DNA from: Acidobacteriota bacterium
GTDB taxonomy: Bacteria; Acidobacteriota; Terriglobia; Acidiferrales; UBA7541
Length of the DNA stretch: 41,894 nucleotides
Assembly (NCBI GenBank): GCA_003154775.1
Contig: PMES01000024.1
Location: 1 to 41,894, forward strand
Direction: 5' to 3'
Shown: positions 1 through 41,894 of the stretch, one piece after another
Numbering within the stretch: the stretch's first letter is position 1
How the letters are laid out: each line of letters starts with the position of its first letter
Notes under the pieces: generated by a model
What the model was told of the DNA's origin: nothing
Databases searched by the model: none
Seen by the model: the letters and a program-made list of their open reading frames with translations, nothing else
Made by a program: the position numbers and the translations under genes

Positions 1-423
1 CTCGTGACGAACTTGGGCTAGTTCCCAGCAGTAAACAGTCCCCTTGGTGCCCGCGAGCTTATGGAGGGCTTGCAAGCGGAACCCATTTTGGGGTTGCTCA
101 TTCGCGCTGGCGATGCGTTCATAGTTCTTGGACATATCTGTGACTGGCCCAGAACCTCGCAAAAGGATGATAAACCCAGACGGAGAGTGGAGTAAGCGGA
201 ACCTGGAAGCTTCTCTGATGAGGCCCACGTGATCCCTGGTTGAGTCTTGGACCCACATATCCCATGGGACATGGATTAAGTGGCCTTCAAACAAAGTGGT
301 TTGTCCAAATATTAGGTGCGAAAGCACGCCAACTGGTGCGGTCCAGAATTGGAGGAGAAGCCACGCCATCACGCCAACGAACAGAATGCCTAATGCGACA
401 AGATTTGAGCGCTTGCATTTCAT
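1..423 (-). CDS. Membrane-anchored protein of unknown function, N-terminal part (runs off the left edge)
   Basis: Reading leftward from an ATG at 423, the frame stays open for 141 codons to the window edge, so only the N-terminus is present. Residues 2-5 are polar/basic (KCKR), followed by a hydrophobic stretch at about 7-25 (LVALGILFVGVMAWLLLQF), which looks like an uncleaved membrane anchor or a signal peptide. The rest (WDMWVQDSTRDHVGLIREAS, then FIILLRG) reads like a folded soluble domain. A purine-rich GAGGG lies about 8 bases before the start. I do not recognise the family. It faces away from the rest of the window, with the IS110 remnant 5' of it. Confidence 0.6.
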   Translation of the reverse strand, partial: MKCKRSNLVALGILFVGVMAWLLLQFWTAPVGVLSHLIFGQTTLFEGHLIHVPWDMWVQDSTRDHVGLIREASRFRLLHSPSGFIILLRGSGPVTDMSKNYERIASANEQPQNGFRLQALHKLAGTKGTVYCWELAQVRHE

Positions 424-575
424 GTGTTCCACCCTCTGTTTCGAATCTCGTTCACGTGTCGGTAAACATCCAATGCTAAGAAGATGCAGCGCGCCGAAGG
501 AACGTTCCGAGGCTGATTGGATGACTGCGTCGGCTCCTATTCCCAAGTAGACTTGGTAGCTGTTAGACGACCAAG

Positions 576-596
576 GCTCGGAAAAAGGAGCCGAGC
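576..596 (+). promoter_or_regulatory. Hairpin holding the ribosome binding site of the IS110 transposase stub in its loop
   Basis: GCTCGG at 576-581 pairs exactly with CCGAGC at 591-596. The 9-base loop AAAAAGGAG contains the Shine-Dalgarno sequence for the ATG at 598. A loop-borne SD could tune transposase translation. Seen in sequence; the regulatory role is inferred. Confidence 0.35.
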
Positions 597-597
597 G

Positions 598-804
598 ATG
601 ATCATTATAGGTTGTGATTTTCACACACGCTACCAACAGATTGCCATGGCCAACGACGAAACAGGAGAGTTGCTTCTCGAGCGGCGCTTGGATCACCAGA
701 GCGGCGAAGCGCATACGTTCTACCGGAATTTGCAAGGTCCGGTGCGCGTGGGTATCGAATCGACTGGTCCCATTCACTGGCGGGTGGCGCAGCCTTTGGC
801 TTGA
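598..804 (+). pseudogene. IS110-family transposase, N-terminal remnant
   Basis: The ATG at 598 follows AAAAAGGAG and encodes MIIIGCDFHTRYQQIAMA, the start of the DEDD (RuvC-like) domain of IS110 transposases, with the first catalytic Asp in GCDFH. It continues to VGIESTGPIHW, the usual second conserved block, at about 780. The similarity then stops and a TGA follows at 802-804. An intact member has roughly 300-400 residues and a C-terminal Tnp20 domain with a catalytic Ser, so over 80% is missing. No rest of the element is visible; the right side goes directly into the REP/RAYT module. This is a dead fragment that marks an old insertion or deletion. Confidence 0.8.
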
Positions 805-877
805 ATTTGGGTTGCACACGGGCAGGATACCACTTTAGAAAATAACTGGGGAGTGATAAAAGGCAAAGGAGTGGGTG

Positions 878-910
878 GCCTACCCTTTGCGGGTTGTGCA
901 AAGGGTAGGC
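878..910. repeat. REP-like palindrome, left copy
   Basis: A perfect 13-bp stem: GCCTACCCTTTGC (878-890), loop GGGTTGT, GCAAAGGGTAGGC (898-910). The same palindrome with one mismatch lies at 1493-1525 on the other side of the Y1 transposase. A pair of REP hairpins flanking a RAYT gene is the classic REPtron arrangement. Confidence 0.8.
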
Positions 911-927
911 TCTTCCTCTTTGCTTTT

Positions 928-1450
928 ATGCCGAAGAATCTCAGGCGCGTGACGGGGCGCGGCGATCTGCACTTCATTACCTTCTGCTGCTACCAGCGGC
1001 GCGCGTTGCTGGGGACGGTGCGGGCGCGAAATCTGGCGGTACAGATTTTGGGCGAAGTGCGGGCTAGGTACGGATTCGCGCTGGTGGGTTACGTGATCAT
1101 GCCGGAGCATGTGCACCTACTGATGGGGGAATCGCGGACTGCGTCTCCGGCGACGGTGGTGCAGGTGTTCAAGCAGCGGGTGTCACGCCGGATGCGGGGG
1201 AAGGAAACGCGCGGAGGCGAGGCAACTGCTGTTGCGATTCAGCGAGGGTGAGGCCGAGTTGCGGCGGTTCTGGCAGCGGCGGTATTACGATTGCAATGTG
1301 TACACACGGGCGAAGCTGAGGGAGAAGTTGGAGTACATGCACGCGAACCCGGTGAAGGAAAAGCTGGTGGCGCACCCGCGCGAGTGGCCGTGGAGCAGTT
1401 GGTCGTCCTATGCGACAGGAGAGGGACTGCTGAAGATGGACGCAGGGTAG
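928..1450 (+). pseudogene. REP-associated tyrosine transposase (RAYT, Y1_Tnp), frameshifted
   Basis: From the ATG at 928 the frame encodes MPKNLRRVTGRGDLHFITFC and then the metal-binding motif MPEHVHLLM, the HUH-like His pair of Y1/TnpA-REP enzymes. This frame ends at 1251. The C-terminal part, with FWQRRYYDCNVYT (the catalytic Tyr region) and YMHANPVKEKLVAHPREWPWSS, is in the +1 frame and ends at 1450. A one-base indel near the run of five G at 1196-1200 would join the two into one protein of about 170 residues, the normal size. RAYTs cut single-stranded DNA at REP hairpins, and matching hairpins flank this gene. It is either a recent pseudogene or a sequencing error in the G run. Confidence 0.85.
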
Positions 1451-1492
1451 AGGAAGAGAAGCGGGGGAGGAGAGAAAGAGTGAAGAGCCAGA

Positions 1493-1525
1493 GCCCACCC
1501 TTTGCAGAAGGCGCAAAGGGTAGGC
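1493..1525. repeat. REP-like palindrome, right copy
   Basis: GCCCACCCTTTGC (1493-1505), loop AGAAGGC, GCAAAGGGTAGGC (1513-1525). It has the same stem and the same 7-base loop length as the copy at 878-910, with a single T-to-C difference in the left arm. Confidence 0.8.
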
Positions 1526-1571
1526 CACCCGAAGTTGCCTTAGCGCACTAAAGCTGCGCCACGCGGCTTAA

Positions 1572-1604
1572 AGTTTTAAGTTTTCAGTTATGAGTTTTAA
1601 GTTT
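1572..1604. repeat. Short A/T-rich direct repeat between the RAYT module and the EcsC gene
   Basis: AGTTTTAAGTTT occurs at 1572-1583 and again at 1593-1604 with a 9-base spacer. It lies between the 3' ends of the two flanking genes. Role unknown; it may mark the edge of the mobile module. Confidence 0.35.
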
Positions 1605-1646
1605 CCGGACAAGAGAAGAGAGACCAAGGGCACGGCCGGCTACGGC

Positions 1647-2342
1647 TTATGCGATTTCCGCGGAATCGGGCGAAAAATCACGGCGGGCATACGAAGCGCG
1701 TTCGGCCAAGTGCTTTTCGCGCAGGTGGCGCTGTACGCGACGGCCCCACGATCTTACGAAGGTGTAATTCAGAGCGCCGCCAATGGCCGAGCTGGCCAAA
1801 GGCACCATACGCCCCACCCACTTCTCCGCGCTTTCTTCGCCGATGCGCACAGCCAGCCGGCCTGCCAGGCGCGGCGCCAGTTTCTCCACCATTTGCTTTT
1901 CCGCGAGGTCCTTGCTGAAGTCGATTCCGGCGGCCGCAGCCGCCGCCATCCACAATTCAATGCGCTGGTCGCTCCCTTTTTCTTCAAAGCCGTAAAGAAG
2001 GCAAAGGCGCTGAATCAATCGCAAGGTGATGACCGTCAGCAAGCTGGCGTCTGGCAGCAGCGTCATTATGCCACCCAGGCCAAATCCGGCTCCCTGAGCC
2101 AAAGCCAGGCGCTGCGCGTCATGGATCAGGCGATCGGCGATGGCGTCCAGCTTATCCAGGGGTACATCTTTCATGCGCCCGAAGTGGGGCACCCACAACT
2201 GGTGTTTCTGGGCCAAGTACTTACGGAAGTCCTCGGGGTCGATCTCGACGGAGCGCAGTCCCCGCAACATGCCAAAGCGCAGGAACCTCCCGAAGGTTCT
2301 CCCTGCGAGCGACTTGGGTAACCGCGCCATGGGCTTAAGCAT
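1647..2342 (-). CDS. EcsC-family protein
   Basis: The product has about 231 residues from the ATG at 2342. Alternatives are TTG at 2366 or ATG at 2330; none has a strong SD. The centre carries the Gly-rich amphipathic segment GAGFGLGGIMTLLPDASLLT followed by LRLIQRLCLLYGFE, as in the EcsC family named after the third gene of the Bacillus Ecs locus. A second Gly/Ala segment (PLASSAIGGALNYTFVRSWG) is near the C-terminus. EcsC proteins are thought to associate with membranes, but their biochemical role is unsettled. It is transcribed away from the small gene at 2479, and the 110-bp space between them contains a promoter for the rightward gene. Family call is fairly sure; function is not. Confidence 0.75.
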   Translation of the reverse strand: MLKPMARLPKSLAGRTFGRFLRFGMLRGLRSVEIDPEDFRKYLAQKHQLWVPHFGRMKDVPLDKLDAIADRLIHDAQRLALAQGAGFGLGGIMTLLPDASLLTVITLRLIQRLCLLYGFEEKGSDQRIELWMAAAAAAGIDFSKDLAEKQMVEKLAPRLAGRLAVRIGEESAEKWVGRMVPLASSAIGGALNYTFVRSWGRRVQRHLREKHLAERASYARRDFSPDSAEIA

Positions 2343-2438
2343 CCTATGGCGTTTAGAGCCGGTCAAGGAGCGTTACGTTGCATGCAACGGACCGAGGGGA
2401 CTATTGACCTGCTCGCGGCATCAGGACTGATGTCCTAC

Positions 2439-2466
2439 TTGACGCGGAACGCGATTTAGGTAAACT
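2439..2466 (+). promoter_or_regulatory. Sigma-70-like promoter for the small protein at 2479
   Basis: TTGACG at 2439-2444, a 16-base spacer, and TAAACT at 2461-2466. The predicted start of transcription at about 2473 leaves almost no leader before the ATG at 2479, which also lacks an SD, so the message may be near-leaderless. Confidence 0.45.
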
Positions 2467-2478
2467 GCGCTTTTCGAT

Positions 2479-2766
2479 ATGGCGACACTCGCTCCATGCA
2501 TGCCCGCCGAAATCACTACGGACCTGGACTTTCCGCAGCGTGAAGCGGCCTTTTTCTATGGGCTTTTCCTGCGCGGGCATTCCGCGGAGAGGCTGCGGCA
2601 GGATATCGAAGTGCCCCCCGCGGTGTTGGCCAAGTGGCACCGGGAAGTGGAGCGCGAGCCGCACCTCCGGGATATGCTGAGCCGCATGGTGGAATACCGC
2701 CGGCACGTTTTGGCCATTTTCGATTTGCTGATCGGTTGTGAAGTGCAAAACCGCCGCGTCCAGTAG
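2479..2766 (+). CDS. Small conserved-looking protein of unknown function (95 aa)
   Basis: The protein is helical and charged, with no signal peptide or membrane segment. Residues about 32-52 (GHSAERLRQDIEVPPAVLAKWHRE) have the spacing of a helix-turn-helix, comparable to homeodomain-like transposase or sigma-factor HTHs: Arg/Leu-rich helix, Pro-Pro turn, then a helix with K-W-H. It could bind DNA, but this is weak. The ATG at 2479 is used because a promoter sits just before it; an ATG at 2500 is the alternative. Codon use matches its neighbours, which supports a real gene. I do not recognise a named family. Confidence 0.6.
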   Translation: MATLAPCMPAEITTDLDFPQREAAFFYGLFLRGHSAERLRQDIEVPPAVLAKWHREVEREPHLRDMLSRMVEYRRHVLAIFDLLIGCEVQNRRVQ

Positions 2767-2922
2767 AACGTCCTCCCCGCGCGACCCTCGTTCAAGACTC
2801 CTTCCTCCCTTCGACGTGAATCCTCCCGCTGCGATTTCAGCATCGCAGGCAACTTACGGGCATCCTTGCCCCGTCTAACTAGAAACGGGGCCAAGTCTCT
2901 TCGAATGAACAAGATTACTGAA

Positions 2923-2951
2923 TTGACGCCGTCTGTCCGTAGGATTAGAAT
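2923..2951 (+). promoter_or_regulatory. Strong sigma-70-like promoter for the GWxTD gene
   Basis: TTGACG (2923-2928), exactly 17 bases, TAGAAT (2946-2951). Each hexamer matches consensus at five of six positions. Transcription would start near 2958, 17 bases before the ATG at 2975. It probably drives 2975-6457 together. Confidence 0.6.
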
Positions 2952-2974
2952 CCAGAGGTCGTAAGGGTGTCTCA

Positions 2975-4687
2975 ATGTCAAAGATTGTTCGGACCTTTTC
3001 CGCCTATCTAACGAGTTTCGCGTTTCTCGCCTTGCCTGTGTGCGCACAGCAGGTGCAACAACCTCAGGATCCCGGAGCGCAACTTCCTCCTGCAAATCAA
3101 AAGCTGACCAAAGAACAAAAGCAAAAAATGAGGAAGACCCTCAAGGAGTTGGAGGGTCCTTACCGGACCTGGCTGAACGAGGATGTCATCTACATCATCG
3201 CGCCGGAAGAGCGCAGCGCCTTTCTCCAGCTGGAAACGAACGAAGAACGCGAGCAGTTCATCGAACAATTCTGGTTGCGCCGCAGCAGCAACCCGGATCT
3301 GCCGGACAATGACTTCAAGGAAGAGCACTATCGCCGCATCGCGTACGCCAACGAGCATTTCGCTTCCGGCATTCCAGGATGGAAGACGGATCGCGGGCGC
3401 ATCTACATCATCTGGGGCAAGCCCGACGAAATCGAATCACACCCCACCGGCGGCACCTGGGATCGCCCCCAAGACGAAGGTGGCGGGTCTACGACGACGT
3501 ATCCGTGGGAAACATGGCGATACCGGTATCTGGAAGGGATTCAGGAAAACGTAGTGTTGGAGTTTGTGGATCCCAGCGGTTCGGGCGAATATCACATGAC
3601 CATGGATCCGTCCGAGAAGGACGCCTTGACCAATGTTCCCAACGCCGGCCTGAGCGATTTGGAATCCATGGGCATGGCATCGAAAGCCGACCGGTTCAGC
3701 CGCTCCGATGGCACGACTCTTCCGACGACCATGGGCGGAACACCATCCAGCCTGAACGAGTTCACCCGGCTCGAACTCTACGCCAAGGTGCAGCGGCCGC
3801 CGGATGTAAAGTACAAGGACCTGGAAGCGCTGGTGACTTCGCGGATGGTGCGCGATCAGCTCCATTTCACGTATCGCACCGATTTCATGAAAGTAACGAG
3901 CGACACTGTTCTGGTGCCCGTCACGGTGCAGATTCCCAACCACCAACTGCAATTCAAATCCAAGGACGGTGTGCACTCCGCTTCGATGAACATTTTCGGG
4001 CGTGTCAGCACGCTGACCGGCCGCACCGTACAGACCTTTGAAGATTCCGTCAGCAAGGATTTTCCAGACTCGCTCTTCCAGCAGTCCGTGAAGCTTTCTT
4101 CCATTTATCAAAAGGCGCTGCCGTTGCGTCCCGGATTGTACCGCCTGGACCTGGTCATCAAGGACGTGGAAAGCGGCAATGTTGGCGTCGTGAACGCGCG
4201 CCTCGCTGTGCCCCGCTACGAGGATGAAAAGCTGGATGCCAGTACCTTGATTCTCGCGGACCAGATCGAGCATGTCCCTGCGAAGCAAATTGGCACGGGC
4301 CAGTTTGTTCTGGGTTCTTCCAAAGTGCGGCCGCGCCTGGACGGCGATTTCACCAACGCCGACAAGCTGGGCATCTATCTTCAGGTGTACAACCTGAAAC
4401 CCGACGAGAAGACCCACAAGTCCAATGCCACTTTTGTGTACACCGTGAAGAAGGGCAACGAGCAGGTCATGCAGTTCAAGGAGACGTCGGAGGAAATGAA
4501 GCAGACTGGCGATCAGGTCACCATCGAACGCCTGCTCCCTCTAGCAACCCTGGCGCCGGGTAAGTATACTCTCGAGGTCAGCGCCACCGACGCAGTATCG
4601 CAAAACAGCATTTCGCGGTCGGCTGACTTTTCGATCAGGAACCCTTTGGAACCCAAGACTGCGGCGAACGCTACGCCGGGGAGGTAA
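2975..4687 (+). CDS. GWxTD domain-containing secreted protein
   Basis: The product has 570 residues. Residues 1-24 form a signal peptide (basic start, hydrophobic core SAYLTSFAFLALPVCA, then Gln-rich QQVQQPQ). A GWxTD domain follows, with EQFIEQFWLRRSSNP, then G135-W-K-T-D139 and GRIYIIWGKPDEIESHP. The C-terminal two thirds look like beta-rich repeats (residues about 250-560), ending in a PGKYTLEVSATD segment typical of an Ig-like fold. GWxTD proteins are frequent in Acidobacteria and other deep Gram-negative groups; their activity is not established. The stop lies 6 bases before the GTG of the outer-membrane protein, so the two are probably co-translated and may act together in the envelope. 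Confidence 0.85.
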   Translation: MSKIVRTFSAYLTSFAFLALPVCAQQVQQPQDPGAQLPPANQKLTKEQKQKMRKTLKELEGPYRTWLNEDVIYIIAPEERSAFLQLETNEEREQFIEQFWLRRSSNPDLPDNDFKEEHYRRIAYANEHFASGIPGWKTDRGRIYIIWGKPDEIESHPTGGTWDRPQDEGGGSTTTYPWETWRYRYLEGIQENVVLEFVDPSGSGEYHMTMDPSEKDALTNVPNAGLSDLESMGMASKADRFSRSDGTTLPTTMGGTPSSLNEFTRLELYAKVQRPPDVKYKDLEALVTSRMVRDQLHFTYRTDFMKVTSDTVLVPVTVQIPNHQLQFKSKDGVHSASMNIFGRVSTLTGRTVQTFEDSVSKDFPDSLFQQSVKLSSIYQKALPLRPGLYRLDLVIKDVESGNVGVVNARLAVPRYEDEKLDASTLILADQIEHVPAKQIGTGQFVLGSSKVRPRLDGDFTNADKLGIYLQVYNLKPDEKTHKSNATFVYTVKKGNEQVMQFKETSEEMKQTGDQVTIERLLPLATLAPGKYTLEVSATDAVSQNSISRSADFSIRNPLEPKTAANATPGR

Positions 4688-4693
4688 ACCGAC

Positions 4694-6457
4694 GTGAAGC
4701 ACGGCCCTCTCCTGTGCTTCGGAGTATTGTTAGCTTCCGCTATGGGTGTGAGCTGGGGCGCTCTTCCTGCAACGGCGCAAACTTCCCCGAAGCCTTCCTC
4801 TGGGACGGTGTCCGGCGTGGTGCGAGACTCCGCCGGCATTCCACAGCTTGGCGCAACCGTGGAAATGTTCTCGGAGGCGCCGGGCGTCCTTGTTGCGCGC
4901 CAGTTCCTGACAAATACGCAAGGCATTTTCAAGGGCGATAAACTCGCGCCGGGTTTCTATACGGTTCGCGTGACGCTGGCCGGATTCCTGCCCAGTCTTG
5001 AGAAGCACATCCGCATCTCCTCGAATCTGAGCACCGTGGTGCGCGTCCAGTTGGAATCCATGTTCGCGTCGGTCGAGCAACTCCGCCGGCCGCCCACCAA
5101 CGGCGCTGCGGAGCCTGACGATTGGAAATGGGTATTGCGTTCCGCTCCGGGATTGCGCCCCGTACTCCAGTGGACTGAAGACAGCGCTCTCTCCGCTTCC
5201 ACCATCGTGATGGAAACGAACACGTACGGTCCACACGGCCGCGTTGAACTCACCAACGGCGCGCGACGTCCCGGCTCCGTTTCCAGCGTTGGCGCCGCGC
5301 CAGGCACTTCTTTTGCCTACGATCAACCCATCGACCGTTACAATCGCATCGTCTTTGCAGGACAGGTCAGCTATGACCAGGACTCTCCCGCTGGCGGCCT
5401 TGCCGCGATTTGGCTGCCTACCGGCTCATCGGCTACGGGGCCGCAGAGCACCATCGTACTTCGCGAAGCAAAAATTGGGCCGGAGGGTCCGACCTTCCGG
5501 GGCGTGCGTCTCGATCAAAGTGGATCGCTGGCCTTTGGCGAGCGCTTCCTGTTGCGCGTTGGCGGCGAATATGTTCTTGTGGGCGCCGGCTCTCCCGCGT
5601 GGAGCGTGCGACCGCGCTTGAAGTTGGAATCCCGGCTTGCTGCCAACTGGTATTTGGATTTGATCTACGCCGCTCTGCCCAACAGTGGCGTCCCAAGTGA
5701 CACCCTCGCTTCCGATCTCAGCGGTGCGAGCGCTCCCGGCAATTTGACCAACGCCCTCAATCAACTCGATACCTTCCCGGCACTGCTTTGGCGCAACGGC
5801 CGGCCCGTTCTGGAGAATGGCCAGCACGAAGAAATGGCTTTGGAACACAAGATGGGAAGCCGGGGCGTCCTCCAGGTGGCTGCCTTCCACGAGGACAATC
5901 GTGACGTCGCCCTTTACGGCCGCGGCATGGACCTGCCTTCCTCGGAGTTTATCCAGGATTACTACTCGAAAGGATTTGCTTACGACGGGGGATCCTCTTC
6001 GGACTGGGGCGCGCGCCTGGCCCTGCGGCAAAAGATCACCGACGACGTGGAATTCGCGACCGTCTATGCGTTCGCGGGTGCGCTCGTCCCTGCAAGTGAG
6101 GCCGACGGAGTGCTGCGCGAGGCACTCCGCACGATGCCGCGGCACTCTCTCGCCGCCAAGGTCAGCGCCAAGGTTCCCCGGTCGGGCAGCAGCCTCAGCG
6201 CTGGTTACAAGTGGGTGAGCGGCATGAGCGTGTCTCGCGTGGACCCCTACGGTGAGAGCATCTACCAGATCAACCCCTACCTGTACATCGGTATTCGCCA
6301 GCCTCTGCCGAAGTTTGCCCTGGGGCGTTGGGAAGCCAACGCAGAATGCGACAACCTGTTTGCGCAAGGCTATGTGCCCCTGAGCACACCGGAAGGTTCG
6401 GTGCTCCTGGTGCCCGCATTTCGAAGCTTCCGAGGGGGTTTGAGCCTGCAATTCTAG
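4694..6457 (+). CDS. Carboxypeptidase-regulatory-like domain / outer-membrane beta-barrel protein
   Basis: GTG start at 4694, with GAGG nine bases upstream that also overlaps the end of the previous gene. The 587-residue product starts with a signal peptide (residues 1-28, ending PATAQ). A transthyretin-like carboxypeptidase-regulatory domain spans about 35-110 (GTVSGVVRDSAGIPQLGATV, then GFYTVRVTLAGF). From about 170 on, alternating hydrophobic and aromatic strands end in RSFRGGLSLQF; a terminal Phe is the usual BAM signal of outer-membrane barrels. It resembles TonB-dependent-receptor-like proteins without an obvious plug, and is shorter than the roughly 1000 residues common for such acidobacterial receptors. 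Its ligand is unknown. Pairing with a GWxTD protein suggests a shared envelope role. Confidence 0.75.
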   Translation: MKHGPLLCFGVLLASAMGVSWGALPATAQTSPKPSSGTVSGVVRDSAGIPQLGATVEMFSEAPGVLVARQFLTNTQGIFKGDKLAPGFYTVRVTLAGFLPSLEKHIRISSNLSTVVRVQLESMFASVEQLRRPPTNGAAEPDDWKWVLRSAPGLRPVLQWTEDSALSASTIVMETNTYGPHGRVELTNGARRPGSVSSVGAAPGTSFAYDQPIDRYNRIVFAGQVSYDQDSPAGGLAAIWLPTGSSATGPQSTIVLREAKIGPEGPTFRGVRLDQSGSLAFGERFLLRVGGEYVLVGAGSPAWSVRPRLKLESRLAANWYLDLIYAALPNSGVPSDTLASDLSGASAPGNLTNALNQLDTFPALLWRNGRPVLENGQHEEMALEHKMGSRGVLQVAAFHEDNRDVALYGRGMDLPSSEFIQDYYSKGFAYDGGSSSDWGARLALRQKITDDVEFATVYAFAGALVPASEADGVLREALRTMPRHSLAAKVSAKVPRSGSSLSAGYKWVSGMSVSRVDPYGESIYQINPYLYIGIRQPLPKFALGRWEANAECDNLFAQGYVPLSTPEGSVLLVPAFRSFRGGLSLQF

Positions 6458-6585
6458 GTGCGTGTGAGCTTCTGAAAAGTTGTATTTGCCCTACCAGAAA
6501 GTGGAAGTCGCTTCGCCGGAACCCGCCCTGGCTTTGGAAGTGATTGAATCATAAGCACTTGATATGATGACAACCTACCAAAGAT

Positions 6586-6616
6586 TGGAAGACGAGTTGC
6601 ACACTAAATATTAGTG
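6586..6616 (+). promoter_or_regulatory. Candidate sigma-54 promoter with a palindrome at the predicted start site
   Basis: TGG at 6586-6588 and TTGC at 6597-6600 place GG and GC exactly 10 bases apart, the invariant -24/-12 spacing. The middle of the -24 box matches poorly (AAGA instead of CACG). Transcription would begin near 6612. A perfect palindrome CACTAA-ATA-TTAGTG (6602-6616) covers that point and could be an operator. The ATG of the kinase is 30 bases downstream. The next gene but one encodes an NtrC-type regulator, so self-activation is plausible but unproven. Confidence 0.4.
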
Positions 6617-6642
6617 ACGGAGTCTGTCAGCCGGCCTGAGCC

Positions 6643-9462
6643 ATGAAGGAGAATCTAAGAGTAAGGGTAGGTGCGGTCGTCCTCGCGCTGGCGACGCTGG
6701 CGGCGGTGACCTATGGCTGGCTTAATTTCCGGCAACGCTCCGAGTTTGATCTGGTGGATGACGGGGTAGCCTGGTCGGACAGTGCGGCAGGTATCGAAGC
6801 ATGGCGCGTGGCTCCCGATTCTCCCGCGGCGGGCGCAGGCATCCGCCCCGGTGATCTTCTCCTGACCATCAACGATTCTGCCGTTCCTAACGCGGCGCAC
6901 GTGGCGCGACGCCTGTACCGCGCGGGCCTTTGGACGCAACTCCGCTACAAACTCACGCGTAATGGGGAAGAGTTTGAAACCCGCCTGATCACCACTCCCG
7001 CGTATAAGCCGATTACCGTCGAGAACTACCTGCGGGTTGTCGGCCTGCTATATCTTTTCATTGGACTATTTATTTTCATCCGGCGGTGGAACGCACCGCG
7101 CGCGGTGCATTTCTATGTTTTCTGCCTGGTCTCGTTCATTTTGTATTCGTTCCAGTACAGCGGAAAACTGGACGCCTTCGATTTGGAAGTCTATTGGACC
7201 AGCGTGGCCGCGCGGCTCCTGGCGCCGGCCCTGCTTCTGCACTTTGCCCTCGTCTTTCCGGAACGCACGGAGTCGGCCCGCAAGTCACTTCTGAAATTTG
7301 CGGCAGTCTACGCGCCGCCCTTGGCCCTCTTGCTCGTTCACATTCTCGCTGCCGTGAATGCGCTGGGCTTTGTTCCCACGACGCGCTCGCGCGTACTCCT
7401 CGAAGAGCTTGAATTGAGCTTCCTGGGCACCTATTTTGTCGCCGCCGGGCTGGTCTTCTACCTCAGCTACCGCCGCTCCCGCTCGGGGGTCCTTCGCCAG
7501 CAGGTGAAATGGCTCACTGCGGGCACGCTGGCGGGCAGCCTCCCGTTCATCCTGCTGTACATCATCCCGTACGACTTCAACGCTGCCACGCTGCCCTGGA
7601 TGCAGTTTTCCGCGCTCAGCCTGGTGCTCATCCCGCTGTGCTTTGGTTACGCCATCATTCGCTACCGCTTGATGGATGTGGATATCATCTTCAAGCGCGG
7701 CCTCGCATATACGGCGGCGACGGCGGCGGTCGCGGCCATCTATTTCGCACTGGTCGCGCTGATTGCCGAGATCTTCCATGCGCAGACCAGCGGGCCCGTT
7801 GCGGGCATGATCGCCATCGTGATCGCCGCCTTTCTCTTTCAGCCTTTCCGCGAAGGCATTCAGGCGCGGCTCGATCGCTTCTTTTATCGCGACCGGCTCG
7901 ATTATCGCCGGACGCTCATCGAGTTCGGCAGCACGCTCACGAACGAAGTCCGGCTGGAACCCATGCTGGGGTCGGTGATGGACCGCGTTTCGCAGACGCT
8001 ACTTGTCGATCGTCTGGCCATCTTCGTCGAAGATCCGCAGCGTCCCGGCGAAATGCGGCTGGCGCGCTCCATGGGCGTGCGCCTCGCCGAACCTCTGGAC
8101 CTCAGCTTCATCGCCTCAACCCGGCCGGAATTCCTGCGCGGCCCCCTTTTCTTTGAATCCTCGCGCAGCGCCCAGGAAGTCGACGATACCGTACGACGGA
8201 CCCTCGAACAGCTCGATCTCAATTACTTCATCCCATGCCGCATTCGCGAACACACCGTGGCCGTTCTTGGGCTGGGCAAAACCGTTGACGGAGATTTTCT
8301 TTCCAGCGATGACGTCGAACTGGTACAGACCATCGCCGGCTACGTGGCCATCGCTCTGGACAATTCGCAACTCTATTCCTCGCTCGAGCAGAAGGCTTCC
8401 GAAATTGCCCGCCTCAAGGATTTCAGCGAAAACATTGTCGAATCACTGAACGTTGGAGTGCTGGCCGTGGACCTTGAAGGCACGGTGGAAGCCTGGAATA
8501 GCCGCATGGAACAGGTCTTCGGTGTGCCTCGCGACGCCGCAGTGGGCCAGCCTCTCGGCAGCCTGCTGCCGGCAGAGCTTGCCTCGGAAATTGCCTCCCG
8601 CGACGATCAGGAGCAGATCACCGGCATTTACAAGCACCGCCTCCAGCGCCAGGGAGGCTCTCTCATTTTGAATGTTTCGATCACGCCGCTGGTGGGCAAG
8701 TCAGGTGAGCGCATCGGACGCCTGCTTCTGTTCGACGACGTCACGCAGCGCGAACGCATGGAAGAGCAGATGAGCCAGACCGAGAAGCTCACCTCGTTGG
8801 GGCTGCTGGCCGCGGGAGTGGCGCACGAAGTCAACACCCCGCTGGCCGTCATCTCCAACTACATCCAGATGCTTGCCAAGCAGATGCCCGATGGAGATCC
8901 GCGCCACTCGATCATCGAAAAGATCGTCAAGCAGACCTTCCGCGCCAGTGAAATTGTGAACAACCTGCTAAATTTCTCGCGAACCGGCGCCGTCGAACTT
9001 GCCGACGTGGACCTGAATCGCTTGGTCGAAGAAACACTCTCGCTGGTCGCGCATCCCCTGAAGACTTCGCAGATTCGCGTGGTCAAGCAGCTCACCGATG
9101 GCCTTCCGCCGGTGCGAGGTTCCGCCAACAAGCTGCAACAGGTGTTCCTGAATCTTTTCTTAAATGCGCGTGATGCCATGCCAACAGGCGGGATGCTGGA
9201 AGTTCGCACCAGCGCGCACAATGGCAGCGTCGAGATTGAAGTTGTTGACACGGGCAACGGCATTCTCCGTGAACACATCCACAAGATTTTTGATCCTTTT
9301 TTCACCACCAAGGCGACCGGACGCGGCACAGGTCTCGGCCTGTCTGTGAGCTACGGGATCATCAAAGAACACGCCGGTAGAATTGATGTTCGCTCGACGC
9401 CAGGCCGGGGTACTTCCTTCCACGTCGAGTTCCCGGCTGTCAGGAAAGCGGTCCATGTCTAA
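6643..9462 (+). CDS. Membrane sensor histidine kinase with PDZ, GAF and PAS domains
   Basis: The 939-residue kinase has a membrane segment at about 8-26, then a periplasmic PDZ-like domain (about 45-115, with APDSPAAGAGIRPGDLLLTIN). Eight or nine further membrane segments follow between 130 and 405. After these come a GAF domain (about 425-570), a coiled linker, a PAS domain (about 590-690), a HisKA domain with His728 in AAGVAHEVNTPLAVISNYI, and a HATPase_c domain with N841 (NLFLNARDAM), DTGNGI and GRGTGLGLS boxes. All phosphotransfer residues are present. It overlaps the response regulator by 8 bases, so the two are a cognate pair. PDZ domains often read peptides or protein ends, so an envelope or secretion signal is a reasonable guess. 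Its position before the polysaccharide locus suggests control of glycan export. Confidence 0.9.
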   Translation: MKENLRVRVGAVVLALATLAAVTYGWLNFRQRSEFDLVDDGVAWSDSAAGIEAWRVAPDSPAAGAGIRPGDLLLTINDSAVPNAAHVARRLYRAGLWTQLRYKLTRNGEEFETRLITTPAYKPITVENYLRVVGLLYLFIGLFIFIRRWNAPRAVHFYVFCLVSFILYSFQYSGKLDAFDLEVYWTSVAARLLAPALLLHFALVFPERTESARKSLLKFAAVYAPPLALLLVHILAAVNALGFVPTTRSRVLLEELELSFLGTYFVAAGLVFYLSYRRSRSGVLRQQVKWLTAGTLAGSLPFILLYIIPYDFNAATLPWMQFSALSLVLIPLCFGYAIIRYRLMDVDIIFKRGLAYTAATAAVAAIYFALVALIAEIFHAQTSGPVAGMIAIVIAAFLFQPFREGIQARLDRFFYRDRLDYRRTLIEFGSTLTNEVRLEPMLGSVMDRVSQTLLVDRLAIFVEDPQRPGEMRLARSMGVRLAEPLDLSFIASTRPEFLRGPLFFESSRSAQEVDDTVRRTLEQLDLNYFIPCRIREHTVAVLGLGKTVDGDFLSSDDVELVQTIAGYVAIALDNSQLYSSLEQKASEIARLKDFSENIVESLNVGVLAVDLEGTVEAWNSRMEQVFGVPRDAAVGQPLGSLLPAELASEIASRDDQEQITGIYKHRLQRQGGSLILNVSITPLVGKSGERIGRLLLFDDVTQRERMEEQMSQTEKLTSLGLLAAGVAHEVNTPLAVISNYIQMLAKQMPDGDPRHSIIEKIVKQTFRASEIVNNLLNFSRTGAVELADVDLNRLVEETLSLVAHPLKTSQIRVVKQLTDGLPPVRGSANKLQQVFLNLFLNARDAMPTGGMLEVRTSAHNGSVEIEVVDTGNGILREHIHKIFDPFFTTKATGRGTGLGLSVSYGIIKEHAGRIDVRSTPGRGTSFHVEFPAVRKAVHV

Positions 9463-10927
9463 AGGTTCGATTCTTGTTGTTGACGATGAATCCGAGATTC
9501 GCGAAGGCCTCGAGCTTCTCTTGAAGTCGGAAGGGTACCAGGTCTCCAGCGCGGAATCCGGCCAGGTGGGACTCTCCCGTCTGGAAGAACGACCGTTTGA
9601 CCTGCTTCTGCTCGATGTCAGCCTTCCCGACCGCAACGGCATTGACATGTTAAAGGAAATTCATCGCCAGGATCCTCATCTACCCATCGTTCTGATTACG
9701 GCCTATGGCTCCATCGAAATGGCCCGCGCCGCGTTTAAGAGCGGGGCGATGGACTACATCACCAAGCCGTGGTCCAACGATGAACTTCTGGTGCAGGTGG
9801 CTCAGGCTGTTGAGGCGCGCCGTCTGCGCGACGAAAACATCCACCTGAAGCGCGCGCTCAAACAGCGTTTCAATTTCCCCAATATCGTGGGTAAAAGCGA
9901 CAAAATGCTCGCGCTCTTTGACCTTGTCGCCCAGGTTGGTCCTTCACGCTCCACCATTTTGATCAGCGGAGAAAGCGGCACCGGAAAAGAACTCATCGCC
10001 AAGGCCATTCACTCGGCCTCGCCGCGCGTGGACAAGGCTTTCGTGCCCGTGAGCACGGGCTCCATCCCCGTCGATCTGCTCGAATCGCAGCTCTTCGGGC
10101 ACGTCAAAGGCGCTTTCACGAGCGCCGTGGCTTCCAAGAAGGGGCTCTTCGAGGTCGCCGATCAGGGCACCATCTTTTTCGACGAAATCGCCACGGTCAG
10201 CCCAGAAACCCAGGCCAAGCTGCTGCGCGTGATTCAAGAACGTGAATTCATGAGGCTGGGTGGCACGGAGCAGATCAAAGTGGACGTCCGGATTGTCGCG
10301 GCCTCCAACGTGGATCTCCTCTCCCTGGTCAAGGAAGGCCGCTTCCGCGAAGACCTGTATCACCGCCTGAACGTTATCCATCTCCACTTACCCCCTCTGC
10401 GCGACCGTCGTGAGGACATTCCACTCCTCCTGGTCCATTCCATGGAACGCTTTTGCCAGGAGAACACCAAACCGTTGCGGCAGTTCACTCCGGCGGCGAT
10501 GAAGCTGCTCATGGATTACGACTGGCCGGGAAACGTCCGCGAACTCGAAAACGTCGTCGAACGCGCCGTTGTTCTCTCTACCCAGGAGCGCGTCGATGTG
10601 GACCTCCTGCCTGATTCTTTTCGCAGCAAGGAGATCGTCCGCGGTGTGCGCCTGCAGCTCTCGGAGTTTCTCCCGCCTTTGCCGGGCGAAGCGGGCTCGC
10701 GAACCGCGGCTGACAATCCCAAACCTTCTCTCTTTCAGATCATCGATGAGGTGGAGCGCCGCATCATTGTAGACATGCTGGAGCGCACGGGCTGGAATCA
10801 GACCGAGGCGTCGGAGCGCTTCCTGATCCCCCTTTCCACGCTCAATCAGAAGATCAAGCGGCTCGGCATTGATGTACGGCGGCGAGGTCGCGTGGACGAG
10901 AGCCCAGTTGCGTCCGTTGGCAAATAG
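9455..10927 (+). CDS. NtrC-family sigma-54-type response regulator with an atypical GAFTSA loop
   Basis: The ATG at 9455 gives MSKGSILVVDDESEI and a 490-residue product. An in-frame start at 9383 would add a tail lying inside the kinase gene and is not credible. Receiver domain: D10, D11, phospho-acceptor D54 (LLLLDVSLPD) and K at TKPW. AAA+ domain: Walker A G172-ESGTGKE, Walker B GTIFFDEI, arginine-rich REDLYHRLN. The C-terminal Fis-like HTH is NQTEASERFLIPLSTLNQKI. The sigma-54 contact loop, normally GAFTGA, reads GAFTSA at 219-224; the key Thr is kept. It should activate sigma-54 promoters, probably including its own and those of the polysaccharide genes that follow. Confidence 0.9.
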   Translation: MSKGSILVVDDESEIREGLELLLKSEGYQVSSAESGQVGLSRLEERPFDLLLLDVSLPDRNGIDMLKEIHRQDPHLPIVLITAYGSIEMARAAFKSGAMDYITKPWSNDELLVQVAQAVEARRLRDENIHLKRALKQRFNFPNIVGKSDKMLALFDLVAQVGPSRSTILISGESGTGKELIAKAIHSASPRVDKAFVPVSTGSIPVDLLESQLFGHVKGAFTSAVASKKGLFEVADQGTIFFDEIATVSPETQAKLLRVIQEREFMRLGGTEQIKVDVRIVAASNVDLLSLVKEGRFREDLYHRLNVIHLHLPPLRDRREDIPLLLVHSMERFCQENTKPLRQFTPAAMKLLMDYDWPGNVRELENVVERAVVLSTQERVDVDLLPDSFRSKEIVRGVRLQLSEFLPPLPGEAGSRTAADNPKPSLFQIIDEVERRIIVDMLERTGWNQTEASERFLIPLSTLNQKIKRLGIDVRRRGRVDESPVASVGK

Positions 10928-11028
10928 AAGGCGGCCCTGTTCCAAATGGGAACGATGACCCCTTGCCACGTTCTCTTCTTCAATTTATTCTTGCATCTGC
11001 TTTTCCGTCTAGGCACAGTTACCCTCAG

Positions 11029-12324
11029 ATGATCCTTCGCCTCTCCGATTCCCTCTCACGGGGTCTAGTGCTCGTTGCGGCCCTAGTGGTCGCCATCGTT
11101 GTGTCTTTTTTTGCCATTCGCATGGCCATTGCAGCGGGTGCTGCTGACGGAACAACGGCGAAAGACTTGGAATTGGCCGCGCGTCTGGAGCCGCGCAATC
11201 CGGAGTATTGGTACCGCCTGGGTCACTACCAGGAATTTAATCTCGAGGATCCGAATCCCGACCGCGCCTTGGACTCTTTCCATCGCGCCATCGCTCTTGA
11301 CCCCCATTACCCCGAAGCGTGGCTCGATCTCGCCACCTCCTATGAATTGGACGGGAATACGGAAGCGACGCGCGATGCCTACCTGCACGCCAAGGAAAGC
11401 TACCCTGCTTCCGCGGAAGTTGCCTGGCGCTATGGAAACTACCTTTTGCGCGCGGGTGATCTGGCGCACGCTTTTGAGGAACTGCATCACGCGCTGCAAG
11501 CCGATCCTCACCGTGCCGCTGCGGCCTTCTCCCGCGTCTATCGGGCAGACACGAACATCGACGATATCCTCACCAAGGTTCTGCCCGCCCAAGCGAATGT
11601 TTACGTTGATGTCATCGAGGAAGCCAGGAGCGCCAATCAACTGGGCGTGGCCCAGGAAGTCTGGGCGCATCTTGTGACCCTGCACCCGCATCTCGAGACT
11701 CGCGATTTCTACAGGCTTGTTGATACGCTCCTGGCAGCTGGGGAGGACGCCGATGCACGGCGCATTTGGGATCAGGGAATTGCCACCCAGAATCTGCCTC
11801 CACTTCTGCAACCGCAAGGTTCCGTCATCTGGGATCCGAGTTTTGAATCCGGCCTCAGCAACTTTTCCTTCGCCTGGTACTTTCAACCCATTGTTCAGGG
11901 AGTGCGCACGACGTTCGACGGCACCCAAAAGCTTTCGGGGACGCAGTCACTGCGCATTTCGTTTGACGGCAAGCAAAATCCAAATCTGGACGTCGCCTGC
12001 ACCTTTGGGATCGTCGCGCCGGGCACACGTTACCTCTTTTCTGGCTGGATCAAAACACAGGAACTCACCACAAATCAGGGCATTTCATTCCGTCTGCGCG
12101 GCTTCGGCAAGGACTCCGCTTCCCCGGTGGACTCGCGTGAAATTCATGGCACCACGCCGTGGACCGTTATCGATATCCCTTGGACGGCCGGTCCGGAGAT
12201 TCGCCGCGTCCAGGTCTGTGTGCGCAGGGATCCCAGTGATAATCCGGACGTGCGCATCTCCGGCAACGCCTGGGTCGATGACGTCACTCTCGTGCCGCAA
12301 TCCCTGGAGCCTCGCCAGCCATGA
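11029..12324 (+). CDS. TPR-repeat membrane protein with a C-terminal beta-sandwich domain
   Basis: An ATG at 11029 is chosen because it starts just before the membrane segment (residues 8-35, RGLVLVAALVVAIVVSFFAI); an upstream TTG at 10963 would add a low-quality tail. Several TPR units follow (about 48-210; NPEYWYRLGHYQEF, PEAWLDLATSYELDG, SAEVAWRYGNYLLRAGD). Residues about 265-425 form a jelly-roll-like domain (VIWDPSFESGLSNFSFAWYF, ending GNAWVDDVTLVPQ), which resembles carbohydrate-binding modules. TPR proteins of this kind accompany O-antigen ligase/polymerase genes in polysaccharide loci. The stop overlaps the next ATG by ATGA at 12321-12324. A glycan-binding role for the C-terminal domain is inferred. 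Confidence 0.8.
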   Translation: MILRLSDSLSRGLVLVAALVVAIVVSFFAIRMAIAAGAADGTTAKDLELAARLEPRNPEYWYRLGHYQEFNLEDPNPDRALDSFHRAIALDPHYPEAWLDLATSYELDGNTEATRDAYLHAKESYPASAEVAWRYGNYLLRAGDLAHAFEELHHALQADPHRAAAAFSRVYRADTNIDDILTKVLPAQANVYVDVIEEARSANQLGVAQEVWAHLVTLHPHLETRDFYRLVDTLLAAGEDADARRIWDQGIATQNLPPLLQPQGSVIWDPSFESGLSNFSFAWYFQPIVQGVRTTFDGTQKLSGTQSLRISFDGKQNPNLDVACTFGIVAPGTRYLFSGWIKTQELTTNQGISFRLRGFGKDSASPVDSREIHGTTPWTVIDIPWTAGPEIRRVQVCVRRDPSDNPDVRISGNAWVDDVTLVPQSLEPRQP

Positions 12325-13643
12325 GACTCTTCCGCCTGGCCGTCTTTGCTCTCCTGGCTTTCAGTGTTCTTGCCTATGGATGCGTGGAGGAATGGTCCCA
12401 GGCAGTCCTTGAGATTTGCCTGGCCTGGCTTCTGGTGTTGTGGGCCATCCGGCAATACCGGCGGCGTTCCGAACAAGTTGTGCTCTCGCCTCTGTTCGTG
12501 CCCTTGGCCACTCTTGCACTTCTGGTTTTTGCGCAGATGGCATTTCATACCACGTTGTCCCTTTATCACACGCGCGTGGAGCTGCAGCTCCTGGTGGCCT
12601 ACCTGACCCTGCTGTTGCTGCTGACGCAAGCCTTCTACCGCTCCAGGCATTTACGCGGGCTGGTCTGGTTTCTGATGTCCTTGGGATTTTTCGTTGCGAT
12701 CTTCGGCATCCTCCAACACCTCACATTTAACGGCAAGCTCTACTGGTTTCGTGTGATGCGCTATGGCGGGCTTCCTTTTGGACCCTACGTGAACCGGAAT
12801 CACTTCGCGGGTTTTGCGGAGCTTCTGATCCCGATTGCCCTGGTGCCCTTGGTCCTCGGAAAAGTCCGCCGGGAGCGGCTATTCCTGGTGGCGTTGTTTG
12901 CGCTGGCGCCCATCGTGGCGCTGCTACTGTCGGCTTCGCGAGGGGGCATCATCAGCCTGGCCGTCCAGATCGTCATTCTTTTTCTCTTGCTGCTGGTGCG
13001 GCGCGTCCGCAGCAAGAACATCCTGGTGGGCGGGATGGTAGTCTTGTGCGCCGTTTTAGCGGTCTCCTGGATCGGCGTCCATCAGGTCCTGCAACGTTTC
13101 ACGGGATACCAGTCCCTGGAAGTCACCGAGGCAAAACGCGCGGCCATGCGCCGAGACACCTGGGCAATCTTTCTCGACCACCCTCTCATCGGCACGGGGC
13201 TCGGTACGCTTCAGATGGTCTTTCCACGATACGACTCGCTTTATGACGGCAAGATCATCAACCACACTCACAACGACTATCTGGAGGCGCTGGCGGAAAC
13301 GGGCGTACTGGGTGGCCTGTGCTGTGTCTGGTTTCTGGGGGTCCTCTTACTCGATTCCTTGCGGGGATTGGCGGAACTCGGCAGTTCCTTCGGCGCCTCC
13401 CTGAACTTGTCCGGCCTGGTGGGATGTTGTGGGCTGCTCATTCACAGTTTGGTGGACTTTAACCTGCACATACCTGCCAACGCGCTGCTGTTTGTCGTGG
13501 CTGCGCATCTGGCAACGGTACGACTGCAACCCACTCCGCCGGGGCGAACTGCAGGGGATTCAGCGGCTCGGATAGAAGCGAAAACACTAGGCGGGTCCCG
13601 GCCTACAAACGGTATAATACCTGAAGGGGGTCAGTCATCCTGA
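12321..13643 (+). CDS. O-antigen ligase / polysaccharide polymerase family membrane protein (Wzy_C)
   Basis: The 440-residue protein has about 11 membrane segments and one large periplasmic loop near 265-330. The loop carries HPLIGTGLGTLQMVFPRYDS and HTHNDYLEALAETG, the conserved His/Asn-rich signature of the O-antigen ligase/polymerase (PF04932) family. A second family block, NRNHFAGFAELLIP, is upstream, followed by LSASRGG. Members join undecaprenyl-linked sugar units or transfer finished glycan to an acceptor at the periplasmic face. Sequence alone cannot separate ligase from polymerase. It shares ATGA with the TPR protein before it and TGATG with the exporter after it, so translation is coupled on both sides. 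Confidence 0.85.
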   Translation: MRLFRLAVFALLAFSVLAYGCVEEWSQAVLEICLAWLLVLWAIRQYRRRSEQVVLSPLFVPLATLALLVFAQMAFHTTLSLYHTRVELQLLVAYLTLLLLLTQAFYRSRHLRGLVWFLMSLGFFVAIFGILQHLTFNGKLYWFRVMRYGGLPFGPYVNRNHFAGFAELLIPIALVPLVLGKVRRERLFLVALFALAPIVALLLSASRGGIISLAVQIVILFLLLLVRRVRSKNILVGGMVVLCAVLAVSWIGVHQVLQRFTGYQSLEVTEAKRAAMRRDTWAIFLDHPLIGTGLGTLQMVFPRYDSLYDGKIINHTHNDYLEALAETGVLGGLCCVWFLGVLLLDSLRGLAELGSSFGASLNLSGLVGCCGLLIHSLVDFNLHIPANALLFVVAAHLATVRLQPTPPGRTAGDSAARIEAKTLGGSRPTNGIIPEGGQSS

Positions 13644-14875
13644 TGGTTGCAGTGCGAGTTGCGAACCGCGCGTTGTGGGTGTGCGCAGTCATGCTGGCTG
13701 GCACGCTCGTGCTCGCTCCCCGCGTTATTGCACAGGGCGCGCCTGTCCTCGAAACCCCCCAGCAGACCAATGATCGTATTCGCAATCTTTCGATGGGAGC
13801 GAAATCTGGTCCCCACGAATACGTTATTGGGAATGGCGACCTTTTGGACATCTCCGTGTTTGATGTACCAGAGCTGACTCGCGAATTGCGGGTAAGCCAA
13901 TCGGGCACGATTGGTATTCCTCTTGTACCGATTCGTCTCCGCGTCGCGGGCCTTACGGAAGTCCAGGCGGAGCAGAAGATCGCCGAAGTTCTGGAAGCCA
14001 ATGGCCTGGTAAGTCATCCGGAAGTCGGTGTCACGGTGAAGGAGCACAAGAGCCGGCCTATCACGATCGTCGGGGCCGTCCCGCACCCGATGGTTTACGA
14101 AGCGGAACGCAGCGTTACCTTGCTCGAAGCCTTGGCTGAAGCCGGCGGCGTCAGCGGCGATGCCGGCGACACGGTTATAGTATCGCGCGCTCATTCCGCA
14201 ACATTTATTGAAGTCACCAATCCCGCGATGTCCGCCAACAATCCCGCACCAGGCTCGGGCGAGCCTCCTGAAATTGATGCGTCTACTGGCGCAACTCCCA
14301 CTGCGGAAGTTAAGAAGAGCGCCGCGCCGGGTTCCTCTGTGTTTCCTTCTCCTGCGCCGATGTCTCAGAACGCGGCGGCTCCCCCAGCCGAAGGCAATCC
14401 GCCGCCAGCACAAAATTCGGCGTCCGCGAGTCTCATCACCGTCAATTTGAATGAACTCCTGGAAACGGGGGACCTCCGCAACAACATCGTCCTCCAGGAT
14501 GGCGATGTGATTACGGTTCCTCACGCGGGCATTGTCTATGTTCTCGGGGCGGTGAACCGTCCCGGTGGATTCGTGATCTCTAACGATCGCACACAATTCA
14601 CCACCCTTAAGGTGCTTTCTCTCGCCGGGGGTCTCACAAAGATCGCCAAGCTGAATCACGCCGTAATCATTCGCAAGGACGATCAAGGCAAACAGACGGA
14701 AACGGAAGTTGACCTGAAGAAGGTTCTGAATCGCGAAGCCGAAGACCTACAACTGCACGCCAGCGACATTCTCTACGTTCCCGATGACCGGACAAAAGCA
14801 GTGCTGCTAAGTGCCGTGGCATTGGGAGTTGCCGTGGGCACTGCGGTAGCCATCTACCGGGTCGCTTATCAATGA
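13643..14875 (+). CDS. Polysaccharide export outer-membrane protein (Wza-type, Poly_export/SLBB)
   Basis: Residues 1-31 form a signal peptide (LWVCAVMLAGTLVLAPRVIAQG). The Poly_export domain begins at about 60 (YVIGNGDLLDISVFDVPELT; SQSGTIGIPLVPIRLRVAGLT), followed by a first SLBB domain (RPITIVGAVPHPMVYEAERS). A Pro/Ala/Ser-rich insert of about 70 residues (about 195-265) interrupts a second SLBB domain (GIVYVLGAVNRPGGFVISND). A C-terminal hydrophobic helix (AVLLSAVALGVAVGTAVAIY) could cross the outer membrane, as the Wza helix barrel does. There is no lipobox Cys, unlike Escherichia Wza. It forms the export channel with the Wzc-like kinase encoded 10 bases downstream. A TATAAT at 13613-13618 lacks a -35 partner. 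Confidence 0.9.
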   Translation: MVAVRVANRALWVCAVMLAGTLVLAPRVIAQGAPVLETPQQTNDRIRNLSMGAKSGPHEYVIGNGDLLDISVFDVPELTRELRVSQSGTIGIPLVPIRLRVAGLTEVQAEQKIAEVLEANGLVSHPEVGVTVKEHKSRPITIVGAVPHPMVYEAERSVTLLEALAEAGGVSGDAGDTVIVSRAHSATFIEVTNPAMSANNPAPGSGEPPEIDASTGATPTAEVKKSAAPGSSVFPSPAPMSQNAAAPPAEGNPPPAQNSASASLITVNLNELLETGDLRNNIVLQDGDVITVPHAGIVYVLGAVNRPGGFVISNDRTQFTTLKVLSLAGGLTKIAKLNHAVIIRKDDQGKQTETEVDLKKVLNREAEDLQLHASDILYVPDDRTKAVLLSAVALGVAVGTAVAIYRVAYQ

Positions 14876-14885
14876 GAGAGTTGGG

Positions 14886-17213
14886 ATGAACGAAGACTCA
14901 AGAATAATGCCGCGGGACCCCGGATCGAATGGATCCGTTGAACTATTCAGCCCCGCCTCCCGATTTCCCCACATTGATCTCTCCCCGCGCGAGCCCCATC
15001 TCTACGACTACCTCCTGATCCTGCGCAAGCATCAGTGGCTGATCCTTTCCTTCCTGCTCACGGTTGTGACCATCGTAAGTGTCGCCACCTTCCGTATGCG
15101 CCCGGTGTATATCGCCACGGCCAGAATCGAGATCGACCGCGAGAACACCAATATTCTGCCCTTCCAGGGCAGCGATTCGTACGACTACATGATGGATCTG
15201 GAAAACTACATCGAGACGCAATCCAAGATTCTTACCAGCGAGACGCTTGCCCTGCAGACTATCCGCAACAGCGGCCTTGCCTCTAATCCGGACTTGGCCA
15301 GCGGCAACGGGCCTTCGGAGGCCATTGCCACCGGGAGTCTCAAAAACCAGAAGCGCCCTCCGGAGATCAGCGCCTTTCTCGGCAGCCTCAGCGTCAGGCG
15401 TGTTCCCAACAGCAGTTTGATGGAAGTGAGTATCGAGTCCACTGACCCGCAGCTTGCCGCGCGCATGGTCAACACCCATCTGGACACTTACATCGAGGAG
15501 AATTACCGCAGGAGCTACGAAGCCACCACACAAGCGTCACGTTGGCTTGCCGGCCAGCTCGACGAACTAAAAATAAAGGTGGAAAAGTCCGAAAACGCGC
15601 GCATCGAGTACGAGCGCCAGAATCAGATCTGGACCGTCGACGACAAGCAGAACATGACCACCCAGCGCCTCGGCGAGTTGAACAAGGAACTTACCGACGT
15701 GCAAAGCGACCGCATCAAGAAGCAAGCACTCTACGAATTTGCCAAGTCCGGTGAACTCGAGGCCGTTCCCCAGTTGCGCAATAACGCCGTCCTTCAGGAA
15801 TTGCAGAGAAGGCGCGCTGATCTATCCATCCAATACACCGACGCCGTCAACCAATACGGTCCGAACTTCCCCAAGGTCCAGCGCATCCAGGCTCAGATGA
15901 AGGATGTGGATGAGCAGATCACCCATCAGAGCAAGGGCATCATCGTCGAGCTGGAGAACGACTACAGAGCCGCCCTGCAATTGGAAGAGCTTCGCAGCAA
16001 GGCCCTCGACCAGCAAAAAGCCGATACAAACGTCATGTCGGAAAAGATGGTGCAATACAATATCCTCCGCCGCGAAGCCGAGGCCAACAAAGCCCTCTAT
16101 GAGGGGCTTCTGACCAAGCTCAAGGAAGCCGGCATCTCCGCGGGTTTGCGCTCTTCCAATGTGCGCATTATCGATCCCGCCATGATCCCCTCCACGCCCG
16201 CGCGGCCCGCTAAAGCGCGCAACATTGCCCTGGCCTTTCTGGTTGGGCTTGTCGGCGGAATCGGATTGGCGCTTCTCCGCGAGTATCTCGACAACACCGT
16301 GAAGACTCCCGATGACGTCGAAACGCTGGCCCGCTTGCCTTCCCTTGCGGTGGTGCCCGCCTTCGGCGATGGCGCTTCCACCAAGAAGCGAGGAGGTCTC
16401 CTCTCGGGGGCTTCCTCGAACGGCCACGACAAACGCATTGAACTCGTCGCCCAGCACTTGCCGAAATCGCAAGTCGCGGAGGCGTTCCGCGCGCTGCGTA
16501 CCGCTCTCCTGTTATCGCAGCCGGATCATCCTCCGCAGGTAATCCTGGTGACCAGCGCCCTGCCGCGCGAAGGCAAAACTACGGCCGCGGCCAACCTGGC
16601 CGTGACCCTCGCCCAGTTGGGCGATAAAACCGTTCTTATCGATGCAGACCTGCGCAAACCGGGCATCGGCCGCTTGTTGAATCTGGGGACAGGAAAGTAT
16701 GCAGGGTTGAGCTCGTATCTCGCCGGCGTCTCTTCTCTAGATCTGGTCACTGTTCCGCATCCCGCGATCCCCAATCTCGCCGCGATTCCCACCGGGCCTC
16801 TGCCGCCGAATCCCGCGGATCTGTTGTCCTCGCACAGACTCACGGATGCCATCGCGGAGTTGCGCACAAAATATAAATTCATTGTCATTGACTCGCCGCC
16901 AGTCATGGCCGCCACCGATGCTGTGATTCTCTCCGTGCAGGCCGATGGCGTGCTCCTCGTTGTTCGCAGTGGCGAGACTCCCAAGGAAGCCTTTACACGC
17001 ACACGCGACCTGCTCACCAGCGTCAAGAGCCATCTGCTGGGAGTGGTGCTCAATGCCGTCGACGCGAGCGCTCCGGATTACTACTATTCGTACCGGTATT
17101 ACCCCTATTCTTACGGCTATGGTCCCCAGGAGGCCCTGGATCCGCTCAGCGAAGAGTCCCCTGCACGCGCCACGGTCCATTCTTCGGACCGCGACGATTC
17201 CGAGAAACTCTAA
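14886..17213 (+). CDS. Polysaccharide co-polymerase / BY-type tyrosine autokinase (Wzc-like)
   Basis: The 775-residue protein follows the Wzc plan. A Wzz domain has a membrane segment at about 51-69 (WLILSFLLTVVTIVSVATF). A long coiled-coil periplasmic region follows, with a GNVR-like block, and the second membrane segment is at about 446-466. The cytoplasmic CpsD-type kinase has Walker A S557-ALPREGKTT, Walker A' TVLIDADLRKPG and Walker B FIVIDSPP near 665. The C-terminal tail has a tyrosine cluster at 732-747 (YYYSYRYYPYSYGYG), the autophosphorylation substrate. Such kinases set chain length and gate export through the Wza-type channel. All three nucleotide motifs are intact. Confidence 0.92.
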   Translation: MNEDSRIMPRDPGSNGSVELFSPASRFPHIDLSPREPHLYDYLLILRKHQWLILSFLLTVVTIVSVATFRMRPVYIATARIEIDRENTNILPFQGSDSYDYMMDLENYIETQSKILTSETLALQTIRNSGLASNPDLASGNGPSEAIATGSLKNQKRPPEISAFLGSLSVRRVPNSSLMEVSIESTDPQLAARMVNTHLDTYIEENYRRSYEATTQASRWLAGQLDELKIKVEKSENARIEYERQNQIWTVDDKQNMTTQRLGELNKELTDVQSDRIKKQALYEFAKSGELEAVPQLRNNAVLQELQRRRADLSIQYTDAVNQYGPNFPKVQRIQAQMKDVDEQITHQSKGIIVELENDYRAALQLEELRSKALDQQKADTNVMSEKMVQYNILRREAEANKALYEGLLTKLKEAGISAGLRSSNVRIIDPAMIPSTPARPAKARNIALAFLVGLVGGIGLALLREYLDNTVKTPDDVETLARLPSLAVVPAFGDGASTKKRGGLLSGASSNGHDKRIELVAQHLPKSQVAEAFRALRTALLLSQPDHPPQVILVTSALPREGKTTAAANLAVTLAQLGDKTVLIDADLRKPGIGRLLNLGTGKYAGLSSYLAGVSSLDLVTVPHPAIPNLAAIPTGPLPPNPADLLSSHRLTDAIAELRTKYKFIVIDSPPVMAATDAVILSVQADGVLLVVRSGETPKEAFTRTRDLLTSVKSHLLGVVLNAVDASAPDYYYSYRYYPYSYGYGPQEALDPLSEESPARATVHSSDRDDSEKL

Positions 17214-17222
17214 GGAGGCTGC

Positions 17223-18230
17223 GTGCGCTATCTCATTACCGGCGGCGCTGGTTTTATCGGGTCGCACTTGGCGGAGCGGCTACTCAAGCAGGGCGAACGC
17301 GTCGTGTTGCTGGACAATCTTTCCACCGGCAGCATGGAGAATATCCGCCACCTGAAGGGTTCCGAACACCTGGAGTACCACCTCGACGGCATCGAGAACC
17401 GCCAGCTCCTCGCCGAGCTCGTCGATGATGCCGACGTCATCATTCACCTGGCTGCTGCTGTCGGGGTGAAACTCATCGTGGAAAGCCCCGTCCGTACCAT
17501 CGAAACCAATGTCAACGGCACGCAGCTCATCCTCGAAGCCGCCTGCAAAAAAAAGAAGCTCCTTTTGATTGCCTCTACTTCCGAGGTCTATGGCAAGAAC
17601 ACCCAGGTGCCTTTCCATGAGGACGCCGACCTCGTTCTTGGTCCTACCACCAAGGGGCGCTGGAGCTATGCCGCCTCCAAGGCCCTCGACGAATTCCTGG
17701 CGATCGCCTATTGGAAGGAGAAAAAGCAGCCGGTCATCGTGGTGCGCTTCTTCAATACGGTAGGGCCGCGGCAGACCGGCCGCTATGGCATGGTGCTGCC
17801 GAATTTCGTGCAGCGCGCCCTGAAAAATGAGCCGATCGAAGTATATGGGGATGGCAAGCAATCCCGTTGCTTCTGCGACGTGCGCGACACCGTCGAGGCT
17901 CTCCTCCGCCTCATTCCCCTGGAGCGGGCCATCGGGGAAGTCGTGAACATCGGCAACACCGAGGAAGTCACCATGGAAAATCTTGCCAAAATCGTCAAAC
18001 AGCGCACCGGCAGCTCCTCTCCCATCCAGTTCGTCCCCTACGACAAGGCTTATGAGCCCGGCTTCGAAGACATGATGCGCCGCGTGCCTTGCATCGACAA
18101 GCTCCACGCCCTTACCGGATTCCGCCCGCAGACCAGCCTCGTGGAAATCATCGACCGGGTTTCCGCCTATTTCCGCCAGGAGGACGGGCTCCTCCCTGCC
18201 CCACCTGCGGCCAAGCGTTCTATTGCCTGA
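17223..18230 (+). CDS. NAD-dependent epimerase/dehydratase (extended SDR, nucleotide-sugar enzyme)
   Basis: GTG start with a strong AGGAGG (17213-17218) four bases before it. The 335-residue enzyme has the Rossmann motif GGAGFIGS (7-14), LDNLSTG for NAD ribose binding, the STSEVYG block with the catalytic Ser/Thr, and Y149-AASK153. The closest families by motif are UDP-glucose 4-epimerases and UDP-glucuronate decarboxylases; YGDGKQSRCFCDVRDTV is typical of both. The exact substrate cannot be fixed by eye. It supplies an activated sugar for the locus. Both flanking genes point the same way, but about 150 bases separate it from the next start. Confidence 0.85.
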   Translation: MRYLITGGAGFIGSHLAERLLKQGERVVLLDNLSTGSMENIRHLKGSEHLEYHLDGIENRQLLAELVDDADVIIHLAAAVGVKLIVESPVRTIETNVNGTQLILEAACKKKKLLLIASTSEVYGKNTQVPFHEDADLVLGPTTKGRWSYAASKALDEFLAIAYWKEKKQPVIVVRFFNTVGPRQTGRYGMVLPNFVQRALKNEPIEVYGDGKQSRCFCDVRDTVEALLRLIPLERAIGEVVNIGNTEEVTMENLAKIVKQRTGSSSPIQFVPYDKAYEPGFEDMMRRVPCIDKLHALTGFRPQTSLVEIIDRVSAYFRQEDGLLPAPPAAKRSIA

Positions 18231-18378
18231 GTGTAATAATGACAAGTCTGTTATGTTTTCGGGGATGACGCGCAAGCGTATTTCCTGTAGTATTCTTCAA
18301 GTTGTTTCCGCTTTCCAGCCGCGTGTCCCGCTGTGCTCCGCGCGCGTGGAAGGCGGCAGGCCGAGTTCATCGTCCCGG

Positions 18379-19848
18379 ATGGAAGCTTGTGAATTGAACG
18401 CCGAGTCCCAAAATCAAACACGCAAGTACGAGCGCTTTTTGTTTTTGCTTTTCCTGCTCACCCTCCCGCTCATGAATCCATGGGTGCGCGGCGATGGCGT
18501 GGGCTATTACGCTTACGCCCGCGCGCCACTGATTGAGCACAGCCTGGACTTCACCCATGACTACCAGTCTGCCAATCCGAGCTTTCGCGCGGACCATGTC
18601 GATTCCGCCGGCCTGCCCCGCGCCGAATTTCGTACGTCTTCCGGCCATCTCGATAATCATTTCACTGTTGGCCCCGCCATTCTGTGGTCACCATTCCTGC
18701 TTATCGCGCACGCGGGCGTCCTGCTTGCCAGGGCCCTTGGTTCTTCCGTTGTCGCGGACGGCTTTTCCGCTCCCTACCGCTACGCCATGGCCTTCGGCAC
18801 AGCTTTCTACGGTTTCATCGCACTTTTGCTTTCCTTCCGTCTGGCTTGCCGCTACCTTCGGCCTCTCTGGTCGTTCCTGGCGACAATCGCGATTTGGTGG
18901 GCGAGTTCCCTGTCCGTATACATGTACTTCAATCCGTCGTGGTCCCATGCGCACTCGGCCTTCGTGGTTGCTCTTTTTCTGTTCTATTGGGATTCCACGC
19001 GGGAGAGCCGCACGCTGCCGCAATGGCTGCTTCTGGGTCTCATCGTTGGGCTGATGCTCAACGTGTATTATCCGAATCTAATGGTGCTCTCCATCCTGCT
19101 CCTGGAAGCGTTTGGGCAATACGCACAGGCCATTCGTTCCGGCACTGCTGCCTCTCCCACTTCCACTCAACTCCTGGCACGACATCTTCTCTTTGGCCTG
19201 GTCGTCTGCCTTGTGCTTCTGCCCACCTTCGTTTCGCGCTGGATCGTCTACGGCGGACCGTTCGAAACCGGGTACTTGTCGCTGCGAGATTTCCTCTGGA
19301 GCGCTCCGGTGTTCTTGCAGGTTCTCTTTTCTTCCAACCACGGTCTCTTTTCCTGGACACCGCTGCTGGCCATCGCTTGCCTCGGGCTGATCCTTGCCGC
19401 TATCCGCATTCCGCGTATCGGTGTGCCCCTTTTCGTCGCCAGCGTGGCCTTTTATCTCTTCATAGCGTTTTACCCGGACTGGGCCGGCATCTCCTCCTAT
19501 GGCAACCGCTTCTTCATCTCCCTGACCCCGATGTTCATTTTAGGTTTGGCCATGCTGCTGCAACGATTTGCCGCCCTTTTCTCGAGTTCCCGCGCCGCCG
19601 CTCTCGCATCGTCCGGAGTCCTGGCGTGCTTTGTCTTATGGAATCTCGGCTTGATCTACCAGTGGGGTACGCATCTCATTCCTGCGCGGGGCCCCATCTC
19701 CTTCCGTCAGGCGGCCTACAATCAGTTCATGGTCGTCCCAGGCGAGATGAGCCATCAATTGCGTTCCTATTTCTTCAGGCGCAGCGATCTGATGCGCCAG
19801 ATTGAACAGCGGGATGTGGAGCAATTGAAGAAAAGGGCGCAGCCCTGA
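18379..19848 (+). CDS. Multi-pass membrane protein, GT-C glycosyltransferase-like
   Basis: The ATG at 18379 gives 489 residues and begins shortly before the first membrane segment (FLFLLFLLTLPLMNPWV). Starts further upstream would add low-complexity sequence that does not look like protein. About ten membrane helices follow. After helix 1, the loop WVRGDGVGYYAYARAPLIEH has the Asp that GT-C enzymes use in their first periplasmic loop. Such enzymes transfer sugars from polyprenyl-phosphate donors outside the cytoplasmic membrane. No named family is certain. The 148 bases before it contain no clear promoter. Confidence 0.7.
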   Translation: MEACELNAESQNQTRKYERFLFLLFLLTLPLMNPWVRGDGVGYYAYARAPLIEHSLDFTHDYQSANPSFRADHVDSAGLPRAEFRTSSGHLDNHFTVGPAILWSPFLLIAHAGVLLARALGSSVVADGFSAPYRYAMAFGTAFYGFIALLLSFRLACRYLRPLWSFLATIAIWWASSLSVYMYFNPSWSHAHSAFVVALFLFYWDSTRESRTLPQWLLLGLIVGLMLNVYYPNLMVLSILLLEAFGQYAQAIRSGTAASPTSTQLLARHLLFGLVVCLVLLPTFVSRWIVYGGPFETGYLSLRDFLWSAPVFLQVLFSSNHGLFSWTPLLAIACLGLILAAIRIPRIGVPLFVASVAFYLFIAFYPDWAGISSYGNRFFISLTPMFILGLAMLLQRFAALFSSSRAAALASSGVLACFVLWNLGLIYQWGTHLIPARGPISFRQAAYNQFMVVPGEMSHQLRSYFFRRSDLMRQIEQRDVEQLKKRAQP

Positions 19849-19965
19849 AATCCCGGCTAAACTAGCAATCCTGCCGCCCAGCAAATTCGCCCGGTTCCGT
19901 TCCCTGTGCCCATTTCTGTTAATCTGACAGGAGCACCACATCGCGTTTCTGATGCAAAGCGTCTC

Positions 19966-20844
19966 ATGGCTACGGTGACTTCCAATCCACCTGTTGCGGC
20001 CCCGCTGGGGAGCTCCCCCGCCGGCCCATTTACCGTGCGGATTGAGCCGCCGCGCGGCTGGTTTGCGCTGCATCTCCGGGAGCTCTGGGACTATCGCGAA
20101 CTGCTTTATTTCTTCGTCTGGCGGGACGTTAAAGTCCGCTACAAACAGACCGTCATCGGCATCCTGTGGGTTGTGCTGCAACCCCTTCTCACCATGCTGG
20201 TTGCCACACTCTTTTTTGGCAGGCTCGCCAAGCTCCCCTCTCAAGGCCTCCCTTACTCCGTGTTCTGTTTTGCCGGCCTCGTGCCATGGACCTACTTCTC
20301 CTCCTCCCTGCTCAACGTCACCAACGTCGTGGTCGAAAACCAGCGCGTCATTACCAAGGTCTATTTCCCGCGCCTCATCCTTCCGGTTTCCGCCGCGCTA
20401 TCCGGCCTGGTTGATTTTTCCATTGGCTTCCTGGTGCTTTTCATTTACACGTTGGCGTTCGGCATCCACCCTACGTTCGCGATCCTGTTCGTTCCCGTGC
20501 TCCTACTGCTCGCCATCCTCACCGTCCTCGGCGTGGGCCTCTGGCTTTCCGCCCTCAACGCCCTGTACCGGGACGTTCGCTATTTGATCCCCTTCATCAT
20601 CCAGTTCTGGACGCTCGCTTCGCCCGTCTACTATTCGAGCCAGCTTGTTCCGCAGCGCTACCGCTGGCTTTATGGCCTGAACCCCATGGCTGGCGTCATT
20701 GATGGCTTCCGCTGGGCGCTGACGGGCCGCGGCCCCGCGCCCAGCTCCGTCCTGATCGCCTCTGTCGTCATGGTTTTGTTCGCCGTGGTTGGGGGCCTGG
20801 CCTTTTTCAATCGCATGGAAGGGAGCATCGCCGACCGCGTATGA
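19966..20844 (+). CDS. wzm: ABC-2 type polysaccharide exporter permease (Wzm)
   Basis: The ATG at 19966 gives 292 residues; an upstream GTG at 19906 is possible but adds no conserved sequence. It has a cytoplasmic N-terminus with the amphipathic WDYRELLYFFVWRDVKVRYKQT block typical of Wzm/KpsM/TagG. Six membrane segments begin at TVIGILWVVLQPLLTMLVATLFF, and NALYRDVRYLIPFIIQFW and YGLNPMAGVIDGFRWAL are conserved family segments. It exports lipid-linked glycans through the inner membrane together with the ATPase, whose start overlaps its stop (ATGA, 20841-20844). Confidence 0.92.
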   Translation: MATVTSNPPVAAPLGSSPAGPFTVRIEPPRGWFALHLRELWDYRELLYFFVWRDVKVRYKQTVIGILWVVLQPLLTMLVATLFFGRLAKLPSQGLPYSVFCFAGLVPWTYFSSSLLNVTNVVVENQRVITKVYFPRLILPVSAALSGLVDFSIGFLVLFIYTLAFGIHPTFAILFVPVLLLLAILTVLGVGLWLSALNALYRDVRYLIPFIIQFWTLASPVYYSSQLVPQRYRWLYGLNPMAGVIDGFRWALTGRGPAPSSVLIASVVMVLFAVVGGLAFFNRMEGSIADRV

Positions 20845-22091
20845 GCAAGCCGGTCATCCAGACTGCGGGCATCAGCAAACGCTACCGTCGCGGCTTGCCC
20901 GGTTCGAGCGGCCTCCTGCGCGATTCCCTCGCGCGGACTCTCCGCTCGCCACTCTCGGTCTTCCGCCGCGCGAACCAGGAAACCTTCTGGGCCCTCAAGG
21001 ATGTTTCCCTGGAGGTTCGCGAAGGCGAAGTTCTTGGCCTCATCGGCCGCAACGGCTCCGGCAAGACCACCTTGCTCAAGATTCTCTCGCGCATCACGCA
21101 ACCCACCGCCGGCTGGGCGGAAATTCACGGGCGCGTCGGCAGCTTGCTCGAAGTGGGCACCGGCTTTCACCCGGAACTCACCGGGCGCGAGAACGCCTAT
21201 CTCAGCGGCGCCATCCTCGGCATGAAGCGCCAGGAGATTGCACGTAAATTCGACGCCATCGTCAGTTTTGCCGAGCTCGAAAAATTCATTGATACGCCCG
21301 TAAAACACTATTCCAGCGGTATGTACGTGCGCCTCGCCTTCGCCGTTGCCGCCCACCTCGAGCCGGAGATTCTCCTCGTCGATGAAGTCCTCGCCGTCGG
21401 CGACATCAACTTCCAGAAAAAGTGTCTCGGTCGAATGGGTGACATTGCTCGCGGGGGCCGCACTGTCATTCTGGTTAGCCACAATCTCGGTGCAATTAGC
21501 CGGCTCTGCGAGCGCGTCATTTGGCTGGACTATGGCGAATTGAAAATGGATGCGGCGGTGGCGGCGGTTATCAGCGCCTACCAATTGCAAGGATTCACAC
21601 ATCGTGCCCAGTGGACTCGCCCGGCATCGGATACTCCAAACGGAGAAGTGAGGATAACTTCGGTCTCCTTGAAATCACCAGATGGTCAGTACTCAAGCCT
21701 ATTCAGAGGAGACCAGCCAGTTACGGCTGAGATTAAATACCAGATCCGCAGGGCTCTGTCAGGTTGCCAGATTGGCACGCGAATTCTTAATTCAGAAGGC
21801 GTTGTCGTTTTATCAACTAGTGACGCTGATCATCTCGGAGTGTCCGCAACCCCGAAAGAGCCGGGACGTTATCAGGCTGCCTTCCAAATTCCAGGGGGAA
21901 TGCTTGCGCCAGGATCGTATTCGGTGGTAGTGGCCGCCCACCTGCCACAAAGACATGTGTACGACGTGGTGGAACCGGAAGTGGCATTTGAAGTGACAGA
22001 GGAGGGCTCTTTGGCTTCGCTCGACGGGAGGTTAGGGCTTGTAGCGCCGCTTTTGCACTGGGAAACCTTAGAGGACACCGAAACGAGATGA
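20841..22091 (+). CDS. wzt: Polysaccharide ABC exporter ATPase with C-terminal cargo-binding domain (Wzt)
   Basis: The 416-residue ATPase has Walker A G69-RNGSGKTT, the ABC signature YSSGMYVRLAFAVA near 156, Walker B ILLVDEVLAVGD and a switch His in LVSHNL. From about residue 265 a separate domain of about 150 residues (EVRITSVSLKSPDGQ; PGGMLAPGSYSVVVAAHL) matches the Wzt C-terminal beta-sandwich that recognises the finished O-antigen end in Escherichia and Klebsiella type systems. That domain suggests export of a terminally modified chain, in keeping with the methyltransferases in the locus. The C-terminal third is visibly more A/T-rich in third positions than the ATPase, as if exchanged separately. 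Confidence 0.92.
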   Translation: MSKPVIQTAGISKRYRRGLPGSSGLLRDSLARTLRSPLSVFRRANQETFWALKDVSLEVREGEVLGLIGRNGSGKTTLLKILSRITQPTAGWAEIHGRVGSLLEVGTGFHPELTGRENAYLSGAILGMKRQEIARKFDAIVSFAELEKFIDTPVKHYSSGMYVRLAFAVAAHLEPEILLVDEVLAVGDINFQKKCLGRMGDIARGGRTVILVSHNLGAISRLCERVIWLDYGELKMDAAVAAVISAYQLQGFTHRAQWTRPASDTPNGEVRITSVSLKSPDGQYSSLFRGDQPVTAEIKYQIRRALSGCQIGTRILNSEGVVVLSTSDADHLGVSATPKEPGRYQAAFQIPGGMLAPGSYSVVVAAHLPQRHVYDVVEPEVAFEVTEEGSLASLDGRLGLVAPLLHWETLEDTETR

Positions 22092-22748
22092 TCCATTTTC
22101 GGCATCTTCTTCATCCGCTCCAGACGGTACGGATGGGGCTTACCAGATTGAAGACAAAACCTCTGGAGACGCTTCCCGGTTGTCCAGACTTGTTTCTGGT
22201 GTACAGGGATTTGCTTCAAAACCCCGAAGTACGGCGGCGGCCAGGGGGCTGGGAATACCGAGGCACGTTCTATCCGGATTACCTTACCGTCGGCGGAGCC
22301 GGCCACGCCATTTTTCGTGAGGCACTGAAGTATTGCCGAGGGAAAGGAATTGACGTCGGGGCCGGCCTATGGCCGCTGCCCGGAGCGACTCCGATTGATA
22401 TTTGGCGAGGACCTTGGGGCATCCAGAACAATCTCCGATGTCGCTGACGGTTCGTTGGATTTTGTCTTCAGTTCCCATTGTTTGGAGCATAACGTGGAGT
22501 GGGAAACGATTCTACGAGAATGGATATTGAAGCTGAAAGTCGGTGGAGTTGCGTTCCTCTATCTCCCTCATCCTGACTGCGGCATTTGGGAGGTGGGCTC
22601 ACCTTTCGTTGGCGCGGAACACAAATGGACCCCCACGCCGATGATCATCAAGTCTGCCCTGGTCCAGATGGGTTGCGAAGTCGTGGCATTTGACGACGGC
22701 CCGGACGCAATGTTCAGCTTTTGGTGCTGCGCACGGGAAAGACCTTGA
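22088..22748 (+). pseudogene. SAM-dependent methyltransferase, frameshifted
   Basis: The start overlaps the Wzt stop (ATGA at 22088). The first frame runs to GKGIDVGAGLWPLPGATPIDI (SAM-binding motif I) and RGPWG, then ends at 22447. The rest, GASRTISDVADGSLDFVFSS and HCLEHNVEWETILREW (motif II region) and KVGGVAFLYLPHPDCG, is in the next frame up to 22748. Removing one base within CCTTGGGG (T 22414-22415, G 22416-22419) restores RGPGASRTISD and one protein of about 220 residues of the Methyltransf_11 type. It is either a natural frameshift or an assembly error. Its stop overlaps the next gene's start (TTGA), so coupling was once intact. Confidence 0.8.
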
Positions 22749-24757
22749 AAAAGAACCCCAACATCTCCGTTCGTCTCGGCTTCTTCGATTTCGTTCCACA
22801 AGAAGACCGATGCTTGAAGTTTGCTTCGAAGTATCATCCAGCGCTCTCCGACTTGACGAAGCTCTTCCGCGAATCCGGCATTGAGACCCTCCTGGATCAC
22901 TCACGCCTTCTGGTTCTGTCAGAACTAGTCGAACTCGCCTCCTCCGAGACCCACGGTGATCTTATCGAATTGGGTGTATACAAAGGTGGTAGCGCGGCGG
23001 TGGCCGGTTGGAAGCTCCGCAGGGCCCACCGCGAACGCACCGTTCATCTGTGCGACACCTTCGCGGGCATGTCGGACACGCTCGACTGGGAATTCCACGA
23101 AAAAGGTGACTTCGCCGACACCTCTCTCGAAGCCGTCGCCGCAAGGCTCGCCGGCGTTCTCCCGGCCTTCCCTTTCCGCTTCCATCGCGGGCTCTTTTCC
23201 GAAACCTTGCCCACGCTGGTCGATCAGCGCTTCTGCTTCGCCCACGTGGACGCGGACCTGTACCAAAGTGTCCGCGAAGCCTGCGAATTCGTCTATCCTC
23301 GGATTGCCAAGGGCGGAATAATTCTGTTCGACGACTACGGCGCTTCCACCTGTCCTGGGGCGAAAAAGGCTATCGACGAATTCTTCTCCGATAAGCTCGA
23401 AAAACCCACGCATGTCTCGAGTGTGGCCTACGCCGTACGCATCGGTAGCCCGTCGACCGATTTTCATCGGATTGTTAGGAGTAGAACACTGGGAAAGGGT
23501 TTGCTTAGAGCGGCGCTCCTGGCGCCCCGCCGGGTTGCCGGGCAGGCATTGCGCTACGTCACGGAGCGATTGGCGTCTCCGAAAGCCACAAAGATCCTGG
23601 CCATGCCGTTACTCCCGCGGAGTTCGCGCAGCACGAAGTTGGAGCCGGGCGTAGCGGACGCGCGAAGTATTCTCGTGGTGCGCTTGGACACTATCGGTGA
23701 TCTGGTCTTGATGAGTCCTTTTTTGAGGGAGTTGCGACGGTCGAGTCCGAGCGCATGGATTACACTGGTTATTGATCCACGCTTCGCCAATCTTGTGGAA
23801 TTATGTCCTCATGTGAATGAAGTGGTGAAGTTTGATCCGCACTATTACGGTCGCAGGGGGAGGCTCGAACTGCATCGGCGGGCACTTGCATTGGCAAGGG
23901 ACCGATTGTGGCCGCGGAAGTTTGATCTTGCTTTGCTGCCTCGTTGGGACGTCGATTACTATCACTCGGCCTTCGTTGCCTATTTTAGCCGTGCCGGGAG
24001 CCGCATTGGATACTCCGAGAGAACCCTCCCGTCAAAAGAGCAGCTTAATAGGGACTTTGACTGTCTATTCACACGAACTCTCGATGACAGAACTTCAAAA
24101 CACGAGGTCGAACGCAATCTAGCTTTTCTCCGCAATGTAGGGGGAGCCGTCATCGATGACGGTCTTGAACTCTGGCTTAGTGACGAGGACCGAGAGTCAG
24201 CCCAACACGCGCTATTGTCGCGGGGAATTGGCACGAATGATGTACTCGTCGGTATTGGTGTCGGTGCCGGGCATCCCAGACGTATATGGCCGCTCAAGCG
24301 ATTCATTGAATTCGGCCATTTTCTGAAGGACAAGTTTGGGGCACGGATCCTGATCTTTGGTGGACTTGAGGATCGAGATGAAGCGCTTCGACTGCAAGTG
24401 GAACTCGGAAATGCCGCAATTAACTTTGCTGGCGAGACAACGCTCCGTCAGACGGCCGCCTTCTTGCAACATACAAAACTAATGGTTGCGAATGACAGCG
24501 GCCCGATGCATATAGCCGCGGCAGCGGGCAGCTCCGTCGTGGAGTTATCGTGTCACCCTACTGCGGGAGATGTCCTACATGCGAATTCCCCGGCGAGGTT
24601 TCATCCTTGGAACAAAAACCATGTGGTGCTGCAGCCTCGGAAAGCCTCTGGACCTTGCACAAGATCCTGCGAGTGGCACGGCGCCCATTGTATCCTTGGC
24701 GTATCTGTTAATGCCGTCAGTGAGGCAGCGACAGCATTGCTCACGAGTGCCCACTAG
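22745..24757 (+). CDS. TylF-type O-methyltransferase fused to a GT9 (ADP-heptose:LPS heptosyltransferase-like) domain
   Basis: TTG at 22745 is preferred: it overlaps the upstream TGA (TTGA) and follows GGGAAAGA, giving about 670 residues. Residues about 1-245 match TylF/MycF/NovP methyltransferases: motif I DLIELGVYKGGSA, DTFAGM, metal-binding HVDADLYQS and ILFDDYGAS. A basic linker follows. Residues about 310-665 are a GT9 glycosyltransferase: SILVVRLDTIGDLVLMSPFL at the start, VGIGVGAGHPRRIWPLKRF, then the donor site ANDSGPMHIAAAAGSS. The fused enzyme could add a heptose-like sugar and methylate a sugar hydroxyl in one step. The GT9 half uses more A/T-ending codons than the first half, consistent with a recent join. 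Confidence 0.85.
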   Translation: MKKNPNISVRLGFFDFVPQEDRCLKFASKYHPALSDLTKLFRESGIETLLDHSRLLVLSELVELASSETHGDLIELGVYKGGSAAVAGWKLRRAHRERTVHLCDTFAGMSDTLDWEFHEKGDFADTSLEAVAARLAGVLPAFPFRFHRGLFSETLPTLVDQRFCFAHVDADLYQSVREACEFVYPRIAKGGIILFDDYGASTCPGAKKAIDEFFSDKLEKPTHVSSVAYAVRIGSPSTDFHRIVRSRTLGKGLLRAALLAPRRVAGQALRYVTERLASPKATKILAMPLLPRSSRSTKLEPGVADARSILVVRLDTIGDLVLMSPFLRELRRSSPSAWITLVIDPRFANLVELCPHVNEVVKFDPHYYGRRGRLELHRRALALARDRLWPRKFDLALLPRWDVDYYHSAFVAYFSRAGSRIGYSERTLPSKEQLNRDFDCLFTRTLDDRTSKHEVERNLAFLRNVGGAVIDDGLELWLSDEDRESAQHALLSRGIGTNDVLVGIGVGAGHPRRIWPLKRFIEFGHFLKDKFGARILIFGGLEDRDEALRLQVELGNAAINFAGETTLRQTAAFLQHTKLMVANDSGPMHIAAAAGSSVVELSCHPTAGDVLHANSPARFHPWNKNHVVLQPRKASGPCTRSCEWHGAHCILGVSVNAVSEAATALLTSAH

Positions 24758-24925
24758 TGGCCTGTACGAACCGATTGTGTACTGATATGGCGCGATGGAT
24801 CGGCATATTTCCACTTCATGGTACGGGGCGATTTGTTGTACTGAGGGATGTATCGCAAGAGCCTCCTCTTCAGATCAGAGACGGAAGTGAATACGCCTCG
24901 CGCAATGACGTGCATGCAGCGGGTT

Positions 24926-24955
24926 TGCGCAAGGAATTGCTCGAGTCCTTGCGCA
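24926..24955. repeat. Perfect inverted repeat in the gap between the fusion gene and the next glycosyltransferase
   Basis: TGCGCAAGGA (24926-24935), a 10-base loop, TCCTTGCGCA (24946-24955), a perfect 10-bp stem. No T-run follows in either direction, so it is not a classic terminator; an operator or RNA processing site is possible. The rest of the 291-base gap (24758-25048) holds no convincing gene; a 78-codon frame there has unnatural composition. Confidence 0.5.
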
Positions 24956-25048
24956 GGCGGAAATCTGTCCGGCGTCACTGGCTGGATCAATGAAGTGCGC
25001 TGACGCCGTGCGCAATCAGGGAAATACGGATTTTGAGGTGCGTGAGCG

Positions 25049-25951
25049 GTGATCACTTTCTTTTCTACACCGAAGCCCTTCGCCGGGCATATTGACGCGA
25101 TCCAGCGCAACGCGCTCCGCAGTTGGCAGCGCGTCCACCCGGATGCGGAAATCATCCTTTTCGGGGACGATGCCGGCGCCGCCGAAGTTTGCCGCGAACT
25201 GGGCATCCGCCATGTGCCGCAGGTGCGCAGGAACCCCCACGGCACGAAGTATCTTGCCGGCATTTATGACCAGGCGCAAGAACTTGCCCGGCACGAAATT
25301 CTTTGCCATGTGAATTGCGACATCCTGCTGCTCGACGATTTCGGCGCGGCTCTACCGCGCGTCGCTCGCCAATTCGATGCCTTTCTGATGGCCGGACGCC
25401 GCTGGGATGTGGATATTCGCGAGCCCCTTGATTTCAACCGCTCCGATTGGCCCGCCCAGGTCCGGGATCTTGCTCTTCGCACGAACCGCCAGCGGCCTTC
25501 CCAATGGGTAGATTATTTTGCCTTTCGCAAGGGCCTTTTCCGCGAGCGCATTCCGGAATTCGTGATTGGCCGCCCCGGTTGGGACAACTGGCTCCTCTGG
25601 TACGCGCGTTCTTCCGGAGCGGCGCTGGTTGACGCCTCCGCGGTCGTTTGTGCCGTGCACCAGAATCACGATTACGGCTATCATCCAGAGGGAGAGAAGG
25701 GCGTTTGGGAAGGCGAGGAAGCTCAGGAGAATTACAAACTCCTCGAAGGCCACCGGAAATTCGCCACGCTCGAAAATGCCACGCACCTCTTGCGAGCTGA
25801 TGGCCTTCATCGCAATTACCGTCACTGGTTCGTGCAAGCCAGGCGCCGCGCCGCCGATTCCCTCTCTCCAGCGTGGTTCCGTCTTCTCGATGTCACCCGT
25901 CCCATCCGCCAGCGGTTAGGTCTGCGCAAGAAAGGAAGCTCCTCCGTATGA
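25049..25951 (+). CDS. Predicted GT-A-fold glycosyltransferase
   Basis: GTG start at 25049 with TGAGGTG just upstream; 300 residues, no signal or membrane segment. The N-terminal half has a nucleotide-binding Rossmann-like layout ([26 protein letters not shown]). A likely metal site is [13 protein letters not shown] at about 86-98, where the N-C-D-I segment takes the DXD place. Residues [10 protein letters not shown] and [13 protein letters not shown] resemble the acceptor part of small GT-A enzymes. I do not recognise a numbered GT family. Its stop overlaps the epimerase start (ATGA), which supports a joint sugar-assembly role. Confidence 0.65.
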
Positions 25952-27015
25952 AGACAATTCTCGTCACCGGCTCCAGCGGCCTGATTGGCTCGGAAGCCGT
26001 CGAGCACTTTGACCGTCAGGGCCACGCGGTCCACGGCCTGGACAACAACATGCGCCGCGTTTTCTTTGGCGATCCCGGAGACACCACCTGGAACCTCGAT
26101 CGCCTTCGCCGCATTTGCAAAAACTTCACACACCACAATGCCGACATCCGCGACCGCATCGCCCTCGAGGCTCTTTTCCGTTCTCAGCGCTTCGATCTCA
26201 TCGTCCATTGCGCCGCGCAGCCTTCCCACGACAAGGCCCGCGACATCCCCATCCTCGATTTCGAGGTCAACGCCCTCGGCACCGTCAATCTTCTGGAAGC
26301 CACGCGCCTTCATTGCCCCGAAGCGGTCTTCGTTTTCATCAGCACCAACAAGGTCTATGGCGACGCTCCCAACGAACTCCCTCTCAAGGAGCTCGAAACG
26401 CGCTGGGAATACGCTCGTCCGGAGGATTATGACGGCATTGGCGAAACCTGCCGCATTGACCGCACGCTCCACTCGCTTTTCGGCGCTTCCAAAGCGGCCG
26501 CCGACCTCGTGGCCCAGGAATACGGCCGCTATTTCGGCATGAAGGTGGGCATCTTCCGCGGCGGCTGCCTGACCGGCCCTTCGCACTCCGGCGTGGAGCT
26601 CCACGGCTTCCTGTCGTATCTCGTGAAGATCGCCATCACCGGCGGCACCTACTCGGTCTTCGGCTATAAGGGCAAGCAGGTGCGCGACAACATCCACAGC
26701 CACGATGTCGTCCGCGCCATCGAAGAGTTCGCCGCCAATCCGCGCCCCGGCGAAGTCTACAACCTCGGCGGTGGCCGCGAAAACAGCGTTTCCGTCCTCG
26801 AAGCCATCTCCAAGATCGAACAAATGTCCGGCAAAAAAATGAATTGGAAGTATGTGGATCAGAACCGCATCGGCGACCACATCTGCTACATCTCCAACCT
26901 CGCCAAGTTCAAGTCCCACTACCCCAACTGGCGCATCACCGTCCCTCTCGACGAAATCCTCCGCCAGATCATCGCCAGCCAGTCCGCCAGAACAGGAGAA
27001 CCCGCCGCCAGATGA
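25948..27015 (+). CDS. CDP-paratose 2-epimerase-like extended SDR
   Basis: The ATG at 25948 overlaps the previous stop, with AGGA 12 bases before it; 355 residues. Rossmann motif GSSGLIGS (8-15), then [27 protein letters not shown], and STNKVYGD, which is diagnostic of the tyvelose (CDP-paratose 2-) epimerase group. [15 protein letters not shown] and [13 protein letters not shown] also match. The usual catalytic YxxxK reads F178-GASK182: the Tyr is replaced by Phe while Lys is kept. I recall that this Phe form occurs in many proteins annotated as CDP-paratose 2-epimerase, so it may be a functional subgroup with another substrate. It supplies a dideoxy- or related nucleotide sugar to the locus. 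Confidence 0.8.
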
Positions 27016-27215
27016 TCGTCGGTTGTAATCCTCAGTTGGACGATGGGAGCGCCACGACGCTTCAATCCTTCCGCTTTGATCAGTTGTGCTCGCGGGCCGG
27101 TGCTCTGGTAACAGATTCATTCTTGCGCTTGCATAATCATTTGGGAGAAGCTATTATTACCGTTTTTCTGAATCATTTTTTGGCTTTGCTTGTGGGATTG
27201 GTATGGAAGAGGTAA
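27012..27215 (+). CDS. Possible 67-residue protein overlapping the epimerase stop
   Basis: The ATG at 27012 overlaps the epimerase TGA as ATGA, the same coupling used throughout this operon. The product begins [13 protein letters not shown] and ends in a hydrophobic stretch, [20 protein letters not shown]. It overlaps the next small gene by 13 bases. No family is recognised and composition evidence is weak; it could be chance or a remnant. Confidence 0.3.
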
Positions 27216-27373
27216 AAGAGCCAATAATTGAAAGTTCTTGGGCTTGGCGGAGCCTTCCTTCCTGGTTCGTTGAGCTTTGGAATGTTTGGATTCTGGTCGT
27301 ATTTTTCTTGATTCGCGTACTCGGCTCGCGCGCTGCGCACTACCTCCTGAGTTGGTATCGCCACTCAAGATGA
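27203..27373 (+). CDS. 56-residue Trp-rich single-pass membrane microprotein
   Basis: ATG at 27203 preceded by GTGGGA at 6-base spacing; stop at 27371-27373 overlapping the start of the GT-C-like gene (ATGA at 27370-27373). The protein has an acidic start (MEEVKEP), six Trp residues (four in the first 26 residues, two more downstream), one membrane helix at about 27-40 (NVWILVVFFLIRVLG) and a basic end (SWYRHSR), so the C-terminus is probably inside the cell. Tight coupling suggests it is made in step with the transferase and may bind or stabilise it. No family is recognised. Evidence is position, coupling and a sensible membrane topology. Confidence 0.55.
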   Translation: MEEVKEPIIESSWAWRSLPSWFVELWNVWILVVFFLIRVLGSRAAHYLLSWYRHSR

Positions 27374-29193
27374 GACTCTCCCCAGCCATCTTCGCGAACA
27401 TCCTGCTTATTGTTGCGGCTTTCGGGGTTGGTAGCCTCTTTTCCGGGCTCATTCCTCGATCCTTCCAGAGAGCTGATCGTCTCGCGGCAATTCTTCTTGC
27501 GGGGCTCGGCTCTCTTGGCACGCTCTTTTTTCTTGTGGGCATGGTCCGCTTCTCCCGCCCTGTCGTTCTGGCAATTCTCGCTCCTGCCGCCTTGCTCGGC
27601 ATTCGGGCCTTCTTGAAAGCGGCGAAGCGACAGTCCACACCCTTTCGTCTGGCACTCTGCCCAATCATCCCAGTTCTGGTGGTAGCGATCGTCATGCTCG
27701 TAACCATGGTCGCCGGTCTGGCAGATCCCGTTGGCGACTTCATCACCTCGGATTCCATTGCTTATCACTACTTGGGTCCTCGCGTTTGGCTGCGCGACGG
27801 CGTCATTCATGTACTACCTGAGGAATGTCATGCTTCCTTCCCCGCGATTGTTGAAACTCTTTACGCCGCGCTCATGGCCACCGGCGGCCCGCGCGCTATG
27901 CCCCTCTTTGCTGTGTGGGATCTTGGACTGCTCCTTCTGGTGAGCTACGGATTCGCCTTGCGTCTGAAACTCGATTCCTCCGGCGCCTGGTGGGTCGTCG
28001 CGCTGGTCGCCACAATGCCGGCAGTTTATCGAGGATGTTATGGCGGCTATATCGACGGCATCCTGTGGTCCTTTGTGCTGCTTTCTTTTCGCCTGGCTCT
28101 CGATGCGGAAGGGCCGCAAAGCTATATTCTGTCGGGTCTCTTCTCAGGCTTGGCCATGGGCACCAAGTACCTCGGACTCATCTCCACATTGCTGATTCTT
28201 GCTTGTGCATTTCTTTTCCGCTTCCTGGGCGACAAAGAGAAAGCGTCCATCCTTCTCAAACATCTGGCGATGCTCGCGGCAGTCGCTTCCGTGATTGCTT
28301 CTCCCTGGTATCTGCGCAATTGGATCGCCCTGGGATCCCCAATTTATCCTCCTACCCCCGCCCTCAGCCACTACTTCGCAGCGAAGTATATGCCGCCGCA
28401 GTCAGTCGCCGCCGTAGCTGCCATGGTCGCCAGGGCAGGCCATGGCATGGGGCATGATTTCTTGAGCTTCTTGCTCCTGCCCTTTCGGTTGACCTTTCAT
28501 CCGGCAAACTACTTGAATGGTGCGGGGGGAATGGGGCTCACTCTCTTGATGCTTGCGCCATTCGGCATCCTGATTTGCTGGCGCGACCTTTTCGTAAAAG
28601 TGACGGTGGTTTTCATGTTCTTCTCTGCGATTGCTTGGTTTGTCATCGAACAGGATGCCCGCTTTCTCATCGAGGTTTTCGTTATTCTCGCTGCTTTCGC
28701 AGTTTGGGGCTGGCGGTTCGTGGCCCGAAAAGCCCCTAGATTCGGGCCGCTTCTGGCAGGAGTCTCCGTTGCCTGTTCCATTCTCTACGGGCTCATCATG
28801 ATTGTGCCGGCGAGAGCTCCTGACGTGCGCGCAGCGCTGTCTGTTACCTATGAACAGCAGCGCAGGTATCGGGAAATTCCCTTCCTTGAAAGTTACAACC
28901 GGCTCAATCAGGATCCCGCGGTGAGAAAAGTCCTGGTCCTTGAGCCTTTAGTCCCCACGTATTATCTGGAAAAAGACTACCTAAAACCTGTTGGTAGATT
29001 TGGCGAAGAAACACTGCCGCAGGGCACGGATCTAGGCGCAATCCTCAGCAATCTGTCCGCGCTGGGGATTACACATATCCTCGATGTGCAATACATGGGA
29101 AACGATTTCCGGCTTCCGGCGCAGCGCTCCGGCCTGATTCTTGTTCAGGAGCGCGAAGGTCAGCGTATTTACCGCGTGTCCCCCGCTCCGTAA
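27370..29193 (+). CDS. Large multi-pass membrane glycosyltransferase-like protein (GT-C fold)
   Basis: The ATG at 27370 gives 607 residues; a TTG at 27277 would place an unlikely tail before the first helix. About 12 membrane segments. After helix 3 the loop GDFITSDSIAYHYLGPRVWL carries acidic and Tyr residues where GT-C enzymes bind polyprenyl-linked sugar donors. The C-terminal 130 residues are soluble and periplasmic-like (VPARAPDVRAALSVTYEQQR to the end). It is similar in plan to GT39/GT83-type or oligosaccharyl enzymes, but I cannot name the family. It converges on the leftward gene at 29240 with 46 bases between and no clear terminator. Confidence 0.7.
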   Translation: MRLSPAIFANILLIVAAFGVGSLFSGLIPRSFQRADRLAAILLAGLGSLGTLFFLVGMVRFSRPVVLAILAPAALLGIRAFLKAAKRQSTPFRLALCPIIPVLVVAIVMLVTMVAGLADPVGDFITSDSIAYHYLGPRVWLRDGVIHVLPEECHASFPAIVETLYAALMATGGPRAMPLFAVWDLGLLLLVSYGFALRLKLDSSGAWWVVALVATMPAVYRGCYGGYIDGILWSFVLLSFRLALDAEGPQSYILSGLFSGLAMGTKYLGLISTLLILACAFLFRFLGDKEKASILLKHLAMLAAVASVIASPWYLRNWIALGSPIYPPTPALSHYFAAKYMPPQSVAAVAAMVARAGHGMGHDFLSFLLLPFRLTFHPANYLNGAGGMGLTLLMLAPFGILICWRDLFVKVTVVFMFFSAIAWFVIEQDARFLIEVFVILAAFAVWGWRFVARKAPRFGPLLAGVSVACSILYGLIMIVPARAPDVRAALSVTYEQQRRYREIPFLESYNRLNQDPAVRKVLVLEPLVPTYYLEKDYLKPVGRFGEETLPQGTDLGAILSNLSALGITHILDVQYMGNDFRLPAQRSGLILVQEREGQRIYRVSPAP

Positions 29194-29239
29194 CTAACCG
29201 CTGCAACGGTAACCGCGCCCGCCGCGCCCGCTTCTCCGA

Positions 29240-30856
29240 TTAGTGCGAAGTCTCTTCCTTCATCGTGACCAGAGAAAGCCTTCGGTACGGCTCCACCATC
29301 ACGGATCGCACCGACGAGGCCACATGGCTCAGGTGCTGCGGCAACCAGTTATAACCATCCCCGGGTTCCTCCCCATAGATGAGAAATACCCGATGCGCGG
29401 ACGTGAATCCTGCAAAGTCTCTCACCTGTAGCGGCATGTAATCGCGAAGAAGCACCACCTGCCTGTCAAACGTGTCGGTGCCCTGGTAATGAAGTTCTTT
29501 TTCTTCGTCCATTAAATAAAAAACCTGTTGGAAAAACGCTGGCGAAGCATAGTGCGCGAGCGGGGTGTAGGCCATGCCGCTGGAAACCACCACAGGCAGA
29601 TCCCCGTAACCGCTGCTTTGCACGAATTTTTCGACAGCCGTCGCGGGGGACGCCAAGCGAAGCGAATGATTGGCGCGCCAGAAATTCAATTCACGAACTC
29701 CCACGCTGCTGAACACAAACAGAGCGAACAGCGCGACGACGGGCGGCCTCGCAAGTGACAGCGCACACCCCAAGGCAATGGCGATGCCTATCACCGCCGA
29801 TAAGGCGTAGGCGTCCCTCATGCCGCCGTGCACGATCTTGACTAAACAGAAAGTGATAATCGGCAACGCCACCAGCGCCAGCAGCAGAGTTCCCTCCGCC
29901 ACATCAGCGTCACGAACTTTTCCTTCGGAGGGATTGTTCGGCCTCAGCAACAGGTACGATCCAATCACTCCCGCAACCGCCAGAGCAAACACCGCCGCTC
30001 CAAAAGCCGAGTCAGTCAGAAAGTATGCACCATAGCTCGAGGGAAGGGAGGTGGCGGTATAAGTCGCGTACCTGTAATAGTGAGCGCCGTAGTAGGCCTT
30101 GAAGTTTGCCAGCAAAGGCCAGAAAAACACCAAGGGTATGGCCCCGCAGGCCAGGGCCAGCCAGACGCCCCAACGGAACTGCCGTGTCCGGAGGAGTACA
30201 ACGGCTTCGGCCAGGCCAAAGGGTACAATCGCGAATACCGCGTAGTAGTGCAAGGCCTGCGCCAGCACCAAGCTGATTCCCAGCATCGCTGTCCAGAATC
30301 GCGATGGCAGGCGCTGGTAGCAGACCAGCGCGAACGCGATGCACGCCATGAGCATGCTGTATGGCCGTGCTTCCACCGCATATCTCTGAAACAGGATGGT
30401 TGACAGCAGCAGGAACGTACAGAGGAAGGCAATCAATTCGCCGCTGCGCTTTTTCACGAACACGAACACGCAAACCAGGGTGCAGAGGAACGCGAGAATC
30501 GCCGGCAGCCGCAGGGCGATCTCTTTGTTGTGGAAAAGGCTGCAAGCGACGCGCTCGACCACATAAAATCCCGGCGGTTGGCCATCCATGGCCCGCGCGA
30601 GGACCGCCCATAGGGCGCGCAAGGTTGGCTGGGAACTCACGGTCAAGGTGAACAGTTCGTCCATCCAAAGCGGCTTCGTCGCCGCCGCGGCCAATCCTCG
30701 CACGATAACGTAGATAACTAGAGCAACCATCAGCCCCAGAATCAGCTTCTTGGACGACGCAGGAAGCTCATGCCCCGCTGCCGCTGCGTTGTCCGCTCTA
30801 GGCGACGCGGTGAAAAACGCTTCGGTAGTGCTTCGGGCTGACCGAAATGTCCTCAT
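29240..30856 (-). CDS. GT39-like (PMT/ArnT type) membrane glycosyltransferase
   Basis: The 538-residue protein has a short cytoplasmic start and about 11 membrane helices. The first periplasmic loop, PLWMDELFTLTVSSQPTLRA, contains the Asp-Glu pair of GT39/GT83 enzymes. The following GQPPGFYVVERV matches the HPPLYY block, and EARPYSMLMACIAFAL is the usual third motif. The C-terminal 120 residues are soluble. Such enzymes use polyprenyl-phosphate sugars as donors on the outside of the cytoplasmic membrane. It is the only leftward gene between 11 and 32 kb, so it interrupts the operon. A copy of the 48-bp element lies upstream at 31012-31059 in the orientation expected of its promoter. Confidence 0.8.
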   Translation of the reverse strand: MRTFRSARSTTEAFFTASPRADNAAAAGHELPASSKKLILGLMVALVIYVIVRGLAAAATKPLWMDELFTLTVSSQPTLRALWAVLARAMDGQPPGFYVVERVACSLFHNKEIALRLPAILAFLCTLVCVFVFVKKRSGELIAFLCTFLLLSTILFQRYAVEARPYSMLMACIAFALVCYQRLPSRFWTAMLGISLVLAQALHYYAVFAIVPFGLAEAVVLLRTRQFRWGVWLALACGAIPLVFFWPLLANFKAYYGAHYYRYATYTATSLPSSYGAYFLTDSAFGAAVFALAVAGVIGSYLLLRPNNPSEGKVRDADVAEGTLLLALVALPIITFCLVKIVHGGMRDAYALSAVIGIAIALGCALSLARPPVVALFALFVFSSVGVRELNFWRANHSLRLASPATAVEKFVQSSGYGDLPVVVSSGMAYTPLAHYASPAFFQQVFYLMDEEKELHYQGTDTFDRQVVLLRDYMPLQVRDFAGFTSAHRVFLIYGEEPGDGYNWLPQHLSHVASSVRSVMVEPYRRLSLVTMKEETSH

Positions 30857-31011
30857 CTACAATCCCCCGCGTACTCCCGCGAAAAAGTTCGATTTTTCGC
30901 TGCGGCTCCGCCGTCATGCGCCTGCCCCCGCCGGGATTGGCAAAATGCGAAATGGCATTTTTGAAGGGGCATGGGACACTCCCCCATACTGCCACTTTTG
31001 CGCGCTGCCTA

Positions 31012-31059
31012 GCCATATCCTCGATCGCAAATCACAGCGCGGTGCAGCCGTCGCATGAA
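31012..31059 (-). repeat. 48-bp dispersed element, copy A (promoter-like, leftward)
   Basis: Most diverged of three copies (others at 34832 and 35206). Read leftward, it carries GCGCTG, 17 bases, TATGGC at the positions where the other copies have TTGCTG/TTGCCG and TATGGT/TATGGC. It would start RNA near 31005, about 150 bases before the GT39-like gene. The rest of 30857-31174 shows no gene that I can support. Confidence 0.5.
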
Positions 31060-31174
31060 TGCAGAGCGAACAAGAAACCTGGCACAGATGCATTGGGGTG
31101 GTAGCCGAACTATCGGCCTCGAAGACCTTCGTGGTACGCTAGGCCAGGGTTGGAATCAAGTAGGAAGAAAAGTC

Positions 31175-31357
31175 TTGTCCAATAGTCTCCGAGTATGCCT
31201 TTACTGCGGGAATCAACATGTACGTCGAAGTAAGAAAAAAGAAGCTTTCGAGAAGGTCTTTCTGGTTCCGCTCGATATCCAGTGCTGTTGATCCTTGGAC
31301 TGTGATTCCAGATATTTCGAACACTTTCGGCGGTCACCTAGCGGAGAGGCAGCATGA
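31175..31357 (+). pseudogene. Zinc-ribbon small protein, degraded third copy
   Basis: TTG at 31175 follows AGGAAG by 7 bases and opens a 61-codon frame ending at 31357, interrupted by one TGA at 31289. The first knuckle is intact (VCLYCGNQHVRRSKKK; Cys8, Cys11). The second is damaged: codon 39 is TGA where the intact copies have Arg, codon 40 is Ser where they have Cys, then LDCDSRYF with Cys43. The Cys8-to-codon-40 distance of 32 equals Cys12-to-Cys44 in both intact copies. Its end overlaps the next gene by ATGA (31354-31357), so it was once coupled to the membrane transferase. Confidence 0.65.
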
Positions 31358-32685
31358 ATTGGAATTGGGATTCTCCTGGAATCATAAGTTCATTACCTAA
31401 AATAATCGTCTCAGTATTTGCCCTCAGTATTGTTTCAGCACTTCTGTTCATATTTCTCGTGGACCGACCGGTCTACGACGACATATTTAACATTTTTGAT
31501 ATTAAGGCTTATGCCCACAGCGGAGTCACTGTTTCTACAGTCAGAGCTCAAAGAAACCCACCTGGGCCTGGGAGCTTCATTTGGATGGCGGCTGGTGTTC
31601 GCCTGTTGGGCGGCGGAGAACTGCGTGACGCGAGACTCTCAGTTCTATTTGCCTGGGTTTTGCTTGTCTCGGGCATACTTGTGGCTGCTCCCTACAGCAG
31701 ATTTTCTCAACTCTGGTACGGCGCTCTTTTAGCCGCCTTAGTTTTTCCATATTCACTTACCGCAACTGCGACGTTGCTCACTGAAGGGCCCGCGTTGCTC
31801 TTTGCCATGTTGGGAACTCTTGTTTGGACGGAAGCAGTGTCGCAGCCAAAAGTCACTTCGACAGTTTTCGCTCTGGCTATTTTGGGAGGTTTAGGGATCG
31901 GGGCGGCGATAATCAGCCGTCAATACTACGTAGCGTTGCTGCCAGCGGCTGCTGTGCTTGCACTCTACCTATTAAGACAGCGAACCTCGGAAAGTAGAAC
32001 GCTCTGGTTGGCTAGTATGACCCTTTCGCTGACAGTTGCTGTGATTCCCCTGCTTCTTTTGGTGGCTGTTTGGGGAAACCTATCAAGTCCTGGGATCGCC
32101 ACAGGCACGTCGTATAAAAATTACCATGCCGGCGTGGGTTTGAATTTTCTCCGGCCACTGGCCGCAGCTTTCCGTACTGGGTTTTATCTCATTCCTTTGA
32201 CCTTTCCCGTCATGAAGTGTGTGCGGTCCGGGCGGCGGTGGCGGGTGCTCCTGGTGGCAGCGATTATTGGGACCGTGGCGGTCCCATTCAGAACAGATCT
32301 AGTGGGTATTGGAGTTCTCCACTCACTTCTCAGATTTGCATTTCGGCTACCTGCGGCCGGAATCTTGGCCTTTGGGTCTATCGCCATACTGGTTGCCTAC
32401 AACGCAATTATGTTGGGCTTGCTATTATGGGAGAAAAGGCAAGACGTGCTAGGGTGTCCCCCTGTAATCTTCGCGCTTCTCACAGTTCTGTTTTTTGTCG
32501 GGGAACAGTTCGGAGTCGGCGGAAACATTCCCTTTTACGATAGATACATTCTTCAACTTGCTCCCTTTCTGGGTTTGATCGCATTCTTTCTCATTCCCAA
32601 AGTGTCGTTGCCCCGAGCAGCGGCGTTGATGGGAATGTATTTACTGAGTCAAGAAATGTTGTGGAGGTTTTTGTTCATAAAATAG
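31354..32685 (+). CDS. Multi-pass membrane protein, GT-C glycosyltransferase-like
   Basis: The ATG at 31354 has GAGAGG eight bases before it; 443 residues with about 11 hydrophobic helices. After helix 1 the loop RPVYDDIFNIFDIKAYAHSG has an Asp pair, and RNPPGPGSFIWMAAG takes the place of the HPP block, so a GT-C transferase is likely. No close family is recognised. It lacks the soluble C-terminal domain of the other GT-C-like proteins here. Codons ending in A or T are much more common than in genes on either side, as expected for recent transfer. Degraded zinc-ribbon codons overlap its start. Confidence 0.65.
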   Translation: MNWNWDSPGIISSLPKIIVSVFALSIVSALLFIFLVDRPVYDDIFNIFDIKAYAHSGVTVSTVRAQRNPPGPGSFIWMAAGVRLLGGGELRDARLSVLFAWVLLVSGILVAAPYSRFSQLWYGALLAALVFPYSLTATATLLTEGPALLFAMLGTLVWTEAVSQPKVTSTVFALAILGGLGIGAAIISRQYYVALLPAAAVLALYLLRQRTSESRTLWLASMTLSLTVAVIPLLLLVAVWGNLSSPGIATGTSYKNYHAGVGLNFLRPLAAAFRTGFYLIPLTFPVMKCVRSGRRWRVLLVAAIIGTVAVPFRTDLVGIGVLHSLLRFAFRLPAAGILAFGSIAILVAYNAIMLGLLLWEKRQDVLGCPPVIFALLTVLFFVGEQFGVGGNIPFYDRYILQLAPFLGLIAFFLIPKVSLPRAAALMGMYLLSQEMLWRFLFIK

Positions 32686-32758
32686 ATGCGCCTGGCCACT
32701 CACCTTTGGAATAGTCATCCGATGGCCGTACTTGCGGGGTGAGCGTAGATGACACAAT

Positions 32759-32778
32759 CTGGAGCACTACTTCTCCAG
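32759..32778. terminator. Short hairpin between converging genes
   Basis: CTGGAG (32759-32764), 8-base loop, CTCCAG (32773-32778). It lies between the rightward membrane gene and the leftward zinc-ribbon gene. There is no T-run, so a terminator role is only suggested by position. Confidence 0.25.
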
Positions 32779-32797
32779 CGATGCGCCCGGAGCTTTC

Positions 32798-32977
32798 CTA
32801 GGTTTTCGATCCGGAACGGGCCAGGAACAACTGGTCACACGCGCTGCAGCGAAACGGCCGCACACGGAAAAGAAAGCACACCGCTTTTATGTAGAATCCT
32901 CGCCTTCTCTCCCGGCGCACTTCCTTGCTGCCACATTTTGGACAAACTCTCTTGCGGGCGATCGACGGCACTGGCAT
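32798..32977 (-). CDS. 59-residue zinc-ribbon protein, copy 1
   Basis: The ATG at 32977 follows the methyltransferase stop by one base. The protein starts MPVPSIARKRVCPKCGSK, has a Arg-rich middle (RRERRRG), a hydrophobic stretch (AVCFLFRVR) and RPFRCSACDQLF. Cys12, Cys15, Cys44 and Cys47 form two CxxC knuckles expected to bind one zinc. It is about 66% identical to copy 2 at 34890-35069 (39 of 59 positions by eye). High Arg content suggests nucleic-acid or membrane-surface binding. No named family; function unknown. It has probably been missed by gene callers because of its size. Confidence 0.75.
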   Translation of the reverse strand: MPVPSIARKRVCPKCGSKEVRRERRRGFYIKAVCFLFRVRPFRCSACDQLFLARSGSKT

Positions 32978-32978
32978 T

Positions 32979-33779
32979 TCAACTCTTCGCGATTTGCAAA
33001 ACGGCCATCAAAGACGTGCCAAGCAATTTCTGCGGAATCGCTTCGCATTTGGCCAGCAAGCCCAGCGCCTTATTCATCCCCGGCGTGCGCGTATCGAGCC
33101 CAGGTGTGATGATCTTGCCCTGATCGTGGGTCCCCAACAGCCACAGTTTACGAAGCATCAGAGTCGGTAGGAGCGGCAGCCCCCAATACGTCCACCCTTC
33201 TACCTTGAACTGACTCCGCCCCGCACTCTCGCGCAACATCTGGATCGAGTAGCGCCGCACGTGGCCGACTGCCACATCGTAAGACGAATAAGCCCACTGC
33301 CCGGCTGGGACGTTGATCACCAGCTTTCCCCCCGGCGCGAGGTAAAACGCTAGGGCGCGCAAGAAGCGGTCCTCCTCAGTAATGTGTTCCAGAACGTCGA
33401 AAAGAAAAATCACATCAAACTGCTCTTTCAGTTGCGCGTCCATCTGAAAAATGTCATAGCAACAGACACGGCTGCGCTGGCTCAGATTCTGTTTCAACGC
33501 GTACTCATTCAAATCGAAGCCGGTTACTTCATGCCCATAGGTATCCTCGATTTGTCTTTGGAGCAGGCCGTGGCCGCATCCAATCTCCGCCATGTGTTGC
33601 GCACCACGAAGCTCTCCCCCTGCCAATCGTTGCAGCACTGCAAACCGCCGCCGGACCCAGAAATGATCGATCGAGGCTATCTTGAACCACCGGTCTCCCA
33701 TGCTAACTTCGGCTGGCCGCGATAAATACTCGATCTTCCGCTCCGCTGCCGTTTCTGTCGTTGCGTTTGTCGCGCTCAT
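32979..33779 (-). CDS. Class I SAM-dependent methyltransferase
   Basis: The 266-residue enzyme has motif I AEIGCGHGLLQRQI followed by VTGFDLNEYAL, then DVIFLFDVLEHITEEDRFL (motif II with the downstream acidic/His part) and APGGKLVINVPAG. This is the Methyltransf_11/23 pattern common in glycan loci. The first 60 residues (DRWFKIASIDHFWVRRRF) match sugar-modifying members that act on lipid-linked glycans. It is 73 bases downstream of the GT2 gene and 1 base upstream of zinc-ribbon copy 1, so all three are probably one message. Confidence 0.85.
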   Translation of the reverse strand: MSATNATTETAAERKIEYLSRPAEVSMGDRWFKIASIDHFWVRRRFAVLQRLAGGELRGAQHMAEIGCGHGLLQRQIEDTYGHEVTGFDLNEYALKQNLSQRSRVCCYDIFQMDAQLKEQFDVIFLFDVLEHITEEDRFLRALAFYLAPGGKLVINVPAGQWAYSSYDVAVGHVRRYSIQMLRESAGRSQFKVEGWTYWGLPLLPTLMLRKLWLLGTHDQGKIITPGLDTRTPGMNKALGLLAKCEAIPQKLLGTSLMAVLQIAKS

Positions 33780-33852
33780 TGCCCTACGTCTTGCCTCTGC
33801 GTTCGCAACTTCATACTTTGCCTCGCACAGACGCGCTCTCGTGTCCGTTCAC

Positions 33853-34797
33853 TCAATCCCTCTTTATACCAACGGTGCGCCCCACAATGTATTGAGGCCG
33901 CGCTTTGGTCTCCTCGTAAATCCGGCCGACATACTCTCCAATTACGCCTAAGAAGAACAGCAGGACGCCCGAAAAAAAGGTTAGTGCGACGATCAAAGCG
34001 GTGAACCCCTGCGGTGACTTTTGTAGGAAAATCTTGATGTAGATCGAGTAGATCACATACAAACTGGAAAGAAAGATCACAAACGCGCCGAACAGCGCCG
34101 CCGCGCGGATTGGCACGATGGAAAACGCAAAGATCCCGTCGAACGCAAGTTTCACCAGCCGCATCACACTGTACTTGCTCTTCCCCGAATGCCGCTCGGC
34201 GCGTTCCACCTCAATCCCCACCTGACGAAACCCCACCCAGCTCCGCATCCCCCTCAAGTAGCGGTGATGCTCCGGCATCTTCCTCACTTCTTCAACGACC
34301 CGCCGCGACATCAACCCGAAATCCCCCGAGTCCAGCGGCAAGCGGATATCCGAAAGCCTCGCCATCATCCGGTAAAACACAAAATAGCAGATGCGCAGCG
34401 CCAGCGGCTCCTTCCGCCTCACCCTCTGCGCGTACACAACGTCGTATCCCTGCTGAAATTTCTCCACAAATTGCGGGATTACTTCCGGAACATCTTGTAG
34501 GTCTCCGTCCATCACAACTGCCGCATCGCCGGTCACATGATCCAAGCCCGCCGTGATCGCCGCCTGATGCCCGAAATTCCGCGAAAGCGATACGACCACA
34601 ATGCGCGTATCCTCGTTCGCCGCCTTCGCCAGCATCTCGAAGGTCCGGTCGGTGCTTCCGTCGTCCACGAACACGATCTCGTGCGGTCCTCCCGGCACGC
34701 GGTCCAGAACCGCGCGCAACCGCTGCAGAAGTTCCGGCAGGACGCTTTCTTCATTGTGGATGGGAATCGCTACGGAGAGGCAAAATCCAGTGGACAT
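33853..34797 (-). CDS. GT2 glycosyltransferase, polyprenyl-phosphate sugar synthase type (DPMS/GtrB/ArnC-like)
   Basis: The 314-residue protein has a GT-A catalytic domain (residues 1-225) with FVDDGSTDRTFEML, VVMDGDLQDVPEVI (metal-binding DXD region) and RGMRSWVGFRQVGI. Two membrane helices follow at about 230-300 (IRAAALFGAFVIFLSSLYVIY and ALTFFSGVLLFFLGVIGEYVG), ending in the family tail GRIYEETKARPQYIV. Such enzymes load a sugar onto undecaprenyl phosphate on the cytoplasmic face. The product is the donor needed by the GT-C-like proteins in this locus. The start has AGGATAAAGGG upstream, and copy B of the 48-bp element places a promoter 28 bases before the ATG. Confidence 0.9.
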   Translation of the reverse strand: MSTGFCLSVAIPIHNEESVLPELLQRLRAVLDRVPGGPHEIVFVDDGSTDRTFEMLAKAANEDTRIVVVSLSRNFGHQAAITAGLDHVTGDAAVVMDGDLQDVPEVIPQFVEKFQQGYDVVYAQRVRRKEPLALRICYFVFYRMMARLSDIRLPLDSGDFGLMSRRVVEEVRKMPEHHRYLRGMRSWVGFRQVGIEVERAERHSGKSKYSVMRLVKLAFDGIFAFSIVPIRAAALFGAFVIFLSSLYVIYSIYIKIFLQKSPQGFTALIVALTFFSGVLLFFLGVIGEYVGRIYEETKARPQYIVGRTVGIKRD

Positions 34798-34831
34798 GCA
34801 GACCCTTTATCCTCTTAGGCGGAGTCCCTTC

Positions 34832-34880
34832 ACCATACCCTCAATCGCAAATCCCAGCAAGGAGCAGCCGCTCGATTCAA
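34832..34880 (-). promoter_or_regulatory. 48-bp dispersed element, copy B, likely promoter of the GT2-methyltransferase-zinc-ribbon unit
   Basis: Read leftward: conserved TCGAGCGGCTGCTCC, then TTGCTG, 17 bases, TATGGT. Transcription would start near 34825, 28 bases before the GT2 ATG. It is nearly identical to copy C (35206-35255) and related to copy A (31012-31059). Confidence 0.55.
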
Positions 34881-34889
34881 GCAGCTTTC

Positions 34890-35069
34890 TCAGGATTTCG
34901 ATCTGCAAGGGGCCAGGAACAAATGGTCACACGCGCTGCACCGAAACGGCCGCAAGCCGAGGATCAGGCACACCACCCTTACGTAGAGTCCTCTCCTCCT
35001 CGCACGCTGCACTCCTTTGCTTCCGCAGGTTGGACAAACTCGCTTGCGGGCAATCGGCGGCAGCGGCAT
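34890..35069 (-). CDS. 59-residue zinc-ribbon protein, copy 2
   Basis: The ATG at 35069 has AAGGA six bases before it. The protein starts MPLPPIARKRVCPTCGSK, has Arg-rich QRARRRG, then VVCLILGLRPFRCSACDHLF; Cys12/Cys15 and Cys44/Cys47 are the two knuckles, and an additional Cys34 is shared with copy 1. The stop is 93 bases before the GT2 gene, and copy B of the 48-bp element lies between. The 288 bases upstream (35070-35357) hold copy C and a short open frame ending just before the ATG (YWMLTNLKQYRKDAYGL), which might be the end of a lost gene. Function unknown. Confidence 0.75.
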   Translation of the reverse strand: MPLPPIARKRVCPTCGSKGVQRARRRGLYVRVVCLILGLRPFRCSACDHLFLAPCRSKS

Positions 35070-35205
35070 CTCAATCCTTCCGAGGGCTCAATCCGTATGC
35101 ATCCTTACGGTACTGTTTAAGGTTTGTGAGCATCCAGTATGCAACAGTTTTTTCAAACGCCAAAGGAGCGACGACGCGACCATGCCCGCCTGATTGTGTT
35201 GCTAC

Positions 35206-35255
35206 GCCATACCCTCAATCGCGAATCACGGCAAGGAGCAGCCGCTCGATTGCAA
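35206..35255 (-). repeat. 48-bp dispersed element, copy C (promoter-like, leftward)
   Basis: Read leftward: TCGAGCGGCTGCTCC, TTGCCG, 17 bases, TATGGC. It would start RNA near 35199, about 130 bases before zinc-ribbon copy 2. It differs from copy B at only a few positions. Confidence 0.55.
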
Positions 35256-35357
35256 CCCCCAGCCGTGTACAGTAAGATTTCCACGTTGCGATTACACTCG
35301 ATTGTGCGCATCCCCGCCCTTGGATTGCCCCGAAAGGTCAGGTTTGGCTGAGTATTT

Positions 35358-36428
35358 ATGGCAAGGCCCATCGTCAGCGTTTTAATCGACACCTACAACC
35401 ACGAGCGCTTCATTGAGCAGGCCATTCTCAGCGTTCTGGAACAGGATTTTCCCGGTTCTGACCGCGAAATCCTCGTGGTGGACGACGGCTCGCAGGATAG
35501 TACCCCGCAGATCGTCGCCAAATTTGCCCCTCAGGTCCGCCTGATCCGCAAAGCCAACGGAGGTCAGGCCTCCGCCTTCAATGCAGGCATTCCGGAATGC
35601 CAGGGCGAGATCGTAGCGTTCCTCGATGGCGACGACTGGTGGGCCCCCGGCAAGCTGAAACTTGTGGTCGCGGCGTTCTCGCAGAATTCGGACGTTGGAC
35701 TAATCGGCCATAGCATCACCGAAGTCCTCGCCGATGGCGCATGCCGCAGCGAGTTGGTCCGGGAATTCCCCCGCTTTCGCATTAACTCCGTCGCTGGCGC
35801 GCGCATTTTTCGCCGCCGCAAGAGTTTTCTCGGCACCAGCCGCATGGCCTTCCGCGCAGAGCTTCTCCGTCGCATCGGCCCGGTGCCCGAAGCGCTCACA
35901 ATCCAAGCCGACGAGTTCCTTTTCACATTGGGAGCCCTATTTTCCGAAGTGCTGCTCCTCCGCGAGCCCCTCACCTTCTATCGCCTGCACGGACAGAATC
36001 TCTTTCAGGTGAGCGATGGCAGCCACGCCGCTCTCCGCCGCAAACACGACGTACTGATTTCTCTTGCGAAGGCGCTCCATCGGCGCTTTGCGGAAGAACG
36101 CGTCCCTGAGGACATAAGCAAGGCGATCATTGAAAGCGTTCAGACGGAAGCGGACGCGCTTCATTTGTACCTCGGCGGAGGCACGCGTCTCGACATCATT
36201 CGCACCGAACTCCGAACATATCGGATCGAGGAGGAACATGCCTCGTCGTTTCGCTGGATCCTCAAATTCCTCAGTCTTCTCCCCGCTCTTTTACTTTCTC
36301 CTAGACGATATACGGAATGGAAACGGGGACTGGCCTCCAATTCTCTATATCGGAAAACACGCCAAAAGCTGGTTCCGCATCTCCGCCCCACCCACGTTGA
36401 CCGCACCGGCGACTGGAGCCAGCGATGA
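35358..36428 (+). CDS. GT2 family glycosyltransferase
   Basis: The 356-residue protein has the GT-A domain in the first 210 residues: VSVLIDTYNHERFIEQAILS, ILVVDDGSQDSTPQI, then D90-GDDWW with the metal-binding DXD, and the catalytic-base region with PVPEALTIQADEFLF. The C-terminal helical part (about 220-350) has no certain membrane segment apart from a hydrophobic KFLSLLPALLLS. It transfers a sugar from a nucleotide donor in the cytoplasm. It is the first gene of the rightward right-hand block, and its stop overlaps the next ATG (ATGA, 36425-36428). Confidence 0.9.
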   Translation: MARPIVSVLIDTYNHERFIEQAILSVLEQDFPGSDREILVVDDGSQDSTPQIVAKFAPQVRLIRKANGGQASAFNAGIPECQGEIVAFLDGDDWWAPGKLKLVVAAFSQNSDVGLIGHSITEVLADGACRSELVREFPRFRINSVAGARIFRRRKSFLGTSRMAFRAELLRRIGPVPEALTIQADEFLFTLGALFSEVLLLREPLTFYRLHGQNLFQVSDGSHAALRRKHDVLISLAKALHRRFAEERVPEDISKAIIESVQTEADALHLYLGGGTRLDIIRTELRTYRIEEEHASSFRWILKFLSLLPALLLSPRRYTEWKRGLASNSLYRKTRQKLVPHLRPTHVDRTGDWSQR

Positions 36429-37576
36429 AGATTCTGATTGCCATCGGCGTGAAGCGGCAGAAGGAAGCAGGCGCTGCCGGCGTCGTTTTCAATCACGCCG
36501 AGCAACTTCAGAAACTCGGCCACCAGGTGGACACCTGGTTTTTCGACGATCTACTTCCTTTTCCGCGCTGGCCGGCGCGCTTCCAGGAATTGGAGTTTGC
36601 TTTCGCGGTTTCTCGCCGAATCCGCCAAAGTCCCGCTCAATACGACGTAGTGAATCTTCATGCCCCTTGGGGTGGTGTCTACGGCCTCTCCCGAAAGCTA
36701 TGGCCATCCGCAGCCTTTCCACCGTACGTTTTCAGCATGCAGGGCAGTGAAGAGCGCTACACGCGCGCCATGCGTTTCGAACAGAAGAAAGGCCGTGCCA
36801 GCAACTTCGCCTGGAAAAATCGCCTGTGGCACCGCCTTTATCACCAAACCATGTACGATCTCGCAATCAAGACCGCCGATTTCGGAAATGTCGCGAACCG
36901 CGAAGGCTGGATCTTCTCTGAGTTGAAATATGGCCATCTGCCCGGGCGCATCTGGTACATCCCGAACGGCACAGATCCTGAATTTCTTCAGCCGCGCACG
37001 TTCGTGGATTCGGATGCACTTCGCCTCCTCCACGTCGGCACGTGGCTCGATCGCAAGGGCGTCTTCTACCTCGTCGAGTCCTTCGCGCAACTTGCGCCGA
37101 TCCTGCCGAAGGTCTCCTTGACCGTCGCGGGCTGCTCGTTATCGGAGGAGCAGATCAGGGCCCATTTTCCCGCGGCCCTTCGTCCGCGTGTTTATGTACT
37201 GCCCTTTCTGAACCGCGCCGAGATGCCGAATCTCTACGCCACACACGATATTTTTGTGCTCCCTTCGCTGGTGGAGGGCATGCCGCTCACGCTTCTCGAA
37301 GCCATGGCGAGCGCCATGCCCGTCGTCACTACGAACACCTGTGGCATGGCGGACGTCATCGAGAATGGGGTGAACGGCATCCTCGTTCCGCCGGCCGATT
37401 CCTTGCAGCTCGCGGCCGCCATCGAGAGTTTGTGCATGTCGATGGAGTTGCGCAAAACTTTGGGGTCCGCGGCTCAGCATACTGCCCGGCGGCATACCTG
37501 GGCTGCGGTCACTCGGGAACTCGAGCACGTTTTGCGCACCGCGGTTGAGGCCAAGAACGCTGCGACCCAGGATTGA
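36425..37576 (+). CDS. GT4 family glycosyltransferase (GT-B fold)
   Basis: The 383-residue protein has an N-terminal acceptor domain (GAAGVVFNHAEQLQKLGHQV), then a donor domain starting near 195 with DALRLLHVGTWLDRKGVFYL. The EX7E region is LPSLVEGMPLTLLEAMAS followed by MPVVTTNTCGMADVIENG and GILVPPAD, all hallmarks of GT4. It is probably a cytoplasmic or peripheral enzyme that extends the glycan. The start overlaps the previous stop by ATGA. Confidence 0.9.
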   Translation: MKILIAIGVKRQKEAGAAGVVFNHAEQLQKLGHQVDTWFFDDLLPFPRWPARFQELEFAFAVSRRIRQSPAQYDVVNLHAPWGGVYGLSRKLWPSAAFPPYVFSMQGSEERYTRAMRFEQKKGRASNFAWKNRLWHRLYHQTMYDLAIKTADFGNVANREGWIFSELKYGHLPGRIWYIPNGTDPEFLQPRTFVDSDALRLLHVGTWLDRKGVFYLVESFAQLAPILPKVSLTVAGCSLSEEQIRAHFPAALRPRVYVLPFLNRAEMPNLYATHDIFVLPSLVEGMPLTLLEAMASAMPVVTTNTCGMADVIENGVNGILVPPADSLQLAAAIESLCMSMELRKTLGSAAQHTARRHTWAAVTRELEHVLRTAVEAKNAATQD

Positions 37577-37625
37577 AACCTTTTTGCCATGGCGCGAGGG
37601 CTGTAAGATATTTGAGGAGTAAAGT

Positions 37626-38303
37626 TTGGCGGGGTCATTTGTCTTCTCTATGAAGTCACGCATCCAATTCGCGCAGGTCCCCGCTCCTCCCTCATTGGCC
37701 ACGCCTCGTTTTCTGCGCCATCCCTTCTTTGCATGGGCCGGGTTGCGGCCTCCCCTTGCGCAGCACACTTTGGCAGAGCACGAAGCCTTGATGCGCCACT
37801 CGCGCAACGCGCACACAGTGGTGGAAATCGGTGTGGCAGAAGGAGCCTCGGCCGCCGGCCTGCGCGAGGCCATGCACCCACAGGGCGCACTCTACCTCGT
37901 TGATCCTTTCCATCTCTCGCGCATCCCCGCCTTCAATTTTCTCAAACGCGCCGCGCAGCGTGTCGTCAATTCCGTTGGCACGGCACGCACTGTCTGGATC
38001 GAGTCCTTCAGCCACGCCGCCGCGCGCCACTGGAAGGGGCCGATCGATTTTCTTCTCATCGATGGCGATCACCGTGAAGAAGCTGTCGAGCGCGATTGGC
38101 AGGACTGGTCCCCGTTTGTCGCGGGCGACGGTGTCATTGCCTTCCACGACGCCCGCCTCTTCCCGTCAGGCTGGTCCACGCCGGATTATGGTCCTGTCCG
38201 TTTCATCAATCGGGTTTTCCGGGAAGGTTCCGGCGCCGCGCCCTGGGCCATCATTGACGAAGTCGATTCGCTGGTTTTCGTTTCGCGGAGGAAACCCTCT
38301 TAG
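37626..38303 (+). CDS. SAM-dependent methyltransferase (Methyltransf_24 type)
   Basis: TTG at 37626 is chosen because a perfect GAGGAG (37614-37619) lies 6 bases before it; the ATG at 37650 is the alternative. The 225-residue enzyme has motif I VVEIGVAEGASAAGLREAM, LYLVDPFHLS, and LLIDGDHREEAVERDW with the Asp/His pair of metal-dependent O-methyltransferase relatives, then GDGVIAFHDARLF. It lies 49 bases after the GT4 gene and one base before the carbamoyltransferase start, so it is part of the same message. Confidence 0.85.
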   Translation: MAGSFVFSMKSRIQFAQVPAPPSLATPRFLRHPFFAWAGLRPPLAQHTLAEHEALMRHSRNAHTVVEIGVAEGASAAGLREAMHPQGALYLVDPFHLSRIPAFNFLKRAAQRVVNSVGTARTVWIESFSHAAARHWKGPIDFLLIDGDHREEAVERDWQDWSPFVAGDGVIAFHDARLFPSGWSTPDYGPVRFINRVFREGSGAAPWAIIDEVDSLVFVSRRKPS

Positions 38304-38304
38304 C

Positions 38305-39981
38305 ATGATCACCCTCGGTCTAAACTATTCCCAGATGCACGATTCCTCCGCCTGCATCGTCCGCGATGGCGAGCTTCTTTTCGCTGTCGCCGAGGAACGC
38401 ATCAGCCGCCTCAAGCACGATGCCCGCTTCCCGCAGCTTGCCATCCAAGCCTGCCTCGATTTTGCGAAAGTCGCTCCCAGCCAGATTGATGAAGTATGTT
38501 TTGGATGGCAAACGCCTGGCGCAAGCCTTCGGCACGACCTGAAACTCTTCGCGACCGGCCGCTGGCCCGTCAGCTATTTCAGTGTTCTGAACTCCTCGCG
38601 CCAGTTTCTCAGCATGTGGCACCAGGGCGGCGGCGCGCGGCGTTTTGCGCGTCACTTTGGCCCGTCCAAGGCGCAATTCCGTTTCGTGGATCACCATTTC
38701 GCTCACGCCATCAGCGCCTATTCCTACGCCGGCTTGGACGATGCCGCCATCGTCGTCATGGACGGCCGCGGCGCCTGGGAAGCCACCTCCATCTGGCGCG
38801 GCAGCAAAGGCCGCATCGAGCACCTCCAGACCATCAACTGGCCCGATTCCCTCGGCCTCTTCTACGCCCGCTTCACCGAGTTCCTCGGCTTCACTCCCAA
38901 CGCCGACGAATGGAAAGTCATGGGCCTCGCTCCCTACGGTGAACCCGGCGTGAATCTCCGCGCGTTCCTGGAGCCGGAAGCGTCCCCCTACAAGGTCCAC
39001 ACCGATCTCCTGATGGGCGACGGCAGCGGATCCTTCTTGGGCTGGCCGGCCGCGCTCGGCACTCCGCGTGTCCCCGAAACCGATATCGACGACCGTCACA
39101 AAAATATCGCTTTCGCCGTTCAGGATTTGTGCGAAGCCGCGATGATAGGCGTCGTCCGCCTCGCTCTCGGAAAAGCGTGCAGCCGCAATTTGTGTCTCGC
39201 CGGGGGCGTCGCCCTCAATTCCAAAGCCAACGGCAAAATCCTCGCCTCCGGCGTTATCGATAAGCTTTTCGTTCAACCAGCCGCATCCGATGATGGCGTA
39301 GCCCTCGGCGCCGCTCTCGCTCCCTATCTCGATGGCGGCCAGCGGCTCCCCATCAAGCCCATGCGCCACGCGTATCTCGGCCCCTCGTTTGACGACAACG
39401 CCATCGAAGCCGCTCTCAAGACCTACAAAATTCGCTTCACGCGGCTCTCCGATCCCGCTGCCACCGCGGCGGAACTCCTTTCCCAGGGCAGGATCCTCGG
39501 CTGGTTCCAGGGTCGCATGGAGTTCGGCCCGCGCGCTCTCGGCAACCGCTCCATCCTCGCCGATCCCCGCGATCCGGAGATGAACACCAAGGTCAACAAC
39601 GCGGTGAAGTTTCGCGAGTGGTGGCGCCCTTTTGCACCCTCCCTCAAAAAGGAAGCCGCGCCCGAATTCCTCGAATCCGCCTATGACTCGCCCTTCATGA
39701 TACTTACCGCACAGGTGCGTCCCGAAAAACGCAGCGTCATTCCCTCCGTCACGCACGTTGACGGCAGCGCCCGTCCGCAAACCGTCGAACAAGAAATCAA
39801 TCCGCTCTATTGGCGGCTCATCGATGAATTTGGCAAGCGCACCGGCGTTCCCGTCATCATGAACACGTCGTTCAATCTCCGCGGTGAAGCCATTGTTCAC
39901 ACTCCCACCGACGCCATCCGCACCTTTTTCAGCTCCGGCATGGACGCCCTGGTTCTCGGCAGCTTCCTTGTGGAGAAATAA
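38305..39981 (+). CDS. NodU/CmcH-family O-carbamoyltransferase
   Basis: The ATG at 38305 follows the methyltransferase stop by one base, with GGAGGAAA upstream; 558 residues. The N-terminal Kae1-like domain has LGLNYSQMHDSSACIV and the metal site H130-H-F-A-H134-A. VVMDGRGAWEATS and LCLAGGVALNSKAN are conserved nucleotide-binding blocks. The C-terminal YrdC-like-associated domain has RMEFGPRALGNRSILADPR, REWWRPFAPS and NTSFNLRGEAIV. It uses carbamoyl phosphate and ATP to carbamoylate a sugar hydroxyl. All key His residues are present. Confidence 0.93.
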   Translation: MITLGLNYSQMHDSSACIVRDGELLFAVAEERISRLKHDARFPQLAIQACLDFAKVAPSQIDEVCFGWQTPGASLRHDLKLFATGRWPVSYFSVLNSSRQFLSMWHQGGGARRFARHFGPSKAQFRFVDHHFAHAISAYSYAGLDDAAIVVMDGRGAWEATSIWRGSKGRIEHLQTINWPDSLGLFYARFTEFLGFTPNADEWKVMGLAPYGEPGVNLRAFLEPEASPYKVHTDLLMGDGSGSFLGWPAALGTPRVPETDIDDRHKNIAFAVQDLCEAAMIGVVRLALGKACSRNLCLAGGVALNSKANGKILASGVIDKLFVQPAASDDGVALGAALAPYLDGGQRLPIKPMRHAYLGPSFDDNAIEAALKTYKIRFTRLSDPAATAAELLSQGRILGWFQGRMEFGPRALGNRSILADPRDPEMNTKVNNAVKFREWWRPFAPSLKKEAAPEFLESAYDSPFMILTAQVRPEKRSVIPSVTHVDGSARPQTVEQEINPLYWRLIDEFGKRTGVPVIMNTSFNLRGEAIVHTPTDAIRTFFSSGMDALVLGSFLVEK

Positions 39982-39982
39982 A

Positions 39983-40783
39983 ATGGGGGAACCGGGCAAC
40001 CGTCTCGCGAACCTTTTCTTGCGCTATGCTTCGCCCTTCGCTGAACTGCGCCGCGTTCCCATCATCGGCGATTTCCTCAGTTGGACCAGCCGCAAGCTTC
40101 TCCCGCGCGATACCCTCGTCTGGATTCAGATTCAGCACGGCCCCGCGAGAAGCCTTTGGATACGCGTCAATCCGCGCACGGGGCAAAACGTCCAGCGGGG
40201 GATCGGCGAGCCGCAAGTCCAGCAGGCGCTGGTGGATCATCTTCGGCCAGGCATGACGTTTTATGATCTCGGTGCGAATATCGGATACTTTTCGCTGATC
40301 GCTGCGCGCCTGGTGGGGCCCAAGGGACGCGTGGTTGCGTTTGAGGCGGATCCTGAGATTGCGGCACGCCTGCGCGAAAATCTCTCGCGCAATAATTTCT
40401 CGCACGCGAGGGTTGAACAGAAAGCGGTTTGGTCGGAAGCCACGACCGTGTCCTTTGCGCGAGTGGACCCGAACACTTCGCCGGACCGCGGTCTGGGCCA
40501 TGTGTCCGCCGATTCTTCGGGCGACACCATCAAGGTCGAAGCGGTATCTTTGGACCGTTACGTCACCGCGCAGAATTCTCCGGATTTTGTGAAGTGTGAT
40601 GTCGAGGGAGCGGAAGCAGAGGTATTCCGCGGCGCTGATCGGCTACTAGAGGAAAGGCGCACCATTCTGCTGGTTGAAATGCATAGCCCGGAAAATCACC
40701 GCACGTTGGCGCACAAATTCGTGGAGCTTGGCTACGCCGTGCGAAATCTCGACGAAAATCACGTTTTAGCTCTGCCCAAATGA
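39983..40783 (+). CDS. FkbM-family methyltransferase
   Basis: The ATG at 39983 lies one base after the carbamoyltransferase TAA; 266 residues. The FkbM domain spans about 88-250: TFYDLGANIGYFSLIAARLV (motif I, D95), VVAFEADPEIAARLRENL, VEAVSLDRYV, DFVKCDVEGAEAEVFRGA (the diagnostic D-V-E-G-A-E) and ILLVEMHSP. FkbM enzymes methylate hydroxyls, often on sugars. The stop overlaps the next ATG by ATGA (40780-40783). Confidence 0.92.
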   Translation: MGEPGNRLANLFLRYASPFAELRRVPIIGDFLSWTSRKLLPRDTLVWIQIQHGPARSLWIRVNPRTGQNVQRGIGEPQVQQALVDHLRPGMTFYDLGANIGYFSLIAARLVGPKGRVVAFEADPEIAARLRENLSRNNFSHARVEQKAVWSEATTVSFARVDPNTSPDRGLGHVSADSSGDTIKVEAVSLDRYVTAQNSPDFVKCDVEGAEAEVFRGADRLLEERRTILLVEMHSPENHRTLAHKFVELGYAVRNLDENHVLALPK

Positions 40784-41877
40784 CTACGCCCGTCATCGCT
40801 CTTCTCGGATGCAAAGACGTGCCCACGGACGCCGTCGAGCAATATTGCCGCTACCTCGGCGCCGCCCTGGAGTCCCATGACTTTCAACTCGAAATTCACC
40901 GCGTTCCCTGGGAGGTTCACGGCTGGCCCGATGCTCTGGACGCCCTGCGCCTCCAGGCGGCGTCCTGGCGCGGTCGCTGGGTCCTCGTCCAATACACCGC
41001 CCTCGCCTGGTCGTCGCGCGGTTTTCCTTACAACTTCTCTCGCGTCCTGCAAATCTTGAAGTCCGCCGGTGCCCGCATCGCCATCGTCTTTCATGATGTG
41101 GAACCCTTCCGCGGCCCGCGCCTCGTGGATCGCCTCCGCACTCGCGTTCAACTTCGCGCCATGCGGCGCGCCCTGGCTGCCGCTGACCTGGCCATCTTCA
41201 CCATTCCTCTCGAAAAGATCTCTTGGCTTGCGGGCTCTTCCTCTCGCGTTCATTTCATTCCCGTCGGCCCCAACCTCCCGATTCCCATTCCGTCAGAGCA
41301 GGACTTCAGCCGTGCCGGCAACATTTCCGCCACTCCCATTATTGGTGTCTTCATCATCACCGGTGGCGAACCCGGCGCCCGCGAAACGAAAATCATTCTC
41401 TCCGCTGTCCGCCACGCCGCGCAAAAACTCGGCAAGCTGCGCCTCTCCGTTTTCGGCCGCCACGCCGAACTCCGCGAAGCCGCGCTTCGTGAAGGTCTTC
41501 GGGATTTGCCCGTGGAAATATCCGCGGAAGGGGTTCTCGACGATCAGCAGGTGATAGACCGTCTCCGCGCCGCCGATGTGCTCCTCTTCGTGCGCGCCCC
41601 GATTTCCACCCGCCGCAGCAGCGCCATCGCGGGCATCGCCGCCGGTGTGCCCATGGTCGCGTTTACCGGTGCGGAGACCAGTTGGCCAATCACCGATGCC
41701 GGTGTACTCCTCGCCTCGCCCGGCAACCCCACCGAACTCCATGAGGCCCTCGTCCACGTCCTGTCCGATCCCGAACTTCGCGCCAGCCTCCGCCAGCAGA
41801 ACGCCCTCGCCTACCGCCAGCATTTCTCCTGGCCCGCCATCGCCACGCGCTTCGCCGCCCTCCTCAAATCCACCTAG
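40780..41877 (+). CDS. Glycosyltransferase, GT4-like (GT-B fold)
   Basis: The 365-residue protein has an N-terminal domain (VIALLGCKDVPTDAVEQYCRYL; VLVQYTALAWSSRGFPYNFS) and a C-terminal nucleotide-binding domain with LRAADVLLFVRAPISTRRSS and GIAAGVPMVAFTGAETSWPI in the place of the EX7E region. The usual first Glu is not obvious, so it may use a different donor arrangement. It is coupled to the FkbM gene by ATGA and closes the locus in this window; 17 bases follow to the end. Confidence 0.75.
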   Translation: MTTPVIALLGCKDVPTDAVEQYCRYLGAALESHDFQLEIHRVPWEVHGWPDALDALRLQAASWRGRWVLVQYTALAWSSRGFPYNFSRVLQILKSAGARIAIVFHDVEPFRGPRLVDRLRTRVQLRAMRRALAAADLAIFTIPLEKISWLAGSSSRVHFIPVGPNLPIPIPSEQDFSRAGNISATPIIGVFIITGGEPGARETKIILSAVRHAAQKLGKLRLSVFGRHAELREAALREGLRDLPVEISAEGVLDDQQVIDRLRAADVLLFVRAPISTRRSSAIAGIAAGVPMVAFTGAETSWPITDAGVLLASPGNPTELHEALVHVLSDPELRASLRQQNALAYRQHFSWPAIATRFAALLKST

Positions 41878-41894
41878 CCGAAGTTCGTCACCAA

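Follow-up and report, generated by a model that had tools for sequence, protein, structure and literature searches.

Two duplicated genes of an unnamed acidobacterial zinc-ribbon family and a dead relative in a glycan locus

The described systems closest to the small proteins considered here are the FmdB-type zinc ribbon (TIGR02605; PF09723), the zinc ribbon of transposases (IS1595, PF12760; IS1/InsA type), DUF7340 (PF24029) and the N-terminal zinc ribbon of NrdR, a DNA-binding repressor for which the ATP-cone domain is defining. Two genes of 59 residues, R1 (32798..32977, minus strand) and R2 (34890..35069, minus strand), lie in the window, by which we mean the whole 41,894-nucleotide stretch of DNA from a soil acidobacterium analysed here, and neither passes any Pfam or NCBIfam cut-off. 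The FmdB-type ribbon, likewise a small protein with a CxxC...CxxC ribbon, is the best NCBIfam hit (R1, 2e-4), but its cut-off of 31.3 bits lies above the scores of both R1 (21.3) and R2 (17.6), and the best-matching stretch is no more than 14 residues long, around one knuckle. The transposase ribbon shares the layout CPxCGS...RCxxC...F over residues 9-48, though at 17.2 and 15.7 bits compared to a gathering score of 25.4, and R1 and R2, with 59 residues in all, lack the transposase catalytic domain. DUF7340 matches R2 over residues 9-50 (5e-5), but the scores of 23.4 bits for R2 and 14.9 for R1 fall short of its gathering score of 27. The NrdR ribbon is the best fold match by Z, a weak one (Z 3.5; rmsd 2.9 over 41 residues), though with an identity of 17-20% over those residues, and R1 and R2 have no residues beyond the ribbon and no room for an ATP-cone.

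The first-pass annotation of this DNA had described R1 and R2 as intact members of a zinc-ribbon family, and both points hold: the genes are intact, and homologues with conserved cysteines occur in other genomes. The two reading frames were confirmed (within open frames of 69 and 65 codons), and R2 has a GGAAGGA sequence, recognised by eye as resembling a ribosome-binding site, 5' of its ATG. We defined the family from an alignment (A6) by C12, C15, C44 and C47 together with P41 and R43, all six of which R1 and R2 carry; all four cysteines are present in 84 of the 86 aligned members, P41 in 79 and R43 in 70. R1 and R2 match the family profile at 7e-20 and 7e-19, both being themselves rows of that profile. 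Members occur in 54 of 101 genomes and in at least 63 of 297 genomes of the phylum (the present genome included in both counts), the latter a lower bound with at most 22 candidates scored per genome. Judged by these sequences, the family is widespread, multi-copy, unnamed and acidobacterial, and consists mostly of stand-alone ribbons. The accessible portions of the literature on zinc ribbons, small proteins and CxxC paralogues in Acidobacteria (Acidobacteriota), on zinc ribbons with PilZ and c-di-GMP or in Granulicella, and on exopolysaccharide in Acidiferrum contained no description of it.

The conserved cysteines suggest that the two CxxC knuckles would hold one zinc, though one further copy in the same genome (C68) has a tyrosine in place of the fourth cysteine, and zinc binding is therefore not required of every copy. 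The Arg-rich stretch between the knuckles and the C-terminal RPFRC..C...F strand make the protein strongly basic (calculated pI 11.2). A structural model of the ribbon has the order strand-helix-strand-strand at middling confidence (mean pLDDT 68), and its closest folds are the NrdR zinc ribbon, the Dof DNA-binding domain and the ribbons of RNA polymerase subunits, all of them weak matches (Z up to 3.5 and no Foldseek E below 0.6). When solved structures were searched by sequence, the matches were generic ones to zinc fingers and ribosomal ribbons. These proteins would most likely act by binding nucleic acid. DNA is the most plausible target, the protein then being a small factor of the transcription type, and any regulatory role of R1 and R2 is one that we infer. 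We consider it most likely, with a probability of about 0.5 for the reading as a whole, that R1 and R2 are stand-alone, very basic nucleic-acid-binding ribbons, private to this genome as locally duplicated paralogues, which sit in a rearranged glycan locus and are not dedicated partners of its glycosyltransferases.

In some members of the family the ribbon is joined to a module that is not known for nucleic acid, namely PilZ in L206, JAB plus a membrane tail in L203 and PDZ plus a membrane segment in L204, the membrane segments being recognised by eye, and the ribbon may therefore be a protein-protein adaptor. (A further member, L026, looked PilZ-like by eye and was dropped when Pfam gave no support.) For R1 and R2 themselves, with a partner encoded elsewhere, we regard this as improbable: long forms are in the minority (even in a set enriched for long frames, 13 of 93 family reading frames continue for more than 40 residues past the ribbon), and R1 and R2 are stand-alone and very basic.

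R1 and R2 are a true duplication. A 198-nt unit of DNA (D1), at 32791..32988 around R1 and 34883..35080 around R2, is 79% identical between its two copies, and no additional shared flanking DNA was found. Matches to P0002 at E <= 1e-7 outside this genome have an identity of 34-51% (89 family genomes), and a 441-bp block containing R2 is present in one of 61 genomes, its own. That genome has ribbon paralogues on several contigs, with seven matches at six places. The two proteins differ at 34% of their residues, with pS 0.34, pN 0.16 and dN/dS about 0.39 (Fisher p=0.016 for purifying selection), and therefore both look to be selected as coding genes.

A third ribbon, R3 (31175..31357, plus strand; GC 0.47), had been described as a degraded copy with both knuckles, the third of three copies in 4 kb. 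It is degraded and it does belong to the family (profile E=2.6e-4, one TGA included), but only knuckle 1 (CLYC) is intact: the first cysteine of knuckle 2 has become a serine and the conserved arginine preceding it an in-frame TGA. R3 has no nucleotide similarity to R1 or R2 (scores of 20 and 17 compared to shuffled maxima of 21 and 24), and its closest relative among the loci fetched (L055, 44% amino acid identity) belongs to a different sub-group; it is therefore not a third copy, and the locus holds two copies of one gene and one dead relative. The death of R3, like the 34% divergence of R1 and R2, could be taken to mean that the latter are decaying junk on the same way out, which the purifying signal and the four cysteines and RPFRC motif, intact in both proteins, make very improbable.

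The surroundings are a glycan locus, probably of the exopolysaccharide type, in which duplication, decay and rearrangement are all visible. From the left, they comprise a PMT_2-type membrane transferase (29240..30856, minus strand); a hydrophobic gene, called GT-C-like in the first-pass annotation (31354..32685, plus strand; GC 0.50), with no Pfam hit and an orientation opposite to that of its homologue in another genome's locus (L181); a SAM methyltransferase (32979..33779, minus strand); a family 2 glycosyltransferase (GT2; 33853..34797, minus strand) whose orthologues in 15 other genomes of the family are 64-81% identical to it; and a second family 2 glycosyltransferase (35358..36428, plus strand). 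A gap of 1 nt separates the methyltransferase stop from the start of R1, and R3 overlaps the hydrophobic gene by 4 nt, both as had been noted, while the gap between R2 and GT2 is 92 nt rather than 93.

This arrangement, with three family members within 4 kb of one glycan locus, had led to the proposal of a functional link. In such a link the ribbons might control or help the glycosyltransferases next to them, for instance by serving the glycan cluster as its local transcription factors. Similar settings are found elsewhere: in L051, one of the nearer relatives, the ribbon has an FkbM methyltransferase on one side and a GT2 on the other, and in L074 it adjoins a GT87. However, transferase-type genes within one gene of the ribbon were found at 2 of 60 family loci compared to 0 of 40 control loci (39 readable, one, L131, being all N; p=0.52), by a home-made neighbour search that is insensitive, several of its seeds matching only themselves, and that missed control PMT_2 and Wzy_C genes found by Pfam. 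This search is backed by Pfam tallies that list the 25 most frequent families, counted at E <= 1e-5 on proteins cut to 400 residues. The 25 entries for 119 neighbours of the family include no glycosyltransferase family, and neither do the 25 for 71 neighbours at 13 loci of the nearest sub-group (L051 not being one of these), while the tally for 118 control proteins includes PMT_2 twice and Wzy_C twice. The control loci and the tallies together reject an association with glycan genes as a general feature of the family.

Approached from the other side, no ribbon was detected beside the GT2 orthologues in the 15 relatives' loci, five of which also have the methyltransferase as partner of the GT2, though short loci (4.8-14 kb) are among these, and the first scan likewise failed to pick up the dead R3 in the window, which means that broken ribbons in relatives could escape it. 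A laxer rescan gave only three weak matches (E 0.13, 1.2 and 1.3). GT2-methyltransferase pairs thus exist with no detected ribbon. Sampled family members adjoin unrelated genes, and because of this we favour the view that R1 and R2 are not dedicated glycosyltransferase partners. For the more specific suggestion of a small transferase subunit, nothing was found in favour beyond the positions here, in L051 and in L074.

A different kind of evidence for a functional link comes from a private direct repeat, D2 (38-45 bp), of which the 4.63-Mb assembly has exactly three copies. All are on the plus strand of this locus, and they occupy three of the four gaps of more than 1 nt upstream of genes in the stretch. 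D2a (34833..34877) is in the gap between R2 and GT2, 35 bp upstream of the GT2 start; D2b (35207..35251) is in the gap between the divergent R2 and second family 2 glycosyltransferase; and D2c (31013..31050) is in the gap between the divergent PMT_2-type gene and the R3/hydrophobic gene pair. D2a and D2b flank R2 as direct repeats. The fourth gap, the 73-bp one before the methyltransferase, has no D2, which together with the neighbour counts leaves a functional link unlikely. D2 shows no hairpin fold (z 0.19), and among 100 relatives it has no match with fewer than two mismatches, only ones with two or three. Sigma-70-like promoters could not be placed, as none were found between 30700 and 35500 compared to 2.6 in shuffled sequence.

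The first-pass annotation had also considered a mobile cassette. We found no phage or plasmid matches for the ribbons, no PADLOC model at E <= 0.1 and only weak PHROGs matches, to unknowns, which speaks against a mobile element of known kind; in addition, the 25 families tallied for the 119 neighbours include no transposase family, and no terminal repeats or target duplications were identified. One match on a viral contig was a ribbon ending an exonuclease-like protein (so named by eye) and was rejected as outside the family of R1 and R2, and a second viral scan gave no ribbon match. A weaker form of the proposal is kept alive by a single dispersed duplication of gene size, seen in another genome (G336). 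Two ribbon genes there, separated by about 450 kb, are 88% identical over 220-222 bp that begin some 70 nt ahead of the ATG and run to around the stop, with no common neighbours among those compared. Taken with the 198 nt shared by R1 and R2, and with the many ribbons of 50-70% identity that have no common neighbours, this could point to a gene-sized unit of leader and reading frame (about 200-220 bp) being copied to new sites with little selected function, by a mechanism unknown or borrowed. There are only two such cases, however, and other close ribbon pairs keep 2-6 shared neighbours. At one of the G336 sites (L076) the ribbon adjoins an acyltransferase and lies between two copies of a further gene, and a larger rearrangement can therefore explain it. 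The dN/dS of 0.39 for R1 and R2 argues for function, and we think such dispersal improbable here.

A more elaborate version joins the two lines, with R1 and R2 as DNA-binding ribbons and D2 as their operator, the gene and leader of about 200 bp dispersing as a unit and rewiring new loci. R1, R2 and D2 would then form a minimal travelling regulator-operator module that puts glycan genes under private control, an idea we offer as a long shot.

The comparison of neighbours shows that what looks like a link to glycan genes at this locus is not a general property of the family. Should D2 prove to be a set of operators, the locus would be a simple example, open to test, of how a very small regulator travels together with its binding sites into variable loci for surface polymers. 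More broadly, the analysis documents a widespread, multi-copy family of small proteins of the Acidobacteriota, two members of which lie here below all Pfam and NCBIfam cut-offs.

The two intact genes lie leftward at 32798–32977 (R1) and 34890–35069 (R2), confirming the first-pass annotation of a pair of 59-residue proteins with two CxxC knuckles, here CPxCGS towards the N-terminal end and RPFRCSACD towards the C-terminal end. The proteins are 66% identical, and the DNA matches over 198 nt at 79% identity, with the duplicated segment at R1 bounded 11 nt before the start and 7 nt past the stop. Synonymous sites are changed more often (15 in 44.2) than non-synonymous ones (21 in 132.8; dN/dS about 0.39, p = 0.016). 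Neither protein reaches any Pfam or NCBIfam cut-off or matches a PADLOC model (E 0.1), and the 441-bp block holding R2 was not recovered from the 60 relatives searched.

We built a profile of 32 rows, own-genome members among them, to describe the family. The assembly holding the window (4.63 Mb, 150 contigs, 98.2% complete, the window being contig G000:C71) has 7 matches to it, at 6 places. Of 297 genomes drawn from the whole phylum, the own one among them, at least 63 have a match, a minimum because no more than 22 candidates were scored in any genome; R1 as the sole query finds matches in 54 of 101 genomes, again counting its own. Two cysteines are invariant in an 86-row alignment and 84 rows have all four, bearing out the expectation of homologues with conserved cysteines in other genomes. 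One exception is an own-genome copy (G000:C68:9953–10108) with Tyr for the fourth Cys. Most members stand alone: at most 40 residues follow the ribbon in 80 of 93 ORFs, even though some 20 loci of the set were chosen because their frames are long and a few genes were entered twice. Others, 11 of the 93, carry two ribbons. Fusions to a PilZ (L206), a JAB (L203) and a PDZ domain (L204) were each seen once, the JAB fusion being followed by a membrane tail, as judged by eye. Additionally, one locus (G054:C143) holds two ribbon genes tail to tail, 5465–5656 (+) and 5712–5900 (−), 55 nt apart, and a viral contig protein (L249, 4401–5168), exonuclease-like by eye, ends in a CPKCGS...CNSC zinc ribbon.

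The third gene, R3 (31175–31357, rightward), was annotated as a degraded copy, and it is still matched by the family profile (E = 2.6e-4). It does not keep both knuckles, however: the first is intact, but the third Cys is Ser and the Arg before it is TGA. Nor is its DNA more similar to R1 and R2 than shuffled controls are, and its nearest protein among the fetched loci belongs to a different sub-group. The GC content of R3 (0.47) and of the hydrophobic gene that it overlaps (31354–32685, rightward; 0.50) is low compared to the window (0.58), which suggests that the two arrived together.

The family 2 glycosyltransferase gene (GT2; 33853–34797, leftward) has orthologues at 64–81% identity in 15 other family genomes, with one further partial match and three at 44–47%. 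No ribbon was detected in these 15 loci (4.8–14 kb each), a laxer repeat giving a best E of 0.13, though the scan also misses the dead R3, so that broken ribbons there could escape. The methyltransferase gene (32979–33779 in the window, leftward) is also kept in five of them (L179, L181, L185, L186 and L188). In L181 the GT2, the methyltransferase and a homologue of the 31354 gene follow one another in a single direction; in the window this last gene has the opposite orientation and is bracketed by R3 and R1, which face each other. The simplest reading is therefore that R1 and R2 were added to a conserved GT2–methyltransferase pair in a rearranged stretch.

The same stretch carries a direct repeat, D2, of 38–45 bp (core CCATAYCCTCRATCGCRAATC), found at exactly three sites in the assembly when as many as 2 mismatches are allowed (31013–31050, 34833–34877 and 35207–35251), each in the same orientation; in 100 relatives no match was closer than 2 mismatches. 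The stretch from 30857 to 35357 has four gaps longer than 1 nt that precede a gene; D2 occupies three of them, and the 73-bp one in front of the methyltransferase lacks it. Two copies flank R2, and D2 folds no better than shuffled sequences. It may be an operator, a remnant of an upstream region that was duplicated, or a site of recombination. A separate 48-bp inverted repeat (873–920 and 1483–1530, 87.5% identical, about 560 bp apart) lies near the window start.

The first-pass annotation had also proposed that the ribbons are linked to glycan genes, a link that does not survive controls. We compared 60 family loci outside the window (L043–L102) with 40 control loci (L103–L142), mostly on the same contigs at about 40 kb to over 1 Mb from a family match, the remaining few coming from a different contig or a different sampled genome; one control (L131) is all N, leaving 39 readable. 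Glycosyltransferase or FkbM genes directly adjoin 2 of 60 family loci compared to none of the controls (3 of 119 neighbouring genes versus 0 of 78), and within three genes the counts are 5 of 340 versus 1 of 230 genes, none of these differences being significant (p 0.28–0.52). Pfam tallies agree: the 25 families listed for 119 ribbon neighbours include no glycosyltransferase, and 118 control proteins (from 156 control genes) include PMT_2 twice and Wzy_C twice. For the nearest sub-group (13 loci, 71 neighbours) the 25 families listed again include no glycosyltransferase; L051, a nearer relative, was left out of this set because its ribbon had already been shown to have an FkbM methyltransferase on one side and a GT2 on the other. 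Ten nearby genes on the ribbon's strand, scanned singly, are mostly a mixture (an ECF sigma factor, an IF-2B-type enzyme, a glutamate-type dehydrogenase, a molybdenum-cofactor enzyme and others) that includes a single GT87 (L074) and a single acyltransferase (L076).

Ribbon loci are of two kinds. Seven close pairs (57–98% identical) retain 2–6 common neighbours, and many other pairs, 50–98% identical, have none. The clearest case comes from one genome (G336), in which two ribbon genes separated by about 450 kb (L076 and L077) have in common 220–222 bp at 88% identity. The shared segment starts about 70 nt ahead of the ATG and ends near the stop, with no match elsewhere in the two 12-kb loci. 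This unit resembles that of R1 and R2, making two cases in all, and neither a recombinase nor a terminal repeat was seen in either duplication. The L076 ribbon adjoins the acyltransferase gene and is flanked by two copies of another gene; this doubled gene has one match in genome G376, on a contig with no listed family match, and the stretch fetched around it holds no ribbon.

Two predicted structure models agree on a strand, a helix and two strands (mean pLDDT 66 and 68). The nearest solved folds, all weak matches (Z up to 3.5; best Foldseek E 0.6), are zinc ribbons from NrdR, from a Dof DNA-binding domain and from subunits of RNA polymerase. R1 and R2 fall outside the NrdR, FmdB, IS1595-type and DUF7340 families, either scoring below the cut-off or lacking a domain. 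The proteins would bind zinc, and the calculated pI of 11.2 together with the fold class makes nucleic-acid binding their most likely action. Overall, R1 and R2 are a pair of paralogues from a small zinc-ribbon family within a rearranged glycan locus, a genuine finding of an ordinary kind.
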